From: Rhodococcus sp. SGAir0479
Lineage (GTDB): Bacteria; Actinomycetota; Actinomycetes; Mycobacteriales; Mycobacteriaceae
Length of the DNA: 64,000 nt
NCBI RefSeq assembly: GCF_005484805.1
Contig: NZ_CP039432.1
Coordinates: 2,666,001 to 2,730,000, forward strand
Direction: 5' to 3'
Shown here: in pieces, positions 1 to 64,000 of the stretch
Layout of the letters: every line of letters starts with the position of its first letter
Numbering within the stretch: position 1 is the first letter of the stretch
Program-made: the position numbers and the translations under genes
Notes under the pieces: model-generated
Databases searched by the model: none
Seen by the model: only the letters and a program-made list of their open reading frames with translations
Told to the model about the DNA's origin: nothing

Positions 1-202
1 GCGTGCACAGGTAGGTCGCGCTGCGCTTCTCCTCGCTGCTGAGCGACTCCCAGTCCGCCGCGTCCTGCGTGAAGTCGATGTCGGCGGGATTCCAGAACTT
101 CGCGTTGCCCTTCACGAAGAGGCGGAGGGGGAAGGCGTCCCAGTTGAGTCCGCCCTTCCGCAGTGAACTGAAACCCTGCCTGTCGACTGATGTCGCGGTC
201 AT
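1..202 (-). CDS. R2-like ligand-binding oxidase (R2lox), N-terminal part only
   Basis: The minus strand from an ATG at 202 encodes about 67 residues and runs off the left edge. It contains [20 protein letters not shown] and then [20 protein letters not shown]. These resemble the N-terminus of Mycobacterium tuberculosis Rv0233, the Mn/Fe R2-like ligand-binding oxidase related to ribonucleotide reductase R2. The metal-binding four-helix region lies outside the window, so activity cannot be judged. An AAGAAGG ribosome binding site lies 8 bases upstream. The gene diverges from the thioesterase-like gene at 439. The match is from memory of the family; a canonical class I R2 is the less likely alternative. 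Confidence 0.85.
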
Positions 203-438
203 CCGAAGAACCTTCTTCCCGGCCTGCGCCCACGTCCCCTCGCACGCTGCGAGTCCCGGCGGCGCCGGCCGAGCGTGCCCGGTCCACTCCCACGGTAGTC
301 CGAATCGGGTCGGTTCGGACCGGTTTTCTGCACACGGATGCGCAAGGAAACGGCGGGTCCCGGCCGGTGGTCGTATCGCCGACGTCACCGGGTGTCGTAT
401 GTTCACCCGAACGGTCGTCACGGAGGGGGTTCGTACGC
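203..438. promoter_or_regulatory. Divergent promoter region, R2lox / thioesterase-like gene
   Basis: This non-coding stretch must hold the promoters of both flanking divergent genes. A palindrome, GAAGAA-CC-TTCTTC, lies at 205-218 and overlaps the R2lox ribosome binding site. A GGAGGGGG ribosome binding site for the rightward gene lies just before 439. I could not assign confident -35 and -10 boxes. Confidence 0.4.
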
Positions 439-1230
439 ATGGGGGATCAGATCGCGTTCCTGACCCGGGACGGGGACGGTTTCGCGCCGCTCGAGTTGGC
501 CGTCAGCGGGTGGTCACCGGACATGATCACCGGCGTACTCGCGCGTGCCATCGAGAACGCCCACGGCGCCGAGGGTTTCGTGCCGGCGCGCCTGACCGTC
601 GACCTGTTCCGGCCGGCCCGCGCGGCGCAGTTCCACGTCGTCACCCGGAGTGTGCGCGACGGCAACCGGATCCGGGTGGCGGACGCGGAGGTGCTCCAGC
701 GCGGCGAGTCCGTGGCCCGCGGGACCGTCGTGTTCCTCCGCCGCGGAGCGCAGCCGCCGGGCGAACTGTGGACCCGGCCCGACAGCCCGCAACCGCCGCC
801 GCCGAGCCTCCTTCCGCCGCTGCAGGCGCCCACCCATCCGTGGATCGGCAGCGACGGCCATCCCGCGGGATGGTCGCCGTCCCTGCGCGATCACGAGGGA
901 TCGAGCCGAAAGCGTCTGTGGCAGTATCAGATTCCGATCGTGGCCGGCGAGGAACCGTCACCCTTCGTGCGCGCCGCGATGGTCGGTGAGACGACGAGCC
1001 TGATGACCAACTGGGGCAGCGCAGGTATCGGGTTCATCAACGCCGATCTGACGCTGGCCCTGTCGCGGCTACCGGAGGGACCCGAGATCGGACTCGAGGC
1101 CGACAACCACCTCAGCGTCGACGGCGTCGCCGTGGGCAGCGCCACGATGTTCGACCGGCGCGGCCCGATCGGCACGTGCATCGTCAGTGCCCTGTCGAAC
1201 GCCGAACGGCAGCTGAACTTCTCCCGCTGA
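439..1230 (+). CDS. Thioesterase-family (hotdog fold) protein
   Basis: The 263-residue protein looks like a double-hotdog acyl-CoA thioesterase of the TesB-like type. It has the segment [14 protein letters not shown] near residue 55, typical of such proteins, and a C-terminal half ([20 protein letters not shown]) where acyl-CoA thioesterases keep their D/Q/T active site. The ATG at 439 is chosen over a longer upstream reading because GGAGGGGG lies about 10 bases before it and the upstream extension is low-complexity. The 3' end overlaps the convergent chelatase gene by 47 bp. The substrate is unknown; a catalytically inactive relative is possible. Confidence 0.75.
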
Positions 1231-1918
1231 CACCCACTCCCGTGCGGGCGAGCCGGAACCGCTCGGCGATCAGCTCCGCGATCGCGTCGTCGGCACCGAG
1301 CGGATCGGCGATCCCGTCGGCGCCCGCGTCCGCCAGTCGGGTGTGGAACAGGCCGGGCGCGAGGAGGTAGGACGCGACGAACACGCGGCGCTCCCCTGCC
1401 GCGCGCAGGCGCTGCACCACCTCCGGCACCGTCGGTGTCCCGGTCGCGATGTAGCCGACCGGGACCTCGCGGCGCACCCGCGCCGACAGCATCGCCGCCG
1501 CCCGGCGGACGTCGTGGCGCGCCCGTGGATCGGACGAGCCGGCCGCGGCGAGCACCACGGCGTCGCCCGGCCGCCGTCCGGCGGCGCGCAGCCGTCGTTC
1601 CAGGACCTGTGTCAGCACCGGATGCGGCCCCAGCGCGCGGGTCACCGTGGCCCGGCGGTGGCCGCTCTCGGCGACGCCGCGCGGCACGTCCGCGTGCACG
1701 TGGTACCCGGACGCCAGGAACGCCGGGACCAACACCACCGGCACGTCCGGGTCCCTGTCGCGCAACACCTCGGCGGGCGAGGGCCCCAGCACGTCGACGA
1801 AAGCGGTGCGCACCGGACCGACCCGCCGGCTCACCGCCTCGGCCAGCGCGGCCACGGTGTCGATGCCGGCGCGGCTACGGGTGCCGTGCGCGACCAGCAC
1901 CAGGTCGGCGCCGGTCAC
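1184..1918 (-). CDS. CbiX/SirB-type sirohydrochlorin chelatase family protein
   Basis: The 244-residue protein has the CbiX fold, with a metal-site histidine in LVLVAHGTRSRAG near residue 11 and a second histidine cluster in SGYHVHADVPRG. A second, degenerate half (VLAAAGSSDPRARHD) suggests the long two-domain form. The expected role is insertion of iron into sirohydrochlorin to make siroheme, the cofactor of the nirB product in this operon. The GTG start at 1918 overlaps the stop of the hemD gene in a GTGA junction, pointing to translational coupling. M. tuberculosis has a similar pair, Rv0259c-Rv0260c. Cobalt chelation is the alternative. Confidence 0.85.
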   Translation of the reverse strand: MTGADLVLVAHGTRSRAGIDTVAALAEAVSRRVGPVRTAFVDVLGPSPAEVLRDRDPDVPVVLVPAFLASGYHVHADVPRGVAESGHRRATVTRALGPHPVLTQVLERRLRAAGRRPGDAVVLAAAGSSDPRARHDVRRAAAMLSARVRREVPVGYIATGTPTVPEVVQRLRAAGERRVFVASYLLAPGLFHTRLADAGADGIADPLGADDAIAELIAERFRLARTGVGVSGRSSAAVRRSTGH

Positions 1919-3084
1919 GACCGGCTCGCCTCGAGCAGTCGGTCGTATTCGGCCGGGTCGAGCGCCAGCCGGTACCCCCGCTTGACCACCGTCTGCACCG
2001 TCCCGGGCGCCCCGAGGTGGTTGCGGAGCCGGGCGATCGCGGTCTCGACGGCGTGCGGGTCGTCGCTGCCACCCGGCAGCGCGGCCAGCAGGTCGGCTCG
2101 GGAGACCACCATGCCGGGCCGCTCCGCGAGCCGGCGCACCAGCGCCATCCCCGCGGGCGACAACACCTTGACCTCCCCGTCGACGACGACGCAGTTGCCG
2201 CGCACGCTCAGCTCGTGCCCGCCCGCCTGCACCCGGGCGGCCCGCCGGGGCAACTCGTCCGCGATGTGCCGAGCCAGCGAACCGAGCCGCGAACGGGCCG
2301 GCGCCGTCGTGGGCACCCCGAGCGCGGTCAGCGGCGCCGCGGTGACCGGGCCGACGCAGGCCGCGAGCACCCGCCCGTCCAGCGCGCGCAGCAGTGTCTC
2401 CAGCGCGCCGATGTCCTTGGCGCGCCCCAGGACCGAGGCCACGGCGGGTGCGCTGGTGAAGCTGACCGCGTCCAGACCGCCGCACCCGACGGACTCGATC
2501 AGCCGGTCGAGCGCAGCGCAGTCGTCGGGCGGCGTCCACCGGTACACCGGAACCGCGATCACATCGGCGCCGGCATCGCGCAGCGCCGCGCAGAAGTCCG
2601 GCGCGGGTTCCCACTCGGTGGTCGCGCCGTGCAGTTGCACCGCGATCCGCCGGCCCGCCACGCCCTCGGCCCGCAACCGGTCCAGCACCTCGCCCGAGGA
2701 CTCGGAGTCCGGCGACCACTGCTCGCGGAGACCGGCGGCACGGATCGCCCCCGTCGCCTTCGGTCCGCGGGCGAGGATCCGACTCGCGTGCAGCGCGGTC
2801 AACAGCTGGTCCGCGCGGCCCCAGCCCTCCGCCGCACCCATCCAGCCGCGGAACCCGATGCCGGTCGTGGCGATCGTGACGTCGGGCGGGTCGACGATCA
2901 GCCGGTCGGTCACGCGGGCCAGCTCGGTGTCGTCGGCGAGCGGGATGATCCGGATCGCGGGTGCGTGCACCACCTCGGCGCCGCGCCGGGTGAGCAGCAT
3001 CGCCAGCTCGTCCGCGCGCCGCGACGCGGTGATCCCGACCGTGAACCCGCGCAGCTCGTCGCCGCGCGGCCCCCCACCCGTCAC
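1915..3084 (-). CDS. Uroporphyrinogen-III synthase with C-terminal winged-helix domain
   Basis: The 389-residue protein has two parts. Residues 1 to about 260 form the HemD fold (FTVGITASRRADELAMLL at the start, then VSFTSAPAVASVLGRAKDIG). Residues about 290 to 385 form an OmpR/PhoB-type winged helix (ETAIARLRNHLGAP, VVKRGYRLALDP) with no receiver domain. HemD makes uroporphyrinogen III, the precursor of siroheme. The fusion matches M. tuberculosis Rv0260c and suggests an enzyme that also binds DNA, or a regulator that kept an enzyme fold. The GTG start at 3084 overlaps the nirD stop by 4 bp. Whether the enzyme domain is active is not visible here. Confidence 0.85.
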   Translation of the reverse strand: MTGGGPRGDELRGFTVGITASRRADELAMLLTRRGAEVVHAPAIRIIPLADDTELARVTDRLIVDPPDVTIATTGIGFRGWMGAAEGWGRADQLLTALHASRILARGPKATGAIRAAGLREQWSPDSESSGEVLDRLRAEGVAGRRIAVQLHGATTEWEPAPDFCAALRDAGADVIAVPVYRWTPPDDCAALDRLIESVGCGGLDAVSFTSAPAVASVLGRAKDIGALETLLRALDGRVLAACVGPVTAAPLTALGVPTTAPARSRLGSLARHIADELPRRAARVQAGGHELSVRGNCVVVDGEVKVLSPAGMALVRRLAERPGMVVSRADLLAALPGGSDDPHAVETAIARLRNHLGAPGTVQTVVKRGYRLALDPAEYDRLLEASRS

Positions 3085-3491
3085 GGCGACCCGTCCGGGA
3101 TCGCGTACACCTGCACCACGTCGTCGACCACGCGCACCGGATACACCGGCAGTCTCGTCGACCCGTCGTCGAGGCACCGCCCGTCCAGCAGCGAGAACAC
3201 CTGCTTGAGCAGCGGTGACGCGACCGTCGGTTCGCCGTGGCGGTCCCCCACCAGCCCTCGGGACATCACCGCGGCCCGGCCGACGGGGTCGATGTTGCCG
3301 ACCGCGCGCAGGCTGCCGTCGGGCAACCGGAACAGCGCGGCCTGGGTCCCGCCGCGCAGGAGCACGGCCACGCCGCGCCCCGGGATGAGGTGGCTCCGCG
3401 TACACGCGGACGTCCACTGCCGTCCCTCCGCCGCATCGGGCGTCTCGCGGGTGCCGACCTCGCCGGACACCCAGCTCTCCATCACCGTCAT
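3081..3491 (-). CDS. nirD: Nitrite reductase (NADH) small subunit
   Basis: The 136-residue protein is a Rieske-like NirD subunit. It shows the small beta fold (GRGVAVLLRGGTQAALFRLP, then GNIDPVGRAAVMSRGLVG) but lacks the paired CxH and CxxH iron-sulfur ligands of true Rieske proteins, as NirD proteins do. It associates with the NirB subunit, which reduces nitrite to ammonium in the cytoplasm. The ATG at 3491 is preferred over an in-frame start 30 bases upstream because GGGAGG sits 7 bases before it. It lies 63 bp downstream of nirB and overlaps hemD by 4 bp. Confidence 0.92.
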   Translation of the reverse strand: MTVMESWVSGEVGTRETPDAAEGRQWTSACTRSHLIPGRGVAVLLRGGTQAALFRLPDGSLRAVGNIDPVGRAAVMSRGLVGDRHGEPTVASPLLKQVFSLLDGRCLDDGSTRLPVYPVRVVDDVVQVYAIPDGSP

Positions 3492-3531
3492 CGCAGACCT
3501 CCCTGTGCTGTGCTCATTCAAAAGTCGCGTT

Positions 3532-3547
3532 GTTTCCGCGGCGTTAC
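3532..3547 (-). promoter_or_regulatory. GlnR-like box between nirB and nirD
   Basis: On the minus strand the sequence reads GTAAC-N6-GAAAC, which fits the actinobacterial GlnR nitrogen-regulator consensus of paired AC dinucleotides spaced by nine bases. It lies in the 63-bp nirB-nirD gap, about 41 bases before the nirD start. It could drive nirD-hemD-cbiX under nitrogen limitation independently of the upstream genes. This is a motif match only. Confidence 0.45.
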
Positions 3548-3554
3548 TCCTCGA

Positions 3555-6080
3555 TTACCGGCGCGAGGAGACTTTCGGTCCGCGGTCCGGAACGGCCGGA
3601 AGACCCATCAGGACCGGCACCTTGCGCGGGCCCGAGTCGTCGAACCGCACCGTCGGGTCGGGCACGTCCGGGGCGTTGACGAAGGACACGAACCGCGAGA
3701 GCTTGTCCGGATCGTCGAGCACACCGGCCCACTCGTCGCGGTAACCGGCGACGTGCTCGGCCATGGCGGCCTCGAGGTCCGCCGCGATCCCGAGGCTGTC
3801 GTCGCACACCACGGCCTTCAGGTGCTCGAGTCCGCCGTCCAGCGATTCCACCCACGGCGCGGTGCGCTGCAACCGATCGGCGGTGCGGACGTAGAACACG
3901 AGGTACCGGTCGATGTACCGGATCAGGGTCTCGTCGTCCAGCCCGCTCGCGAGGAGCTGCGCGTTCCGGGGGCTCTGGCCGCCGTTGCCGCCGACGTAGA
4001 GGTTCCAGCCGCTCTCGGTCGCGATGACGCCGACGTCCTTGCCGCGGGCCTCGGCGCACTCACGCGCGCACCCGGACACCCCGAACTTGATCTTGTGCGG
4101 CGCCCGCAGACCGCGGTAGCGGTTCTCGAGGCGCACCGCCATGCCCACCGAGTCCTGGACGCCGTACCGGCACCACGTGGACCCCACACAGCTCTTCACG
4201 GTGCGGAGCGACTTCCCGTACGCCTGGCCGGATTCCATGCCGACGTCGACCAGGCGCCGCCAGATCTCCGGCAGCTGCTCCACGCGGGCGCCGAACAGAT
4301 CGATGCGCTGGCCACCGGTGACCTTGAGGTAGAGCCCGTAGTCGCGGGCGATCTCGCCGATCGTGATGAGCTGCTCGGGTGTGCACTCGCCCCCCGGCAT
4401 CCGCGGCACCACCGAGTACGTCCCGTTGCGCTGGATGTTGGCGAGGAAGTGGTCGTTGGTGTCCTGCAGCGACGCCTGTTCGCCGTCGAGGATGTGCTCG
4501 GACGACGTGGACGCCAGGATCGACGCGACGACGGGTTTGCAGATGTCGCAACCGGTTCCGGTGCCGTACTGCGCGATGAGCCCGGAGAACGTGCGGGTCC
4601 CGGTGGCCCGGACGATCTCGAACAGTTCGGCGCGGGACCGGGTGAAGTGCTCGCACAGCGCCTTAGACAGTTCCACACCCGACGCCGCGAGCAGGGCCTT
4701 GACGGTCGGCAGGCAGCCGCCGCACGTCGTGCCCGCTCCGGTGCAGGACTTGACCGCGGCCACATCGCACGCGCCGTCCGCGACGGCGGCGCAGATCTCG
4801 CCCTTGGTGACGGCGTTGCACGAACAGACCTGCGCGTCGTCGGGAAGCGCACCCGCGCCGGGCTTCTCGCCGGCCGGGGAGATCAGCGCCGCCGGGTCGC
4901 CGGGCAGCTCACGTCCGACGAGCGGGCGCAGCGACCCGTACGCGCTCGCGTCGCCGACGAGGATGCCGCCGAGCAGCGTCCTCGCGTCGTCGGAGACCAC
5001 GAGCTTGGCGTACGTGCCCTTCGCGGCGTCACTGAGCACCACCTCCAGGGCGCCGGGTGTGGTGGCGTGCACGTCCCCGAAGCTGGCGACGTCCACGCCC
5101 AGCAACTTGAGCTTGGTGGACAGGTCGGCGCCCGGGAACACCGCGTCGCCGCCCAGCAACCGGTCGGCCACCACCTCCGCGGTGGTGTACCCGGGCGCGA
5201 CCAGTCCGTAGCACCGTCCCTCGACGGCGGCGCACTCCCCCACCGCGAACACCGCGGGATCGGAGGTGACACAACCACTGTCGGTGAGGATGCCCCCTCG
5301 TTCGGCGACCGCGAGCCCGGCGTCGCGAGCCAGCTGGTCGCGTGGACGCACCCCCGCCGAGAACACCAGCAGGGCCGCGTCGATCACCGCGCCGTCGGAC
5401 AGTTCCACGCGCACACCGGCCGGGCCGTCGGTGATCGACGCGATACCGGTGCCGGTGTGGACGACGAGCCCGAGGTCGGTGACGAGCCGTGCGAGTACCG
5501 CGCCGCCCCCGTCGTCGATCTGCAGCGGCATGAGCCGGGCATTGTGCTCGACGACGTGCGGCGTCATGCCCAGTTGCCGGAGCGCGTTGGCGGCCTCGAG
5601 ACCCAGCAGCCCGCCGCCCACCACGACGCCGGCCGCGCCCCGCTCCGCGGCCTCGGCCCGGCCGCGGATGCCGTCGAGATCGGACGGGGTCCGGTAGACG
5701 AAGCACAGGCCGTGCTCGTGCCCGGGCACCGGCGGAACGAAGGGATACGACCCGGTGGCGAGGACCAGGGCGTCGTAGTGCAGCGTCTCGCCCGTCGACG
5801 TCGTCACCGTGCGGCTGTCACGGTCGACGGAGTCGGCGCGGACGCCCACCCGCAGGTCGACGATCGGGTCGTCGGCGAAGTCGTTGCCCGCCAAAGCGAG
5901 TTCGCGGACGTCCCACGTGCCCACGTACGACGACAGCGCCACCCGGTCGTACGCGGGCACGTCCTCCTCGCACAACACGGTCACCGTCCAGCTCCCGGCG
6001 TCGTCGCGCGCCCGCAGCGCCTCGACGAACCGGTGCCCCACCATGCCGTGTCCGATCACGATCGCGGTCCGTCCGCTCAT
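3555..6080 (-). CDS. nirB: Nitrite reductase (NADH) large subunit
   Basis: The 841-residue protein is the siroheme and 4Fe-4S flavoprotein that reduces nitrite to ammonium with NADH in the cytoplasm. It opens with a FAD Rossmann motif (VIGHGMVGHRFVEAL), followed by an NAD motif (VVGGGLLGLEAANAL), a BFD-type 2Fe-2S domain (CSCNAV, later CTGAGTTCGGCLP), and the sulfite/nitrite reductase half. That half has the siroheme-cluster cysteines CVGSTWC and CAREC. The length fits NirB from actinobacteria. The ATG at 6080 overlaps the preceding reductase stop as ATGA, so the longer upstream reading is rejected. Confidence 0.96.
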   Translation of the reverse strand: MSGRTAIVIGHGMVGHRFVEALRARDDAGSWTVTVLCEEDVPAYDRVALSSYVGTWDVRELALAGNDFADDPIVDLRVGVRADSVDRDSRTVTTSTGETLHYDALVLATGSYPFVPPVPGHEHGLCFVYRTPSDLDGIRGRAEAAERGAAGVVVGGGLLGLEAANALRQLGMTPHVVEHNARLMPLQIDDGGGAVLARLVTDLGLVVHTGTGIASITDGPAGVRVELSDGAVIDAALLVFSAGVRPRDQLARDAGLAVAERGGILTDSGCVTSDPAVFAVGECAAVEGRCYGLVAPGYTTAEVVADRLLGGDAVFPGADLSTKLKLLGVDVASFGDVHATTPGALEVVLSDAAKGTYAKLVVSDDARTLLGGILVGDASAYGSLRPLVGRELPGDPAALISPAGEKPGAGALPDDAQVCSCNAVTKGEICAAVADGACDVAAVKSCTGAGTTCGGCLPTVKALLAASGVELSKALCEHFTRSRAELFEIVRATGTRTFSGLIAQYGTGTGCDICKPVVASILASTSSEHILDGEQASLQDTNDHFLANIQRNGTYSVVPRMPGGECTPEQLITIGEIARDYGLYLKVTGGQRIDLFGARVEQLPEIWRRLVDVGMESGQAYGKSLRTVKSCVGSTWCRYGVQDSVGMAVRLENRYRGLRAPHKIKFGVSGCARECAEARGKDVGVIATESGWNLYVGGNGGQSPRNAQLLASGLDDETLIRYIDRYLVFYVRTADRLQRTAPWVESLDGGLEHLKAVVCDDSLGIAADLEAAMAEHVAGYRDEWAGVLDDPDKLSRFVSFVNAPDVPDPTVRFDDSGPRKVPVLMGLPAVPDRGPKVSSRR

Positions 6081-7567
6081 GCCGCACCTTCCTTCCGGGC
6101 CGATTGTGTTGTGCCTTCGTGGTGTTCGGTCTGTGGATCGGTCGTCCGCAGCCACTCGCAGATGCCGTCCACCGCCGCACTGCACCCGCCGCAGCCCGTC
6201 GTCGCGCGGGTGGCCGTCGCGAGCGCGGACACCGACCGGGCGCCTGCGCGCCACGCGGTCGTCAGATTCGATTTGGTCACCGAGTTGCAGCGGCAGATCA
6301 CCGCGTTGCCGGGCATGCCGGCCGGAGTGACGGTGTCGGCCGGCGTGCTGCCGCGGCCGGTCAACAGCGCCATCCGGTCGCCCGGCACCGGCAGTTGCGC
6401 GTCGAACAACTGGGTGATCGTGCCGACCGCGTCCGGGCAGCCGAGCAGCACGGCGCCCACGATCCGGTCCCCGGCGACGACCAGCTTGGCGTACCGGGCC
6501 CGGGACGGATCGGCGAGGACCAGCACGTCCCGGTCCGGGTCGTGCAGCTGCGCGCTCACGTCCCCCATCGACGCGAGATCGATGTCGTGGGCCTTGAGCC
6601 GCGTCACCGGTGGGGTCCCGTGGTACTCGGCGCACGGATCCGCGCCGGTGATCCGGTCGGCGACGACATCCGCCTGCTCCCAGCCCGGCTGCACCAGCCC
6701 GTACACCTGTCCGCGGTGCTGTGCGCACTCCCCGATCGCCCACACGTGTGCGGCGCTCGTGTGCAGCGCGTCGTCCACGACGATGCCGTGGTCGACCGCG
6801 ATCCCGGCCGCGCGGGCCAGGTCGGTGGCCGGCCGGATCCCGGCGGTGAGCACCACCAGATCGACCGGCAGCGCGGCACCGTCGTCGAGATCGAGCAGCC
6901 GTCCGCTCGGGGTGTCGCGCATCGCGACGGCGCGGCGCCCCAGCATCGTGCGCACCCCCAGGCCCGTCAGGACGCGTGTGAGGACGCGCCCGCCGTCGTC
7001 GTCGAGCTGGCGCTCCATCGGTACGGCCCTGGGATGCACCACGGTGACGTCGGCGCCGCGCAGCAGCAACCCCCGCGCGGCCTCGAGACCCAGCAGGCCC
7101 CCGCCGAGTACCACTGCCCGGCAACCCGGTTCGGCCGCGGCGGCGATCCGGTCGCAGTCCGCGGCGGTGCGGAACGCGACCACGCGCCCGTCGTCGGCCC
7201 GCATGCCGTCGACGGGCGGCACGAACGCGGTGCTGCCGGTCGCCAGCACCACCTCGTCGTAGGACACCTCGGTGCCGTCGTCACCGCGGACCGTCCGGGC
7301 GTCGGTGTCGATCGCCGTCACCCGCACGCCGACACGGACATCGATGTGGTTGCGGACCCACCAGTCGTCGGGGCGCAGCCGGGTGTCGCGAACGGTGAGG
7401 CCGCCCGCCAGCACGTTCGACAACAGGATCCGGTTGTACGCCGCCCGCGGCTCCGCCCCGAGGACCACGATCTCGAGCCGCAGCGGATCGCGTTCGCGCC
7501 GCCGCAACTCCTCCGCCAGCCGGGCGCCGGCCATGCCGTTGCCGACGATCACCACGCGCCGCGTCAC
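6077..7567 (-). CDS. FAD-dependent electron-transfer subunit of assimilatory nitrate reductase (NasB/NasC type)
   Basis: The 496-residue protein has the NirB-like N-terminal half only. It shows a FAD site (VIVGNGMAGARLAEEL), an NAD(P) site (VLGGGLLGLEAARGL), and near the C-terminus a BFD-like 2Fe-2S domain with CRCNSVTKSNL and TTGCGGC. It lacks the siroheme domain. Placed between the molybdenum subunit and nirB, it most likely passes electrons from NAD(P)H to the nitrate reductase. The GTG start at 7567 overlaps the upstream stop by 4 bp, and its own stop overlaps nirB by 4 bp. It resembles the N-terminal half of the NirB encoded next to it, suggesting shared origin. Confidence 0.88.
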   Translation of the reverse strand: MTRRVVIVGNGMAGARLAEELRRRERDPLRLEIVVLGAEPRAAYNRILLSNVLAGGLTVRDTRLRPDDWWVRNHIDVRVGVRVTAIDTDARTVRGDDGTEVSYDEVVLATGSTAFVPPVDGMRADDGRVVAFRTAADCDRIAAAAEPGCRAVVLGGGLLGLEAARGLLLRGADVTVVHPRAVPMERQLDDDGGRVLTRVLTGLGVRTMLGRRAVAMRDTPSGRLLDLDDGAALPVDLVVLTAGIRPATDLARAAGIAVDHGIVVDDALHTSAAHVWAIGECAQHRGQVYGLVQPGWEQADVVADRITGADPCAEYHGTPPVTRLKAHDIDLASMGDVSAQLHDPDRDVLVLADPSRARYAKLVVAGDRIVGAVLLGCPDAVGTITQLFDAQLPVPGDRMALLTGRGSTPADTVTPAGMPGNAVICRCNSVTKSNLTTAWRAGARSVSALATATRATTGCGGCSAAVDGICEWLRTTDPQTEHHEGTTQSARKEGAA

Positions 7568-9687
7568 GGGTTCACCTCCCCGGCCGCCTCCACCCGGACC
7601 GCGCACACCTTGAATTCCGGCATCCGGCTCGTCGGATCGAGTGCGGGATTGGTGAGCAGGTTCGCGCGGGCGTCCCCGGCGAAGTGGAACGGCAGGAACA
7701 CCGTGTCGAGCCGCATCGACTCGTCGCATCGCACCGCGGCCGCGACCCGGCCGCGCCGCCCGACCACCACCGCGTCGTCACCGTCGCGCACCCCCGCCCG
7801 CGCCGCGGTGTCCGGATGCACCTGGACGAACATCGGGCCGGCAGCCGACGCCAGTTCCGCGACCCGGCGGGTCTGGGCGCCCGACTGGTAGTGCGCCAGT
7901 ACGCGTCCCGTCGTCGCGACGAGCGGGAACTCCGCGTCGGTCACCTCCGCGGGGCCGCGGTGCTCGACGGCGCTGAATCGCGCGCGGCCGTCGTCGGTCG
8001 CGAATCGCTGCAGGAACAGGCGCGGTGTCCCCGGGTGCGTGACGTCCGGGACCGGCCAGTGCAGCGCCTGCCCTGCGTCGAGGCGGTCGTACGTGACGCC
8101 CGCGTAGTCGGCGGCGCCGCCGGCGGACGCGCGGCGCAGTTCGTCGAACACGATCCGCGGGTCTGCCGGGAACCAGTCGGCGGGCCGGCCGAGGCGGATC
8201 GCCAACTCACGCCATACCTCGAGTTCGCTGCGCGCACCGGCCGGCGGTTCCACCGCCCGGCGCCGCCGCAGGACGCGTCCCTCGAGGCTCGTCATGGTGC
8301 CTTCCTCCTCGGCCCACTGCAGCACCGGCAGCACCACGTCGGCCATCGCGGCGGTCTCCGAGAGCAGGAAGTCGCACACCACCAACAACTCCAGCGCGCG
8401 CAACCGGTCCACGACGTGGCCGGCGCGCGGCGCCGACACCGCCAGATTGGCGCCGTGCACCAGCAACGCCCGCGGCCCGTCGGGGCGGCCGAGCGCGTCG
8501 AGCAGTTCGTACGCGCTGCGGCCGGGGCCCGGCAGTTCGGCGGCGTCGATCCCCCACACCCGCGCAACGTGTTCGCGCGCAGCCGGATCGGTGATCTTGC
8601 GGTAGCCGGGCAGCTGATCGGCCTTCTGCCCGTGCTCGCGCCCGCCCTGCCCGTTGCCCTGTCCGGTGACGGCGCCGTAACCGCTGCCCCGACGTCCGGG
8701 TAGGCCCAGCGCCAGCGCCAGCCCGATCCAGGACGAGACGGTGTCGGTGCCGGTCGCGTGCTGCTCGGTGCCGCGCGCGGTGAGCACGTACGCACCGGTG
8801 TCCGAGCGTCGGGACCGGGACAGGATCTCCACGGCCCGCCGCTGCGCCGCCACCGGCACCCCGGTGACGCGTTCGGTGCGTTCGGGCCACCACTGCGCCG
8901 CGGCGAGCCAGGCGTCGTCGAATCCGGTGGTCCGCGTCTCGATGTAGTCCCGATCGAGGTGCCCCTCGGTGACCGCCAGGTGCAACATGCCCAGCGCGAG
9001 CGGCAGATCCGTGCCGGGGGCGAGCTGCAGGTGCAGTCCGCCACCGGCGAGGGCCCGCTCCGCCGTCGCGGTACGCCGCGGGTCGACGACGATCAGGCCG
9101 CCCGCGTCCACCGCGGCACCCAGGTGCCCCAGCAGCGGCGGCATCGTCTCGGCGACGTTGCCGCCGACCAGCAGGACCGCCTCGGCCCCCGTCAGATCCG
9201 CCACCGGGAACGGCAGGCCGCGGTCGAGGCCGAACGCGCGGATGCCCGCGGCCGCGGCCGACGACATACAGAACCGGCCGTTGTAGTCGATGTTCGACGT
9301 GCCCAGCGCCACCCGCGCGAACTTGCCGAGCTGGTAGGCCTTTTCGTTGGTGAGCCCACCGCCGCCGAAGACGGCGACCGCGTCCTTCCCGCCCCGGTCC
9401 TGCACGGCCCGGAATCCGTCCGCAACTCGGTCCAACGCGTCCGCCCACGTCGTCGGTTGCAGGCGACCGCGGACTCGGACGAGCGGCGTGGTGAGCCGGT
9501 CCGGGTGCCGCAGCAGTTCGGTGCTGGTCCACCCCTTCTGGCACAGCCCGCCGCGGTTGGTCGGGAACTGCCGGCCGGTGACGCTCAGGGGGCCGCGCGC
9601 TCCCGCGGCGCCGCTCGGGGTGAGGCTCATCGCGCACTGCAGTCCGCAGTACGGGCAGTGGGTCTCGGTGCGCGCCGCCGTGGTCAC
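7564..9687 (-). CDS. nasA: Assimilatory nitrate reductase, molybdopterin catalytic subunit
   Basis: The 707-residue protein is a molybdopterin oxidoreductase of the cytoplasmic NasA/NarB class. The N-terminal 4Fe-4S site is visible as HCPYCGLQCAM followed by CQKGWTSTELL. Internal molybdopterin segments include FGGGGLTNEKAYQLGKFARV and YNGRFCMSSAAAAG, and a C-terminal dinucleotide-binding domain ends the protein. There is no twin-arginine signal, consistent with assimilation rather than respiration. It reduces nitrate to nitrite for nirBD. The GTG start at 9687 overlaps the narK stop in a GTGA junction. The cofactor could be confused with formate dehydrogenase, but the operon settles the role. 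Confidence 0.93.
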   Translation of the reverse strand: MTTAARTETHCPYCGLQCAMSLTPSGAAGARGPLSVTGRQFPTNRGGLCQKGWTSTELLRHPDRLTTPLVRVRGRLQPTTWADALDRVADGFRAVQDRGGKDAVAVFGGGGLTNEKAYQLGKFARVALGTSNIDYNGRFCMSSAAAAGIRAFGLDRGLPFPVADLTGAEAVLLVGGNVAETMPPLLGHLGAAVDAGGLIVVDPRRTATAERALAGGGLHLQLAPGTDLPLALGMLHLAVTEGHLDRDYIETRTTGFDDAWLAAAQWWPERTERVTGVPVAAQRRAVEILSRSRRSDTGAYVLTARGTEQHATGTDTVSSWIGLALALGLPGRRGSGYGAVTGQGNGQGGREHGQKADQLPGYRKITDPAAREHVARVWGIDAAELPGPGRSAYELLDALGRPDGPRALLVHGANLAVSAPRAGHVVDRLRALELLVVCDFLLSETAAMADVVLPVLQWAEEEGTMTSLEGRVLRRRRAVEPPAGARSELEVWRELAIRLGRPADWFPADPRIVFDELRRASAGGAADYAGVTYDRLDAGQALHWPVPDVTHPGTPRLFLQRFATDDGRARFSAVEHRGPAEVTDAEFPLVATTGRVLAHYQSGAQTRRVAELASAAGPMFVQVHPDTAARAGVRDGDDAVVVGRRGRVAAAVRCDESMRLDTVFLPFHFAGDARANLLTNPALDPTSRMPEFKVCAVRVEAAGEVNP

Positions 9688-11138
9688 GAGGGCACCGCCG
9701 TCGCCTGTGCGGCGCCGCGGTCCACCCCGGCGCCGTCCGCCCGGCGGACGAACACCAGCCAGGTGACGGCGGCGCACACCACGTAGAACCCGAGGAACAC
9801 CCAGAACGCCATGGTGGCCGACTTGGCCGGACTGCTGTACGACGCCCGCAGCACGAGGTTGATGCCCACACCGCCGAGACCGCCGATCGCGCCCGCGAAC
9901 CCGATGAGCGCGCCGGACATGTTGCGGGACCAGGCCGCGCGGGCGTCCGCGTCGAGTCCGTGCAGGGCGCGCGAGCGGGTCTCGAAGATCGACGGGATCA
10001 TCTTGTACACCGACCCGTTGCCGAGACCCGAGAGCACGAACAGCGCCACGAAACCGATCACCAGTGCGGTCATGGTGGCGCCGGTGGCCGCGCCCGGGGT
10101 GGTGTCGTCCACAGTGCCGGCGGCCACGAGAATCGCGGCGGCCGCCACCATGGCCGCGAAGGTCCACAGCGTGATGCGCCCGCCCCCGATGCGGTCGGCG
10201 AGCCTGCCGCCGAGCGGCCGGGCGATCGAGCCGAGCAGCGGTCCCAGGAACGCGATCTGCGCGGCGTGCAGCGCGGCCTGCGCGGCGGTGTCGCCGCCCG
10301 CCAGGAAGTTGATCTGCAGCACCTGACCGAACGCGAAGCTGAACCCGATGAACGACCCGAACGTCCCGATGTAGAGGAAACTGACGATCCACGAGTCGCG
10401 GACCCGGAGCGCCTCGATCATCGAACGCAGGTCGGCCTTCTGGTTCCCGAGGTTGTCCATGAACAGTGCCGCACCCACGGCCGCGACCGCGATGAGCACG
10501 AGGTAGACGGCGCACACCAGGTACGGAGCGGTGTTGCCCACCGTGGCGATCACGAGCAGGCCCACCAACTGGATCACCGGCACGCCGATGTTGCCGCCGC
10601 CGGCGTTGAGCCCCAGCGCCCATCCCTTGAGTCGCTGCGGATAGAACGCGTTGATGTTGGCCATCGACGACGCGAAGTTGCCGCCGCCCACGCCGGCCGT
10701 CGCGGCCACGAGCAGGAACGTCGTGTACGACGTGCCCGGGTGCATGACGAACCACAGCGTCAGCAGTGTCGGGACCAGCAGCACCAGCGCGCTGAAGATC
10801 GTCCAGTTGCGGCCGCCGAAGCGAGCCGTCGCCACGGTGTACGGAATGCGCAGCACCGATCCGACGAGCGTGGGGACCGCAACCAGGAAGAACTTGCCGG
10901 CCGCGTCGATGCCGAACACGTCCGTGGGCATGAACAGCACCATCACCGACCAGATCGACCAGATCGAGAAGCCCACGTGCTCGGCCAGCACCGACCAGGC
11001 GAGATTGCGCCGGGCGATCGCCTTACCGCCGGCCTCCCAGGCGGCGACGTCCTCGGCGTCCCAGCGCTCGATGTGGTGTCCCCGCACCACCGGTGCGTGC
11101 GCGGGCGCTTGCGTGGACCGATCGGAGAGTGTGGTCAC
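9684..11138 (-). CDS. narK: Nitrate/nitrite transporter, MFS NarK family
   Basis: The 484-residue membrane protein has twelve predicted hydrophobic segments. The nitrate-porter signature GGGNFASSMANINAFYP lies in the fourth to fifth helices, and a second glycine-rich signature (IGGLGGVGINLV) lies in the distal half. A hydrophilic N-terminus of about 45 residues and a large insert before helix 7 are typical of actinobacterial NarK proteins. It brings nitrate in for the downstream enzymes. The GTG start at 11138 has an AGGAGG site 5 bases upstream, and that site lies inside a strong hairpin (11142-11180). Confidence 0.93.
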   Translation of the reverse strand: MTTLSDRSTQAPAHAPVVRGHHIERWDAEDVAAWEAGGKAIARRNLAWSVLAEHVGFSIWSIWSVMVLFMPTDVFGIDAAGKFFLVAVPTLVGSVLRIPYTVATARFGGRNWTIFSALVLLVPTLLTLWFVMHPGTSYTTFLLVAATAGVGGGNFASSMANINAFYPQRLKGWALGLNAGGGNIGVPVIQLVGLLVIATVGNTAPYLVCAVYLVLIAVAAVGAALFMDNLGNQKADLRSMIEALRVRDSWIVSFLYIGTFGSFIGFSFAFGQVLQINFLAGGDTAAQAALHAAQIAFLGPLLGSIARPLGGRLADRIGGGRITLWTFAAMVAAAAILVAAGTVDDTTPGAATGATMTALVIGFVALFVLSGLGNGSVYKMIPSIFETRSRALHGLDADARAAWSRNMSGALIGFAGAIGGLGGVGINLVLRASYSSPAKSATMAFWVFLGFYVVCAAVTWLVFVRRADGAGVDRGAAQATAVPS

Positions 11139-11141
11139 CAG

Positions 11142-11180
11142 GGCCTCCTACCTGTAGGGGAAACCCCAAGGTAGGAGGCC
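11142..11180 (-). promoter_or_regulatory. Leader hairpin that sequesters the narK ribosome binding site
   Basis: GGCCTCCTACC at one end pairs perfectly with GGTAGGAGGCC at the other (11 bp). Inside is a second stem, GGGG-TTT-CCCC in the transcript. The AGGAGG Shine-Dalgarno sequence of narK is part of the 3' arm, so folding would block translation of the first gene of the nitrate operon. There is no T-run after the stem, so a simple terminator is unlikely. The pairing is seen directly; regulation is inferred. Confidence 0.75.
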
Positions 11181-11270
11181 GATGTTGCCTCGGTGCTGCC
11201 TCCGATGACCCGTCCGTCAACACTCGCTCACGGTCTCCGGACCCGCGCGGTGAGGTCGTGGACCCGCAGG

Positions 11271-12521
11271 TCAGGACGCGGACGCGCCCCAGCTGTCCTC
11301 GAGCATGCGCGGCTTGCACGCCGCCCACGCGGAGATCAGCACCACGACGACCGCGACACCCAGCAGCGCGAACGGGGCGCCCCAGCCGCCCGTGGACTCG
11401 TGCAGCACACCGAACAGCAGCGGGCCGACGCACGCGACGGTGTAGCCGATGCCCTGGGTGAACCCGGACAGCGCGGCCGAGCCGGCGTGCGTGCGGGTGC
11501 GCAGGTTGATGAGGGTCAGCGACATCGGGAACGTGCTCGGGCCCAGGCCGATCACGATCACCCACAACACCGGCAGCGACATGGGCGCCAGGAACAGACC
11601 CGTGAAGCCCACCACGTAGCAGATCGCGCAGCCGACGACGATGGGGAACGGATTGCGCATCCGGGCGCACACGCTCGGCGCGGCGAACGCGGCGATCAGT
11701 CCCATGAACGAGAACACCGCGACCATGCTGCCGCCGAACGACTCGCTCGCCCCGGCCTCGGTGAGGATCTTCGGGATCCACGTGAACATCGAGTACGTGA
11801 TGAGCGAGGTCATGCCGAACATCCCGGCCATCCCCCAGCCGACGGGCGACCGCCACGGACGTCCGGGTGCGTGCGACTCCGCCGGCAGCGCGGCCTCGAC
11901 TGCCGCGCCGTCGGTGCTGCGCCCGCGCGCGAGCACCATCAGCCACGGCGCCGCCGCCGCGAACCCGAGCAGCGACCAGACCCCGATGGAGACCCGCCAG
12001 TCGAACGCGTCGGCCAGCGGCACCGCGACCGTCGCCGGCACGATGGTGCCGATCTGCACGCCGGTGATGTAGATCGAGCTCATGAGCGCGAGCCGGTCCC
12101 CGAAGTAGCGCTTGACCAGTGGCGGAATCACGACGTTGCCGATGCCCATGCCGCCGAGTGCGAGCGCCGACAGCGCCAGCAGCGACCACGTGTCCGACAC
12201 CATCGCGCGGGTGAGCATGCCGATTCCGGCCATGAGCATCCCCAGCAGCGCGGTCCACTCGAGTCCGAGGCGCCGCGCGATGGCCGGGGTGAGCAGACCG
12301 AACACCGCGAACATCGCCGTCGGGACCATCCCGAACACACCGACGACGGTGGACGAGAAGTGCAGGTCGTCGCCGATCTGCTGGGCGAGCGGGGTGAACG
12401 ACGTGACCGCCAGCCGCAGCGTCAACGCCGACATCGCGATGGCCGCGAACACCAGCAGCCGTCCCTTCAACAGGGGCGTGGGTCCTGCGGCTGCAGTCGG
12501 CGTGGATGCGGTCACGGTCAT
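11271..12521 (-). CDS. MFS transporter, CynX/NimT-like
   Basis: The 416-residue protein has about twelve hydrophobic helices. The pattern SALTLRLAVTSFTPLAQQIG near the start and the LGGMGIGNVVIPPLVKRYF segment are typical of the cyanate/2-nitroimidazole (CynX/NimT) branch of the major facilitator superfamily. The cargo is unknown. The start at 12521 (ATG) is chosen because the longer reading adds a non-hydrophobic, low-complexity N-terminus. It is divergent from the GntR regulator at 12675, which probably controls it, and sits upstream of narK on the same strand with a 132-bp gap. It may therefore be separate from nitrate uptake. Confidence 0.82.
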   Translation of the reverse strand: MTVTASTPTAAAGPTPLLKGRLLVFAAIAMSALTLRLAVTSFTPLAQQIGDDLHFSSTVVGVFGMVPTAMFAVFGLLTPAIARRLGLEWTALLGMLMAGIGMLTRAMVSDTWSLLALSALALGGMGIGNVVIPPLVKRYFGDRLALMSSIYITGVQIGTIVPATVAVPLADAFDWRVSIGVWSLLGFAAAAPWLMVLARGRSTDGAAVEAALPAESHAPGRPWRSPVGWGMAGMFGMTSLITYSMFTWIPKILTEAGASESFGGSMVAVFSFMGLIAAFAAPSVCARMRNPFPIVVGCAICYVVGFTGLFLAPMSLPVLWVIVIGLGPSTFPMSLTLINLRTRTHAGSAALSGFTQGIGYTVACVGPLLFGVLHESTGGWGAPFALLGVAVVVVLISAWAACKPRMLEDSWGASAS

Positions 12522-12624
12522 GTACTGCCTCGATCTCGAAACGCTCGTGCGGGATGGCCGTCGGAAGTGCGTGGGGAACGGTGCTTGCACTCGACCCGAG
12601 AAATCATAGGATGACCGGATGACA

Positions 12625-12645
12625 GCACGCAACGCACTTGCGTGC
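12625..12645. promoter_or_regulatory. Candidate operator for the GntR regulator
   Basis: GCACGCAA and TTGCGTGC form a perfect 8-bp inverted repeat around a 5-base spacer. It sits in the 153-bp gap between the divergent MFS permease and GntR genes, 30 bases before the regulator's start. Position and symmetry fit an autoregulatory operator of a FadR-type protein. No known consensus was matched. Confidence 0.5.
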
Positions 12646-12674
12646 GCCCCCGTTCGTCTACCTGCAGGAGCACC

Positions 12675-13361
12675 GTGCAACCCGTACGCCGCAGCACCCT
12701 GATCGCGCAGGTCACCGAGCGACTCCGGGACGAGATCCGGTCCGGTCGCTGGCCGGTCGGCTCCCGGATCCCCACCGAACCGGAGTTGTGCGAGCTCACC
12801 GGCACCGGTCGTAACACGGTCCGCGAGGCCGTGCAGGCCCTGGTCCACTCCGGACTGATCGAACGCCGCCAGGGTTCGGGCACGTACGTCCTCGCCGATT
12901 CCGAGGTGACCGGCGCGCTCGGCAAGTACTTCGCCGGCGCGCACGAGCGCGACGTTCTCGAGCTACGACAGTCGCTCGACGTCACCGCCGCGGGGCTGGC
13001 CGCGCAGCGGCGGACCGCCGACGACATCCGGGAGCTGCAGGACCTGCTGGCGGCCCGCGAGCGCGCGTGGCGGCAGGCCGATCTGCGCACCGCGATCGCG
13101 GCCGACATCGCGCTGCACCGCGGCATCGTCGCGGCCAGCCACAACCAGGTCTACCTGGAGTTCTACGACTCCCTGCTGCCGGCGATCGAGGCCACCGTCT
13201 TCGGGCACGCGTCCGCGACGGGCGCCGGCTTCCACGACGAGCACGCCGATCTCGTGGCCGCCATCGTCGCCGGCGACAGCGACCGCGCGCTCGCCACCGC
13301 CCGCTGCTTCTTCGACGAACTGCTGGCCGGGTACGCGGAGGCCGATCCCGCGGTCGGCTAG
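12675..13361 (+). CDS. GntR-family (FadR-type) transcriptional regulator
   Basis: The 228-residue protein has an N-terminal winged helix (RLRDEIRSGRWPVGSRIPTE, then GTGRNTVREAVQALVHSG) and a C-terminal all-helical FCD ligand-binding domain. The latter keeps likely metal-site histidines (DIALHRGIVAAS and FHDEHADLV). FCD proteins sense small carboxylic acids; the ligand here is unknown. The GTG at 12675 has GGAG 4 bases before it and is preferred to the GTG at 12642, which would add unconserved residues and overlap the candidate operator. It probably controls the divergent permease. It overlaps the next convergent gene by 4 bp. Confidence 0.85.
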   Translation: MQPVRRSTLIAQVTERLRDEIRSGRWPVGSRIPTEPELCELTGTGRNTVREAVQALVHSGLIERRQGSGTYVLADSEVTGALGKYFAGAHERDVLELRQSLDVTAAGLAAQRRTADDIRELQDLLAARERAWRQADLRTAIAADIALHRGIVAASHNQVYLEFYDSLLPAIEATVFGHASATGAGFHDEHADLVAAIVAGDSDRALATARCFFDELLAGYAEADPAVG

Positions 13362-14212
13362 AGGATCAGTCGCACCAGCTCGGCGGTCCGCTCCAAGCCG
13401 GGCAGCGCCTCCGGGGTCGACCGCGGATGCAGCGTGTGCACCGCGAGACGGAACAGCAAGGCGCGCAACAACATCTGCGGCCACTCCGGGAGATCCTCCC
13501 ACCGGCCGAGCAGGCCCTCGTCGGCGCCGCCCCACGACAGCGCGTCGACGACGACCACTCCGGCCGCCCATGCCGCCGGCCGCCAGTACGGGGTGATGTC
13601 GGTGACGCCGGGCGCGGTGCTGCCGGAGAACAGGACCGTGCCGAAGAGGTCCCCGTGCACGAGCTGGTCGGGTGAGCGCACGGGCTTGCGCAGCGACGCG
13701 AGCTGACCGATCAGTTCGACGCTGCGGGCGCCGTCCTCGGACAGGTCCTCGAGCGCGCCGGCGGCGCGGGCGGAGCGCAGCGGGACGGTCTCCCACGCGG
13801 CCCGGTCGGCGGCGACGAACACGTCCACGTCGGCCCACGGCGCGACCGGCGGCTGCGCCAGGAAGCGGGGTCGTTCGAGCTGCGCGGTGGCGGCGTGCAG
13901 GCGCAGCGACAGCGACACCACCTCGTCGTGGCGCGGTTCGGGACTACCCTCGAGGAAGGTGTCCGCCCGCCACCCCGAGACGACGTACCGGCCGTCCGTG
14001 GCGCGGACCGGACGGGCCAGCCGCACCGCGTCCACCGCCAGCGTCTCGCGCACCTTCGCGGACCACGCCGCGCGGGCGTGATCGGCGACCGGCGACAGCA
14101 CGACGTCGCCGAGGCGCCACCCGCCGTCCCAGTCCGCCCCCAGCGCAAGGGGTTCGACCTCACGGAGACCGAACGTCGAACAGACGTGCTGGGGCGGTTG
14201 TGCAGAGCTCAC
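13358..14212 (-). CDS. TIGR02569-family protein (Rv3205c-like)
   Basis: The 284-residue protein matches the actinobacterial TIGR02569 family. It carries a kinase-like HGD motif (LVHGDLFGTVLF) and a following DITPYWRP segment that would correspond to the metal-binding loop in aminoglycoside-phosphotransferase folds. Function is unknown; a phosphotransferase activity is only inferred from the fold. It starts at a GTG and lies upstream of nothing co-oriented within 99 bp except moeZ, the same order as in M. tuberculosis. Its end overlaps the convergent GntR gene by 4 bp. Confidence 0.8.
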   Translation of the reverse strand: MSSAQPPQHVCSTFGLREVEPLALGADWDGGWRLGDVVLSPVADHARAAWSAKVRETLAVDAVRLARPVRATDGRYVVSGWRADTFLEGSPEPRHDEVVSLSLRLHAATAQLERPRFLAQPPVAPWADVDVFVAADRAAWETVPLRSARAAGALEDLSEDGARSVELIGQLASLRKPVRSPDQLVHGDLFGTVLFSGSTAPGVTDITPYWRPAAWAAGVVVVDALSWGGADEGLLGRWEDLPEWPQMLLRALLFRLAVHTLHPRSTPEALPGLERTAELVRLIL

Positions 14213-14312
14213 GGCCGTCAGGCTACCGCCGCAGACCGCTCGTTTCGGTGAGGCACCCCGAAGGCCACGCGGAAAAGGTCCGGGGAAGGCTGAACCACGC
14301 CGGGGCGCGCGC

Positions 14313-15491
14313 TCAGTACACCGGCAGCGACGGATCGATCTGGTGCGCCCACGCGATGACGCCGCCCTGCAGGTGTACCGCGTCGGCGAAACCGGCCCGC
14401 CGCACGGCCGCGAGCGCCTCCGCCGACCGCACGCCGGTCTTGCAGTGCAGCACGATGCGCTTGTCCTGCGGCAGCTCCGCGAGCGCCTCCCCCGACAGGA
14501 TCCGGTCCTTGGGGATCAGGGTCGCGCCGGGCAGGTGCACGATGTCCCACTCCACCGGTTCGCGGACGTCGACGATCGCGATGTCGGCGCCGGTGTCGAG
14601 CAGCGCCCGCAGCTCGGTGGGCGTGATCGCCTCGTCGGCGCCGACCTCGGTGGTGGGCTCGACGCCACAGAACGCGTCGTAGTCGACCAGCTCGGTGACG
14701 GGCACCCGGTCGGGGTCCCGGCTGAGCCGCACCGTGCGGTAGCTCATCGCGAGCGCGTCGTAGATCATCAGCCGGCCCAGCAGGGTCTCGCCGATACCGG
14801 TGAGCAGCTTGACCGCCTCGGTCGCCATGATCGACCCGACCGACGCGCACAGCACACCCAGCACGCCGCCCTCCGCGCACGACGGCACCGTTCCCGGCGG
14901 CGGGGCCTCGGGGTACAGGTCGCGCAGCGTGATCGAGCGATCGCCGGGCGCGGCGTCCCAGAACACCGACACCTGCCCCTGGAAGCGGTAGATCGATCCC
15001 CACACGTACGGGCGCCGCGCCAGCACCGCGGCGTCGTTCACCAGGTAGCGCGTCGCGAAATTGTCGGCGCCGTCGAGGATCAGGTCGTACTGCTCGAACA
15101 ACGCGACCGCGTTGGACGCATCGAGCCGGAACTCGTGCAACCGCACCTCGACGTGCGGGTTGATCTCGCGGATCGTCTCGCGCGCGCTCTGCGCCTTCGA
15201 CCGTCCGACGTCGGCGGTGCCGTGGATCACCTGACGCTGCAGGTTCGACTCGTCGACCACGTCGAAGTCGACGATGCCGAGCGTGCCGACACCCGCGGCG
15301 GCGAGGTACATCAGCGTCGGCGAACCCAGCCCGCCCGCCCCGATCACCAGTACGCGGGCGTTCTTCAACCGCTTCTGTCCGGTCGTCCCGACGTCCGGGA
15401 TGATCAGGTGGCGGCTGTAGCGCGCCACCTCGTCGCGGCTCAGTTCGGCCGCCGGCTTTACCAGCGGCGGAAGCGGACTCTTCGCGGGCAC
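14313..15491 (-). CDS. moeZ: Adenylyltransferase/sulfurtransferase MoeZ
   Basis: The 392-residue protein fuses an E1-like adenylation domain (VLVIGAGGLGSPT, and VDESNLQRQVIHG) to a C-terminal rhodanese domain with the active cysteine in LHCKTGVRSAE. In mycobacteria this enzyme activates and thiolates small sulfur carriers for molybdopterin, thioester-dependent cysteine and thioamide synthesis. It could serve the molybdenum cofactor of the nearby nitrate reductase. Two adjacent GTG codons could start it; the one at 15491 has GGAG 6 bases upstream, whereas 15494 leaves only 3. It is close to full identity with Rv3206c in key blocks. Confidence 0.95.
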   Translation of the reverse strand: MPAKSPLPPLVKPAAELSRDEVARYSRHLIIPDVGTTGQKRLKNARVLVIGAGGLGSPTLMYLAAAGVGTLGIVDFDVVDESNLQRQVIHGTADVGRSKAQSARETIREINPHVEVRLHEFRLDASNAVALFEQYDLILDGADNFATRYLVNDAAVLARRPYVWGSIYRFQGQVSVFWDAAPGDRSITLRDLYPEAPPPGTVPSCAEGGVLGVLCASVGSIMATEAVKLLTGIGETLLGRLMIYDALAMSYRTVRLSRDPDRVPVTELVDYDAFCGVEPTTEVGADEAITPTELRALLDTGADIAIVDVREPVEWDIVHLPGATLIPKDRILSGEALAELPQDKRIVLHCKTGVRSAEALAAVRRAGFADAVHLQGGVIAWAHQIDPSLPVY

Positions 15492-15531
15492 CACACGCTC
15501 CTACATCGACGGACCCCTGCTCGCGTCCAGC

Positions 15532-16287
15532 CTAGGCGGTCCCGAATCGCACCTCGAGGTCGCTCAGGTCGGTCACGACGACGTCCGCACCCGCGTCCCG
15601 CAGCGCCGCACCGTGGTGGGCGCGGTCCACGCCGACGACCACACCGAACGCGCCGCGGCGGCCGGCCTCGACACCGGCGAGCGCGTCCTCGAGCACGACG
15701 CACGCGGACGCCGGGAACCCGACCCGCCGCGCCGCCTCCAGATAGGTGTCCGGCTCCGGCTTGCCGGCGAGCGCCAACCGGTCGACGTCGATGCCGTCGA
15801 CCCGGGCGTCGAACAGGTCGGTGAGGCCGGCGGCGTCGAGGACCCGGACGGCGTTGCGGCTCGCGGTCACCAGCGCGACCGCGACCTGCGCGGTGCGCAG
15901 CGCGCGGATCAGTGCGACCGTGCCGGGGAACACGTCCACGCCGTGCTCGTCGAGTTCGTGGAGGAACATCGCATCCTTGCGGGCCGCGAGCCCGCACACC
16001 GTGTGCGCGGTCGGCGGATCCGCAGGCTGTCCGTGCGGAATCTCGATGGACCGCGACGCCAGGAACGACCGCACCCCGTCGACTCGCGGGCGGCCGTCCA
16101 CGTAGCGCAGGTAGTCGTCGGACGTGAACGGTGCCTCGCCCCGGCCGCGTTCGGCGAGGAAGCCGTCGAACAGGCGGGTCCAGGCGCGCTCGTGGACACG
16201 CGCGGTGTCGGTGACGACACCGTCCATGTCGAACAGGAAGCCCGAGCAGGCGACGTCACCGATGTGCACGACGTTCGTGGCGGTCAC
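15532..16287 (-). CDS. HAD-superfamily phosphatase, beta-phosphoglucomutase-like
   Basis: The 251-residue protein has the HAD subclass IA motifs: FDMDGVVTDT at about residue 18, VTASRN as motif II, the lysine in AGKPEPDTYLEAA, and the acidic motif IV in VVLEDALAGVEAG. The cap domain resembles beta-phosphoglucomutase or trehalose-phosphate-linked HAD proteins (Rv3400-like). Substrate is unknown, with sugar phosphates most likely. The GTG at 16287 is preferred because the longer reading adds residues with no motif and runs into the neighbouring gene. It lies 13 bp from the DUF3152 gene and 40 bp before moeZ, so the three may be co-transcribed. Confidence 0.82.
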   Translation of the reverse strand: MTATNVVHIGDVACSGFLFDMDGVVTDTARVHERAWTRLFDGFLAERGRGEAPFTSDDYLRYVDGRPRVDGVRSFLASRSIEIPHGQPADPPTAHTVCGLAARKDAMFLHELDEHGVDVFPGTVALIRALRTAQVAVALVTASRNAVRVLDAAGLTDLFDARVDGIDVDRLALAGKPEPDTYLEAARRVGFPASACVVLEDALAGVEAGRRGAFGVVVGVDRAHHGAALRDAGADVVVTDLSDLEVRFGTA

Positions 16288-16300
16288 CGTCGTCCCCCGT

Positions 16301-17374
16301 TCAGCCGCGCGGGTAGGGCCACGGATTGAAGCGACAGACCTTGCCGTCCATCGGCACGACACCCTCGGGGTCGAGCTTGGCGATGTCGTTGTTCGCGGTA
16401 CCGAAGGTCTGCTGCATCATCACCGGCGCGAGCCCGCCGTCGGTCTCGCACGGCTGGTGGGCCTGGTAGCCGATCGCGTGGCCCACCTCGTGGTTGATCT
16501 GGTACTGGCGGTACGAGCCGATGTCGCCCTGGTACGCGATGGCGCCCCGAACCCATCGAGGCTCGTTCAGCACCACCCGGTCGATGCCGGGGTTGTAGCA
16601 GGAGACCTCGAGCTGGATGTCGTAGCCGCACGCGTCGCGGATGGTCATCTGTGACGTGAGCGAGATGCGGAAGTCGGGCCGGGCGGAATCGCCGGGGCCG
16701 ATCCGGCGGAACGCGAACCGCGGGTCCTTCGTCCAGCCCTTGGGGTTGGCGAGCGTCTGGTCGACCATCCGGCCGAACGACTCGTCGCCGCCGAAGCCCG
16801 CGGTCTCCACGCCGTCCTCCACCTCGACGGTGTAGGTGAACACCCGCTCCGTGCCCTGGCCGACCTGCCCGGTCGAGCCCGCCACGACGTGCCACGTCCC
16901 GGCACCCTTCTCGGTGAAGGGGCCCCCGTCCGGCAGCGCACCGGCCGGGATGGTCTCGGCGTAGTTGCCGTCCGCGACGGGCGGCACGCCGACGATGTCG
17001 GTGCCGTCCGAGTGGCTCAACTCGCCGAACCCGGGATCGCGCGGGCCGTCGGAGGCGGTGTCCCCGCCGCCGCGCACCGCGTCCACGATCACGAACACCG
17101 TCACGATCAGCAGCACCGGGATGGCGTAGGCCCGCCAGCCGTACATCGAGACGAACCGTCCCAGACGGCTCTGCTTGCGCACGTCACGCTCGGGGCGCGG
17201 CACCCGCGGGCGGCCGATGTTCCGGCGCGTGGGATCCCACAGCGCCCGCAGCGGCTCGTGCGGATCGGGCACCCTGCCCGAATCGACCCCACCGGGTCCG
17301 GCGTCGCCCCGTGCGGGGTCGCCGGACGTCTCGGGAACTGTGCCCCCCAGGCGCGGTCCTCCTCGGTCAGTCAC
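16301..17374 (-). CDS. DUF3152 membrane-anchored protein with zinc-protease-like motif
   Basis: The 357-residue protein has a proline-rich, charged cytoplasmic N-terminus, one membrane segment (AYAIPVLLIVTVFVIVDAV, about residues 83-101) and a large extracellular domain of the DUF3152 family (Rv3207c-like). That domain contains INHEVGHAIGYQAHQPC. This is HExxH with a further histidine six residues on, the pattern of zinc metallopeptidases of the metzincin type. Cysteines nearby may form disulfides. A protease role is inferred and not established. The start is GTG at 17374. It sits next to the HAD gene in the conserved moeZ neighbourhood. Confidence 0.85.
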   Translation of the reverse strand: MTDRGGPRLGGTVPETSGDPARGDAGPGGVDSGRVPDPHEPLRALWDPTRRNIGRPRVPRPERDVRKQSRLGRFVSMYGWRAYAIPVLLIVTVFVIVDAVRGGGDTASDGPRDPGFGELSHSDGTDIVGVPPVADGNYAETIPAGALPDGGPFTEKGAGTWHVVAGSTGQVGQGTERVFTYTVEVEDGVETAGFGGDESFGRMVDQTLANPKGWTKDPRFAFRRIGPGDSARPDFRISLTSQMTIRDACGYDIQLEVSCYNPGIDRVVLNEPRWVRGAIAYQGDIGSYRQYQINHEVGHAIGYQAHQPCETDGGLAPVMMQQTFGTANNDIAKLDPEGVVPMDGKVCRFNPWPYPRG

Positions 17375-17561
17375 CCCGCCAGAATCTCACAGTCCTCGTC
17401 CCGGTTCACCCGGCGCGCCCGATTCGGCAGGTGGCCGTCTCGCAGCCGGGTGCTCGCGGCGCGAAGCTGGAATACTCGCGAGGGAGGCGCATCCACTGTC
17501 GGCGCAGGGAACTGCAGTTCGGCGGATCCCCTCGAGAACCGCCCGGGTATCGTGCAGATGA

Positions 17562-18308
<747 letters not shown>

Positions 18309-18324
18309 GCGCCGAAACGAGAAC

Positions 18325-18365
18325 AGGGGCGTGCAGTCCGGGAAAACCCGGGACTGCACGCCCCT
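18325..18365. terminator. Bidirectional terminator between TetR and DUF3107 genes
   Basis: A long hairpin has arms AGGGGCGTGCAGTCCGGG and CCCGGGACTGCACGCCCCT around AAAA, with one bulged G. It sits exactly between two convergent genes (ends at 18308 and 18383), so it can stop transcription from both sides. Confidence 0.9.
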
Positions 18366-18382
18366 CGTCGTTGCTCTCGGTT

Positions 18383-18616
18383 CTAGCTCGTGGGCGCGAA
18401 CCCGACCTTGCGGCTGTCCGACGGCCCGAGTTCCACGTACGTGATCCGGCTCGCCTGGATCAGGAACTTGCGCTCCTTCTCGTCGACGAGGGCGAGAACG
18501 CCGTTCGCCTGTCCGCTGAGCGCGTCCGTCACCAGCGCCTCCACCTCGTCGGCCGACTGCGGGCTGTTGACGACGAGCTCACGCGGGCTGTCAGTTACAC
18601 CGATCTTGACCTCCAC
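18383..18616 (-). CDS. DUF3107 small protein (TB9.4-like)
   Basis: The 77-residue protein matches DUF3107, the family of M. tuberculosis Rv3208A (TB9.4), across its length: VEVKIGVTDSPRELVV at the start and RITYVELGPSDSRKVGF near the end. Function is unknown; it is cytoplasmic and has no membrane segment or cysteine cluster. The GTG at 18616 has GGAGG 6 bases upstream. The TTG two codons earlier has no spacing to that site, so it is rejected. In mycobacteria this gene also faces the TetR gene. Confidence 0.9.
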   Translation of the reverse strand: MEVKIGVTDSPRELVVNSPQSADEVEALVTDALSGQANGVLALVDEKERKFLIQASRITYVELGPSDSRKVGFAPTS

Positions 18617-18731
18617 GGTCAACCTCCGAACTCTCCGAGCGCTTTCAGCTGTCTCGGCCAGATTAGTGCAGCAGCGTGCGGGTCAGCCCGCTCGCACGCT
18701 GTGCTGAGAGCGAACAGCCCGCCGGCCCGTG

Positions 18732-19412
18732 TCACACCAGGCCCAGCACCGCCATCCGCTCGGCGTGCTTGGCCTGCATGTTGTCGAACAGCGCCGCGAC
18801 CCCGTTGAGACTGCCGGTCGCAGTCATGACCAGGTCCGTGAGGACCTCCCGCTGCGCCAGCACGAACTGCGCCTGGGTGATGGCCTCGCCGAGCAACCGT
18901 CGGCCCCACAGCATCAGCCGGTCCTTCTCGGTCTTGCTGGCGCTCACCACCGCGCGGACCTCGTGGACGACGAACTCCGAGTGCCCGACCTCGGCGAGGA
19001 CCTCGCGGACGGTGCCGCCGACCGCCGGGTCGAGCGAGTGCGCGATCTCGCGGTAGAAATCCGCGGCGATACCGTCTCCCACGTACGCCTTGACCAGCGA
19101 TTCCAGCCACGTCGAGGGGTCGGTGGACGCGTGGTAGGCGTCGAGCGCGCGCACGAACGGCTCCATGGCCGAGTAGACCTCGAGGCCCCGCTCGGTGAGC
19201 GCGTTCTGCAGCATCTCGAAGTGCGCCATCTCAGCGGCCGCCATACTGGCGAACGCGACCCGTCCCTGCAGCGTGGGGGCCATCCGTGCGTCCTCGGCCA
19301 GCCGGTAGAACGCCGAGATCTCGCCGTACGCGAGCACCGCGAACAGCTCTGCCACCCCCGGGTGATCGGCGGCGATGGTCGGCACGGACGACGTTGGCGA
19401 ATCGGCTCCCAT
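18732..19412 (-). CDS. Ferritin-like domain protein (Rv3210c-like)
   Basis: The 226-residue protein is an all-helical ferritin-like protein. Paired carboxylate-histidine segments are visible: AYGEISAFYRLAEDA, AAAEMAHFEML, and FYREIAHSL followed by VGHSEFVVHEV. These would supply a di-iron site like that of the MiaE tRNA hydroxylase family. The substrate is unknown. The ATG at 19412 is chosen; a longer reading would merge it with unrelated sequence. It is divergent from the DEAD-box helicase and separated from it by a long leader, the same arrangement as Rv3210c-Rv3211. Confidence 0.83.
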   Translation of the reverse strand: MGADSPTSSVPTIAADHPGVAELFAVLAYGEISAFYRLAEDARMAPTLQGRVAFASMAAAEMAHFEMLQNALTERGLEVYSAMEPFVRALDAYHASTDPSTWLESLVKAYVGDGIAADFYREIAHSLDPAVGGTVREVLAEVGHSEFVVHEVRAVVSASKTEKDRLMLWGRRLLGEAITQAQFVLAQREVLTDLVMTATGSLNGVAALFDNMQAKHAERMAVLGLV

Positions 19413-19823
19413 GGGGGCACAGCCTAATCCGTGCCCGGCCCCGCCCACCTCGCCGGACGCGACACGACGGTGATATTTGCCATTCCCCCGCGCTGTTCGA
19501 TCGTTACGCCCGCTACAATTGCGTCGGGAGACCGTAGTTGCATACACGGTTCGTGATTGCGGAACGGATGCCCCGAACCGGAATTCGAACACGATTCGAG
19601 CCATTCGAACGCGAACCGGACGCGAATCTCCCCAAGATGATGTGCGCGCACCTGATCGACGGCGCCCACCGATGCTCGCCGAGACCGACACGGTCTCCGC
19701 GCTGATGCAATGGCCCGACACGACGGCCCGGTGGTCCCGACGCAAGAGGGCATCGACATCGGCCGAGTCCCGGCCGGGCCCCTTACCTCGTGCGTGCGTG
19801 CCGATACGAGGAAGGCCAGTTCC
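19413..19823 (+). promoter_or_regulatory. Long leader and promoter region of the DEAD-box helicase
   Basis: About 400 bases separate the ferritin-like gene from the conserved start of the helicase. The part from 19471 to 19580 is AT-richer than its surroundings and contains TACAAT at 19514-19519, a good -10 element for rightward transcription, but no convincing -35. An open frame ending at 19827 overlaps the helicase's proposed CTG start in a CTGA junction. Long leaders are usual for cold-induced RNA helicase mRNAs. I see no recognised riboswitch. Confidence 0.45.
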
Positions 19824-21428
19824 CTGAGCAAGATCACGATCGACCACGAAGACAGCAACCACGCCGCGACCGAGACGACGCTCTCGGCCCAGCTGGACAC
19901 CACCCACACCCCGCCCACGTTCGCCGAGCTGGGCGTCCGCGACGAGATCGTCCGGGCCCTCGGTGAGATCGGCATCGAACGCACCTTCGCCATCCAGGAG
20001 CTGACGCTCCCGCTGGCGCTCGCCGGCGACGACCTCATCGGTCAGGCCCGCACCGGCATGGGCAAGACGTTCGGCTTCGGCATTCCGCTCCTGCACCGGG
20101 TCTCCACCGCAGACTCCGGCACCACTCCGCTCGACGGCACTCCCCGCGCCCTCGTCATCGTCCCCACGCGTGAGCTGTGCATCCAGGTGACCCAGGACCT
20201 GGAGAACGCCGCCAAGTACCTGAAGGCCGGGAAGAAGCCGCTGCAGGTGCTCTCGATCTACGGCGGTCGCCCGTACGAGCAGCAGATCGACGTGCTCCGC
20301 AAGGGCGTCGACGTCGTCGTCGGCACCCCGGGCCGTCTGCTCGACCTCGCCAACCAGGGTCACCTGATCCTCGGCAAGGTCGGCGTCCTCGTCCTCGACG
20401 AGGCCGACGAGATGCTCGACCTCGGGTTCCTGCCCGACATCGAGCGCATTCTCGGCATGGTTCCCGACCGTCGCCAGACGATGCTGTTCTCGGCCACCAT
20501 GCCGGGCCCCATCATCACGCTGGCGCGCACCTTCCTGACGCAGCCGACGCACATCCGCGCCGAGGAGCCGGATTCGTCCGCCGTCCACGAGCGGACCACC
20601 CAGCACATCTACCGTGCGCACGCGCTCGACAAGGCCGAGATGGTCGCCCGCGTGCTGCAGGCCGAGGGCCGCGGCGCCACGATGATCTTCACCCGCACCA
20701 AGCGCACCGCGCAGAAGGTCGCCGACGACCTCAACGAGCGCGGCTTCAAGGTCGGTGCCGTGCACGGCGACCTCGGCCAGATCGCCCGCGAGAAGGCGCT
20801 CGCCGGCTTCCGCAGCGGCAAGGTGGACGTGCTGGTGGCCACCGACGTCGCGGCCCGCGGCATCGACATCGACGACGTCACCCACGTCATCAACTACCAG
20901 TGCCCCGAGGACGAGAAGACCTACGTGCACCGCATCGGCCGCACCGGCCGTGCGGGCCGCACCGGCACCGCGATCACCCTGGTCGACTGGGACGACGTTC
21001 CGCGCTGGCAGCTGATCGACAAGGCCCTCGCGCTGGGCGTGCCGGATCCGGTCGAGACCTACTCGAGCTCGCCGCACCTGTACGAGGACCTGGGGATCCC
21101 GGCCGACGCCAAGGGTACGATCCGCAAGCCGCGCGCCGAGCGTCCCGCCGAGGACGGCGCGGCCCCCGCGAAGAACGACGAGAAGTCCGCTCCCAAGCGT
21201 GACCGGGTCCGCCGCCGCACGCGGGGCGGCAAGACCGGAGCGGCCGCCGAGGGCGCCGCGACCGGCACCGGGCAGCAGGCCGCCGCCGACAGCGCACCCA
21301 CGGCCGGACCGGCCACCGACGAGTCGTCGACCGCACCGCGCCGCCGCCGCCGGCGTCGCCGTTCGGGCGCCGCAGCGTCCGGTCAGCCCGAATCCGCGCC
21401 GGTGAGCGTGGCCGCGGCGGCCGAGTAG
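19824..21428 (+). CDS. DEAD-box ATP-dependent RNA helicase (RhlE-like, Rv3211-like)
   Basis: The 534-residue protein carries the full set of motifs: Q motif (FAIQELTLPLAL), ARTGMGKT, PTRELC, DEAD within VLVLDEADEML, SAT, and HRIGRTGR. The C-terminal 120 residues are basic, alanine-rich and disordered (APRRRRRRRRSG), a likely RNA-binding tail. It unwinds RNA in ribosome assembly or mRNA decay. The start is uncertain. No ATG or GTG with a ribosome site precedes the conserved part; the CTG at 19824 has GAGGAAGG 8 bases upstream, while the ATG at 19710 and GTG at 19794 have none. Confidence 0.85.
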   Translation: MSKITIDHEDSNHAATETTLSAQLDTTHTPPTFAELGVRDEIVRALGEIGIERTFAIQELTLPLALAGDDLIGQARTGMGKTFGFGIPLLHRVSTADSGTTPLDGTPRALVIVPTRELCIQVTQDLENAAKYLKAGKKPLQVLSIYGGRPYEQQIDVLRKGVDVVVGTPGRLLDLANQGHLILGKVGVLVLDEADEMLDLGFLPDIERILGMVPDRRQTMLFSATMPGPIITLARTFLTQPTHIRAEEPDSSAVHERTTQHIYRAHALDKAEMVARVLQAEGRGATMIFTRTKRTAQKVADDLNERGFKVGAVHGDLGQIAREKALAGFRSGKVDVLVATDVAARGIDIDDVTHVINYQCPEDEKTYVHRIGRTGRAGRTGTAITLVDWDDVPRWQLIDKALALGVPDPVETYSSSPHLYEDLGIPADAKGTIRKPRAERPAEDGAAPAKNDEKSAPKRDRVRRRTRGGKTGAAAEGAATGTGQQAAADSAPTAGPATDESSTAPRRRRRRRRSGAAASGQPESAPVSVAAAAE

Positions 21429-21458
21429 GCCCGCACCGGTCCGGGTAATCTGCCACTC

Positions 21459-22667
21459 GTGCTGGCACCCGAGCGTCGTACCCGCCTGGACGTCGCGGTC
21501 GCCGCGGCCATCGCGATCGTCGTCGCGGTGGCCGTGGCCGTCGTCTGGTTCCGGAGCGACGCCCGGGGAACCACCTCGATCACCGCGGACGTCCCGGCCG
21601 CCGAGGCCGCCCCGGCCGCGGCGCCGCCGGACTCGCTGTCCCAGATCTGGCGCGCCTCCAGTGCCGCGACGTCGGCGCCCGTGGTCGCCGGCGGCGCCGT
21701 CGTCACCGCCGAGGGCGGTACCGTCACCGGCCGAGACCGCACGACCGGCGCCGAACTCTGGCGCTATCAGCGGAACATGCCGCTGTGCGGCACCATCGGC
21801 GCGTGGGGCACCGCGGTCGCCGCCTACCGCGACCAGCGCGGGTGCAGCCAGGTCACGCAACTCGACGGCGCGTCCGGGGCACGCAAGGCCCAGCGCTCCA
21901 GCGACGCCGACGACGAGGTCACGCTCTCCTCCGACGGCACGTACGTCGTCTCCCGCGGCGCGACCCGGATGGAGTTGTGGCGTTCGGACCTCGTGCGCAC
22001 GCTCGAGTTCGGGCGCGTCGACGCCCCCGTCAACGCGGGCAAGCAGCCCCGTCCCGGATGCGACCTCGACTCGGCCGCGGCCGGCGGCACCCGGGTGTCG
22101 GTGCTGCTGAGCTGCCCCGACGATCCCGGACCTCGCCTCACCGTGCTCGACGCGGCGCCCAAGGACAACCAGGAACCCAAGGAATTCGGGTCGAGTGTCG
22201 TGGGCGCCCGCGGGTCCGGTGCCCGACTCATCGCGGCGTCGGGCGACCGCACCGCCGTGTACCTGCCCGCCGGTCCGGCCGGCGGCCAGCGGATCGCGGT
22301 CTACGACGGCACCGGCACCGAGGTCGCGTCGCATCCGGTCACCGGGCCGGTGACCGCCGACGCCACCGCCGCCCGCAACGGCGGGGTGTTCACGTGGTGG
22401 ACCGGGTCGGAGTTGATCGCGCTCTCGACCAGCGAGTTGGCGCCGCGCTGGACGGCGGCCGCCGGCGCACTCGGCCCCGGCACCATCATGGCGGGTTCAC
22501 TGCTCGTCCCGATGCCCGACGGCATCGCGGTCCTCGACCCCACGAACGGCGCCCCGCAGCGGCGCATCCCCTTCACCCGCGACGACGTCACCGGTCCCGT
22601 CGCGACCGCCGTCGTCGGCGACGTCGTGCTCGAACAGCGCGGTGACGAGGTCGTCGCGCTCCGCTGA
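21459..22667 (+). CDS. Membrane-anchored beta-propeller protein (Rv3212-like)
   Basis: The 402-residue protein has one N-terminal membrane helix (VAVAAAIAIVVAVAVAVVWF, about residues 12-31) and then an extracellular PQQ-like beta-propeller. Its repeated blades can be seen as GGAVVTAEGGTVTGRDRTTG, GDRTAVYLPAG and VVGDVVLEQRGDEVVAL. Paired cysteines suggest disulfides outside the cell. It corresponds to Rv3212, which follows the helicase in M. tuberculosis. No catalytic residues are evident; a binding or scaffold role is likely. The start is GTG at 21459, 30 bp after the helicase, so the two are probably co-transcribed. Confidence 0.82.
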   Translation: MLAPERRTRLDVAVAAAIAIVVAVAVAVVWFRSDARGTTSITADVPAAEAAPAAAPPDSLSQIWRASSAATSAPVVAGGAVVTAEGGTVTGRDRTTGAELWRYQRNMPLCGTIGAWGTAVAAYRDQRGCSQVTQLDGASGARKAQRSSDADDEVTLSSDGTYVVSRGATRMELWRSDLVRTLEFGRVDAPVNAGKQPRPGCDLDSAAAGGTRVSVLLSCPDDPGPRLTVLDAAPKDNQEPKEFGSSVVGARGSGARLIAASGDRTAVYLPAGPAGGQRIAVYDGTGTEVASHPVTGPVTADATAARNGGVFTWWTGSELIALSTSELAPRWTAAAGALGPGTIMAGSLLVPMPDGIAVLDPTNGAPQRRIPFTRDDVTGPVATAVVGDVVLEQRGDEVVALR

Positions 22668-22749
22668 TCCGGCGGTGCCGGTGACCGTCGGCCCGTACGC
22701 TGAGACCGTAGGCTGACCGCAATCGTCTCCGACCGACCGAGGTTGCGTC

Positions 22750-23985
22750 ATGGCACCCAGCGACTCGTCGACTTCGCCGTCCTGGCTCGCGGACTTCTAC
22801 CGCGATCTGCATCGCCACCCCGAACTGTCGTTCGCCGAGACGCGCACCGCGCGGCGGATAGCCGACAGGCTGGTCGAGTGGGGCATCGACACCACGACGG
22901 GCGTCGGCGGTACCGGTGTGGTGGGACTCGTCCGCAACGGCGACGGACCCACCGTGCTCCTGCGCGCCGACATGGATGCGCTCCCGGTCGAAGAGAAGAC
23001 GGGACTGCCCTACGCCAGCACCGCCCGCGGAACCGACCCGGACGGCAACGACGTTGCGGTGGCACACGCGTGCGGTCACGACATGCACGTGACCTGTCTG
23101 CTGGGCGCCCTGCAGGAGCTGACGAGTGACAAGTCCTCGTGGTCGGGCACCGTGCTGGCGGTGTTCCAGCCGGCCGAGGAACTCGGATCCGGATCGCAAG
23201 CGATGGTCGACGACGGGCTGTTCGACCGGTTCGGCACACCCGATGTGGTTCTGGGGCAACATGTTGCCCCGCTCCCGGCCGGAATGCTGGCCGCGCACCC
23301 CGGCCCGGCGTTCGCGGGCGCCGACTCGCTGCAGGTGGTCCTGCACGGCACCGGATCGCACGGGTCGATGCCGGAGCAGTCCGTCGATCCGGTGGTCATG
23401 GCCGCCGCGACGGTGATGCGTCTGCAGACGGTGGTCTCGCGCACCGTCGCGGCCACCGAGACCGTCGTGGTCACCGTGGGCGCACTGCAGGCCGGCACCA
23501 AAGCCAACGTGATTCCCGACCGCGCCGAGCTGAAACTCAACATCCGCACGTACGACGCCGACGTGCGGACCCGCGTGCTCGACACGATCACCCGGATCGT
23601 CGAGGCGGAGGCCCGGGCGTCCGATGCTCCTGCGACACCGGAGATTTCGACGATCGACACGTTCCCGGTCCTGGTCAACGACGCCGATACGGTCGCCCGG
23701 ACCGTCGCGGCGCTGCGCAGCCGGTTCGGCGCGGACAAGGTCGTCGATCCGGGGCCCGGAGCGGCCAGCGAGGACGTCGGCGTGTTCGCCACGGCGTCGG
23801 GCGCACCGATCTGTTACTGGATCCTCGGCGGCGCGGACCCCGAGATCTTCGCGAAGGCGGCCGCGGACGGCACCACACCGGACCTGCCGCCCAATCACTC
23901 GCCGTACTACGCCCCGGTGATCGAGCCCACCGTCACGGTCGGGATCACCGCGCTGGTGACCGCCGCCCGCGAATGGCTGAACTGA
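22750..23985 (+). CDS. M20-family metal-dependent amidohydrolase
   Basis: The 411-residue protein is an M20D amidohydrolase of the AmhX/AbgA/hippurate-hydrolase type. Metal and catalytic motifs are RADMDALPVEE, AHACGHDMHVTCLLG, and QPAEELGSGSQAM. The dimerisation lid contains HGTGSHGSMPEQSVDP, and a final histidine lies in NHSPYYAPVI. It is expected to hydrolyse N-acyl amino acids or similar amides; the substrate is unknown. No signal peptide is present. It ends 12 bp from the convergent parA gene. It is not part of the M. tuberculosis core neighbourhood as I recall it, so may be a lineage insertion. Confidence 0.88.
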   Translation: MAPSDSSTSPSWLADFYRDLHRHPELSFAETRTARRIADRLVEWGIDTTTGVGGTGVVGLVRNGDGPTVLLRADMDALPVEEKTGLPYASTARGTDPDGNDVAVAHACGHDMHVTCLLGALQELTSDKSSWSGTVLAVFQPAEELGSGSQAMVDDGLFDRFGTPDVVLGQHVAPLPAGMLAAHPGPAFAGADSLQVVLHGTGSHGSMPEQSVDPVVMAAATVMRLQTVVSRTVAATETVVVTVGALQAGTKANVIPDRAELKLNIRTYDADVRTRVLDTITRIVEAEARASDAPATPEISTIDTFPVLVNDADTVARTVAALRSRFGADKVVDPGPGAASEDVGVFATASGAPICYWILGGADPEIFAKAAADGTTPDLPPNHSPYYAPVIEPTVTVGITALVTAAREWLN

Positions 23986-23997
23986 GCGCGACCGCAG

Positions 23998-24801
23998 TCA
24001 GGACGTGCCCTCGTACGGCGAAAACGTGGCCAGTTCGGCCTCCCCGGACCAGTACGCCGAAAGATTCTGTGCCAGCATGCGATACGCCTCGCCACCCTTG
24101 TTCTTGCGGCCGGCCAGGACCGTGGCCCCCGAGGCCGACGCCTCGGCGAAGCGCACGGTGCGCGGAATCGGTGGCGCGAGAACCGGAAGGTCGTAGCGGT
24201 CCGAGACGTCCGAGAGCACGTCCCGACTGTGGGTCGTGCGGGCGTCGTACAGCGTGGGCAGCGCCCCCAACAGAACCAGGTCGGGATTGGTGATCTGCTG
24301 CACCTCGGAGACGGTGCGCAGCAGCTGCCCCACCCCGCGGTGCGCCAACGTCTCGCACTGCAGCGGTACCAGCACCTGCTGCGCCGCGGTGAGTCCGTTA
24401 AGCGTGAGCACCCCCAGCGACGGCGGGCAGTCGACGAGGACGACGTCGACGTCGTCGAGGAGCGGCGCGAGGGCCCGCTTCAACGTGAACTCCCGCCCCG
24501 GGCGCATCAGCAGCAGCGCCTCCGACCCGGCCAGGTCGATCGTGGCCGGCAGGAGCGTCACCCCCTCGCTCGTCTCGAGCAGCACGTCCTTCGCCGGCAC
24601 GTCTCCCGTGAGCACGTCGTGCACCGACGCGTCGAGACGATCGGGGTTGTGCCCCAACGAGAACGTCAGACATCCCTGCGGATCGAGGTCGACCACGAGC
24701 ACCCGTCGACCGAGGTCGACGAGGGCGGCCCCCAACGAGGCGACCGTCGTGGTCTTGGCTACCCCACCCTTTTGATTCGCTACAGCCAGTACCGTCGTCA
24801 C
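23998..24801 (-). CDS. Orphan ParA-family ATPase (Rv3213c-like)
   Basis: The 267-residue protein has the deviant Walker A motif KGGVAKTTT near residue 11, Walker A-prime VVDLDPQGCLTF, and Walker B VVLVDCPPSLGVLTLNGL. It belongs to the Soj/ParA/MinD class of dynamic ATPases that position DNA or protein cargo. No parB or centromere-like repeat lies next to it, so it is not the chromosomal ParA. The GTG at 24801 has AAGGA 8 bases upstream; the longer reading is rejected because residue 1 of the family aligns here. It corresponds to Rv3213c. Confidence 0.9.
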   Translation of the reverse strand: MTTVLAVANQKGGVAKTTTVASLGAALVDLGRRVLVVDLDPQGCLTFSLGHNPDRLDASVHDVLTGDVPAKDVLLETSEGVTLLPATIDLAGSEALLLMRPGREFTLKRALAPLLDDVDVVLVDCPPSLGVLTLNGLTAAQQVLVPLQCETLAHRGVGQLLRTVSEVQQITNPDLVLLGALPTLYDARTTHSRDVLSDVSDRYDLPVLAPPIPRTVRFAEASASGATVLAGRKNKGGEAYRMLAQNLSAYWSGEAELATFSPYEGTS

Positions 24802-24867
24802 GGCGTCGATCCTTGCGCACTCGAGGCCCGAACGCGAGGGTTCCGGGTCACCCGGCATGATGAATCC

Positions 24868-25470
24868 ATGACCACACCCGACCGTCGGCTCGTCCTGCTG
24901 AGGCACGGAGAAACGGAGTGGGCCAGGCTCGGTCGGCACACCGGCACGACGGAGGTGCCCCTCACCGAGCGCGGCACCGAGCAGGCCCGCGCGGCCGGGA
25001 CGCTGCTGGCCGACCTGGGACTACGCGACCCGCTGGTCGTCACGAGCCCGCGTCGTCGGGCGCACGTCACGGCGGCACTCGCCGGACTCGTCGGCGATCG
25101 ACGGTGGGACGCCCTCGGCGAGTGGGACTACGGCGAGTACGAGGGACTGACCACACCGCAGATCCGGGAACTGGTTCCGCACTGGACCGTGTGGACGCAC
25201 CCCTGTCCGGGCGGTGAGACCCACGAGATGGTGACCTCCCGCGCCGACATGGTCGTCCACACGTGCGAGGCCGCACTGGCCGACCGGGACGTGGTCCTGG
25301 TGGGGCACGGGCACTTCTCCCGCGCCCTCATCGCCCGCTGGATCGAGCAGCCCGTCTCCGAGGGACGCCGCGTCCTGCTCTCCCCCGCCGCGCACACCGT
25401 GTTGAGCTACGAGCACGGCTTCCGCACCATCGTCACCCACAACGTCACCCCGAAAGCAGGTGTGGAGTGA
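24868..25470 (+). CDS. Histidine phosphatase family protein (Rv3214/Gpm2-like)
   Basis: The 200-residue protein has the phosphoglycerate-mutase-like RHGE motif (VLLRHGETEWARLGRHTG), the acid region EWDYGEYEGLTTPQIREL, and the second histidine in VVLVGHGHFSRALIARW. It is close to M. tuberculosis Rv3214, which acts as an acid phosphatase rather than a mutase. The ATG at 24868 gives a length like that protein. Its stop overlaps the acetyltransferase start by 4 bp, so the two are co-translated. The natural substrate is not known. Confidence 0.92.
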   Translation: MTTPDRRLVLLRHGETEWARLGRHTGTTEVPLTERGTEQARAAGTLLADLGLRDPLVVTSPRRRAHVTAALAGLVGDRRWDALGEWDYGEYEGLTTPQIRELVPHWTVWTHPCPGGETHEMVTSRADMVVHTCEAALADRDVVLVGHGHFSRALIARWIEQPVSEGRRVLLSPAAHTVLSYEHGFRTIVTHNVTPKAGVE

Positions 25471-26000
25471 GCTCCGCCCAGTCCGCCGTCATCCGCCGCG
25501 CCACGCCCGCCGACGTCGAGGCCGTCACCGGTCTCGTCTACGAACTCGCGGAGTACGAGAAGGCGCGCCACGAGTGCACCGTGGTGCCCGCCCAGCTCGA
25601 GGCGGCGCTGTTCGGCCCCGACCCGGCGGTGTTCGCACACGTCGTGGAGGTCGTCACGGATTCGGGTCCGCAGGTGGTGGGGACGGCGATCTGGTTCCGC
25701 AACTTCTCGACCTGGGACGGGGTCCACGGCATCTACCTGGAGGACCTCTACGTCACCCCCGCGCACCGCGGCGCGGGCTACGGCACGGCGCTGCTGGCGA
25801 CGCTCGCCGCCGAATGCGTCGCACACGGCTACACCCGGCTGGCGTGGTCGGTCCTGAACTGGAACACCCCGTCGATCGGGTTCTACGAATCACTCGGTGC
25901 CGACGCGCAGGACGAGTGGACCACCTACCGCCTCAGCGGGGACGCGCTCGCGGCGCTGGCCTCTCAGTCCTCGTCGGACGGGGCGTCCGGCGCGCCGTAG
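25467..26000 (+). CDS. GNAT-family N-acetyltransferase
   Basis: The 177-residue protein carries the GNAT acetyl-CoA site (LEDLYVTPAHRGAGYGTALL), with the Q/RxxGxG/A loop, and a C-terminal FYESLGADAQDEWTTYRLSG. The overall layout is like diamine (spermidine/thialysine) acetyltransferases: AEYEKARHECTV near the start, and a WSVLNWNTPSIGFYESLG block. It probably acetylates a small amine, with the polyamine/thialysine class most likely. The GTG at 25467 overlaps the phosphatase stop in a GTGA junction. Its last 37 bp overlap the convergent membrane protein gene. Confidence 0.9.
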   Translation: MSSAQSAVIRRATPADVEAVTGLVYELAEYEKARHECTVVPAQLEAALFGPDPAVFAHVVEVVTDSGPQVVGTAIWFRNFSTWDGVHGIYLEDLYVTPAHRGAGYGTALLATLAAECVAHGYTRLAWSVLNWNTPSIGFYESLGADAQDEWTTYRLSGDALAALASQSSSDGASGAP

Positions 26001-26392
26001 CCGGCCGCCATCCACCGCGACGTGCTGCCGGAGAAGAGGAGCACGAGGGCGCCGACGACGACGATGCCGAGCAGGATGCCGTAGATCACCCGGTGCGACG
26101 TGAAGATGTACCAGGTCACGGGCAGGAGCAGCAGCTGCGCCACCAGCGCGATGGTCCGGCCCCAGCGGTGACCGAGGAACAGGGCCACGCCGGCCGCCAG
26201 CACCGCGCCGCCCAGGATCGCGAACCACGCCGCGGTCCCGTAGCCGTTGACGACGCTCTGATCGGCGCCCGTCAGGCCGCGCACGACCAGGACGAGGGTG
26301 AACCCCACCGCGATCGCACCCTCGAGCGCGACGAGGGCACCGGCCCCGCGGACCGTGCTGGGAATCGGGGTGGACGCAGGCTGGTTCGACAC
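25964..26392 (-). CDS. Four-helix membrane protein of unknown function (Rv3217c-like)
   Basis: The 142-residue protein has four hydrophobic segments (about residues 17-37, 52-72, 78-96 and 101-121) with short loops. It matches the position and general form of M. tuberculosis Rv3217c. No catalytic motif is visible. The tail SGSTSRWMAAGYGAPDAPSD is polar and acidic. The GTG at 26392 is in line with the family. Its 3' end overlaps the convergent acetyltransferase by 37 bp, with no intergenic terminator, which could matter for antisense transcription. Function is unknown. Confidence 0.75.
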   Translation of the reverse strand: MSNQPASTPIPSTVRGAGALVALEGAIAVGFTLVLVVRGLTGADQSVVNGYGTAAWFAILGGAVLAAGVALFLGHRWGRTIALVAQLLLLPVTWYIFTSHRVIYGILLGIVVVGALVLLFSGSTSRWMAAGYGAPDAPSDED

Positions 26393-26437
26393 GCAGCCAG
26401 CCTATACACCGCCGAGACCCGGCTAGGCTGATGCCCC

Positions 26438-27394
26438 GTGCGCGCGCTGCTGATCGTCAATCCCAACGCCACCTCCACCACGCCTGCGGGGCGTGACCTG
26501 CTCGCGCACGCGTTGTCGAGCCGCGTGCGACTGACGGTGGCGCACACGACGCACCGGGGGCACGCCGCCGAACTGGCCGCTCAGGCCCGCGCCGACAGCA
26601 TCGCGCTGATCATCGTCCACGGCGGCGACGGCACCGTGAACGAGGTCGTCAACGGACTGCTCGGCGAACCGCACCCCAAGTCGATGCGGACGGTCCCGGC
26701 CGGGCCGATCCCGCTCGTCGCGGTGGTGCCGGGCGGGTCGGCCAACGTGTTCGCGCGCTCGCTCGGAATCGCGCCGGATCCGGTGGACGCCACGAATCAG
26801 CTGATCGACCTGCTCGCGCTGCGCCGTCGTCGGACGATCGGCCTGGGCCACTGCGACAACCGCTGGTTCACCTTCAACGCGGGCATGGGCCTCGACGCGC
26901 AGGTGTGCGAGGCCGTCGACACCGGCCGCAGCAACGGTCAGGCAGTCACCCCGGGACGGTACGTGCGGCACGCGGTGCGCGCCTTCTTCCGGGCCCGCCG
27001 CGAAGACCCGACGCTGACCGTGCACGTCCCCGGCCACGACCCGGTGGACGGCGTCCACTACGCCTTCGTGTCGAACTCCACGCCGTGGACGTACCTGAAC
27101 AGGCGTGAGGTGCACACGAATCCGGGCACGAGCTTCGAGACGGGGCTCGGACTCTTCGCCATGCGGACGATGCGCGTCCTTCCCAGTTTGCGTGTCGTTC
27201 GTCAACTACTTGCCGCCGGATTATCGCCCAAATCACATTCATTGATTCGATTCGACGACGTTTCCCATATCCGAATCCGTGCCACCGCTCCGATCGGACT
27301 GCAAATGGACGGCGACTATATCGGCGTCCGATCCGATGTGACATTCACCGCGGTGGCCGACGCACTCACCGTGGTCGCACCGCCGGCGCACTGA
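26438..27394 (+). CDS. Diacylglycerol/lipid kinase family protein (Rv3218-like)
   Basis: The 318-residue protein has the DAGK/sphingosine-kinase catalytic fold. LLIVNPNATSTTPAG and VHGGDGTVNEVVNGLL contain the GGDGT nucleotide loop, and VVPGGSANVFARSLG the second glycine-rich loop. The C-terminal beta domain includes FTFNAGMGLDAQV. It likely phosphorylates a lipid such as diacylglycerol at the membrane. The start is GTG at 26438. The last 150 bases are clearly lower in GC than the rest of the gene and lead into the AT-richer whiB1 promoter region. Confidence 0.88.
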   Translation: MRALLIVNPNATSTTPAGRDLLAHALSSRVRLTVAHTTHRGHAAELAAQARADSIALIIVHGGDGTVNEVVNGLLGEPHPKSMRTVPAGPIPLVAVVPGGSANVFARSLGIAPDPVDATNQLIDLLALRRRRTIGLGHCDNRWFTFNAGMGLDAQVCEAVDTGRSNGQAVTPGRYVRHAVRAFFRARREDPTLTVHVPGHDPVDGVHYAFVSNSTPWTYLNRREVHTNPGTSFETGLGLFAMRTMRVLPSLRVVRQLLAAGLSPKSHSLIRFDDVSHIRIRATAPIGLQMDGDYIGVRSDVTFTAVADALTVVAPPAH

Positions 27395-27715
27395 GCCGGA
27401 TCCACCGGCTTCTATCCCGAATCGAACGCTCGATTGGGCGTTTCCAACCGTCCGTTCGGCTGCACCGTTGACCAGTTTGCCCAGATGGCGTGCGCATACC
27501 CGCAGGTGGGTGTACAAAGGACAGGGGCCCAGGAAGGGCAACCTAACCGAGTGAGCTTCCCCACGGTGTCGCCGGTTTCTATTGACTTCCCCAGGGTTCG
27601 TGAAAGCATTCACAAGTAACAGTGCTGAAACTTCCGAGTAAGCACCCGTGAACTTGTGAATACATAACGGTGCGTCGCGCACCGACGTTCGCACCCACGT
27701 TTAAGGAGTAGAAGG
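27395..27715 (+). promoter_or_regulatory. whiB1 upstream region
   Basis: This 321-bp stretch has no gene I can support. It is AT-richer than its surroundings. It holds a CRP-like site at 27600-27615, a TACATA -10-like element at 27662-27667, and a small hairpin, CGGTGCG-TCG-CGCACCG, at 27669-27685 in the leader. An AAGGAG ribosome site lies about 8 bases before the whiB1 ATG. In M. tuberculosis the whiB1 promoter is long and controlled by a CRP-family protein, so this layout fits. Confidence 0.6.
27600..27615. promoter_or_regulatory. CRP-family binding site upstream of whiB1
   Basis: The sequence CGTGA-N6-TCACA fits the CRP consensus TGTGA-N6-TCACA at nine of ten fixed positions. Its centre lies about 60 to 66 bases before a transcription start expected from the TACATA element, a class I activator position. 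M. tuberculosis whiB1 is bound by the CRP homologue Rv3676 at similar sites. Confidence 0.65.
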
Positions 27716-27970
27716 ATGGACTGGCGCCACAAGGCAATCTGTCGCGACGAGGACCCCGAACTGTTCTTCCCGGTGGGAAACAGCGGCCCGGCCCTCGCGC
27801 AGATCGCTGATGCCAAGGTGGTGTGCAACCGGTGCCCCGTGACCGCGGAGTGCCTGTCGTGGGCTCTCGAGTCCGGTCAGGACGCGGGCGTCTGGGGCGG
27901 CATGAGCGAGGACGAGCGTCGCGCCCTCAAGCGCCGTAACGCTCGCACCCGCGCGCGCACCGCTGTCTGA
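27716..27970 (+). CDS. whiB1: WhiB1 iron-sulfur transcription factor
   Basis: The 84-residue protein carries the four cluster cysteines C9, C37, C40 and C46 (VVCNRCPVTAEC), the GVWGG turn and a basic DNA-binding tail (ERRALKRRNARTRAR). It is nearly identical to M. tuberculosis WhiB1, an essential 4Fe-4S protein that binds the housekeeping sigma factor and reacts with nitric oxide. In M. tuberculosis it represses its own promoter. Nitric-oxide sensitivity is notable here because the cell makes nitrite through the nitrate operon. It is monocistronic, ended by the hairpin at 27988. Confidence 0.97.
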   Translation: MDWRHKAICRDEDPELFFPVGNSGPALAQIADAKVVCNRCPVTAECLSWALESGQDAGVWGGMSEDERRALKRRNARTRARTAV

Positions 27971-27987
27971 TCTCCACGGTCGACCAC

Positions 27988-28019
27988 GAAGGCCCGGCAC
28001 CGCAAGGTGCCGGGCCTTC
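27988..28019. terminator. Terminator of whiB1, shared with convergent pdtaS
   Basis: GAAGGCCCGGCACC and GGTGCCGGGCCTTC form a perfect 14-bp stem around a GCAA tetraloop, followed by TCGTCGTTC. It lies 18 bp after whiB1 and 61 bp from the end of pdtaS, so it probably acts in both directions. Confidence 0.92.
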
Positions 28020-28079
28020 GTCGTTCGACGGTGTCGTCGGGGGCGCAGTCGAAAACCGGTGTGGTCGAACGGGCGCCGA

Positions 28080-29594
28080 TCAGGAGCGCGGGGCGCGCCG
28101 GCCCAGCGGCACCCGGAGCACCGCGTCGGTGCCGCCGTCCGGGGACGGGTGCAATCCCAGCGAGCCGCCGAGTTCGGCGTCGACGAGCGTGCGCACGATC
28201 TGCAGGCCCAGGCGGTCCGACTTCTCGAGGCTGAACCCCTCGGGCAGCCCGCGCCCGTCGTCGTGGATCACGACGTCGAGCCAGCGCGCGGACCGGTCCG
28301 CGCGCAGGTACACGGTTCCGGGCAGGCCCGGATCGAAAGCGTGCTCGATCGCGTTCTGGACCAGCTCGGTCAGCACCATCACCAGAGGCGTGGCCCGTTC
28401 GGCGGCGAACACCCCGAGGCTGCCCTCGCGCCGGATCTGGATGGGCATGTTGACCGACGCGACGTCCGCCAGGATCGGCACCAGCCGATCGACGAGCTCG
28501 TCGAGATCGACCTCCTCGTCCACCGACATCGACAGCGTCTCGTGGACCAGCGCGATGGAGGTCACGCGGCGCACGGATTCGCTCAGTGCCTGCCGCGCCT
28601 CCTCGTTCCCGGTGCGGCGGGCCTGCAGCCGCAGCAGCGCCGCCACCGTCTGCAGGTTGTTCTTCACCCGGTGGTGGATCTCGCGGATCGTCGCGTCCTT
28701 GCTGAGCAGGGCGCGGTCCCGGCGTTTGACCTCGGTGACGTCGCGGATCACGACCGCGGCGCCGACGACGGTGCCGTGGGGCTTGAGCACCAGCGCCCGC
28801 AACAGCACGATCGCGCCGCGGGCCTCGATTTCCATGCGGTGCCCGAGGCGGCCGGCGACGGTGCCACTGATGTAGTCGGCGACTTCCTGGGACTCGAACG
28901 GATCGGTGATGAGCGAGTGCGTCGTGGCCGCCAGATCCTTGCCCACCAGGTCGGTGTTGAGACCCATCCGGTGGTACGCCGAGAGCGCGTTGGGGCTCGC
29001 GTACACGACCCGCCCCTGCGGATCGAGGCGGATGAAGCCGTCGCCCGCACGGGGACTCGAATTGGTGTCCGACCGCGATTCCGGATTGGGGAACGTGCCC
29101 TCGCTGATCATCTGGCACAGGTCGGCCGCGCAGTCGAGGTAGGCGATCTCGAGGGGACTCTGCGCCCGTTGCTGGGCGAGGTTGGTGTCGCGGCTCAGGA
29201 CCGCGATGACCTCGCCGTCACAGCGCACGGGCACGGCCTCGCGGCGCAGCGGGGTCCCGCCCCGCCACTCGTGGTCCACCTCGGTGACGATCTCGCCGTC
29301 GAGCAGGGCCCGGAGTACCTGCGGGTGCTCCGACTCGGACACCACCGATCCGACGGCGTCCTCGGGGAAGGCGGTAGACGCGGTGGTGGGCCGGCACTGC
29401 GCGACGCACACCACCGAGCCCGGCTCGGCGTCGGCGTCACCGTCGTCGTGGCGTTCGGTCGCCACCCACAGCAGGATGTCGGCGAAGGACAGGTCCGCGA
29501 GCAACTGCCATTCGCCCACCACCTGCTGCAGGTGATCGACCGCGTTTCCCGGGAGGTCGGTGTGCTCGGCGAGCAGGTCGCTCAGCGTCGACAT
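28080..29594 (-). CDS. pdtaS: Sensor histidine kinase PdtaS
   Basis: The 504-residue cytosolic kinase has an N-terminal GAF domain, a PAS domain (residues about 185-290) and a HisKA_2/HATPase_c kinase core. The phosphoacceptor segment is EIHHRVKNNLQTVAALLRLQ with histidines 307-308, and the N box is ELVQNAIEHAFDPG. No membrane segment is present. It matches Rv3220c, whose partner PdtaR is an ANTAR antiterminator encoded elsewhere; in mycobacteria the pair responds to copper and nitric oxide. The ATG at 29594 gives the expected length. No response regulator gene adjoins it here. Confidence 0.95.
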   Translation of the reverse strand: MSTLSDLLAEHTDLPGNAVDHLQQVVGEWQLLADLSFADILLWVATERHDDGDADAEPGSVVCVAQCRPTTASTAFPEDAVGSVVSESEHPQVLRALLDGEIVTEVDHEWRGGTPLRREAVPVRCDGEVIAVLSRDTNLAQQRAQSPLEIAYLDCAADLCQMISEGTFPNPESRSDTNSSPRAGDGFIRLDPQGRVVYASPNALSAYHRMGLNTDLVGKDLAATTHSLITDPFESQEVADYISGTVAGRLGHRMEIEARGAIVLLRALVLKPHGTVVGAAVVIRDVTEVKRRDRALLSKDATIREIHHRVKNNLQTVAALLRLQARRTGNEEARQALSESVRRVTSIALVHETLSMSVDEEVDLDELVDRLVPILADVASVNMPIQIRREGSLGVFAAERATPLVMVLTELVQNAIEHAFDPGLPGTVYLRADRSARWLDVVIHDDGRGLPEGFSLEKSDRLGLQIVRTLVDAELGGSLGLHPSPDGGTDAVLRVPLGRRAPRS

Positions 29595-29622
29595 GTGCCA
29601 GGCTCCGAATCGCAGGTCGGGG

Positions 29623-29838
29623 TCAGCCGATGGTGGCGATCAGGTCGCCCTGCTGGATGACGTCGCCCACCTTCACGTCGACGGAGGTCACCTTGCCCGC
29701 GACCTCCGCGAGGACCGGGATTTCCATCTTCATCGACTCGAGGATCACGAGGGTGTCTCCCTCGACGACTTCCTCGCCTGCGCTCACAACCACCTGGTAG
29801 ACGGTCGAAACCATCTCGGCGCGCACATCTTCTGCCAC
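29623..29838 (-). CDS. Biotin/lipoyl attachment protein (TB7.3-like)
   Basis: The 71-residue protein is a free biotinyl domain, with the modified lysine 37 in ESMKMEIPV and the second hairpin GDVIQQGDLIATI. It matches M. tuberculosis TB7.3 (Rv3221c) in length. It may carry carboxyl groups for an acyl-CoA carboxylase that has lost its own carrier domain. The GTG at 29838 has GAGG 6 bases upstream, and the family starts with the following AEDVRAE. The longer reading from 29850 is less likely. It is followed by pdtaS after 28 bp and probably co-transcribed with it. Confidence 0.92.
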   Translation of the reverse strand: MAEDVRAEMVSTVYQVVVSAGEEVVEGDTLVILESMKMEIPVLAEVAGKVTSVDVKVGDVIQQGDLIATIG

Positions 29839-29912
29839 CTGGCACCTCACTCTTCGCGGACGGTCGCGGACCAGCCAATGGAACCACAGCCAACCACACG
29901 TGAAACACTAGG

Positions 29913-29928
29913 ACGAACTCGAGTTCGA
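29913..29928. promoter_or_regulatory. LexA/SOS-box-like palindrome before the bL37 gene
   Basis: ACGAAC-TCGA-GTTCGA matches the actinobacterial SOS box TCGAAC-N4-GTTCGA at 11 of 12 fixed bases, and its core CGAACTCGAGTTCG is a perfect palindrome. It sits 18 bases before the bL37 start and between two divergent genes. Binding is not shown. Confidence 0.5.
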
Positions 29929-29946
29929 ACACAGAAGGAGCTACTC

Positions 29947-30021
29947 ATGGGTAAGCGTGGTCGTAAGAAGCGCAGCCGCAAGGGCAACGCCGCCAACCAC
30001 GGCAAGCGTCCCAACGCCTGA
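29947..30021 (+). CDS. 50S ribosomal protein bL37
   Basis: This 24-residue, strongly basic protein starts MGKRGRKKRSRKGNAA and ends in NHGKRPNA. It matches bL37, the small actinobacterial large-subunit protein found in mycobacterial ribosome structures and often missed in annotation. An AAGGAG site lies 7 bases before the ATG, and a strong terminator follows 16 bp after the stop, so it is a single-gene unit. The only alternative would be a non-coding transcript, but the sequence match and the ribosome site argue against that. Confidence 0.93.
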   Translation: MGKRGRKKRSRKGNAANHGKRPNA

Positions 30022-30037
30022 GGCGCACGACGTACGA

Positions 30038-30076
30038 ATCGGGGGCCGACAAGCACATCGCTTGTCGGCCCCCGAT
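30038..30076. terminator. Terminator after bL37, facing rshA
   Basis: CGGGGGCCGACAAGC pairs perfectly with GCTTGTCGGCCCCCG around ACATC, and two further A-T pairs extend the stem. It lies between the convergent bL37 and rshA genes, so it can serve both. Confidence 0.92.
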
Positions 30077-30105
30077 GTCGTTCGCGAGCATCCGCCGGGT
30101 GGCGG

Positions 30106-30405
30106 TCAGTCGTCGGCATCCCGATCGACCACCAGGTCGGTCTCGGTGAGGATGACGGTGCGCCGGATCTCGATGGACAGGCGCTCGCGCAGCCCGGCCG
30201 GGGCGTGCTCGCCGCCGCACTTGCGCCCGATGAGCTTCTTGACCTTCGCCTCGATCCCGTACGCCTCGAAGCACGCGCCGCAGTGCTCGAGGTGCTGCTC
30301 GATGCGGGCACGCGACTGCTCGTCGCACTCGCGGTCGAGGAGGAGCCACACGTCGGCGATCACCGCCGAGCAGTCCAGTTGCTCGAATTCGTTCTCCCCG
30401 TTCAC
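30106..30405 (-). CDS. rshA: Zinc-binding anti-sigma factor RshA
   Basis: The 99-residue protein carries the ZAS motif H38-x3-C42-x2-C45 ([17 protein letters not shown]) that binds zinc and senses oxidation. It holds SigH inactive until disulfide stress releases it. The GTG at 30405 overlaps the sigH stop by 4 bp (GTGA), giving coupled translation that keeps the two in balance. Cysteine 12 lies near the N-terminus. The arrangement is the same as in mycobacteria. Confidence in the identity is high from motif and context. Confidence 0.94.
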
Positions 30406-31070
30406 CGGGTAACCTCCTGCTCCGCTGCACCGCTGCGCTCGGCCGCGTCGACGGCACCCTTGCGGTTGAATCCACGTTCCCGGGCGACGTCGGCCAGGAG
30501 TCCGCGCAACTGCTTGCGCCCCCGATGCAGCCGCGACATCACGGTGCCGATGGGCGTACCCATGATCTCCGCGATCTCCTTGTACGGAAATCCCTCGACG
30601 TCGGCGTAGTAGACGGCCATCCGGAACTCCTCGGGAAGTTCCTGCAACGCCGCCTTGATGTCGTCGTCGGGCAGGGCGTCGAGCGCCTCGACCTCCGCCG
30701 ACCGCAGGCCGGTCGACGAGTGCTCGGCCGTCGCGGCGAGCTGCCAGTCGGTGATCTCGTCGGTCGGATACTGCGCCGGTTGACGCTGCTTCTTGCGGTA
30801 GGAGTTGATGTAGGTGTTGGTGAGGATCCGGTAGAGCCACGCCTTGAGGTTGGTTCCCTCCTTGAAGGAGCGGAACGCCGAGTACGCCTTGACGTACGTC
30901 TCCTGCACCAGGTCCTCGGCGTCGGCCGGGTTGCGCGTCATCCGCAACGCAGCACCGTACAGCTGATCGAGGAGCGGCAGCGCGTCGCGCTCGAACCGCT
31001 CGGTCAGCAGGTCGTCGGGCTCCGGCCCGTCACCCCCGGGACCGCTCCCGGGTTCGTGGTCGCCTCGCAC
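30402..31070 (-). CDS. sigH: ECF sigma factor SigH
   Basis: The 222-residue protein is an ECF (SigR/SigH) sigma factor. Region 2 contains [20 protein letters not shown] and [20 protein letters not shown]; region 4 contains [20 protein letters not shown]. These blocks are almost identical to M. tuberculosis SigH, which drives the thioredoxin and thiol-stress regulon. The GTG at 31070 has AGGGA 5 bases upstream. The reading that begins at 31373 is rejected because it adds unrelated low-complexity sequence and passes through the sigH promoter. A SigH-type promoter lies upstream (31236-31261). Confidence 0.95.
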
Positions 31071-31235
31071 GCTGGTCCCTTCGCTCGCCGTAGGGGTCAA
31101 GGCTACCGCCAAGCCGGCCGCCGCGACCGGGTGCGATCCGGTCACCGGTCGGACCTCGCCCACCGGACGAACACGTTCTGGGCACAACACGGGCACGAAC
31201 CACTCCCTTCGCCGATGCAGCTCTCGGCACGGTTC

Positions 31236-31261
31236 AACAGCCGACGTCCGCGGTCTGTTCC
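31236..31261 (-). promoter_or_regulatory. SigH-dependent autoregulatory promoter of sigH
   Basis: The minus strand reads GGAAC, then exactly 18 bases, then GTTGA. This matches the SigR/SigH promoter consensus GGAA(C/T)-N18-GTT. Transcription would begin near 31226, about 155 bases before the sigH start, giving the usual positive feedback loop. Confidence 0.82.
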
Positions 31262-31348
31262 CGGTGCCGGTGACCGTCGGCGCCGGGGTGGGGTGCCCGG
31301 CCCGACCGGGCGATCGGCCCCCGGTCGCGCCGTGGCAGAGTCGTCGGC

Positions 31349-31843
31349 ATGGCCGGAACCTCGACTCCCGCAACGAAGCTGCTCGACAACGAGAAGGTGC
31401 CGCACCGGATCCACGCGTACGACCACGACGCGCGGGCGGCGTCGTACGGCGACGAGGCCGTCGATTCGTTGGCCGGTCAGCTCGGGGTGGAGCCGGCGCA
31501 GATCCTCAAGACCCTCGTGATCAAGACCGACGCGGGCAAGCTCGCGGTCGCGGTGCTGCCGGTGCCGTCGAAGCTCTCGCTCAAGGCGGCCGCCGCCGCG
31601 ATCGGTGCGGGCAAGGCCACCATGGCCGAGCAGGCCGACGCCGAACGCTCGACCGGGTACGTGCTCGGCGGGATCTCCCCGCTCGGCCAGCGCAAGCGGC
31701 TGCCCACCGTGATCGACGCCACAGCCCTCGGCTGGGACCGGGTGCTGTGCAGCGCGGGCCGCCGCGGACTCGAGATCGAGGTGGCGCCGCAGGATCTGGT
31801 GCGGCTCACCGGCGCCGTCGTCGCCGAGATCACTGCCGGTTGA
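31349..31843 (+). CDS. ybaK: YbaK/EbsC-type aminoacyl-tRNA deacylase
   Basis: The 164-residue protein has the YbaK/EbsC fold, with [16 protein letters not shown] (the conserved lysine-threonine segment), a [21 protein letters not shown] loop, and a C-terminal glycine-rich strand ([17 protein letters not shown]). Family members hydrolyse misacylated tRNA, typically Cys-tRNA(Pro). The ATG at 31349 follows a GC-rich, low-information leader. It diverges from sigH and shares its upstream region, but no SigH box points its way. Confidence is high in the fold and moderate in the exact tRNA substrate. Confidence 0.9.
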
Positions 31844-31925
31844 GCCGACTGGGCGGGCCGCGGCGGAATCTGCGGCGGGCTTCGACTGTTGCCCCCGGGG
31901 AAGACTCTTCGACGAACGAAAGACG

Positions 31926-32951
31926 GTGTCCGGCGTGACTGGCTTGTCCCTGCCCATCTCCATCCTCGACCTCGCGCAGATCGGCTCCGACGAGACCGCC
32001 GGCGACAGTTTCCGCGCCAGCGTGGCGATGGCCCGGAACGCGGAACGCTGGGGCTACCACCGGATCTGGTACGCCGAGCACCACAACATGCCGTCGATCG
32101 CGTCGTCCGCGACGAGCGTGCTGATCGCGCACGTCGCCGCGCACACCGAGCGGATCCGGCTCGGATCGGGCGGCATCATGCTGCCCAACCACGCGCCGCT
32201 GACCATCGCCGAGCAGTTCGGCACGCTCGCCGAACTGCATCCCGGCCGGATCGACCTGGGCCTGGGACGCGCGCCCGGCAGCGATCAGCAGACCATGCGC
32301 GCGCTGCGCCGCGATCCCGCTTCGGCGGAGTCGTTCCCCCAGGACGTCCTGGAACTGCAGGGCTACCTCACCGGGCCCTCGCGCATCCCGGGTATCGAGG
32401 CGACGCCGGGCCGCGGCACCGACGTGCCGCTGTACATCCTCGGGTCCTCGCTCTTCGGCGCCCGGCTGGCCGCAGCGCTGGGGCTGCCGTACGCGTTCGC
32501 GTCGCACTTCGCGCCGGACGCGTTGCACGACGCCATCGCGATCTACCGGCGCGAGTTCCGGCCGTCGGCGCAACTCGCCGAGCCGTACGTGATCGCGGCC
32601 GTCAACGTCATCGCCGCCGACTCTGAAGACGAGGCCCAGCGACTGTTCCTCGAGACCAAGCGCAAGCGTGTCGGGCTGTTCGTGGGCCGCGGCCGCACGT
32701 TCACCCCCGAGGAGGCCGACATGATCCTCGAGGCGCCCGCCGGCCGGCAGATCCAGGCGATGGTCCGATACACCGCCGTCGGCACCCCGTCCGTCGTGCG
32801 GGACTACCTCGACGGCTTCGCCGACCGCACCGGCGCCGACGAGTTGATGGTCGTGTCGTCGGCGCCCGAGCGGGACGCGTGGATGCGGTCGCTCGAGCTG
32901 GTCGCCGACGTGACCGGGCTGGCGTCGCGGACGGCGGTCACAGCAGGCTGA
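31926..32951 (+). CDS. LLM-class flavin-dependent oxidoreductase
   Basis: The 341-residue protein is a luciferase-like monooxygenase fold enzyme with [40 protein letters not shown] and [14 protein letters not shown], all typical of the group that includes M. tuberculosis Rv3226-region homologues and YhbW-type enzymes. It probably uses FMN rather than F420, judging from the AEHHN signature. The substrate is unknown. The start may be GTG at 31926 or at 31935; neither has a strong ribosome site. Its end overlaps the convergent SRAP gene by 14 bp. Confidence 0.85.
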
Positions 32952-33699
32952 TCTGCTCCCCCACCCGTTCCCCGGTGTCGGGGGCGAGCAGGTCGGGACC
33001 GTTGTTGCGCACGCTGTTCACCCGCGGTGAGACGCGCCGGACATCGACGGCCGCGACGGATTCGAGGCTCGGTCGGATCAGGTCGGGGTGGCCGAGGCTG
33101 TCCGGGTCGAGCCACGCGTCCCACCGCTCGGGCGGCAGGATCAGCGGCATCCGATCGTGCACGTTCGCCAGCTGGTCCACCGAGTCGGTCGTCAGGATCG
33201 TGGTGGACAGCAGCGGCGGGTTCGTCGGCGCCTTCGGGTCGTGCCACACCGACCACAGCCCGGCCATGAACAGCCGCTGCCCGTCGCCGCGCGACATGTA
33301 GTACGCCGCCTTGGCCGCCTTGCCGTCCGCACCGGGCTCGGTCTGCCACTCGTACCAGCCGTCCATCGGGACCAGGCAGCGCCGGAAGCGCAGCGACGAT
33401 TTGAACGCCGGCTTGGTGGCGACGGTCTCGGAGCGGGCGTTGAACAGCGGTGCGCCGCGGCCGGGATCGCTCGCGTACGACGGCACCAGTCCCCAGCGCA
33501 TGCGGCGGATGCGACGGGTGACGGGCGACTCGGGGTCACCGCCGTCGTGCCGGGCGACGACCGTGAGGACCGGGGTGGTGGGCGCGACGTTGTAGTCCGC
33601 CGCGGCATCGGGCCCGCCGGGCTCCCCCGTCTCGTTCACGGCGTCGAGTTCGACCGCGAGCGTCGCCGGGTCGGCCGTCGTCGCATACCTGCCGCACAT
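32938..33699 (-). CDS. SOS response-associated peptidase (SRAP/HMCES family)
   Basis: The 253-residue protein begins MCGRYATT. The catalytic cysteine 2 becomes the N-terminus after removal of methionine and crosslinks to abasic sites in single-stranded DNA. Other family residues are visible: asparagine in YNVAPTTP, glutamate in DGWYEWQ, and histidine in [10 protein letters not shown]. It protects abasic sites from error-prone processing. The ATG at 33699 is fixed by the need for Cys2, and GGAG lies upstream. No LexA box is found in its promoter. It matches Rv3226c in position, before divergent aroA. Confidence 0.95.
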
Positions 33700-33811
33700 G
33701 CCTGCGCACTCCTTCCGCCGGGCCGCCCGTCCGGCCTCGGCCCCGATGGCCTTCGCCTCCCATGCTGGCACGGCTGCCGCACCGCACTCACGCATAGGCG
33801 AAGATGGACGG

Positions 33812-35131
33812 GTGAGTCGTGACAGCCTGTGGAGAGCGCCCCGAGCCGAAGCCCCCGTGGATGCGTCAGTGACGCTGCCCGGATCGAAGTCGATCACCAA
33901 TCGCGCGCTCGTCCTCGCGGCGCTCGCGTCCGGGCCCTCCACGATCACGGGCGCGCTGCGCAGCCGCGACACCGACCTGATGATCCGGGGCCTGCAGGCC
34001 CTCGGGGTGACGATCACCGCGACACCCGACGCCGCCACCGGCACGACCCTGCACGTCGTCCCCGCACCGATGACCGGGGGCGCCGTCGACTGCGGTCTCG
34101 CCGGCACGGTGATGCGCTTCCTGCCTCCGGTGGCCGCACTCGCCGACGGCACCGTCGCGGTGGACGGCGACGAGCAGGCGCGCACCCGGCCGCTCGGCAC
34201 GATTCTCGAGGCGCTGCGCGGGCTGGGTGCCGACATCACCGGCGACGCCCTCCCCTTCACCGTCCGTGGCCGCGGCGCACTGCGCGGCGGCACCGTGACG
34301 ATCGACGCATCCGGCTCGTCGCAGTTCGTATCGGGACTGCTGCTGTCGGCGGCCCGTTTCGACGAGGGCGTCACCGTCCGTCACCAGGGCGGCTCCCTCC
34401 CGTCGATGCCGCACATCGACATGACCGTCGAGATGCTGCGCGAGGCCGGGGTGGTCGTGCTGACGCCCGGGGAGAGCGGCGACGCCGACACGTGGCGGGT
34501 GCTGCCGGGCGAGATCGCGCCCGTCGATCGGGTCGTGGAACCGGATCTGTCGAACGCGACGCCGTTCCTGGCGGCGGCCGCGGTCACCGGCGGTACCGTG
34601 CGGGTGCCGCTGTGGCCGTCGCGCACGACCCAGCCCGGTGACGCGATCCGCGGCATTCTCACCGACATGGGCGCCGACGTCCGCACGGAGCGCGGCACCC
34701 TCACGGTCACCGGTCCGAAGTCGTTGCGCGGCATCGACATCGACCTGCACGACATCGGCGAGCTCACCCCCACGGTCGCCGCGCTCGCGGCGCTCGCAGA
34801 CGGGCCGTCGGTGCTGCGCGGCATCGCGCACCTGCGCGGCCACGAGACCGACCGCCTGGCCGCACTGACCGCCGAGATCGACAAGCTGGGCGGCGCGGTG
34901 ACCGAGACCGCCGACGGGCTGCGCATCGAGCCGCGTCCGCTGCACGGCGGCCGGTGGCACTCGTACGCCGATCACCGCATGGCGACGGCCGGCGCGATCC
35001 TCGGCCTGGTGGTCGAGGGCGTCGACATCGAGGACGTGGGCACCACCGCGAAGACGCTGCCCGGCTTCGAGAACCTCTGGGCGGCAATGCTGGGCCGGCC
35101 CGCCTCCGCCGAGCAGGAGGCGCTGTCCTGA
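33812..35131 (+). CDS. aroA: 3-phosphoshikimate 1-carboxyvinyltransferase (EPSP synthase)
   Basis: The 439-residue enzyme joins shikimate 3-phosphate and phosphoenolpyruvate in the chorismate pathway. Active-site blocks are [18 protein letters not shown] near the N-terminus, the [10 protein letters not shown] loop that sets class I glyphosate sensitivity, [13 protein letters not shown], and [12 protein letters not shown] near the C-terminus. The GTG at 33812 gives a length like the M. tuberculosis enzyme; the earlier ATG at 33698 overlaps the SRAP start and adds unconserved residues. Its stop overlaps the rsgA CTG start. Confidence 0.96.
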
Positions 35132-36120
35132 GCCGCCGGCAGTACGACGAGTCCGACGTCCGGATCCGTCCGGGCAAGGGATCGCGTCCGCGGACCAAGA
35201 ATCGGCCCGAGCACGCCGATGCCGCCGAGGGCATGGTGGTCTCGAAGGACCGGGGCCGCTGGGGCGTCGTGCTGGGCGGCGATCCGGACCGCCCCGTCGT
35301 CACCATGCGGGCCCGCGAACTCGGGCGCACCCCGATCGTGGTGGGTGACAAGGTGAGCGTCGTCGGCGACCTGTCGGGGAAGCCGGACACGCTGGCGCGC
35401 ATCGTCCGGGTCGCGGATCGCGAGACCGTGCTGCGCCGCACCGCCGACGACACCGATCCGTTCGAGCGCATCGTCGTGGCCAACGCCGAGCAGCTGCTGA
35501 TCGTCGTCGCGCTGGCCGATCCGCCGCCGCGCACCGGGTTCGTCGAACGCGCGCTCGTCGCGGCGTACGTGGGCGGGCTGAAACCGATTCTGTGCCTGAC
35601 GAAGAGCGATCTGGCGACCCCGGACGAGTTCGCCGCCACGTTCGCCGATCTCGACGTCCCCGTGGTGGTCGCCGGCCGGGACGACCCCATCGAACCCGTG
35701 ACCGAGATCCTCGCGGGCCGGCTCACGGCGCTCATCGGCCACTCGGGTGTGGGCAAGTCGACGATGGTCAATCGGCTGGTCCCGGACGCGGAGCGGGCCA
35801 CGGGCGTGGTGTCGGGGGTCGGCAAGGGCCGGCACACCTCCACGCAGTCGGTGGCGCTGCCGCTGCCGGGCGGCGGCTGGGTGGTGGACACCCCCGGCAT
35901 CCGGTCGTTCGGGCTCGCGCACATCTCCCCCGAGGACGTCGTCGGCGCGTTCACCGACCTGGCCGCGGCCGCCGAGGACTGCCCGCGCGGGTGCACCCAT
36001 CTGGGTCCGCCGGCCGACCCCGAGTGCGCGCTCGACACCCTCACCGGTGAGTCCGCGGGGCGAGTCGAGGCGGTGCGGCGGCTGCTGGTCGCGCTCATGT
36101 CGAACGAATCCTGGTCGTAG
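35128..36120 (+). CDS. rsgA: Small ribosomal subunit biogenesis GTPase RsgA
   Basis: The 330-residue protein is a circularly permuted GTPase: G4 (TKSD), then the G1 P-loop GHSGVGKST, then G3 DTPG. It is preceded by an OB fold ([17 protein letters not shown]) and followed by a zinc site [16 protein letters not shown]. It helps mature the 30S subunit. No ATG, GTG or TTG near the conserved start ([15 protein letters not shown]) is usable; the CTG at 35128 has AGGAGG exactly 7 bases upstream and makes a CTGA overlap with the aroA stop. The resulting length equals that of Rv3228 as I recall it. Confidence 0.93.
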
Positions 36121-36146
36121 CGCGAGTACCTGGTACCCGCAGTACC

Positions 36147-36158
36147 TACCGTTCGGTA
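36147..36158. promoter_or_regulatory. Short palindrome in the CocE-type hydrolase promoter
   Basis: TACCG-TT-CGGTA is a 5-bp inverted repeat in the 100-bp gap after rsgA, 63 bases before the hydrolase start. It resembles half of the larger desaturase-region sites, but the match is short. It could be a TetR-type operator. Confidence 0.3.
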
Positions 36159-36220
36159 ACAAGCATTAGGGTGTGCCCCGGATCACTGATCCGTTCGTCG
36201 TCGAACCGGGAGGCACACCC

Positions 36221-38251
36221 TTGCGAACTCTTTCGCGCCCGCGTCCGGGCGCACTCCTGCGCCGAGGCACCGTCGCGCTCGCCGCCGGCACGGCGGTGGT
36301 GCTCGGCCTCACCGCCGGACCGGCCGTCGCGTCCGCGGACCCCACCGGGGGCGACGCCGGGCGGGCGTGGACGGCCACGACCGACGGGCCCGACCGGTAC
36401 CCGGACATCGCCGTCGACGAGGACGTCCCGATCCGGATGAGCGACGGCGTCGTGCTCCGCGCGAGCGTCTACCGTCCGGCCGACGCGTCCGGGCGGGCCG
36501 TCGCCGATGCGCTGCCCACGGTCTTCAACCTCACCCCGTACACGCGTCTGGTCCCGGCGCTCGCCGACGCCGCTGCCGCGCATCCGGTGCTGGGAGAGGC
36601 GTTGGACCAGCTGGGCGCGGCCGACCTGTCCGGCACCCCCCTCGACGGGCTCACCGAACTCACGGGCGGGCTGGGCGGCGGGCTGCTGCGTACGTTCGGC
36701 GTCAACCGCGACCTCGTCCGGAACGGTTACGTCCAAGTGGTGGTGGACGTGCGCGGCACCGGCTACTCGCAGGGCGCCTGGGACGTGCTGGGCGAGCGCG
36801 AGCAGCGAGACACCGTCGAGGTCTTCGACTGGGCCCGCACCCAGCCGTGGTCGGACGGCACGTTCGGCATGGCCGGCGTCTCGTACTCCGCGATCAACAG
36901 CCTGCACGCGGCCGACAAGCAGCCGCAGGGGCTGAAGGCCATCTTCCCGGTCGAGCCCTCGGAGGACCTGGCCCGCGAGATCGTCGCCACCGGCGGTGCG
37001 TTCGGCGCCGGGTTCATGCCGGCGTGGCTGGTGGCGGTCAACGGCCTCAAGTTCGCACCGGTCGACTCGCTGCTGCGCGGAGAGTTCGATCCGCAGTGGC
37101 TCGCCGACCGGCTGGCCGACCCGGCGGTGATGTTCCCGCAGATGTTCGACGCCGTCCTGAACGGGGGCGGTGAGGCGGCCGACGACGGACCCTTCTACGA
37201 CGTCCGTGCCGCCGACATCGAGCGCATCCAGGTCCCCACGTTCGTCACCGGCGGCTGGCACGACATCTTCGGACGCGGCGAATCGCGCATCTTCGATCGG
37301 CTGCAGCTGCCGGCCGGGCAGAAGCAGCTTCTGATGGGCAACGGCTACCACCTCAACCCGGGGCTCGGGCACGGCCGGGAGGGCGCGCCGCCGCGGCTGG
37401 ACGTCCTCGAGCGGGCGTGGTTTCACAAGTGGCTCAAGGGGATCGACAACGGTATCGACCGGTACGGACCCGCCACGCTGTACCGGCAGGGGGACGGCTG
37501 GATCACCGCCTCGCAGTTCCCGCGGGCGGGCGCCGCACACCAGCGCCTGTATCTGAACGGGACACCGTCGGGTTCCGCACCGCACGCCGTCGTCGACGGC
37601 TCACTGACCACGCAGGCGCCCGCCGCCGCGAGCACGCACAGCGTGGCACCGGGTCTGCGGGGAGCCTGTTCCCGCGACACCGCGCAGGGCACCGCCGGTT
37701 TCGGCGCCATCCTCGGATCGGCGTGCACGCAGGACGCCCGGTTCGCCGAGGCCGAGGCGTTGACCTTCACCACCGCCCCGGTCACCGAGGCGACGGAGAT
37801 CTCGGGACCGCTCGCCGTGCATCTGCTCACCACCACCGACGGCGCCGACGGCTTCTGGTCGGTGACGGTCAACGACGTGGCCCCCGACGGCCGTTCGACG
37901 GTCCTCACCAACGGGGCGCTGCTGTCGTCGCGCGCAGCGCTCGACGAGTCGAGGAGCGAGAAGGACGCGTCCGGTGCGTACACCGTCCCGGTCGCGGACC
38001 TGCATGCGGACAGCAAGCGAACGGTCGCCCCGGGGGTGCCGCTGGTTCTCGAGATCGGGTTGAACGGCACCGAGGCGAAGCTGGCGCCCGGCCACCGGCT
38101 CCGCGTGGACATCGCGGCGGCGAGCTTCCCGCGCTACCTGCCGATGCTGCCGGACCTGCAGGCGTCGGGGCTGAAGCCGCAGCGGCTGCTGATCGACCCC
38201 GCCGAGCCGAGTTACGTCAACGTCCCGGTCGTCGGCGCGCCCGGGTGGTGA
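36221..38251 (+). CDS. Secreted CocE/NonD-family alpha/beta hydrolase
   Basis: The 676-residue protein begins with a clear Sec signal: RTLSRPRPGALLRRG, a hydrophobic core (TVALAAGTAVVLGLTAGPA), and a VASA cleavage region near residue 39. The mature part is an X-Pro dipeptidyl-peptidase/CocE-type hydrolase with the nucleophile in GMAGVSYSAINS, the histidine in VTGGWHDIFGRG, and a C-terminal jelly-roll domain. It probably cleaves esters or acyl groups outside the cell. The TTG at 36221 is chosen because GGGAGG lies 7 bases upstream and it gives a proper signal peptide. The GTG at 36173 lacks both. Confidence 0.85.
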   Translation: MRTLSRPRPGALLRRGTVALAAGTAVVLGLTAGPAVASADPTGGDAGRAWTATTDGPDRYPDIAVDEDVPIRMSDGVVLRASVYRPADASGRAVADALPTVFNLTPYTRLVPALADAAAAHPVLGEALDQLGAADLSGTPLDGLTELTGGLGGGLLRTFGVNRDLVRNGYVQVVVDVRGTGYSQGAWDVLGEREQRDTVEVFDWARTQPWSDGTFGMAGVSYSAINSLHAADKQPQGLKAIFPVEPSEDLAREIVATGGAFGAGFMPAWLVAVNGLKFAPVDSLLRGEFDPQWLADRLADPAVMFPQMFDAVLNGGGEAADDGPFYDVRAADIERIQVPTFVTGGWHDIFGRGESRIFDRLQLPAGQKQLLMGNGYHLNPGLGHGREGAPPRLDVLERAWFHKWLKGIDNGIDRYGPATLYRQGDGWITASQFPRAGAAHQRLYLNGTPSGSAPHAVVDGSLTTQAPAAASTHSVAPGLRGACSRDTAQGTAGFGAILGSACTQDARFAEAEALTFTTAPVTEATEISGPLAVHLLTTTDGADGFWSVTVNDVAPDGRSTVLTNGALLSSRAALDESRSEKDASGAYTVPVADLHADSKRTVAPGVPLVLEIGLNGTEAKLAPGHRLRVDIAAASFPRYLPMLPDLQASGLKPQRLLIDPAEPSYVNVPVVGAPGW

Positions 38252-38274
38252 CCGGTCCCCTCCTCTGGACACGA

Positions 38275-38305
38275 AGCGCCCGCACCGGTTTCCGGTGCGG
38301 GCGCT
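38275..38305. terminator. Terminator after the CocE-type hydrolase
   Basis: AGCGCCCGCACCGG pairs perfectly with CCGGTGCGGGCGCT around TTT. It lies 23 bp after the hydrolase stop and 42 bp from the end of the convergent flavin oxidoreductase, so it may act on both. Confidence 0.9.
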
Positions 38306-38347
38306 CGCCCGTCGCGAGGAGACCTGCGGGGTCTCGCCGGTACCCGC

Positions 38348-39634
38348 TCAGGCAGGGGTGATCGGGAGCTCCTTCGACCGGTCCGCGGCGAACGAGGCGG
38401 GCGCGGTGGATCCGGCACCGCCGTGCGTGCTGTCCGGGTCGAGGACGCAGTGCGTGCGCCCGTAGACGGTGTACATGCACTTGTTGTTGTGGTTGCAGCG
38501 GCCGGTGACGGTGTGGTCCGCCCGGATGCGGTCGATCAGATCGGGTTCGCGCAGCAGCGCCCGCCCCATCGCGACGAAGCCGAAGCCCTCCCGCATGCCG
38601 GTCGCGATGTGCTCGTAGTCGTTGATGCCGCCCAGCAGGATCAGCTGCGTGTTCGTCACGACCGGCACGAACTGGCGAGCCGACTCCAGCATGTACAGGT
38701 CCTCGTACGGGTAGGTACCCAGCGCGCGCTTGCCGAACAGCCGGACTCCGGTCTTGAACGGCTCCTTCATCACCGCCGCGAACTCGTCGACGGGGACGTC
38801 GCCGCGGAACAGGTACATCTGCTTGAAGAACGACGACCCCTGGGTCAGTTCGATCGCGTCCAGGTTCCGGTCCTGATCGAGGAGCTGCACCGTCCGAAGC
38901 GATTCCGACAGCCAGATGCTGCCGCGGATGCCGTCGTCCATGCTGATCTTCGCGGTCACCGCGATCCGGTCGCCGACGACCTCACGCACCCGCTGGGCGA
39001 TCTCCCGCACCAGCCGGGACCGGTTGTCGATGGTGCCGCCGTACTCGTCCTTGCGGCGATTGAGCAGCGGGCTCAAGAACGAGCTCGGCAGGTAGAGGTG
39101 GCCGAAGTGCAGTTCCACCGCGTCGAAGCCGGCCTCCACGGCGATCGCCGCCGCGTCCCCGAACTGATCGATCACCCGGCGGATCTCCGCCGGGGTGATC
39201 TCCCGGCAGTATTCGAGGGACGAGGGGTTGATCACCCGACTCGGCGACATCGCCGTCACCCCGGTGATCTTCTTCGACGCCACCACGCCGGCGTGACCGA
39301 GCTGGGCCGCGATGGCGCCGCCCGCGTCGTGGACGGCGTCGGTCAGCCGGCGCAGACCCGGAAGCGCCTTGTGGCTCATCAGGATCTGGCCCGGGGCGCT
39401 CGCCCCTTCCGGCGCGACGCAGCAGTACGCCACGGTGGTCATGCCCACGCCGCCCCGCACGAAGCCCAGGTGGAAGTCGATCAGGTCGTCGGTCACGAGA
39501 CCCTCGGGGGACCGCCCCTCTGACGTGGCGGCCTTGATGATGCGGTTGCGCAGTCGAACCGGCCCCAGGGTTGCCGGGGCGAACGGGTCCGGGGTCGCCG
39601 ACACCGAGTCGGTGTGCAGGCCTGCGATGGTCAT
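38348..39634 (-). CDS. NADH:flavin oxidoreductase (Old Yellow Enzyme family)
   Basis: The 428-residue protein has an FMN-binding TIM barrel of the Old Yellow Enzyme family: LRNRIIKAATSEGRSPEG at the start, then AQLGHAGVV, the FDAVELHFGHLYLPSSFLSP segment with the substrate histidine, and LLGGINDYEH with GFGFVAMGRALLREP near the phosphate site. A cysteine cluster (GRCNHNNKCMY then GRTHC) resembles the iron-sulfur region of 2,4-dienoyl-CoA reductase-type relatives. However, the second flavin domain is missing. It reduces an activated alkene; the substrate is unknown. The start is ATG at 39634. Confidence 0.85.
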   Translation of the reverse strand: MTIAGLHTDSVSATPDPFAPATLGPVRLRNRIIKAATSEGRSPEGLVTDDLIDFHLGFVRGGVGMTTVAYCCVAPEGASAPGQILMSHKALPGLRRLTDAVHDAGGAIAAQLGHAGVVASKKITGVTAMSPSRVINPSSLEYCREITPAEIRRVIDQFGDAAAIAVEAGFDAVELHFGHLYLPSSFLSPLLNRRKDEYGGTIDNRSRLVREIAQRVREVVGDRIAVTAKISMDDGIRGSIWLSESLRTVQLLDQDRNLDAIELTQGSSFFKQMYLFRGDVPVDEFAAVMKEPFKTGVRLFGKRALGTYPYEDLYMLESARQFVPVVTNTQLILLGGINDYEHIATGMREGFGFVAMGRALLREPDLIDRIRADHTVTGRCNHNNKCMYTVYGRTHCVLDPDSTHGGAGSTAPASFAADRSKELPITPA

Positions 39635-39747
39635 GGGGCGCCCTTCTCTCGATCAGTGTGACGGGCACCACCATTCGTCGCGGTCACCGCGGCGTCAATA
39701 CGATGTCCCTCCCACCGGACAGTCCACCCGGATCGAGAGCGGGCGCC

Positions 39748-40131
39748 TCAGTCGGCGCCGCGGGCGCGGTCGGCGAGAACGCGGTACTCGTCTTCGCTGA
39801 TCACACCGGTGTCCAGCAGCGTCTGCGCCGTCGCGAGGTCCCGGTCCGGCGAGGACCCGGCGACGTCGCGGATGTACGCGTCCTCGGCCTCGCGGTAGCC
39901 GCGGGCGGCCTGCGCCGATCGCTCGACCATTCCGCGACCGCGCACGATCAGGTAGATCAGCTCCCCGAGGACCGGCAGCACGAACAGGAAGAACACCCAC
40001 ACGGCCTTCACCCAGCCCGACGTGCGGTGGTCCCGGAACAGGTCCGCGAGGATCGAGAACAGAACCATCACGTACGCCGCGAACGCGAAGCACGCGAAGA
40101 CGAGCCAAAAGTAGTCCCAGAACGAGTCCAT
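39748..40131 (-). CDS. Small membrane protein with PLDc_N and SHOCT domains
   Basis: The 127-residue protein has two membrane helices (WDYFWLVFACFAFAAYVMVL and AVWVFFLFVLPVLGELIYLI). The second carries the short PLDc_N pattern. A C-terminal SHOCT segment (ATAQTLLDTGVISEDEYRVL) follows. Such proteins are common in actinobacteria and their function is unknown. The ATG at 40131 starts directly before the first helix. The reading that begins at 40332 has no support. It lies 113 bp downstream of nothing co-oriented and is probably expressed on its own. Confidence 0.78.
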   Translation of the reverse strand: MDSFWDYFWLVFACFAFAAYVMVLFSILADLFRDHRTSGWVKAVWVFFLFVLPVLGELIYLIVRGRGMVERSAQAARGYREAEDAYIRDVAGSSPDRDLATAQTLLDTGVISEDEYRVLADRARGAD

Positions 40132-40241
40132 CGCGCGCTCCGTTCGCCAGACGATGTGGACCGGGATGTGGACCGGAAATTCCCTGTCCACTCTCTCACC
40201 GCGGACAGGTCCGGCGACCGTGAATCGTCCACCGAATTCGG

Positions 40242-40610
40242 CTACGGTTCGGCTCCGGCCGTGGCGGAGTCGGTCCAGTTGCCGGCGGCGCGAAGGGTGG
40301 CCACCACGGCGTCGAACGCGTCCGCGAGCCACTCGGCCCGCGCCTCGGCGATCGGGGTGGCACCACTGCTCGGATCCGCGCCGTCACCGCCCGTGTCGAA
40401 GAAGCGGACGGTCCACCAACTCTCGGAGTCGGGGTCGTCGCTCAGCCCCGCGTCGGTGTTGGTGGCGAGCAGGTACCGGCCGAACACGAAGTCCACCCTG
40501 ATCGCGTAGTCGTCACCGTGATCGACCACGGCCGTCGCGCGACGGGTGACGGTGGCCAGGGCCGCCAGAGCATCGGCGTACCGCTGGGTGTGTTCTCTCT
40601 TGCGAGGCAT
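40242..40610 (-). CDS. Hypothetical protein, acidic, 122 residues
   Basis: I do not recognise a family. The protein is soluble and acidic, with a basic N-terminus (MPRKREHTQRYADALAALAT), a central strand-like segment (YAIRVDFVFGRYLLATNTDA) and a mobile-looking acidic loop, ending in AEWLADAFDAVVATLRAAG. Codon use and GC are like its neighbours, so it looks native. The ATG at 40610 is plausible with GAGAGAAC upstream. It sits alone between a small membrane protein and the desaturase terminator, and could be a small regulatory or stress protein; nothing more can be said. Confidence 0.6.
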   Translation of the reverse strand: MPRKREHTQRYADALAALATVTRRATAVVDHGDDYAIRVDFVFGRYLLATNTDAGLSDDPDSESWWTVRFFDTGGDGADPSSGATPIAEARAEWLADAFDAVVATLRAAGNWTDSATAGAEP

Positions 40611-40761
40611 AGTTCTCTCGGATTCTGCTGCCGAGAGGGCCGAAAACGCGCACGGGCTGTCCCGGCAGCGCGGTCTCGGCTGTGGGGTCGAGGTTACCGG
40701 TCCGTGTCGGCGAGTCCCGAACCGGGACGGCACCGGGCGGGGCAGCGAGACAGCAACGGCC

Positions 40762-40808
40762 GAGGCCGCCGCGGCGCCGGACGGGGTCCGGTGCGCCGCG
40801 ACGGCCTC
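40762..40808. terminator. Terminator of the desaturase cluster
   Basis: GAGGCCG and CGGCCTC close a long stem that continues with GCGGCG/CGCCGC and CCGGAC/GTCCGG around a short loop, with small bulges. It lies 24 bp after the first desaturase stop in its direction of transcription. Confidence 0.8.
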
Positions 40809-40831
40809 GTGAGTTCTTCGCAGGTCCTCGT

Positions 40832-42070
40832 CTACCGCGACAGCAACGCGCGCAGTCCCCGTCGCTTCCTCGACGCCGCGATTGCGGAGCCGAGCCCGCG
40901 CCGCCGGCCGGTGGCCGGATCGATGCTCGCGGTGGTGTTGCCCCCGAACTTGCGCTCCGACGCCGTCTCGGGCGCATCGTCCGCAGTGTCCTTGAGGTAC
41001 TTGTTCGGCAGCGACAACTTGGCGATGGTGCGCCACGCCTTGGCGTACTGCACCGGCAACGGCCCGGTCGTGTACGGCAGGTCGTACTTCTCACACAGGG
41101 CGCGCACCTTGACGGCGATCTCGGCGTACCGGTTCGACGGCAGGTCCGGGTAGATGTGGTGCTCGATCTGGTAGCTGAGGTTGCCGGTCATGAAGTCCAT
41201 GACGGGACCGCCGGAGATGTTGGCGCTACCGAGCATCTGCCGCAGATACCACTCCGCGTGCGTCTCCTTCTCGACGTCCGCCTTGGTGAACTTCTCGGCA
41301 CCGTCCGGGAAATGGCCGCAGAAGATCACCGCGTTGGTCCACAGGTTTCGGATGACGTTCGCGGTCGCGTTGGCCGTCATCGTCGACTTCCACGCCTTAC
41401 CGGTGAGCGCCGGGTACACCACGTAGTCCTTGGCGACCTGCTTGCCGATCTTCTCGCCGACCTCGCGCAGCCTGCGCTTGGTCTCGGCGCGATCGTCGCG
41501 ACCCTTGGCCACCTTGCCGAGCTCGAGGTGCTGGATGGCGACGCCGTACTGGAACAGCAACGCCAGCAGCGCGTTGTACGCCAGGTTGCCGTAGTTGAAG
41601 GGCTGCCACCGCTGGTCGCGGGTGACGCGCAGCAGGCCGTAGCCCACGTCGTCGTCCATGCCCAGGATGTTGGTGTACTTGTGGTGCAGGTAGTTGTGGG
41701 TCTGCTTCCAGTGGGCCGACGGGTCGACGTTGTCCCACTCCCAGTTGGCCGAGTGGACCTCCGGATCGTTCATCCAGTCCCACTGCCCGTGCATCACGTT
41801 GTGCCCGAGTTCCATGTTCTCGATGATCTTCGCGACACCCAGCATGCCGGTGCCGAGCCACCACAACGAGCGCTTGCGACTGCCGAACAGCACCGCGCGG
41901 CCCCCGATCTCCAGCCCCCGCTGCAGTCGGATGGTGTTGCGGATGTAGCGCGCGTCGCGCTCACCCCGGGACTCCTCGACATCACGGCGGATGGCGTCGA
42001 GTTCGCGTCCGAGCGCCTCGACATCGGCATCCGTCAGATGCGCGTACTCCTTGATGTCTGTAATCGCCAC
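40832..42070 (-). CDS. Membrane acyl-CoA desaturase, DesA3-like (copy 1)
   Basis: The 412-residue protein is a front- or delta-9-type membrane fatty-acid desaturase with three histidine boxes: HNVMH at 90-94, HNYLHH at 125-130, and QIEHH at 301-305, plus an extra histidine in CGHFPDG at 253. Hydrophobic segments lie between the boxes; no cytochrome b5 domain is present, so electrons come from a separate reductase, most likely the one at 43521. It matches Rv3229c. The GTG start at 42070 is only 4 bases from a palindromic operator, suggesting a leaderless transcript. It lies 56 bp after copy 2. Confidence 0.94.
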   Translation of the reverse strand: MAITDIKEYAHLTDADVEALGRELDAIRRDVEESRGERDARYIRNTIRLQRGLEIGGRAVLFGSRKRSLWWLGTGMLGVAKIIENMELGHNVMHGQWDWMNDPEVHSANWEWDNVDPSAHWKQTHNYLHHKYTNILGMDDDVGYGLLRVTRDQRWQPFNYGNLAYNALLALLFQYGVAIQHLELGKVAKGRDDRAETKRRLREVGEKIGKQVAKDYVVYPALTGKAWKSTMTANATANVIRNLWTNAVIFCGHFPDGAEKFTKADVEKETHAEWYLRQMLGSANISGGPVMDFMTGNLSYQIEHHIYPDLPSNRYAEIAVKVRALCEKYDLPYTTGPLPVQYAKAWRTIAKLSLPNKYLKDTADDAPETASERKFGGNTTASIDPATGRRRGLGSAIAASRKRRGLRALLSR

Positions 42071-42073
42071 GGG

Positions 42074-42105
42074 CCCTACCGTACCGTAAGTTACGACACC
42101 GTAGG
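42074..42105. promoter_or_regulatory. Operator A, at the start of desaturase copy 1
   Basis: This 32-bp site is built on the palindrome CGTAA-G-TTACG (42085-42095) and flanked by CCGTAGG and CCCTACCG arms. On the minus strand it begins CCTACGGTG. It matches operator B (44682-44713) at 26 of 32 positions. It ends 4 bases before the GTG start, so a bound repressor would cover the promoter. A TetR-type regulator is likely. The sequence TACGGT lies about 7 to 14 bases before the start and may be the -10 element. Confidence 0.75.
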
Positions 42106-42126
42106 TTAAGTCCACGTTACTGTGGG

Positions 42127-43398
42127 TCAGATCACTTCCGCCGGCCGTCGGCCCGCTCGGCGCCGCTGCACCCGTGCGTCGGCGTGCGCGCGCAGCGCCG
42201 ACAGGAGCCCCCGCCGGCGTCCGGTGTCGGGGTCGACCCGCAGCGCCTCCCCGATCCGGGAGCCGGTGGCGTCGAACTTGCGCTCGGACGAGGTCTCGGG
42301 AGCGTCGTGGGAGGTGCGTTTCAGCAGACGGTCCGGCAGGGCGAGCTTGTGGATGGTGCGCAGCGCGAGCAGGTACTGCCGGCTGAGCGGTCCGGTGGTG
42401 TACGGCAGGTCGTACTTGTCGCACAGCGCCCGCACCCGCACCGCCATCTCCGGGTACCGGTTCGACGGCAGATCGGGGAACAGGTGGTGCTCGATCTGGT
42501 AGCTCAGGTTGCCGGTCAGGAAACCCATCACCGGGCCGGCGTCGATGTTGGCGCTGCCGAGCATCTGCCGCAGGTACCACTGCGCGCGGGTCTCGGTCTC
42601 GAACTGCTCGGCGGTGAACTTCTCGGCGCCGTCCGGGAAGTGCCCGCAGAAGATCACCGCGTACGCCCACAGGTTGCGCACCAGGTTGGCCGTCGCGTTC
42701 GCGGTCAGCGTGTGCTTCCACGCCCGGCCCGTCAGCGCCGGGAACAGTACGAAGTCCTTGCCGACCTGACGCGCGATCTTGATCGCGAATTCCTTGTTGG
42801 GAGCCGAATTCCACTGCATCGGGTCGACGCCCTCGAGCACCTTCTGCGCCTTGAGGTCGTGCAGCGCGATGCCCCACTCGAACCCGGCCGCGAGGATCAC
42901 GTTCGCGACGGGCTGGAGCAGGTTGATCGGACGCCACTTCTCGTCCCGCGTCATCCGCAGGATCCCGAATCCCACGTCGTCGTCCATCCCGACGATGTTG
43001 GTGTAGGTGTGGTGCGAATAGTTGTGGGCGCGTTTCCAGTGCTCCGACGGCCCGGTCTGATCCCACTCCCAGGTGGTGGAGTGGATCTCCGGATCGTTCA
43101 TCCAGTCCCACTGCCCGTGCATCACGTTGTGCCCGAGTTCCATGTTCTCGATGATCTTGGCGAGCGAGAGCATCGCCGTGCCCGCGACCCATGCGGGCCG
43201 GCGGCGGCTGCCGAAGAGCACTGCGCGCCCGCCGAGTTCGAGGGAGCGTTGCAGCCGGATCACCCGCCGGATGTAGCGGGCGTCGCGGTGCCCCCGCGAC
43301 TCCTCGACGTCACGGCGGATCTCGTCCAGTTCACGGCCGAGGGCTTCGATGTCGTTGTCGGTGAGGTGAGCGAACTCGTTGATGTCGGTGATGGCCAC
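42127..43398 (-). CDS. Membrane acyl-CoA desaturase, DesA3-like (copy 2)
   Basis: The 423-residue protein is a tandem paralogue of the next gene, with the same three histidine boxes (HNVMH, HNYSHH, QIEHH) and the CGHFPDG motif. Identity with copy 1 is high in the box regions and lower in the middle loop, where copy 2 has a longer insert (KAQKVLEGVDPMQWNSAP). This may alter chain-length or position preference. The start is GTG at 43398. It is not preceded by the palindromic operator seen at copy 1, so expression may differ. It lies 122 bp after the reductase gene on the same strand. Confidence 0.92.
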   Translation of the reverse strand: MAITDINEFAHLTDNDIEALGRELDEIRRDVEESRGHRDARYIRRVIRLQRSLELGGRAVLFGSRRRPAWVAGTAMLSLAKIIENMELGHNVMHGQWDWMNDPEIHSTTWEWDQTGPSEHWKRAHNYSHHTYTNIVGMDDDVGFGILRMTRDEKWRPINLLQPVANVILAAGFEWGIALHDLKAQKVLEGVDPMQWNSAPNKEFAIKIARQVGKDFVLFPALTGRAWKHTLTANATANLVRNLWAYAVIFCGHFPDGAEKFTAEQFETETRAQWYLRQMLGSANIDAGPVMGFLTGNLSYQIEHHLFPDLPSNRYPEMAVRVRALCDKYDLPYTTGPLSRQYLLALRTIHKLALPDRLLKRTSHDAPETSSERKFDATGSRIGEALRVDPDTGRRRGLLSALRAHADARVQRRRAGRRPAEVI

Positions 43399-43520
43399 CG
43401 AGTGGTCCTCCGTCGGGATAGATCAGTTCGCCGGCGTCCACCGACGCGAGGCGTTACCTGCGCAACGATACGGGAAAACGGACACCCGGCGGCCGGACGG
43501 ATACCGAGGTCACACCGGAG

Positions 43521-44636
43521 TCACACGTCGAGGGTGCAGTCTCCTGCGGCCGCGGAGATGCACGTCTGGATGCGTTCGCCCTCGGAATGTTCCTTGCCGT
43601 TGCGCAGATCCACCGCGTGGCCCGACGCCAGCGGCACCACGCACGTCTGACAGATCCCCATGCGGCAACCGAACGGCATGAGCACGCCGGCCTTCTCCCC
43701 GGCCTCGAGCAACGTGGTCGCGCCGTCGGCCTCGACGGCCTTGCCGGCGCGCCCGAAGGTGACGGTGCCGCCCGCGCCGGACAGATCCGCACGCGAGACG
43801 GCGAACCGCTCCAGGTGCAGGCGCGGCGCGATGCCCTCGCGCTCCCACGTCTGTTCGATCTCGTCGAGCATCGCGAGCGGACCACAGGCCCACGTCTGCC
43901 GCTCCCGCCAGTCCGGGCACACCTCGTCGAGCGAGGCGAGCTCGAACTTGCCCTGCGAACGCGTGTGCCGGACGTGGCACCGCAGCGACGGGTGCGCCGC
44001 GCTCAGCCGTTCGAGCTCGTCGGCGAACATCACGGCGTCCTCGGTGGGGGCCGAGTGCACGTGCACGACGTCGGGCAGGTCGCCGCGGCGGTCCATCGTC
44101 CGCAGCATCGACATGACCGGGGTGATACCGCTGCCCGCGGTGAGGAACAGGATCTTCTCGGGGGGCGGCTCCGGCAGCGCGAAGTTCCCGGTGGGCGCCG
44201 CCAGCCGCACGACCGTGCCGGACGGGACCCCGGTGACCAGGTGACTGGACAGGAAACCCTCGGGCATCGCCTTGACGGTGATCGAGATCAGCCGGTGGTC
44301 GACGTTGGGCGCCGACGTGAGCGAGTACGACCGCCAGTGCCAGCGCCCCTCGACGGGGATACCGATGCCGATGTACTGGCCCGGCTGGTAATCGAAGTCG
44401 AAGCCCCATCCCGGCTTGATGACGAGCGTGGCCGAGTCGGCCGTCTCGGGGCGGACCTCGACGATCCGGCCGCGCAACTCCCGCGCCGACCACAGGGGGT
44501 TGACCAGATGCAGGTAGTCGTCGGGGAGCAGCGGCGTCGTCAACCGGGTGACCGCGCCGCGCACCAGGTTCGCCACGGACCGGTTCGAGCCCGCGACCCT
44601 CGCCGCCGGCGCCTCGATCCAGCTCTTCAGTCCCAT
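43521..44636 (-). CDS. Ferredoxin-NADP(+)-reductase-type oxidoreductase for the desaturases (Rv3230c-like)
   Basis: The 371-residue protein joins an FAD/NAD(P)H reductase ([10 protein letters not shown] flavin motif, and [16 protein letters not shown] with the NADPH loop) to a C-terminal plant-type 2Fe-2S ferredoxin with cysteines in [15 protein letters not shown] and a last cysteine in IQTCISAA. It matches Rv3230c, which supplies electrons to DesA3 in mycobacteria. The ATG at 44636 has GGAGG 4 bases upstream; the start at 44678 is rejected. Operator B lies 46 to 77 bases before the start. It is probably the electron source for both desaturases. Confidence 0.93.
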
Positions 44637-44681
44637 CCGACCTCCATCTCGCTCCGTACCCCCGCCAGCGTAGGGCATGTG

Positions 44682-44713
44682 CCTACGGTGCCGTAAGTTA
44701 CGGCCGGGTAGTG
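44682..44713. promoter_or_regulatory. Operator B, upstream of the desaturase reductase
   Basis: The site begins CCTACGGTG and contains the perfect palindrome CCGTAA-G-TTACGG at 44691-44703. It matches operator A at 26 of 32 positions, in the opposite orientation to its gene. It lies 46 bases before the reductase ATG. Occurrence of the same site at two promoters of one pathway supports a shared repressor. Confidence 0.78.
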
Positions 44714-44740
44714 AGCAGGGGTAAGGACTTCACCGGGCGG

Positions 44741-45265
44741 TCACAGCAGTTCCAGCAGGAACGGCAGCTCCTGGCGGGCGTACCACGCGAGCTCGTGATC
44801 CTCGGCGTCGCCCAGCACGAACTCCGCGTCCTCGTCCCCCAGATCGGCGGCGTCGACCACGGCCACCGCCTTCTCGATGTCGGGTTCGGCCTCCGCGAGA
44901 TCGACGTGCACCGACGCGACCTGCGAGAGCCGCAGGACGTCCCCGAGCCGGACCACGGCGTCGTCGAGATCCGGACGCAGCTTGACGTCGTCGACGTCCG
45001 CCGCGATCACGGCCCGTCGGAAGCGCGGCTTCGTGCCGTCACCGCTCTCGCCGTCACCGTCCGCGGCGGCCGCCGCGATCAGCCGCAGCGAGGCGCGGGC
45101 CGCCTCGGCCATCGCGACCTCGGCGAGTTCCTCGTCGTCGCCGGAGTGATACGACTCGCGCAGTGCCGGGGTCACCGCGAAAGCCGTACGGCTCACCGGA
45201 GAGAACTCCCCGTCGGCGACCAACTGCTGGAGCATCGGGATGGTTGCGGGAACGTACACCCTCAC
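44741..45265 (-). CDS. DUF6912-family protein (Rv3231c-like)
   Basis: The 174-residue protein matches the mycobacterial family of Rv3231c over its whole length. The N-terminus is RVYVPATIPMLQQLVADG, the middle is TPALRESYHSGDDEELAEVA, and the C-terminus is AEDHELAWYARQELPFLLEL. It is acidic and soluble, with no recognisable catalytic motif. Function is unknown. The GTG at 45265 gives the family's first residues. It lies between the acyltransferase and the reductase and may be co-transcribed with the acyltransferase gene 45 bp upstream. Confidence 0.85.
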   Translation of the reverse strand: MRVYVPATIPMLQQLVADGEFSPVSRTAFAVTPALRESYHSGDDEELAEVAMAEAARASLRLIAAAAADGDGESGDGTKPRFRRAVIAADVDDVKLRPDLDDAVVRLGDVLRLSQVASVHVDLAEAEPDIEKAVAVVDAADLGDEDAEFVLGDAEDHELAWYARQELPFLLELL

Positions 45266-45310
45266 GCCGGACCCCCGGCCACGACGATCCGGCCCCGGGA
45301 CAACGACCGT

Positions 45311-46753
45311 TCACCCACTGGCATCCACCAACTCCTCGAGAGACTCGTGCAACGATGCGGCCACGACGTCCACGTCGGGCAGGGCGTCACGGTCCGCATT
45401 CAAACCGTAGTGGACGTGCCCGTCGTACGACGTCAGCGCAATGCTCAGCGTCTGATTCTTCAGCAGCGGCGACACCGGGTACATCTCGACCATCCGCATG
45501 CCCGCGAGGTACAGCGGAATCTGCGGGCCCGGCGCGTTGGTGACCATGACGTTGAACATCCGCTGCGACAGGCTGCTGGCCACCCGCGCCCCGCGCGCGT
45601 GCAGCGAGGCCGGCGCGAATCCCGACAGCCGGATCATCGTCCGCGCCGTCACCTGCCGGCTCTGCCGGGCGAACGCCTGGGTCGCGTGCGCGACGTGTGA
45701 CAGGCGCATCACCGGATTCGGTTCCCCGACAGGCAGATCCAGCAGGAACGACGACGTCCGGCCGTGCGGGACGCCGTCGTCGTCGGCGCCGCGCACCTCG
45801 ACGACACTGGCCCCGTTGGTCCCGGGATGTGCCGCACAGATCGACATCGGCGCGAGCGCCCGCAGCGTGGACGCCTCGGACACCGGCTCGCCGCGCGCCA
45901 GCAGCCACGTCCGCATCGCTCCGGTGACCACCGTGAGGACGGCGTCGTTGATCGAGCACCCGTAGCGTGCCCGAATCTTGCGGTACCGCTCGAGATCGGT
46001 GCGTGCGACCGCGAACCGCCGGTTGCGCGAGATGGCCGCGTTGAGCGGGCTGGGCGACGCCGGCTGCGCCGCCGTGCGGACCAGTGCGGCCAGCTTGCCC
46101 AGCGCATCGGTGGCCTCGTCGATCACCGCCGTCGTGTCCCGCAACGTCATGCGCAGCGTCTCGATGCCCTCGCGCGGCTGGGACACCAACTGCGCCAACG
46201 CCGCCGCGACCAGCGCGGGCTCCCCCGGGGCGGGCTCCGGCATCCACAGATCGTCGACCGCCGGCGGCGGCACGTCGTCCTCGTCCAGGATCACCTGGCT
46301 GATCTCGAGCGCCTGTTCGCCGTCGACCAGGGCGGAGTGCGACTTGGTGTACACCGCGCACCGATTGTCCGCCAGCCCCTCGACGACGTACATCTCCCAC
46401 AGCGGCCGCGTCGTGTCCAGCGGGCGGGACGTCAGCCGCGCCACCAGGTCGTGCAACTGCTCGTCCCCGCCGGGAGACGGCACCGCCGACCGCCGCACGT
46501 GGTACGTGATGTCGAAGTCGGGGTCGTCCACCCACACCGGACGCGCCAGCCCGAATGCGACCTCGCGCACCTTCTGCCGGTACCGCGGCACCAGATGCAA
46601 GCGACTCTCGATGAGCCGGAGCACCGCCTCGAAGTCGAGGCCCGTCTCGGGGAGTTGGAAGACTGCCAGCGAGCCGAGGTGCATCGGCGTGTTGGTCGCG
46701 TCGAGAAAGTAGAAGGACGCGTCCTGCGTCGTGAGTCTCGTCGCCCTGGCCAT
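45311..46753 (-). CDS. WS/DGAT-family acyltransferase with altered active site (Tgs-like)
   Basis: The 480-residue protein belongs to the wax ester synthase/diacylglycerol acyltransferase family, with PLWEMYVVEGL, NDAVLTVVTGAMRTWLLARG, and a C-terminal FNVMVTNAPGPQIPLYLAG. The catalytic motif HHxxxDG reads HSALVDG at residues 139-145, so the second histidine is serine. This may abolish or change acyl transfer. It corresponds to the Rv3233c-Rv3234c (tgs3) locus but is one intact frame. The ATG at 46753 overlaps the HAD stop as TGATG. A role in storage lipid synthesis near the desaturases is plausible but not certain. Confidence 0.9.
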   Translation of the reverse strand: MARATRLTTQDASFYFLDATNTPMHLGSLAVFQLPETGLDFEAVLRLIESRLHLVPRYRQKVREVAFGLARPVWVDDPDFDITYHVRRSAVPSPGGDEQLHDLVARLTSRPLDTTRPLWEMYVVEGLADNRCAVYTKSHSALVDGEQALEISQVILDEDDVPPPAVDDLWMPEPAPGEPALVAAALAQLVSQPREGIETLRMTLRDTTAVIDEATDALGKLAALVRTAAQPASPSPLNAAISRNRRFAVARTDLERYRKIRARYGCSINDAVLTVVTGAMRTWLLARGEPVSEASTLRALAPMSICAAHPGTNGASVVEVRGADDDGVPHGRTSSFLLDLPVGEPNPVMRLSHVAHATQAFARQSRQVTARTMIRLSGFAPASLHARGARVASSLSQRMFNVMVTNAPGPQIPLYLAGMRMVEMYPVSPLLKNQTLSIALTSYDGHVHYGLNADRDALPDVDVVAASLHESLEELVDASG

Positions 46754-47196
46754 CAGCTCCCCCTGTTCCCGCGACCGGTGCCCGCGGCGTCGGGGGCCGG
46801 GCCCCGATCGAGCAGGATCGCGATCTCTTCCGCCGCCACCGACGGGTCGACGTGGTGGACCCCCACCATGCCCACGGCGACCGCCGCGCGCACGTTGCCG
46901 ACGAGGTCGTCGACGAAGACGCACTCGTCGGGCGCCAGTCCGAGGCCGGCGGCGACCAGCGCGTAGATCCGCGGATCCGGCTTGGCCGTGCCGACGTCGC
47001 CGGACAGGACGACGGCGTCGACGAACGGTCCCGCGAGGTCCCGCAACCGCTGCGCGCCCGAGCCGCCCGGGTCGTTCGACAGGATCGCGGTGCGCACCCC
47101 GCGGCCGCGTGCCTGCGCGACGACCCGCGCCATCAGATCGCCGTCCGAACCGGGTCCACCGAGCACTCCACCGAAGTCCAGCACCAGTCCGCGCAC
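46753..47196 (-). CDS. Small HAD-superfamily hydrolase
   Basis: The 147-residue protein has a shortened HAD core. Motif I is LVLDFGGVLGG, in which the second aspartate is replaced by glycine (DxG rather than DxD), followed by ILSNDPG as motif II, the lysine in GTAKPDPRIY, and VFVDDLVGNVRAA as motif IV. The missing general acid-base aspartate and lack of a cap suggest a weak or non-phosphatase activity, as in epoxide-hydrolase N-domain or Rv3376-like HADs. It is translationally coupled to the acyltransferase by a 1-bp overlap. The start is GTG at 47196. Confidence 0.78.
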   Translation of the reverse strand: MRGLVLDFGGVLGGPGSDGDLMARVVAQARGRGVRTAILSNDPGGSGAQRLRDLAGPFVDAVVLSGDVGTAKPDPRIYALVAAGLGLAPDECVFVDDLVGNVRAAVAVGMVGVHHVDPSVAAEEIAILLDRGPAPDAAGTGRGNRGS

Positions 47197-47403
47197 GCCC
47201 TCACCCTAGAACCCGCGGGGGTGGTTGGCGAGACCAGCGTGCGGCGCCGCCGCCGCACCCCTCGCTTTTCCGGGCGTCGCGTGCCATGCTGTGCGCCAGA
47301 ATCCGTCCTCTCCACGGATCCGCCCGGGGCACTGCCACCGTCCGGCAGCCCCGTCGACGATGCGTACCGCCAGTCCTGCCCGCGGTACCGGAGAGGCCAG
47401 AGC

Positions 47404-47895
47404 ATGCACACGGAACATCGGTTCCTGTCCCCCGCACCACGATTCGAGCCGCCCGCGCACGACACCCGGACACCGCGCCGCCGGCGTCCGCTCGCGGAGT
47501 CGGCCGTCCGGCGGACCCCGCACGACGGCCGTTCCCCGCGCCCGACGGTCCCACGCGACGCCACCGCACCCGACGTGCGCCGGTTCGCCGAGCACGCCCT
47601 CCGGCTCACACTCGAGGTGATCGACCGGCGGCGCACCCCGGCGCAACTGCGTGCCGTGGCCGCGCCCGCGGTGATCGACGTGGTGCACGCGCTCGTCCGG
47701 TCGGGGCCGGCGCGCAACCGACTCGGCAGCGCGAGCCTGGTCGGCGTCCACGTGCGCGCGGCGGGCGCCGACGCCGCCGAGGTGTTCGGCACCTACAACC
47801 GCAGCGGCCGGGTGTTCGCCGTCGCCGCGCGTATCGAACGCGGCAACGGCAGACACCCGGCCGGATGGGCGATCACGTCCCTGCAGACCGCCTGA
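47404..47895 (+). CDS. Rv3235-like conserved protein, arginine-proline rich N-terminus
   Basis: The 163-residue protein has a disordered N-terminus rich in arginine and proline (TRTPRRRRPLAESAVRRTPH) and a C-terminal folded domain (RRFAEHALRLTLEVIDRRRT, then FGTYNRSGRVFAVAARIERG). It matches the position and form of M. tuberculosis Rv3235, next to secA1, and lies convergent with it. Function is unknown; association with the Sec machinery is only suggested by position. The ATG at 47404 has GGAGAGG upstream. The longer reading runs through the HAD gene and is rejected. Confidence 0.78.
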   Translation: MHTEHRFLSPAPRFEPPAHDTRTPRRRRPLAESAVRRTPHDGRSPRPTVPRDATAPDVRRFAEHALRLTLEVIDRRRTPAQLRAVAAPAVIDVVHALVRSGPARNRLGSASLVGVHVRAAGADAAEVFGTYNRSGRVFAVAARIERGNGRHPAGWAITSLQTA

Positions 47896-47915
47896 GATCC
47901 TCGGCGGCCGTCAGG

Positions 47916-50762
47916 TCAGTGCTTGCGCTTGGACTTGGGGCCACGCTTGGACTTGGACTCGGCGCGTGCGGCCTCCCGCCGCTCGCGGCGCGTGCCCTCG
48001 GGCGCGTCGGTCTCCCCCGCGACCCGGCTCACCTGGGCGCTGCCGTCCTCGGACGGACCCGAGAGCGTGAGCCCACGCGGCTGTTCGTCGTCGAGGCCCT
48101 TCGCCCGCAGCGCAACCGGGGCCTGCTGCTGCTCGGCGCCCGACGACTGCGCGGAGGCATCCTGCCGGGCCAGCGCCGGACCACTCGATGCCGCGGACGC
48201 GGCGGACGCGGCCGTGACGCTCACGGCCGACCCGCCACCCTGCGGCGTGCCGGCCTCGACCTGCAGGTTGAACAGGAAGCCGACCGACTCCTCCTTCAAC
48301 CCGTCGAGCATCGCGATGAACATGTCGTAGCCCTCGCGCTGGTACTCGACCAGCGGGTCGCGCTGCGCCATCGCCCGCAGCCCGATGCCCTCCTTGAGGT
48401 AGTCCATCTCGTAGAGGTGCTCGCGCCACTTGCGGTCGAGGACCGACAGCAGCACGCGGCGCTCGAGCTCCCGCATGCCGCCCTCGCCGGCGATCTCGTT
48501 GATCTGCTGCTCACGCTTGGCGTACGCCTCGCGGGCATCCTTCAGCAACGCGTCGAGCAGTCCGTCGCGGTCCAGATCGGACTCGCCGGCCTCGGCGGCG
48601 CCGAGGAGATCCTTGTAGTCGATACCGACCGGGTACAGCGTCTTGAGTGCCGTCCACAGCTGCTCGAGATCCCAGTCCTCGACGTAGCCCTCGGCGGCCG
48701 CACCGTCGACGTACGCGGTGACGACGTCGGTGATCATCGACTCGACCTGCCCCTCGAGGTTCTCGCCCTCGAGGATGCGGCGGCGCTCGTCGTAGATGAC
48801 GGTGCGCTGTTGGTTCATGACCTCGTCGTACTTGAGGACATTCTTGCGGATCTCGAAGTTCTGCTGCTCGACCTGCGTCTGCGCGCTCTTGATGGCCTTC
48901 GAGACCATCTTGGCCTCGATCGGCACGTCGTCGGGCAGGTTCAGGCGCGTCATGATCGACTCGAGCGCGGCGCCGTTGAAGCGCCGCATCAACTCGTCCC
49001 CGAGCGAGAGGTAGAAGCGCGACTCGCCCGGATCACCCTGGCGACCGGAACGACCGCGCAGCTGATTGTCGATGCGGCGGGACTCGTGCCGCTCGGTGCC
49101 CAGCACGTACAGCCCGCCGGCCTCGCGGACCTTCTCGGCGTCGGCCTTGACCTCGGCCTTGACCTGCTCGAGCACGTCGTCCCAGGCGGCCTCGTACGCC
49201 TCCGGGTCGTTGACCGGGTCGAGCCCCTGCCGGCGCAGGGCGATGTCGGCGATGATGTCGGGGTTGCCGCCCAGCACGACGTCGGTGCCACGACCGGCCA
49301 TGTTGGTCGCAACCGTCACCGCGCCCGAACGCCCGGCCTCGGCGACGATGGTCGCCTCCTGCTCGTGGAACTTGGCGTTGAGGACGTTGTGCGGGACACC
49401 GCGCTTGGTGAACTGCTTCGACAGGTACTCCGAGCGCTCGACGCTCGTGGTACCGATGAGGACCGGCTGGCCCTTCTGGTGCCGCTCCACGACGTCGTCG
49501 ACGACCGCCTCGAACTTGGCGACCTCGGTCTTGTAGATCAAATCGCCGGCGTCGACGCGGATGAGCGGACGGTTCGTCGGGATCGGGATGACGCCCAGGC
49601 CGTAGGTCTGGTGCAGCTCGGCGGCCTCGGTCTCGGCCGTACCGGTCATGCCCGACAGCTTGTCGTACAACCGGAAGTAGTTCTGCAGCGTGATGGTGGC
49701 GAGAGTCTGGTTCTCGGCCTTGATCTCGACCTTCTCCTTGGCCTCGATCGCCTGGTGCATGCCCTCGTTGTAGCGCCGGCCCACGAGGATGCGGCCGGTG
49801 AACTCGTCGACGATGATGACCTCGCCGTCACGGACGATGTAGTCCTTGTCGCGCTGGTACAGCTCCTTCGCCTTGATGGCGTTGTTGAGGTAGCTGACGA
49901 GCGGCGAGTTCGCGGCCTCGTACAGGTTCTCGATGCCGAGCTGGTCCTCGACGAACTCGACGCCGGCCTCGTGCACGCCGATCGTGCGCTTCTTGATGTC
50001 GACCTCGTAGTGCACGTCCCGCTTCAGCAGCGGCGCGATGCGCGCGAACTCGCCGTACCACTTGCTCGACGCGTCGGCCGGGCCGGAGATGATCAGCGGC
50101 GTGCGGGCCTCGTCGATGAGGATGGAGTCGACCTCGTCGACGACGGCGAAGTTGTGACCGCGCTGCACCAGGTCGTCGAGGGTGTGCGTCATGTTGTCGC
50201 GCAGGTAGTCGAAACCGAACTCGTTGTTGGTTCCGTACGTGATGTCTGCGGCGTACGCCTTGCGCCGCTGCGCCGGGGTCATCCCGGACAGGATCACGTC
50301 CACCTCGAGACCGAGGAAGCGGTGGACACGGCCCATCCACTCCGAGTCGCGCTTGGCCAGGTAGTCGTTGACGGTCACGACGTGGACGCCGTCGCCGGAG
50401 ATCGCGTTGAGGTACGCCGGCAGCACACACGTGAGGGTCTTGCCCTCACCGGTCTTCATCTCGGCGACGTTGCCGAAGTGCAGGGCGGCGCCGCCCATCA
50501 CCTGGACGTCGAAGTGACGCTGGCTCAGAACCCGACTGGACGCCTCGCGGGCCACCGCGAACGCCTCGAGCAGCATCGAGTCCAGTGGCTCACCGTCGGC
50601 GTAGCGCTTCTTGAACTCATCGGTCTTGGCCCGCAGCTGCTCGTCGGAGAGCGCCTCGACCTCGGGACTGAGGGCGGAGACGTCGTCGGCGATGTTCTTC
50701 AGCCGCTTGACCATGCGACCTTCACCTACACGGAGCAGCTTGGATAGCGACAGTGACGGCAC
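47916..50762 (-). CDS. secA: Preprotein translocase ATPase SecA1
   Basis: The 948-residue protein is the housekeeping Sec motor. Walker A is MKTGEGKTL near residue 104, Walker B is [13 protein letters not shown], and the helicase motif [20 protein letters not shown] is intact. The preprotein-crosslinking domain follows the first nucleotide domain, and the C-terminus is a basic tail without the zinc-binding SEC-C motif, as in other actinobacteria. The GTG at 50762 is used because the family begins [22 protein letters not shown] lies just upstream. The longer reading adds 15 extra residues. It drives export of proteins such as the LpqB and CocE-type precursors. Confidence 0.97.
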
Positions 50763-50903
50763 GGTCCTCTTCGTCCTCGATCCAGGTGTCGGATTCTTCG
50801 TCACCACGGTGACGAACGGGATCCGGCCGAGGTCGGGTGACCCCAGCCGGATCCCATGGTAGGCGTAATCACCGGCCGGCGAGTAGACCGACCGGCCGCG
50901 ACC

Positions 50904-51593
50904 TCACGCCAGTCGAATCAATCCGTAGTCGAACGCGTGCCGCCGGTAGACGACCGAAGGCCGGTCGGTCTCCTTGTCGTGGAACAGGTAGAAGTCGTGT
51001 CCCACCAGTTCCATCTCGTACAGCGCGTCGTCGACGGTCATCGGTTCGGCCGAGTGCACCTTGGTTCGGACGATCTGTCCGGGACCGGGCGGTGCCTCGC
51101 CGTCCAGGGACAGTCCTTGGTCGATCGCCAGCGAATCGTCTTGTGCCAGTTCGGCGGTGGCCTCCGCGACGGATACCGGCGTCTTCTCCCCGTAGTGGAC
51201 CTTGCGGCGGTCCTTGGTGCGACGCAACCGGCTCTCCAGTTTGGCAGTCACGGATTCGAAAGCCGCGTAGAAACTGTCCGCGCTCGCTTCGGCGCGGACG
51301 ACGGGTCCCTTGCCGCGCGCGGTGATCTCCACGCGCTGGCAACTCTTGGCCTGCCGACGGTTACGTTCGTGTTGGAGTTCCACGTCGAAGTGGAAGATGG
51401 TGGGATCGAAGCGCTCGAGCCGTGCGAGCTTTTCGGAGACGTAGACCCGGAAGTGATCCGGGACCTCGACGTTCCGGCCCTTGACGACGATTTCGGCGTG
51501 GTCGGCGTCCGACGGGGCCGCAGCCCCGGGTGCCTCAGGTGCCTCGTCGGTGTCCTCATCAACGAAAACCGAGGCCTTTGCAGATGTCGTCAC
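50904..51593 (-). CDS. hpf: Ribosome hibernation promoting factor (long form)
   Basis: The 229-residue protein is the long HPF, which dimerises 70S ribosomes into 100S particles in stationary phase or hypoxia. The N-terminal S30AE domain shows VVKGRNVEVPDHFRVYVSEK and the lysine/arginine-rich binding face; the C-terminal dimerisation domain is MTVDDALYEMELVGHDFYLF with YRRHAFDYGLIRL. An acidic leader of about 35 residues precedes the fold. The GTG at 51593 has GGGAGG 5 bases upstream. It matches Rv3241c. The 141 bp after it, before secA, contain only a weak hairpin. Confidence 0.95.
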   Translation of the reverse strand: MTTSAKASVFVDEDTDEAPEAPGAAAPSDADHAEIVVKGRNVEVPDHFRVYVSEKLARLERFDPTIFHFDVELQHERNRRQAKSCQRVEITARGKGPVVRAEASADSFYAAFESVTAKLESRLRRTKDRRKVHYGEKTPVSVAEATAELAQDDSLAIDQGLSLDGEAPPGPGQIVRTKVHSAEPMTVDDALYEMELVGHDFYLFHDKETDRPSVVYRRHAFDYGLIRLA

Positions 51594-51854
51594 TCGTACC
51601 TCCCGATTGACGGCCGGCTCACCTCGTGAGACCGGCGGGATCGATCGCTACCGGGCAGGGAACCACCCGGTATCAGAACGTGAAATATCACCTCCCACCT
51701 GTGACTTCGGGTGTGAAGGCGACGCTAGTACGTAACCGCGCGGTGTGCCAGTTTTCAGCCCCATTTCACCGGTGTGTCGCGAAAACCATCTGTCCCGATC
51801 GCCCGAAATCTGCAGGCAGGCGACGGTCTGAGCGATCCCGACCCGAATGTCCGT

Positions 51855-52523
51855 TCACGCGGCCGCGACGACGAGCACGGCCGCCACCCGCACGCCCGCG
51901 GACCGGAGGACGCGGACCGACTCGGCGGCCGTCGCCCCGGTGGTGACCACGTCGTCGACGACCACGATCTCGGGCCGGGGACCGGCCGGGGCCACCGCCG
52001 CGGCGACCGTTCCCGAGAGGCGGACCCGGCCGCGCAGGTTGTCCTGACGCTGGGCCGCCGTGAGACCGACCGAGTCGCGCACACCCCGGCGCATCCCCAG
52101 CACCGGCGCCACCGAGCAGGGCCCGCCCACCGCACCGGCGGCCACCCGGGCGGACCGCAACACCGGATCGCCGCCCCGGCCCCGGGCCGCCCGCGGACGC
52201 GTCGGCGCGGGCACCAGACACAGCGGCGCGGGACGCGGGTGGAGCTCACCCCACTGCCGCAGGGATTCGATCGCCCGCCCCAGCGCGAGGCCTATCGGAC
52301 CTGCCAGGTCCCGGCGGCCGTGCTCCTTGGCGGCGATCACCACGCGGCGCCGCGGTCCGGCGTACGGCCCCAGCGCCCACACCGGCACGCCGGGGTCCAC
52401 CCTGGGAGCGACGGCGACAGGCACGTCCGCCAGCGTGGCGTCGCACCGGGCACACCATCCGGAGCCGGGCGCCCCGCAGCCCCCGCACTCGGCGGGCAGG
52501 ATCAGGTCGAGGAGGGCGCGCAC
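51855..52523 (-). CDS. ComF-family phosphoribosyltransferase-like protein (Rv3242c-like)
   Basis: The 222-residue protein has an N-terminal zinc-finger-like cysteine set (ECGGCGAPGSGWCARC), then a phosphoribosyltransferase domain with the PRPP loop VVVDDVVTTGATAAES. Proteins of this ComF type take up or process DNA in competent bacteria, but in actinobacteria the role is undefined. The GTG at 52523 agrees with the family start. An earlier GTG at 52541 is possible. It lies 44 bp after lpqB and may be co-transcribed with the mtrA operon. Confidence 0.88.
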   Translation of the reverse strand: MRALLDLILPAECGGCGAPGSGWCARCDATLADVPVAVAPRVDPGVPVWALGPYAGPRRRVVIAAKEHGRRDLAGPIGLALGRAIESLRQWGELHPRPAPLCLVPAPTRPRAARGRGGDPVLRSARVAAGAVGGPCSVAPVLGMRRGVRDSVGLTAAQRQDNLRGRVRLSGTVAAAVAPAGPRPEIVVVDDVVTTGATAAESVRVLRSAGVRVAAVLVVAAA

Positions 52524-52567
52524 GCCGGTCAGTGTGCACACCACCCCCGACAGCCGTCGCGGCCGAT

Positions 52568-54361
52568 CTAGCCGGGTAGCACCGGGATCGCCTTGGTGCC
52601 GGTCAGCCCGGGCACCTCCCGCCAGTACCGGTCGCCGGCCGGATCGTTGTTGTTGAGCTGGAAGACCGCACGCGCGTCGGCGACGAACTCGGTGGTCGAC
52701 GTCGCGTCCACCGCCACGACCGGCGACGTGAGGTTCCGGCTCGGCAGCGAGTCCATCCGCGAGCCGTCGACGGCCAGCTGCACCACCGGGACGTCGGATC
52801 CGTCCCGGACGACCACCACGGTGTCGGGGGTGCTCCAGTCCAGGGACACCGCGCGGGTCCCGCTCCCGTGCGCGATCGCGCGCGGATTCGTCACCGAGTA
52901 CTCGCCGTCCGGCTGCCGGACCACCGTGGCGACGTACACCTTGCCGTCCACGATCAACGCCGCACGCACACCGTCGCGGGACAGGCGCAACTCGGTGACG
53001 GGGCCGCCCAGGGCGGAGATGGCGCCGCTCTCGACGTTCATCGTCGTGAGCTTGCCGGTGCCGGTCTCGCGGACCACCCGGACGATCGTGGAGTCGTTGA
53101 CCACGGCCCACACCGTCGCCCCGTCGAGCGCCCACGTGGGCCGGGTGACCGTCTGCGCTTCCAGGGCCGTCGCCACATTGCCGTCGAACGTACCCACCAC
53201 CAGGGCGGTCTGGGGTTCCGGAGCCGGACGCCTCGTCTCGGCGACCGCCGCGGTGAGGGTTCCGTCCCGGGAGATCGCTGCCGAACGCAGGTTGTCCGAG
53301 GCCCCGAAGTACCCGGGCACGGGGTTGACCGCGGCGTCGGTGACGTTGACCAGGCCGCCGCCGCGCAGCGCGTGCAGCCCGACACTGGCACTGGACGTGG
53401 CGAGCGGGTTGTACGACGCGACGTCCGCGGTCGTCCACCCCTCGGCGTACCGCTCGTCGAGCGGCTGGCCGTCCGCGAGCAGCACGTAGGGTCCCGAGAT
53501 GTCCGCGTTCGCGAGCGTCCACACCACCTGCGCGGCGAGCAGTTCGCGCGACTGGGCGTTCATCCGGCTCAGTCCCTGGAAGTCGATGCGGACCCCACCG
53601 AGCCCGACGCCGACCTGCGACGTCTGCCCGTCGGCCTTCGTGATGGGGCCCAGGACCGCCACCCCGGAACCGAGTTCGTTGCCCACCGCCCCGGCGAGCG
53701 ACGGCTTGGGCCCGTCGAGCAGCAGCCCGATCAGTTGCGTCACGATCTGGTCCTGACTCGCCGCGATCCACCGCGGATCCGGGACGACCGTGGTCGACGT
53801 CGGATCGAGGAAGTACAGCGACTTGCGCTGGTAGGAGTTGAGGAACTGCGGACGATCCATGATCACGCCGTTGGGCAGGTTGTCGATCCGCCACTCGCCG
53901 TCGACCTTGATCGAACTGAACTTCGCCTCGTACGTGCCCTCCTGCGCCTGGTACAGGCCGCCCTCCTCGAGCTGTCCCACCCGGTTGGCCCGGATGGTGT
54001 AAACGGCGCGGTCGGCGGAGCGGGATTCGAGGATGAGATCGATCTTGTCGACGATCGTGGCGCTGTCGGCGTCGTCCCACCGGCTCGACGCGTCCTTGGT
54101 GAGGTACTGCCGCGCCGCCAGGTGCCGGTTGGCCGGGTCGGTGCTCGCCTTGACGAAATCGCGCAACAGCAGGTCCGGCTCCCGGCCGGGGGCGGGCGCC
54201 TCGACGCTCGTGCTGACGGGCGCGCGATCCACGGTGCCGATGGCCTGCGGCGCGGAGGCGTCGGGCAGATTGGCACAACCGGTCGCCAACAGAGTGAACA
54301 CCGCGAGCAGCGCCGCACCTGTGACGCGCACCCGGGCCCGCCGCGACCGCACGCCCGTCAC
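52568..54361 (-). CDS. lpqB: Lipoprotein LpqB, MtrAB-associated
   Basis: The 597-residue protein starts with a lipoprotein signal ending LLATGCANL, where cysteine 29 is the likely lipidation site; alanine at -3 is slightly unusual. The rest is the GerMN-type LpqB domain (about residues 50-250) followed by a C-terminal beta-propeller (residues about 320-590). In mycobacteria LpqB binds the extracellular part of MtrB and tunes MtrA signalling and cell-wall division. The GTG at 54361 overlaps the mtrB stop by 4 bp, which places it in the same coupled operon. Confidence 0.95.
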
Positions 54362-56244
54362 GACTCGCGCTCCCGTACCCGCGGCTCCGTCGGCGCGTCG
54401 TCGGGATCGGGCTGCTCGGGTGGCTCCGTCGCCGACGCCGCCTCGACCACCGGCGACTCGGTGTGCTCGGCCGCGACGACGCCCACGTCGGCCGGCTGCG
54501 GCGCTCCCGCAGCGGGCTCGGCGGTACCGCCGGCGGGGGTCTCGGTTCCCGGCCCCTCTCCGTCCGCCGCCGCGTCGGCCAGCGCGGCGGCCTCCGAGCG
54601 GGTGCCCGGAAGCGGCTGGCCCTGCACCAGCTTGCCGGTGCCGGGCGCGAGCGGCAGCGGACTGCGGGTGACCTTGCGACCGCGGATGCGTGGCAGCGTC
54701 AACCGGAAGCACGCGCCGTGTCCGGGCTCGCCCCACGCCTCGAGCATGCCGTTGTGCAGATTCGCGTCCTCGACGCTGATCGCCAGGCCCAGCCCGGTGC
54801 CCCCGGACCGGCGTACCCGCGACGGGTCCGACCGCCAGAACCGGTTGAACACCAGCTTCTCCTCCCCCGGGCGCAGGCCGACTCCCTGATCGCGCACGAT
54901 GAAGGCCGCGGCGTCGTCGTCGGCCCGCAGACGCAGCAACACCGGCTTGCCCTCGCCGTGGTCGATGGCGTTCGCCAACAGGTTGCGCAGGATCCGCTCG
55001 ACGCGGCGAGGATCGACCTCGGCCGACACCGGTTCCTCCGGCAGGTCCACGATCAGCTCGGTGGAGGTCTCCTTCGCCAGGTGCCGCACCGTCGACACCG
55101 CCGCGCGCGCACACATCCGCAGGTCCAGCTGTTCGGCCGCCAGCTCGGCGACACCGGCGTCGTGGCGAGAGATCTCGAGCAGATCCCCGAGCAGGCTCTC
55201 GAACCGGTCCAGCTCGGCCACCAGCAGCTCGGACGAGCGCTTGAGCACCGGATCGAGCTCGTCGCTGCTGTCGTGGATGAGATCGGCCGCCATCCGGACG
55301 GTCGTGAGCGGCGTCCGCAGTTCGTGGCTGACGTCCGAGGTGAACCGCTTCTGCAGGTTGCCGAACTCCTCGAGCTGGGTGATCTGCTTCGACAGGCTCT
55401 CGGCCATCTCGTTGAACGACATCGCCAGCCGCGCCATGTCGTCCTCGCCGCGCACCGGCATGCGTTCCTTGAGCCGGCCGTCGGCGAAGCGCACCGCGAT
55501 GCGCGACGCGGACCGGATGGGCAGCACCACCTGGCGGGCGACCAGCATCGAGATCGCCGCCAGCAGCACCGCCAGCACCGCGCCACCGATCAGCATGGTG
55601 CCGCGCACGAGCGACAGGCTGCGGTCCTCGCTGGCCAGCGGGAACACCAGGTACAGCTCGAGCGTCGAGATGTCCGACGACGTGGGGCTGCCGATGATCA
55701 GCGCGGGACCGGAGTAGCCGCCCGGTTCCGACACCGTCGCGAACTGGTAGCTGATCTGGTTGGCGCGCACGAACTCACGCAGGCTCTCGGGGATCTGCTC
55801 CGCCGGCCCGCTCTTCGTCGGTTCCCGCGGTCCGTCACCCGGCACGATGAGCACCGGGTCGAAGGTACCGGCGGAACCCGCGGACTGGCCACCGTCGGAC
55901 TCCCGGTTGGTCAGCGCCAGCCGGGCCGCGTCGAGGCGGACCTGCAGCGACCCGCTGTCGTCGGCGCCGGCCAACTGGGCGTCGACCGTGCTCCGGGCGC
56001 GGTCCATCTCCTCGGTGGCCGCGGTCACCTTCGCCTCGAGGAGACGATCGGTGATCTGGCTGATGAGCACCACGCCGAGAACGGTGATCACGATCAGCGA
56101 CAGCGACAACGTCGAGACGACGACCCGGAGTTGCAGCGACCGACGCCAGACGTGAGCGAGCCAAGTGCCCCACGCCCGACACCAGCGAATCAGCGGCGCG
56201 AACACCCGATTGGGGCGCCGCCGGGTCCGACCGGCACCGATCAC
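54358..56244 (-). CDS. mtrB: Sensor histidine kinase MtrB
   Basis: The 628-residue kinase has two membrane segments (residues about 40-62 and 214-236) with an extracellular sensing domain between them. It continues with a HAMP linker, the phosphoacceptor histidine 307 in [18 protein letters not shown], and an HATPase core ([25 protein letters not shown]). The C-terminal 100 residues are acidic, proline- and alanine-rich and disordered, making it longer than the 567-residue M. tuberculosis form. It phosphorylates MtrA in response to cell-wall or division cues. The start is GTG at 56244, a 4-bp overlap with mtrA. Confidence 0.96.
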
Positions 56245-56918
56245 GGCGGGCCGGCCTTGTAGCCGACCCCCCTGACCGTCAGCACTACTTCGGGATTCTC
56301 GGGATCCTTCTCGACCTTCGCCCGCAGACGCTGCACATGGACATTCACCAGACGGGTGTCGGCGGCATGCCGGTAACCCCACACCTGTTCGAGCAGCACC
56401 TCACGCGTGAACACCTGGCGCGGCTTGCGGGCGAGGGCGACGAGCAGATCGAACTCGAGCGGCGTGAGCGAGATGAGCGCGTTGTCGCGCGTCACCTTGT
56501 GCGCCGGCACGTCGATCATGATGTCGCCGATGCTCAGAACCTCGGCCGGCTCCTCCTCGGTACGGCGCAGACGCGCACGCACCCGGGCCACCAGCTCTTT
56601 CGGCTTGAACGGCTTCATGATGTAGTCGTCCGCGCCGGACTCGAGACCCAGGACGACGTCCACGGTGTCGGTCTTCGCGGTGAGCATGACGATCGGCACG
56701 CCCGACTCCGCGCGCAGCACCCGGCACACGTCGATGCCGTTCATGCCGGGCAGCATCAGGTCCAGGAGCACCAGATCGGGCCGGGTCTCGCGAACGGCCG
56801 TCAGTGCCTGGCTGCCGTCCCCCACCACGTAGGGCTCGAATCCCTCCCCACGAAGCACGATGGTGAGCATCTCGGCGAGCGCTGTGTCATCGTCGACAAC
56901 CAGAATCCTTGGCTTCAT
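56241..56918 (-). CDS. mtrA: Response regulator MtrA
   Basis: The 225-residue protein is an OmpR/PhoB-family regulator with phosphoacceptor aspartate 53 in [13 protein letters not shown], the conserved lysine in [12 protein letters not shown], and a winged helix ([20 protein letters not shown], then [15 protein letters not shown]). It is essential in mycobacteria and controls dnaA, cell-wall hydrolases and resuscitation factors. The ATG at 56918 fits the family start; the long upstream reading passes through the 23-bp repeats and into tmk, so it is rejected. The ribosome site is weak (AGGGA, close to the ATG). Confidence 0.97.
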
Positions 56919-56973
56919 ATCCCTATCGTTACATCTTCGAGGCTGCGAAATGTGGAAAGGAGCGTTCGCTCCT

Positions 56974-57086
56974 GCGGCGCGCCGCAATGTTTCCGCGGCG
57001 GGCCGCGCAGTGTTCCCGCGGCGGGCCGCGCATCGTTTCTGCGGCGAGCCGCTCATCGTTTCTGCGGCGAGCCGCTCATCGTTTCT
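56974..57086 (-). repeat. Five-copy 23-bp tandem repeat between tmk and mtrA
   Basis: Five head-to-tail units of 23 bp (the mtrA-proximal one is 21 bp) each start GCGGCGNGCCGC, a 5-bp stem around two bases, and continue with TCATCGTTTCT or a close variant. The two units nearest tmk are identical; those nearer mtrA diverge. Unit boundaries are 56974, 56995, 57018, 57041 and 57064. The last unit includes the final tmk codons and its stop. The array lies 56 to 168 bases before the mtrA start, in its leader or promoter. Confidence 0.9.
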
Positions 57087-57744
57087 GCGACGTCCCTTCC
57101 CGTTGCTGCAAGAGTGCCAGTTTATCGGCGAGAATGCCCGGATCGGTATCCGGCGCGACCGTCCACCACGGCGAATTCCAGTCGGCGGCCGCGAGCTCGC
57201 GGTAGACGTGGCCGGTCCGGGCCTGCAGCCCACTGTCCTTCTCGTAGGCGTCCAGCGCGCGGGAACTGTCCTGCGCCTCGCGTCGTCGGGCCCGCTCCTC
57301 GGCGAGCGCGACCGGCACGTCGAGGTACAGCTGCACGTCCGGACGCGGCAGGCCGAGCCGCCCGAACTCGAGATCCGCGATCCATGCGACGAATTCGCCG
57401 TCGACGTGTTGGTGCAGCCGCGCCGCACCGTAGGCGGCGTTGGAGGCGACGTAGCGGTCCAGGATCACCACGTCGTGACCGGCCACCAGGGCGCGCAGCG
57501 TGTCGGCCGCGCCGGCTCGATCGAGCGCGAACAGCACCGCCATGGCGTGCACCGACTCGCTGAGGTCACCGTGCGACCCCTTGAGCGCCTCCGACGCCAG
57601 ATCCGCGTGCACGGAGACGCCGTAGCGCGGGAAATCGAGCGTCGCCACGCGCAGGCCCCGGCGTTCGAGACTCGCGACGACCTTGCCGACGAGAGTGCGC
57701 TTGCCCGCGCCGTCGAGCCCCTCCAGGGCGATCAGAGTTCCCAC
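57076..57744 (-). CDS. tmk: Thymidylate kinase (dTMP kinase)
   Basis: The 222-residue enzyme has the P-loop EGLDGAGKRTLVGKV, the DR(Y/H) substrate motif DRYVASNAAYGAARLHQ, and the TLDFPRYGVSVHADLASEAL block found in mycobacterial Tmk. Lysine-arginine in the P-loop is the actinobacterial form. It phosphorylates dTMP to dTDP for DNA synthesis. The GTG at 57744 gives the expected length. The 3' end is unusual because its last residues (EGTSQKR) and stop codon are read from the first unit of a 23-bp repeat array. It leads directly into the mtrA operon. Confidence 0.95.
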   Translation of the reverse strand: MGTLIALEGLDGAGKRTLVGKVVASLERRGLRVATLDFPRYGVSVHADLASEALKGSHGDLSESVHAMAVLFALDRAGAADTLRALVAGHDVVILDRYVASNAAYGAARLHQHVDGEFVAWIADLEFGRLGLPRPDVQLYLDVPVALAEERARRREAQDSSRALDAYEKDSGLQARTGHVYRELAAADWNSPWWTVAPDTDPGILADKLALLQQREGTSQKR

Positions 57745-57802
57745 GAGCGTCGAGCCTATCGGTGCCCGTCCGGGGGCGACGCGAGCGGTCGCAGCAGGGT
57801 CG

Positions 57803-59083
57803 TCACAGCGCGTTCTTGACGATCACCCCGCCCTTGACGACGACCACGAGATGCTTGCCGGGATCGGCGAGCAGCGACAGGTCCTCGACCGGGTTGCCGT
57901 CGACCAGCAGCACGTCCGCCCACGCACCAGGCGCCACCACCCCGAACGGTGCCTCCCGGTACGGGTCACGCTCGCCCGCGAGCCGGAAGAGGCGGGCATT
58001 GCCCGACGTCACCATCCGCAACGCGTCGAGGTTGCTGTAGTGGTCGGCGAGGCGCGCGACCATCTCGCTCTGCCGGCTCGCGGACTGCGGCTCGAGCAGC
58101 AGGTCCGTGCCGAACGCGACGTCGACGCCGTGCGCGCGGGCCCAGCGGTACACCTGCTCGACGCCGCCGCAGATCCGCCGATTCTTGTCGGCGCGGCCGG
58201 GGTCCGGGTAGTGGTGGTCGTCCTCCGCGAACGGCTGCATCGACAGCCACACCTCGCGCTCGGCCAGGAGGGCGACCGTCGCCTCGTCCGCGAGATGACC
58301 GTGCTCGATCGAGCGGACGCCCGCGTCCACGGCCCGGCGGATCCCCGCGACGTTGTACACGTGCGTCGCCACGTACGTGCCGTAGTCGGTGGCCGCGTCG
58401 ACCGCCGCCCGCAGCTCCTGCGGCGTGAACTGGACCGTGTACAGCGGGTCGTACACCGACGCCGCCCCGCCCCCGACCATCAGTTTGATCTGCGACGCGC
58501 CCCGCTTGAGTTGTTCGCGGACCGCCGCGAGGACCTGCGGTTCACCGTTCGCCACCCGCATGAACCCGATGGTCTCCGCCCGGCTCTCGGCCCCACCCAG
58601 TTCGGTCGGCGTCTCGTACACGAATCCGAAGTCGCCGTGCCCGCTGGTCTGGGAGATCGCGGCCTGACTCGGATAGATCCGCGGGCCCGGGAACAGTCCA
58701 CGGTCGACGGCGGACTTGATGCTCGCGGTGTCGCCGGCCATGTCCCGCACGGCGGTGAAGCCGCGCAGCAGCATGTCGCGGGCCTCGGCGACACCGTTGA
58801 GCGCGATGTGCGCCTGCGAACCGGTCAGCAGATCCAGGTACGAATTCGCGTTACCCACCAGGTGGACGTGGGCGTCGCTCATGCCCGGCATCAGTACCCG
58901 TCCGCCGCCGTCGACGACCGTGGTCTCCCGCCCCGGCTCGTCGCCGATGGGCGATTCCGAGACCGCGAGGATGCGGTCTCCGTCGATGAGCACGTCGCCG
59001 TGCGCGAGCGTCCCGGACTGCCCGTCGAACACCCGGACGTCGCGAAAGAGCAGGCGTTCCCCGGTCGCTGTGATCGCCGTCAT
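57803..59083 (-). CDS. Metal-dependent amidohydrolase (imidazolonepropionase-like)
   Basis: The 426-residue protein is an amidohydrolase-superfamily enzyme with the N-terminal HxH in PGMSDAHVHLVGN, the bridging lysine in SQIKLMVGGGAASV, histidines in ATHVYN and RSIEHGHLAD, and the catalytic aspartate in VAFGTDLLLEP. The layout resembles Xaa-Pro or N-acyl-aminoacid hydrolases related to prolidase-like amidohydrolases. The substrate is unknown. The ATG at 59083 starts the first strand. It is not in the M. tuberculosis order between tmk and sahH as I recall, so it may be a lineage insertion; GC and codon use are native. Confidence 0.87.
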   Translation of the reverse strand: MTAITATGERLLFRDVRVFDGQSGTLAHGDVLIDGDRILAVSESPIGDEPGRETTVVDGGGRVLMPGMSDAHVHLVGNANSYLDLLTGSQAHIALNGVAEARDMLLRGFTAVRDMAGDTASIKSAVDRGLFPGPRIYPSQAAISQTSGHGDFGFVYETPTELGGAESRAETIGFMRVANGEPQVLAAVREQLKRGASQIKLMVGGGAASVYDPLYTVQFTPQELRAAVDAATDYGTYVATHVYNVAGIRRAVDAGVRSIEHGHLADEATVALLAEREVWLSMQPFAEDDHHYPDPGRADKNRRICGGVEQVYRWARAHGVDVAFGTDLLLEPQSASRQSEMVARLADHYSNLDALRMVTSGNARLFRLAGERDPYREAPFGVVAPGAWADVLLVDGNPVEDLSLLADPGKHLVVVVKGGVIVKNAL

Positions 59084-59129
59084 ACACGAAGAGCGTACTG
59101 CGGTCCCCGCGACCGCGGCCGGATACGGC

Positions 59130-59164
59130 CGTGGCCGGGGACGGTGGTTCCGTCCCCGGCCACG
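59130..59164. terminator. Terminator of sahH
   Basis: CGTGGCCGGGGACGG and CCGTCCCCGGCCACG form a perfect 15-bp stem around TGGTT. It lies 30 bp after the sahH stop, before the amidohydrolase on the same strand, so it separates the two units. Confidence 0.92.
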
Positions 59165-59193
59165 GCGAGCCGATTGCTACAGGCGGCGGTGCC

Positions 59194-60672
<1,479 letters not shown>

Positions 60673-60775
60673 ACTGCCTCTCCTGTTCGATGTCTGGAAT
60701 GAGACCAGGCTATCGGGTGCCGGGGCGCTCCGCGGACGGGCAGTACCCTCTCGACGCGAGAGCCCGGGCGGGCCG

Positions 60776-62311
60776 TCAAGATCCGGTGTCGGCGGCCTGC
60801 GAGTCGCCGCGGCCCGCGGCCTCCCGTGCCCGCACGGTCAGCATCGAGTGCCGGCGGCTGTACGCGAAGTAGACGACGACACCGATCGCCATCCACACGA
60901 TGAACCGAATCCACGTCTCCACCGACAGGTTGAGCATCAGCCACAGACACGCCAGGACCGCGAGGATCGGCACCAGCGGCACCAGCGGCACCCGGAAGCC
61001 ACGCTCGAGATCCGGGCGCATCCGGCGCAGGACCACGACGCCGATCGAGACCAGCACGAACGCGAACAGCGTGCCGATGTTGACCATTTCCTCGAGGGTG
61101 CCGATCGGGAAGAACGCGGCGAGGACGGCGACCACGCCGCCGACCAGGAGCGTGATCCGGACAGGGGTTCCGCGCTTACCGGTGGGCGCGAGCGCACGCG
61201 GCATCAGCCCGTCCCGCGCCATCGCGAAGAGCACGCGAGTCTGCCCCAGCATGAGCACCATGACGACGGTGGTGAGACCGGCGAGTGCGCCGAACGAGAT
61301 GAGGTTCTTGGCCCAGTCCATGCCGTTGATCGCGAACGCGGTCGCGAGTGTCGAATCGTCACCCGCCAGCTCGGTGTAGTTCACCATTCCGGTGAGGACG
61401 AGCGAGACCGCCACGTACAACACCGTGACGATCGCGAGCGACGCGAGGATGCCGCGGGGCAGGGCCTTCTGCGGGTTCTTCGTCTCCTCTGCGGTGGTGG
61501 CCACGACGTCGAAGCCGATGAACGCGAAGAACACCAGGCTGGCGGCCGCGAGCAGGCCGTACCAGCCGAAGTTGCTGCCGCCGGCGCCGGTGAGGTACGA
61601 GAACAGGGACTGGTGGATGCCCTCGCCGGTGGATCCCGACTCCGACGGCGGGATGTACGGCGAGTAGTTGGAGCCCTTGATGAAGAAGGCGCCGACGATC
61701 ACCACGAACAGGACCACGGCGACCTTGATCGCCGTGATCACGGCGGAGACGCGCGACGACAGCTTGGTGCCGGTGGCCAGCAGCGCGGTGATGACCGCGA
61801 CGATCAGCACCGCGCCCCAGTCCACCTCACGCGAACCGATGTGGAAGACAGGATGGGTACTGCCCAGCACCTCGCCGAGGTACAGCGACCAGCCCTTCGC
61901 CACCACCGACGCGGCGAGCGCGAACTCGAGGATGAGGTCCCAGCCGATGATCCACGCGACGAACTCACCGAACGTGGCGTAGGAGAACGTGTACGCGCTG
62001 CCGGCGACCGGCACCGTGGACGCGAACTCGGCGTAGCAGAGCGCCGCCAGCGCGCATGCGACCGCCGCGAACACGAAGGCCAGCGACACCGACGGACCGG
62101 CGACGTTGCCGGCGGTGCGCGCGGTGAGCGTGAAGATGCCCGCGCCGATCACGACCGCGACACCGAAGACGGTCAGGTCCCACGACGTCAGATCCTTGCG
62201 GAGCTTGGTTTCGGGTTCGTCGGTCTCGCGGATCGACTGCTCGATCGACTTGGTGCGAAACAGCCCTGATCGGGTCCAGGCACCCGCGGCTTTCCGGTCG
62301 GATGTCGCCAT
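60776..62311 (-). CDS. APC-superfamily amino acid permease (Rv3253c-like)
   Basis: The 511-residue protein has about twelve to fourteen hydrophobic helices and the cationic-amino-acid-transporter pattern: [20 protein letters not shown] in helix 1, [20 protein letters not shown] in helix 6, and [19 protein letters not shown] in helix 8. It likely exchanges or imports amino acids such as arginine, lysine or a related amine. The ATG at 62311 begins a charged cytoplasmic N-terminus. It corresponds to Rv3253c. It is separated from manA by 147 bp and from sahH by 103 bp, with no gene between. Confidence 0.9.
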
Positions 62312-62458
62312 GAATTGCTCCTCGGAGAGGTGGAAATGTGAAGAGCCTATTCCGGGAGCGAACCGTGAGCACGGTTCGGGGACACGCCGAACCTCCGTCC
62401 CCCCGCCGGCCGAGCCGGTGAGGTCCGCGGCCGCGGTTTCACGCGGCCGATGGCGCCG

Positions 62459-63706
62459 TCAGTCGTGGACGACCCCCACCCCGGCCCGGAAGATCCGGGT
62501 GTCCTCGGCGTACGCCTGGATGTGCACCTCACTGTCGGAAGCCGAGATCCAGGCGGAGCCGCCGCACTCGAGCATCAGCGACTGCGAACCGCACCCGACC
62601 TTCGCAGCGCCCGAGGTGCACAGCAGGATCTGCGGTCCGTCCGGCTCGAAGGTCGTCGCGGCGCCGGCCCCCGCGCCGGAGGCGTCGAGATCGATGCGGG
62701 AGAGGCGGAACTCGGGCGCCGGCGTCCGGTACGCGGCCTCACCGACGCAGGCGGTGGGGGCCGCGGTCAGCACCGGCACGTCGACCGATTCGAAGTCCAG
62801 CACCCGCAACAGCTCCGGCACGTCGACGTGTTTGGGGGTGAGTCCGCCGCGCAGCACGTTGTCGGAGTTGGCCATGATCTCCACGGCGGTGCCGTGCAGG
62901 TAGGCGTGCAGGTTGCCGGCCGCCAGGAACAGGCCCTCGCCGGGCTCCAACGTGATTCGGTTGAGCAGCAACGAGGCCAGCACCCCGGCGTCGCCCGGGT
63001 ACCCCTCACTGAGCTCGAGCGCCGTCCGGACCTCGGGCACGAACTCGCGCTCGCCCGCGTCCGGGTTCGCGAGATAGGCCACGCAGCCGTCGAGGACCGC
63101 GGGGAGCAGGGTCGCCAACGCCGGTGACGGCAGCGTGATCCAGGTGGTGAACACTGCCCGCAGGCCCCCGGAATCGGGCTGTCCGGCAAGCAGTCCGACG
63201 TACGGCGCGAGCTCCGGGACGTTCAGCGCCGCGAGCAGACGGACCGTTCGGTGCGGATCGCGGAAGCCGGCCAGTGCCTCGAACCGGGTGAGCGCGACGA
63301 CCAGCTCGGGTTTGTGGCTGGCGTCGCGGTAGTTCCGCTCCGGCGAGTCGACGGGCAACCCCGACGCCTCCTCCCGGGCGAAGCCCTCGAGCGCCTGCTC
63401 CGCACTGGGGTGGGCCTGCAGCGACAACGGCTCCTCGGCCGCCAGCACCTTGAGCAGGAACGGCAGCCGATCCCCGAACGCGGCCACGCACCGGTCGCCG
63501 AGTTCGGCGACGGGCGCCTCGGCGACGACGTCACGCAGCGAACGGCTGCTGCCGCCCTCGATCACACGCGCGGGATCCCCGGGATGGGCCCCCAACCACA
63601 GCTCCGCTTCCGGATGCGCACTGGGGCTCGGGCGTCCGCACAGCTCCGCGAGGGCGGTCCGTGATCCCCATGCGTAGGACCGGAGCGCACCTTCGAGTTG
63701 GCGCAC
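62459..63706 (-). CDS. manA: Mannose-6-phosphate isomerase, class I
   Basis: The 415-residue zinc enzyme interconverts fructose 6-phosphate and mannose 6-phosphate, feeding GDP-mannose, PIM and lipoarabinomannan synthesis. Metal ligands lie in LSLQAHPSAEQALEG and in SHKPELVVALTRFEALAGF; the active-site block is GLFLAAGNLHAYLHGTAVEI, followed by NSDNVLRGGLTPKHVDVPEL. The N-terminus RQLEGALRSYAWGSRTAL is the family start. The GTG at 63706 overlaps the upstream stop by one base (TAGTG), so it is translated with its neighbour. It matches Rv3255c. Confidence 0.95.
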   Translation of the reverse strand: MRQLEGALRSYAWGSRTALAELCGRPSPSAHPEAELWLGAHPGDPARVIEGGSSRSLRDVVAEAPVAELGDRCVAAFGDRLPFLLKVLAAEEPLSLQAHPSAEQALEGFAREEASGLPVDSPERNYRDASHKPELVVALTRFEALAGFRDPHRTVRLLAALNVPELAPYVGLLAGQPDSGGLRAVFTTWITLPSPALATLLPAVLDGCVAYLANPDAGEREFVPEVRTALELSEGYPGDAGVLASLLLNRITLEPGEGLFLAAGNLHAYLHGTAVEIMANSDNVLRGGLTPKHVDVPELLRVLDFESVDVPVLTAAPTACVGEAAYRTPAPEFRLSRIDLDASGAGAGAATTFEPDGPQILLCTSGAAKVGCGSQSLMLECGGSAWISASDSEVHIQAYAEDTRIFRAGVGVVHD

Positions 63707-64000
63707 TAGTTACCACCGATCAAACGTAGGTACGCCGCACTCATTTCGAGGCGGCAGACGAGAACTGCTGTCTGTTCGATCTCTCCGACGGCGCCGACGG
63801 GGGTCGGCTGCGCCGGATCGACCGGGCCGGCGGGACCTGGCGGACCCGCCTGGACGGACGCCGCGACGACGACGTCGGCGTCGGCCAGCACGGCCGCCCG
63901 GCGCTCGGCGAGCGGCCGGTCCGCGTCGGACGCGAGCACGAACACCCGCAGCGGCATGCCGGGGGCGGGCCCGTCGAGCTGCTCGTCGTGGAAGAAGGGG
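63706..64000 (-). CDS. SIS-domain/TobH-like protein, C-terminal part only (Rv3256c-like)
   Basis: The minus strand from the right edge to 63706 encodes the last 98 residues of a larger protein; the apparent ATG at 63957 is internal. It reads FFHDEQLDGPAPGMPLRVFV, a nucleotide- or phosphosugar-binding turn (SDADRPLAERRAAVLADADV) and a C-terminal EIEQTAVLVCRLEMSAAYLR. It matches the end of the phosphosugar-isomerase-like family found just before manA in mycobacteria. It is probably coupled to manA and manB-type genes in mannose activation. The fold of the missing N-terminus cannot be checked. Confidence 0.78.
   Translation of the reverse strand, partial: PFFHDEQLDGPAPGMPLRVFVLASDADRPLAERRAAVLADADVVVAASVQAGPPGPAGPVDPAQPTPVGAVGEIEQTAVLVCRLEMSAAYLRLIGGN

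Follow-up and report, generated by a model that had tools for sequence, protein, structure and literature searches.

A candidate 20-bp operator shared by membrane-unsaturation genes of Rhodococcus sp. SGAir0479 and its relatives, and an mfd-linked TetR protein as its probable reader

Results

Gene arrangement at the desaturase–reductase locus

The window (the whole stretch of DNA analysed, 64,000 nucleotides; contig NZ_CP039432.1 of Rhodococcus sp. SGAir0479, positions 2,666,001 to 2,730,000) carries two membrane fatty-acid desaturase genes and an oxidoreductase gene side by side on its minus strand. Desaturase copy 1 (40832–42070; GTG start; Pfam FA_desaturase) is DesA3-like. Copy 2 (42127–43398) lies directly downstream of the reductase (43521–44636), an electron donor of the Rv3230c type with FAD, NAD and 2Fe-2S domains. 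The mechanically called reading frame of the reductase starts at 44678; its alignments to 80 relatives begin at query residues 1–18, mostly 10–17, and the conserved start is 44636. The protein is 91% identical to the reductase of Prescottella agglutinans. These genes resemble the DesA3–Rv3230c pair of Mycobacterium tuberculosis (PMC9861118). A scan of the region for sigma-70-type promoters found none (0.2 expected), and the two terminator-like sites found were no more than chance would give (1.5 expected). One of them falls between the reductase and desaturase copy 2.

Sites A and B

Two similar sites lie upstream of copy 1 and of the reductase, site A at 42074–42105 and site B at 44682–44713. 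The preliminary description had them matching at 26 of 32 bases, which holds once site A is reverse-complemented; in parallel orientation they agree at no more than 24 of 32 positions, and then with a shift of one base. The two sites are thus inverted relative to each other. They were also said to share a palindrome with a further element on one side. The exact CGTAANTTACG is indeed present at both, but CCTACGGTG lies on opposite flanks. The distances given to the two genes were right: site A stands three bases away from the GTG codon at 42070, and the near edge of site B is 46 bases upstream of the reductase's conserved start (44636).

Exact CGTAANTTACG occurs in two places in the 4,974,457-base genome, both of them these sites, whereas the reversed pattern occurs nowhere. 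The proposed genome search for the palindrome with mismatches was less telling. At up to three mismatches the 13-mer was found nine times in the window against 10.9 expected, and at up to two mismatches 42 times in the whole genome against 48 for the reversed control. The core alone is therefore weak, and the signal resides in a longer site. Comparison of sites in 80 relatives and 29 further loci defined this longer site as a 20-bp palindrome, AASYTACG-N4-CGTARSTT. The core noticed at first arises where two copies of it overlap in site A; this, and its fall to chance level when mismatches are allowed, led us to reject the 13-mer as the operator. The 29 further loci were drawn from 40 genomes with the 13-mer, and 26 of them fall in the desaturase–reductase region. 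At locus L110 the exact 13-mer is probably a chance occurrence, since it has unrelated neighbour genes and lacks the outer half-sites.

Unit 1 of site A, AACCTACGGTGTCGTAACTT (42088–42107, minus strand), matches the 20-bp palindrome exactly and scores 32.1 bits with an operator matrix built from the relatives' exact-pattern sites. Unit 2, AACTTACGGTACGGTAGGGC (42073–42092, minus strand; three mismatches; 18.3 bits), overlaps it by 5 bp, a pitch of 15 bp, and stops 2 bp short of the start codon; site A thus probably overlaps or follows the promoter. Site B holds a single strong unit, AACTTACGGCACCGTAGGCA (44680–44699, minus strand; two mismatches; 20.2 bits), 43 bases ahead of the conserved start of the reductase. 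Apart from these three, no unit in the window exceeds 6 bits, and 20 base-shuffled windows yielded not one that passed 15 bits.

Copy 2 was described as lacking the site, and so it does: the best unit before it scores about −4 bits. The same holds in relatives. The matrix, which derives partly from the same genera, was applied to 79 places per gene drawn from 80 loci: a unit above 8 bits preceded the counterparts of copy 1 in 76/79 and the reductase in 75/79, but copy 2 in 9/79, leaving it without a site of its own in 70/79. In 79/80 loci copy 2 is the desaturase gene that comes next behind the reductase, across a gap of 25–285 bp (122 bp here), and this arrangement suggests that it may be carried on a reductase transcript controlled by site B. 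Hence the earlier idea that a single desaturase would be switched on is not supported.

The operator unit in the genome and across the family

Elsewhere in the genome there are two more exact units. One, at C1:109229, precedes an acyl-ACP desaturase gene by 69 bases; the other, at C1:3117278, precedes the gene of a PlsC-type acyltransferase by 47. Two overlapping units with two and one mismatches (C1:500080–500114; 20.3 and 29.0 bits; 15 bp apart) are situated between genes for an HlyIII/TrhA protein and an isoprenyl synthase, 39 bases from the former and about 90 from the latter. Profiles named the target proteins as FA_desaturase_2, Acyltransferase, HlyIII and TrhA, and Prenyltransf. The HlyIII protein scored 157 bits with the TrhA model (cut-off 80), and the closest solved relatives of the acyl-ACP desaturase and the isoprenyl synthase are DesA2 (1za0) and a short-chain Z-isoprenyl synthetase (2vg1) respectively. 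As had been suggested, the sites look like operators and their targets concern lipid unsaturation.

Three further matches with two mismatches were discarded: C1:3080234 sits inside a tRNA-Tyr gene, and C1:2554554 and C1:3462078 are other palindromes. At up to three mismatches the 20-bp pattern is not enriched in this genome (34 against 77 in the control); among the three-mismatch matches we counted only unit 2 of site A as a member, without reading the others individually.

Over 121 genomes of the family the exact pattern was found 197 times, against three for the reversed control, and at least one exact site is present in 95/121. Of the 197, 74 distinct sites were read; they include two sites of this genome and, at one promoter (L197), a pair of overlapping units. 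All but one (73/74) precede one of five kinds of gene: a DesA3-like desaturase closest to copy 1 (28 sites, at 27 promoters), HlyIII/TrhA (20 sites, of which 18 are shared with an isoprenyl synthase), the reductase (14), an acyl-ACP desaturase (6) and a PlsC-like acyltransferase (5). The one read site outside this set (1/74) is an exact unit before a biotin-carboxylase reading frame (L220). Units lie mostly within about 100 bp of start codons. Judged by the sequences compared, sites A and B belong to a control system that is common to many relatives, with a regulon wider than the preliminary description had supposed.

The number of units differs between targets. A second unit 15 bp away accompanies 28/28 desaturase sites read in other loci and 4/45 of the other exact sites (HlyIII 1/20, reductase 2/14, acyl-ACP desaturase 1/6, PlsC 0/5). 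The double unit at the HlyIII gene of Rhodococcus sp. SGAir0479 is absent from the 1/20 count because both of its units are inexact; with two such units 15 bp apart, this genome is exceptional at HlyIII. As 15 bp corresponds to about 1.4–1.5 helical turns, two dimers could occupy nearly opposite faces of the DNA.

A TetR protein beside mfd

No regulator gene had been seen within a few kb of the sites. Among the TetR matches listed for this genome none falls from window position 17,885 to beyond the window end; the nearest listed is a FasR orthologue (17568–18308, plus strand), about 24 kb from site A. The best candidate is encoded at C1:461067–461654, directly upstream of mfd (TetR at 309–896 and the mfd reading frame from 976 in locus L174), in the place of Rv1019, whose gene we take to stand beside mfd in M. 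tuberculosis. Its TetR_N domain scores 57 bits (cut-off 24). The proposal of a dedicated TetR-like repressor is supported as to type, the best candidate being a TetR protein, but not as to dedication, because the same unit precedes other kinds of gene.

One match to this protein per genome (E < 1e-30) was found in 114/121 genomes. In some relatives the Rv1019-type TetR gene lies farther from mfd. The protein is present in 95/95 genomes with an exact site and in 19/26 without (Fisher p 1e-5, uncorrected for kinship); none of the seven genomes that lack it (G004, G007, G014, G028, G035, G037 and G087) has an exact site. Of the 26 genomes that lack an exact site, 20 have a desaturase match; in these, 30 loci were read. 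Good inexact operators (21–26 bits) stand at the desaturase or reductase in the TetR-positive genomes G051, G018, G067, G050, G024 and G080, one of 17–19 bits in G031, and weak ones (5–8 bits) in G063, G020 and G046, all likewise TetR-positive. A further six genomes (G017, G011, G043, G054, G033 and G071) have the TetR, and upstream of the desaturase read no operator rises above background; G054 scored 2.7 bits, just above the 95% point of the shuffles, and the desaturase matches of G043, G033, G071 and G054 are distant (46–56% identity).

G007 and G037, of one genus, and G028, of another, lack the TetR and keep the desaturase and reductase. Their upstream scores as read, which in G028 exclude two further desaturase genes, range from −19 to −1 and are background (95% point of shuffled sequence, 0.2). 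Joint loss of operator and TetR is accordingly represented by three genomes in two genera. Beside mfd, G028 carries an unrelated TetR (32% identity), and no TetR match was found there in G007, G037 and G004. In G014, whose assembly is 66% complete, the TetR was not found; a 17.5-bit site precedes the desaturase and none precedes the reductase.

The recognition helix of the mfd-linked TetR, VSKPVVYEHFGGK, is nearly invariant in 58 aligned rows (G043 contributing two). Its E is replaced by G in G017 and G043, both of which have the TetR and no operator at the desaturase; we regard this change, seen in two genomes only, as a hint that the helix may have altered where the operator is missing. The closest solved structure is that of M. 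tuberculosis FasR (6o6n; E 4e-26). With the FasR model NF053731 the protein scores 107 bits, below the equivalog cut-off of 330, and with the FabR model NF008402 27.4 bits, below the cut-off of 151. FabR itself belongs to the TetR family, a kinship with which this weak match agrees.

Autoregulation of the mfd-linked TetR was considered and rejected: 30 mfd loci contain no exact unit, and half-sites around the TetR gene were never paired in the four loci inspected (none in L290, L293 and L296, one in L295). A review has Rv1019 regulating mfd (PMC9579286), yet these mfd loci carry no exact unit.

Discussion

A family-wide regulon and its probable regulator

Taken together, the data make it fairly probable that sites A and B serve as operators in a family-wide membrane-unsaturation regulon and are bound by the mfd-linked, Rv1019-type TetR. 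Against this reading stand the mfd loci that hold no exact unit, the six TetR-bearing genomes whose desaturase read shows no operator, and the operator of G014, where the TetR was not found. One dimer would probably bind each AASYTACG-N4-CGTARSTT palindrome. At the desaturase promoter the two units would accommodate two dimers and allow tighter or co-operative repression, while the reductase, TrhA/HlyIII, acyl-ACP desaturase and PlsC promoters would usually offer a single unit. Bound units would block RNA polymerase. A long-chain acyl-CoA is the probable ligand, by analogy with the paralogue FasR.

The identity of the regulator is the part of this model most open to alternatives. Another protein of the same phyletic spread, whether a TetR or not, could read the sites. 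We judge this unlikely, while noting that the genome has 99 TetR_N matches, of which only the mfd-linked one was profiled over the family, and that in genus g2 (two genomes) a different TetR gene stands divergent from the acyl-ACP desaturase with a site in between. The g2 protein has no close counterpart in Rhodococcus sp. SGAir0479 (best match 30% identity) and was rejected as the general regulator for that reason. A TetR gene near this genome's own HlyIII site was also put aside, no match to it being found in the other L190–L259 loci, some of which may stop short.

Slightly less likely still is that FasR (Rv3208), the closest paralogue, reads the sites. Its gene lies in the same window, its recognition helix (compared with VSKPVVYEHF) is similar, it is the closest solved relative of the mfd-linked TetR, and it is reported to bind lipid-gene DNA and to respond to acyl-CoA, chains of C16 or longer disrupting binding (PMC7382501). 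The genomes without operators are only partly informative here, because FasR was not found in G007 and G037 either, in the 120 kb read, so that G028 alone separates FasR from the mfd-linked TetR. G028 keeps FasR (79% identity, about 14 kb from the desaturase) but has no operator at the desaturase and reductase genes read; FasR therefore does not explain the sites. The DNA site and gene target of FasR are also different: the DNA of its co-crystal scores −26 with the operator matrix, and it is described as an activator of fas-acpS (PMC7382501).

A role for MadR (Rv0472c type) appears improbable. Like the regulator sought, MadR controls desaturases, repressing mycobacterial acyl-ACP desaturases, one of the target classes found here, and according to PMC8872791 it responds to acyl-CoA. 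Its consensus, TCTGTGxxxxxxxGT, is by inspection unlike AASYTACG-N4-CGTARSTT, and deletion of madR in M. smegmatis is described there as leaving desA3 not up-regulated (PMC8872791). That sites A and B resemble each other by chance or as the remnant of a local duplication is hardly credible, for although the 13-mer with three mismatches is no commoner in the window than chance would have it, the position of the sites is conserved over many genera, the exact 20-bp pattern far outnumbers its control (197 against 3) and 73/74 sites read stand at the same kinds of gene.

A broader proposal is about as likely as not. It holds that the regulon arose independently of that of FabR, that the Rv1019-type TetR couples desaturation to electron supply, phospholipid acylation and TrhA, a PAQR protein, and that the number of units is set by the target, so that the desaturase would answer acyl-CoA more sharply than the other genes. 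A little-studied TetR present in most genomes of the family would gain a probable operator and a short list of targets. TrhA/PAQR would be tied to the control of unsaturated fat in bacteria of a second group, a link relevant to the role of bacterial PAQR proteins. The arrangement also suggests how having one operator unit or two might let a repressor graduate its response.

Comparison with known systems

A link between the regulator and the desaturase is already known: Rv1019, by the title of the paper that reports it, negatively regulates Rv3230c–Rv3229c. The two systems share a TetR beside mfd and, going by that title, a reductase–DesA3 target pair. To the Rv1019 system we add an operator found across the family, its doubling at a 15-bp pitch, and TrhA, the acyl-ACP desaturase and PlsC as predicted targets. 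We found no description of the AASYTACG-N4-CGTARSTT operator or its regulon in the open-licence literature. Operator, regulon and architecture look new, although the primary paper on Rv1019 may already report the motif.

Two further TetR repressors of unsaturation genes invite comparison. DesT of Pseudomonas aeruginosa represses an acyl-CoA desaturase together with an oxidoreductase and responds to acyl-CoA saturation; its gene adjoins its target and its regulon is smaller than the one described here. E. coli FabR is presented in PMC9017321 as a repressor of unsaturated fatty-acid genes, fabA and fabB, that also controls trhA (yqfA). Both regulons place one operator, predicted in our case, before genes of unsaturated-fat synthesis and HlyIII/TrhA alike, but FabR acts on fabA and fabB, whereas the targets here are desaturases, and the likeness between the two looks convergent.

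Putative operator units and TetR genes at other loci

Desaturase copy 2 also carries a putative operator unit in nine named records among the 79 copy-2 places scored by matrix (13–16 bits). These units are placed directly 3′ of the reductase gene end, near position 6150 in L043, L046, L047, L049, L050, L053, L054 and L055, and near 4252 in L056. An exact putative unit was also seen ∼310 bp upstream of a biotin-carboxylase-like ORF (L220:1438, genome G019).

Elsewhere in the SGAir0479 genome, the long intergenic palindrome TTGAACTTACTCCAGAGTAAGTTCAA (C1:3462078-3462097, L153) is flanked by divergent genes, thiolase-like and SDR (FabG-like) by inspection, and is a putative operator of a different lipid regulator. 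At two genus g2 loci (L125 and L126), an operator-like site separates a TetR gene other than the Rv1019-type one from a divergent acyl-ACP desaturase gene; the next gene after the desaturase is, by inspection, thioesterase-like.

The spot beside mfd, which the Rv1019-type gene holds in relatives, is taken in genome G028 by an unrelated TetR gene (L386:918-1607, 32% identity). The orthologue of FasR, the rival TetR candidate, lies at 17568-18308 of the window; FasR of M. tuberculosis is described as an activator of fas-acpS (PMC7382501).
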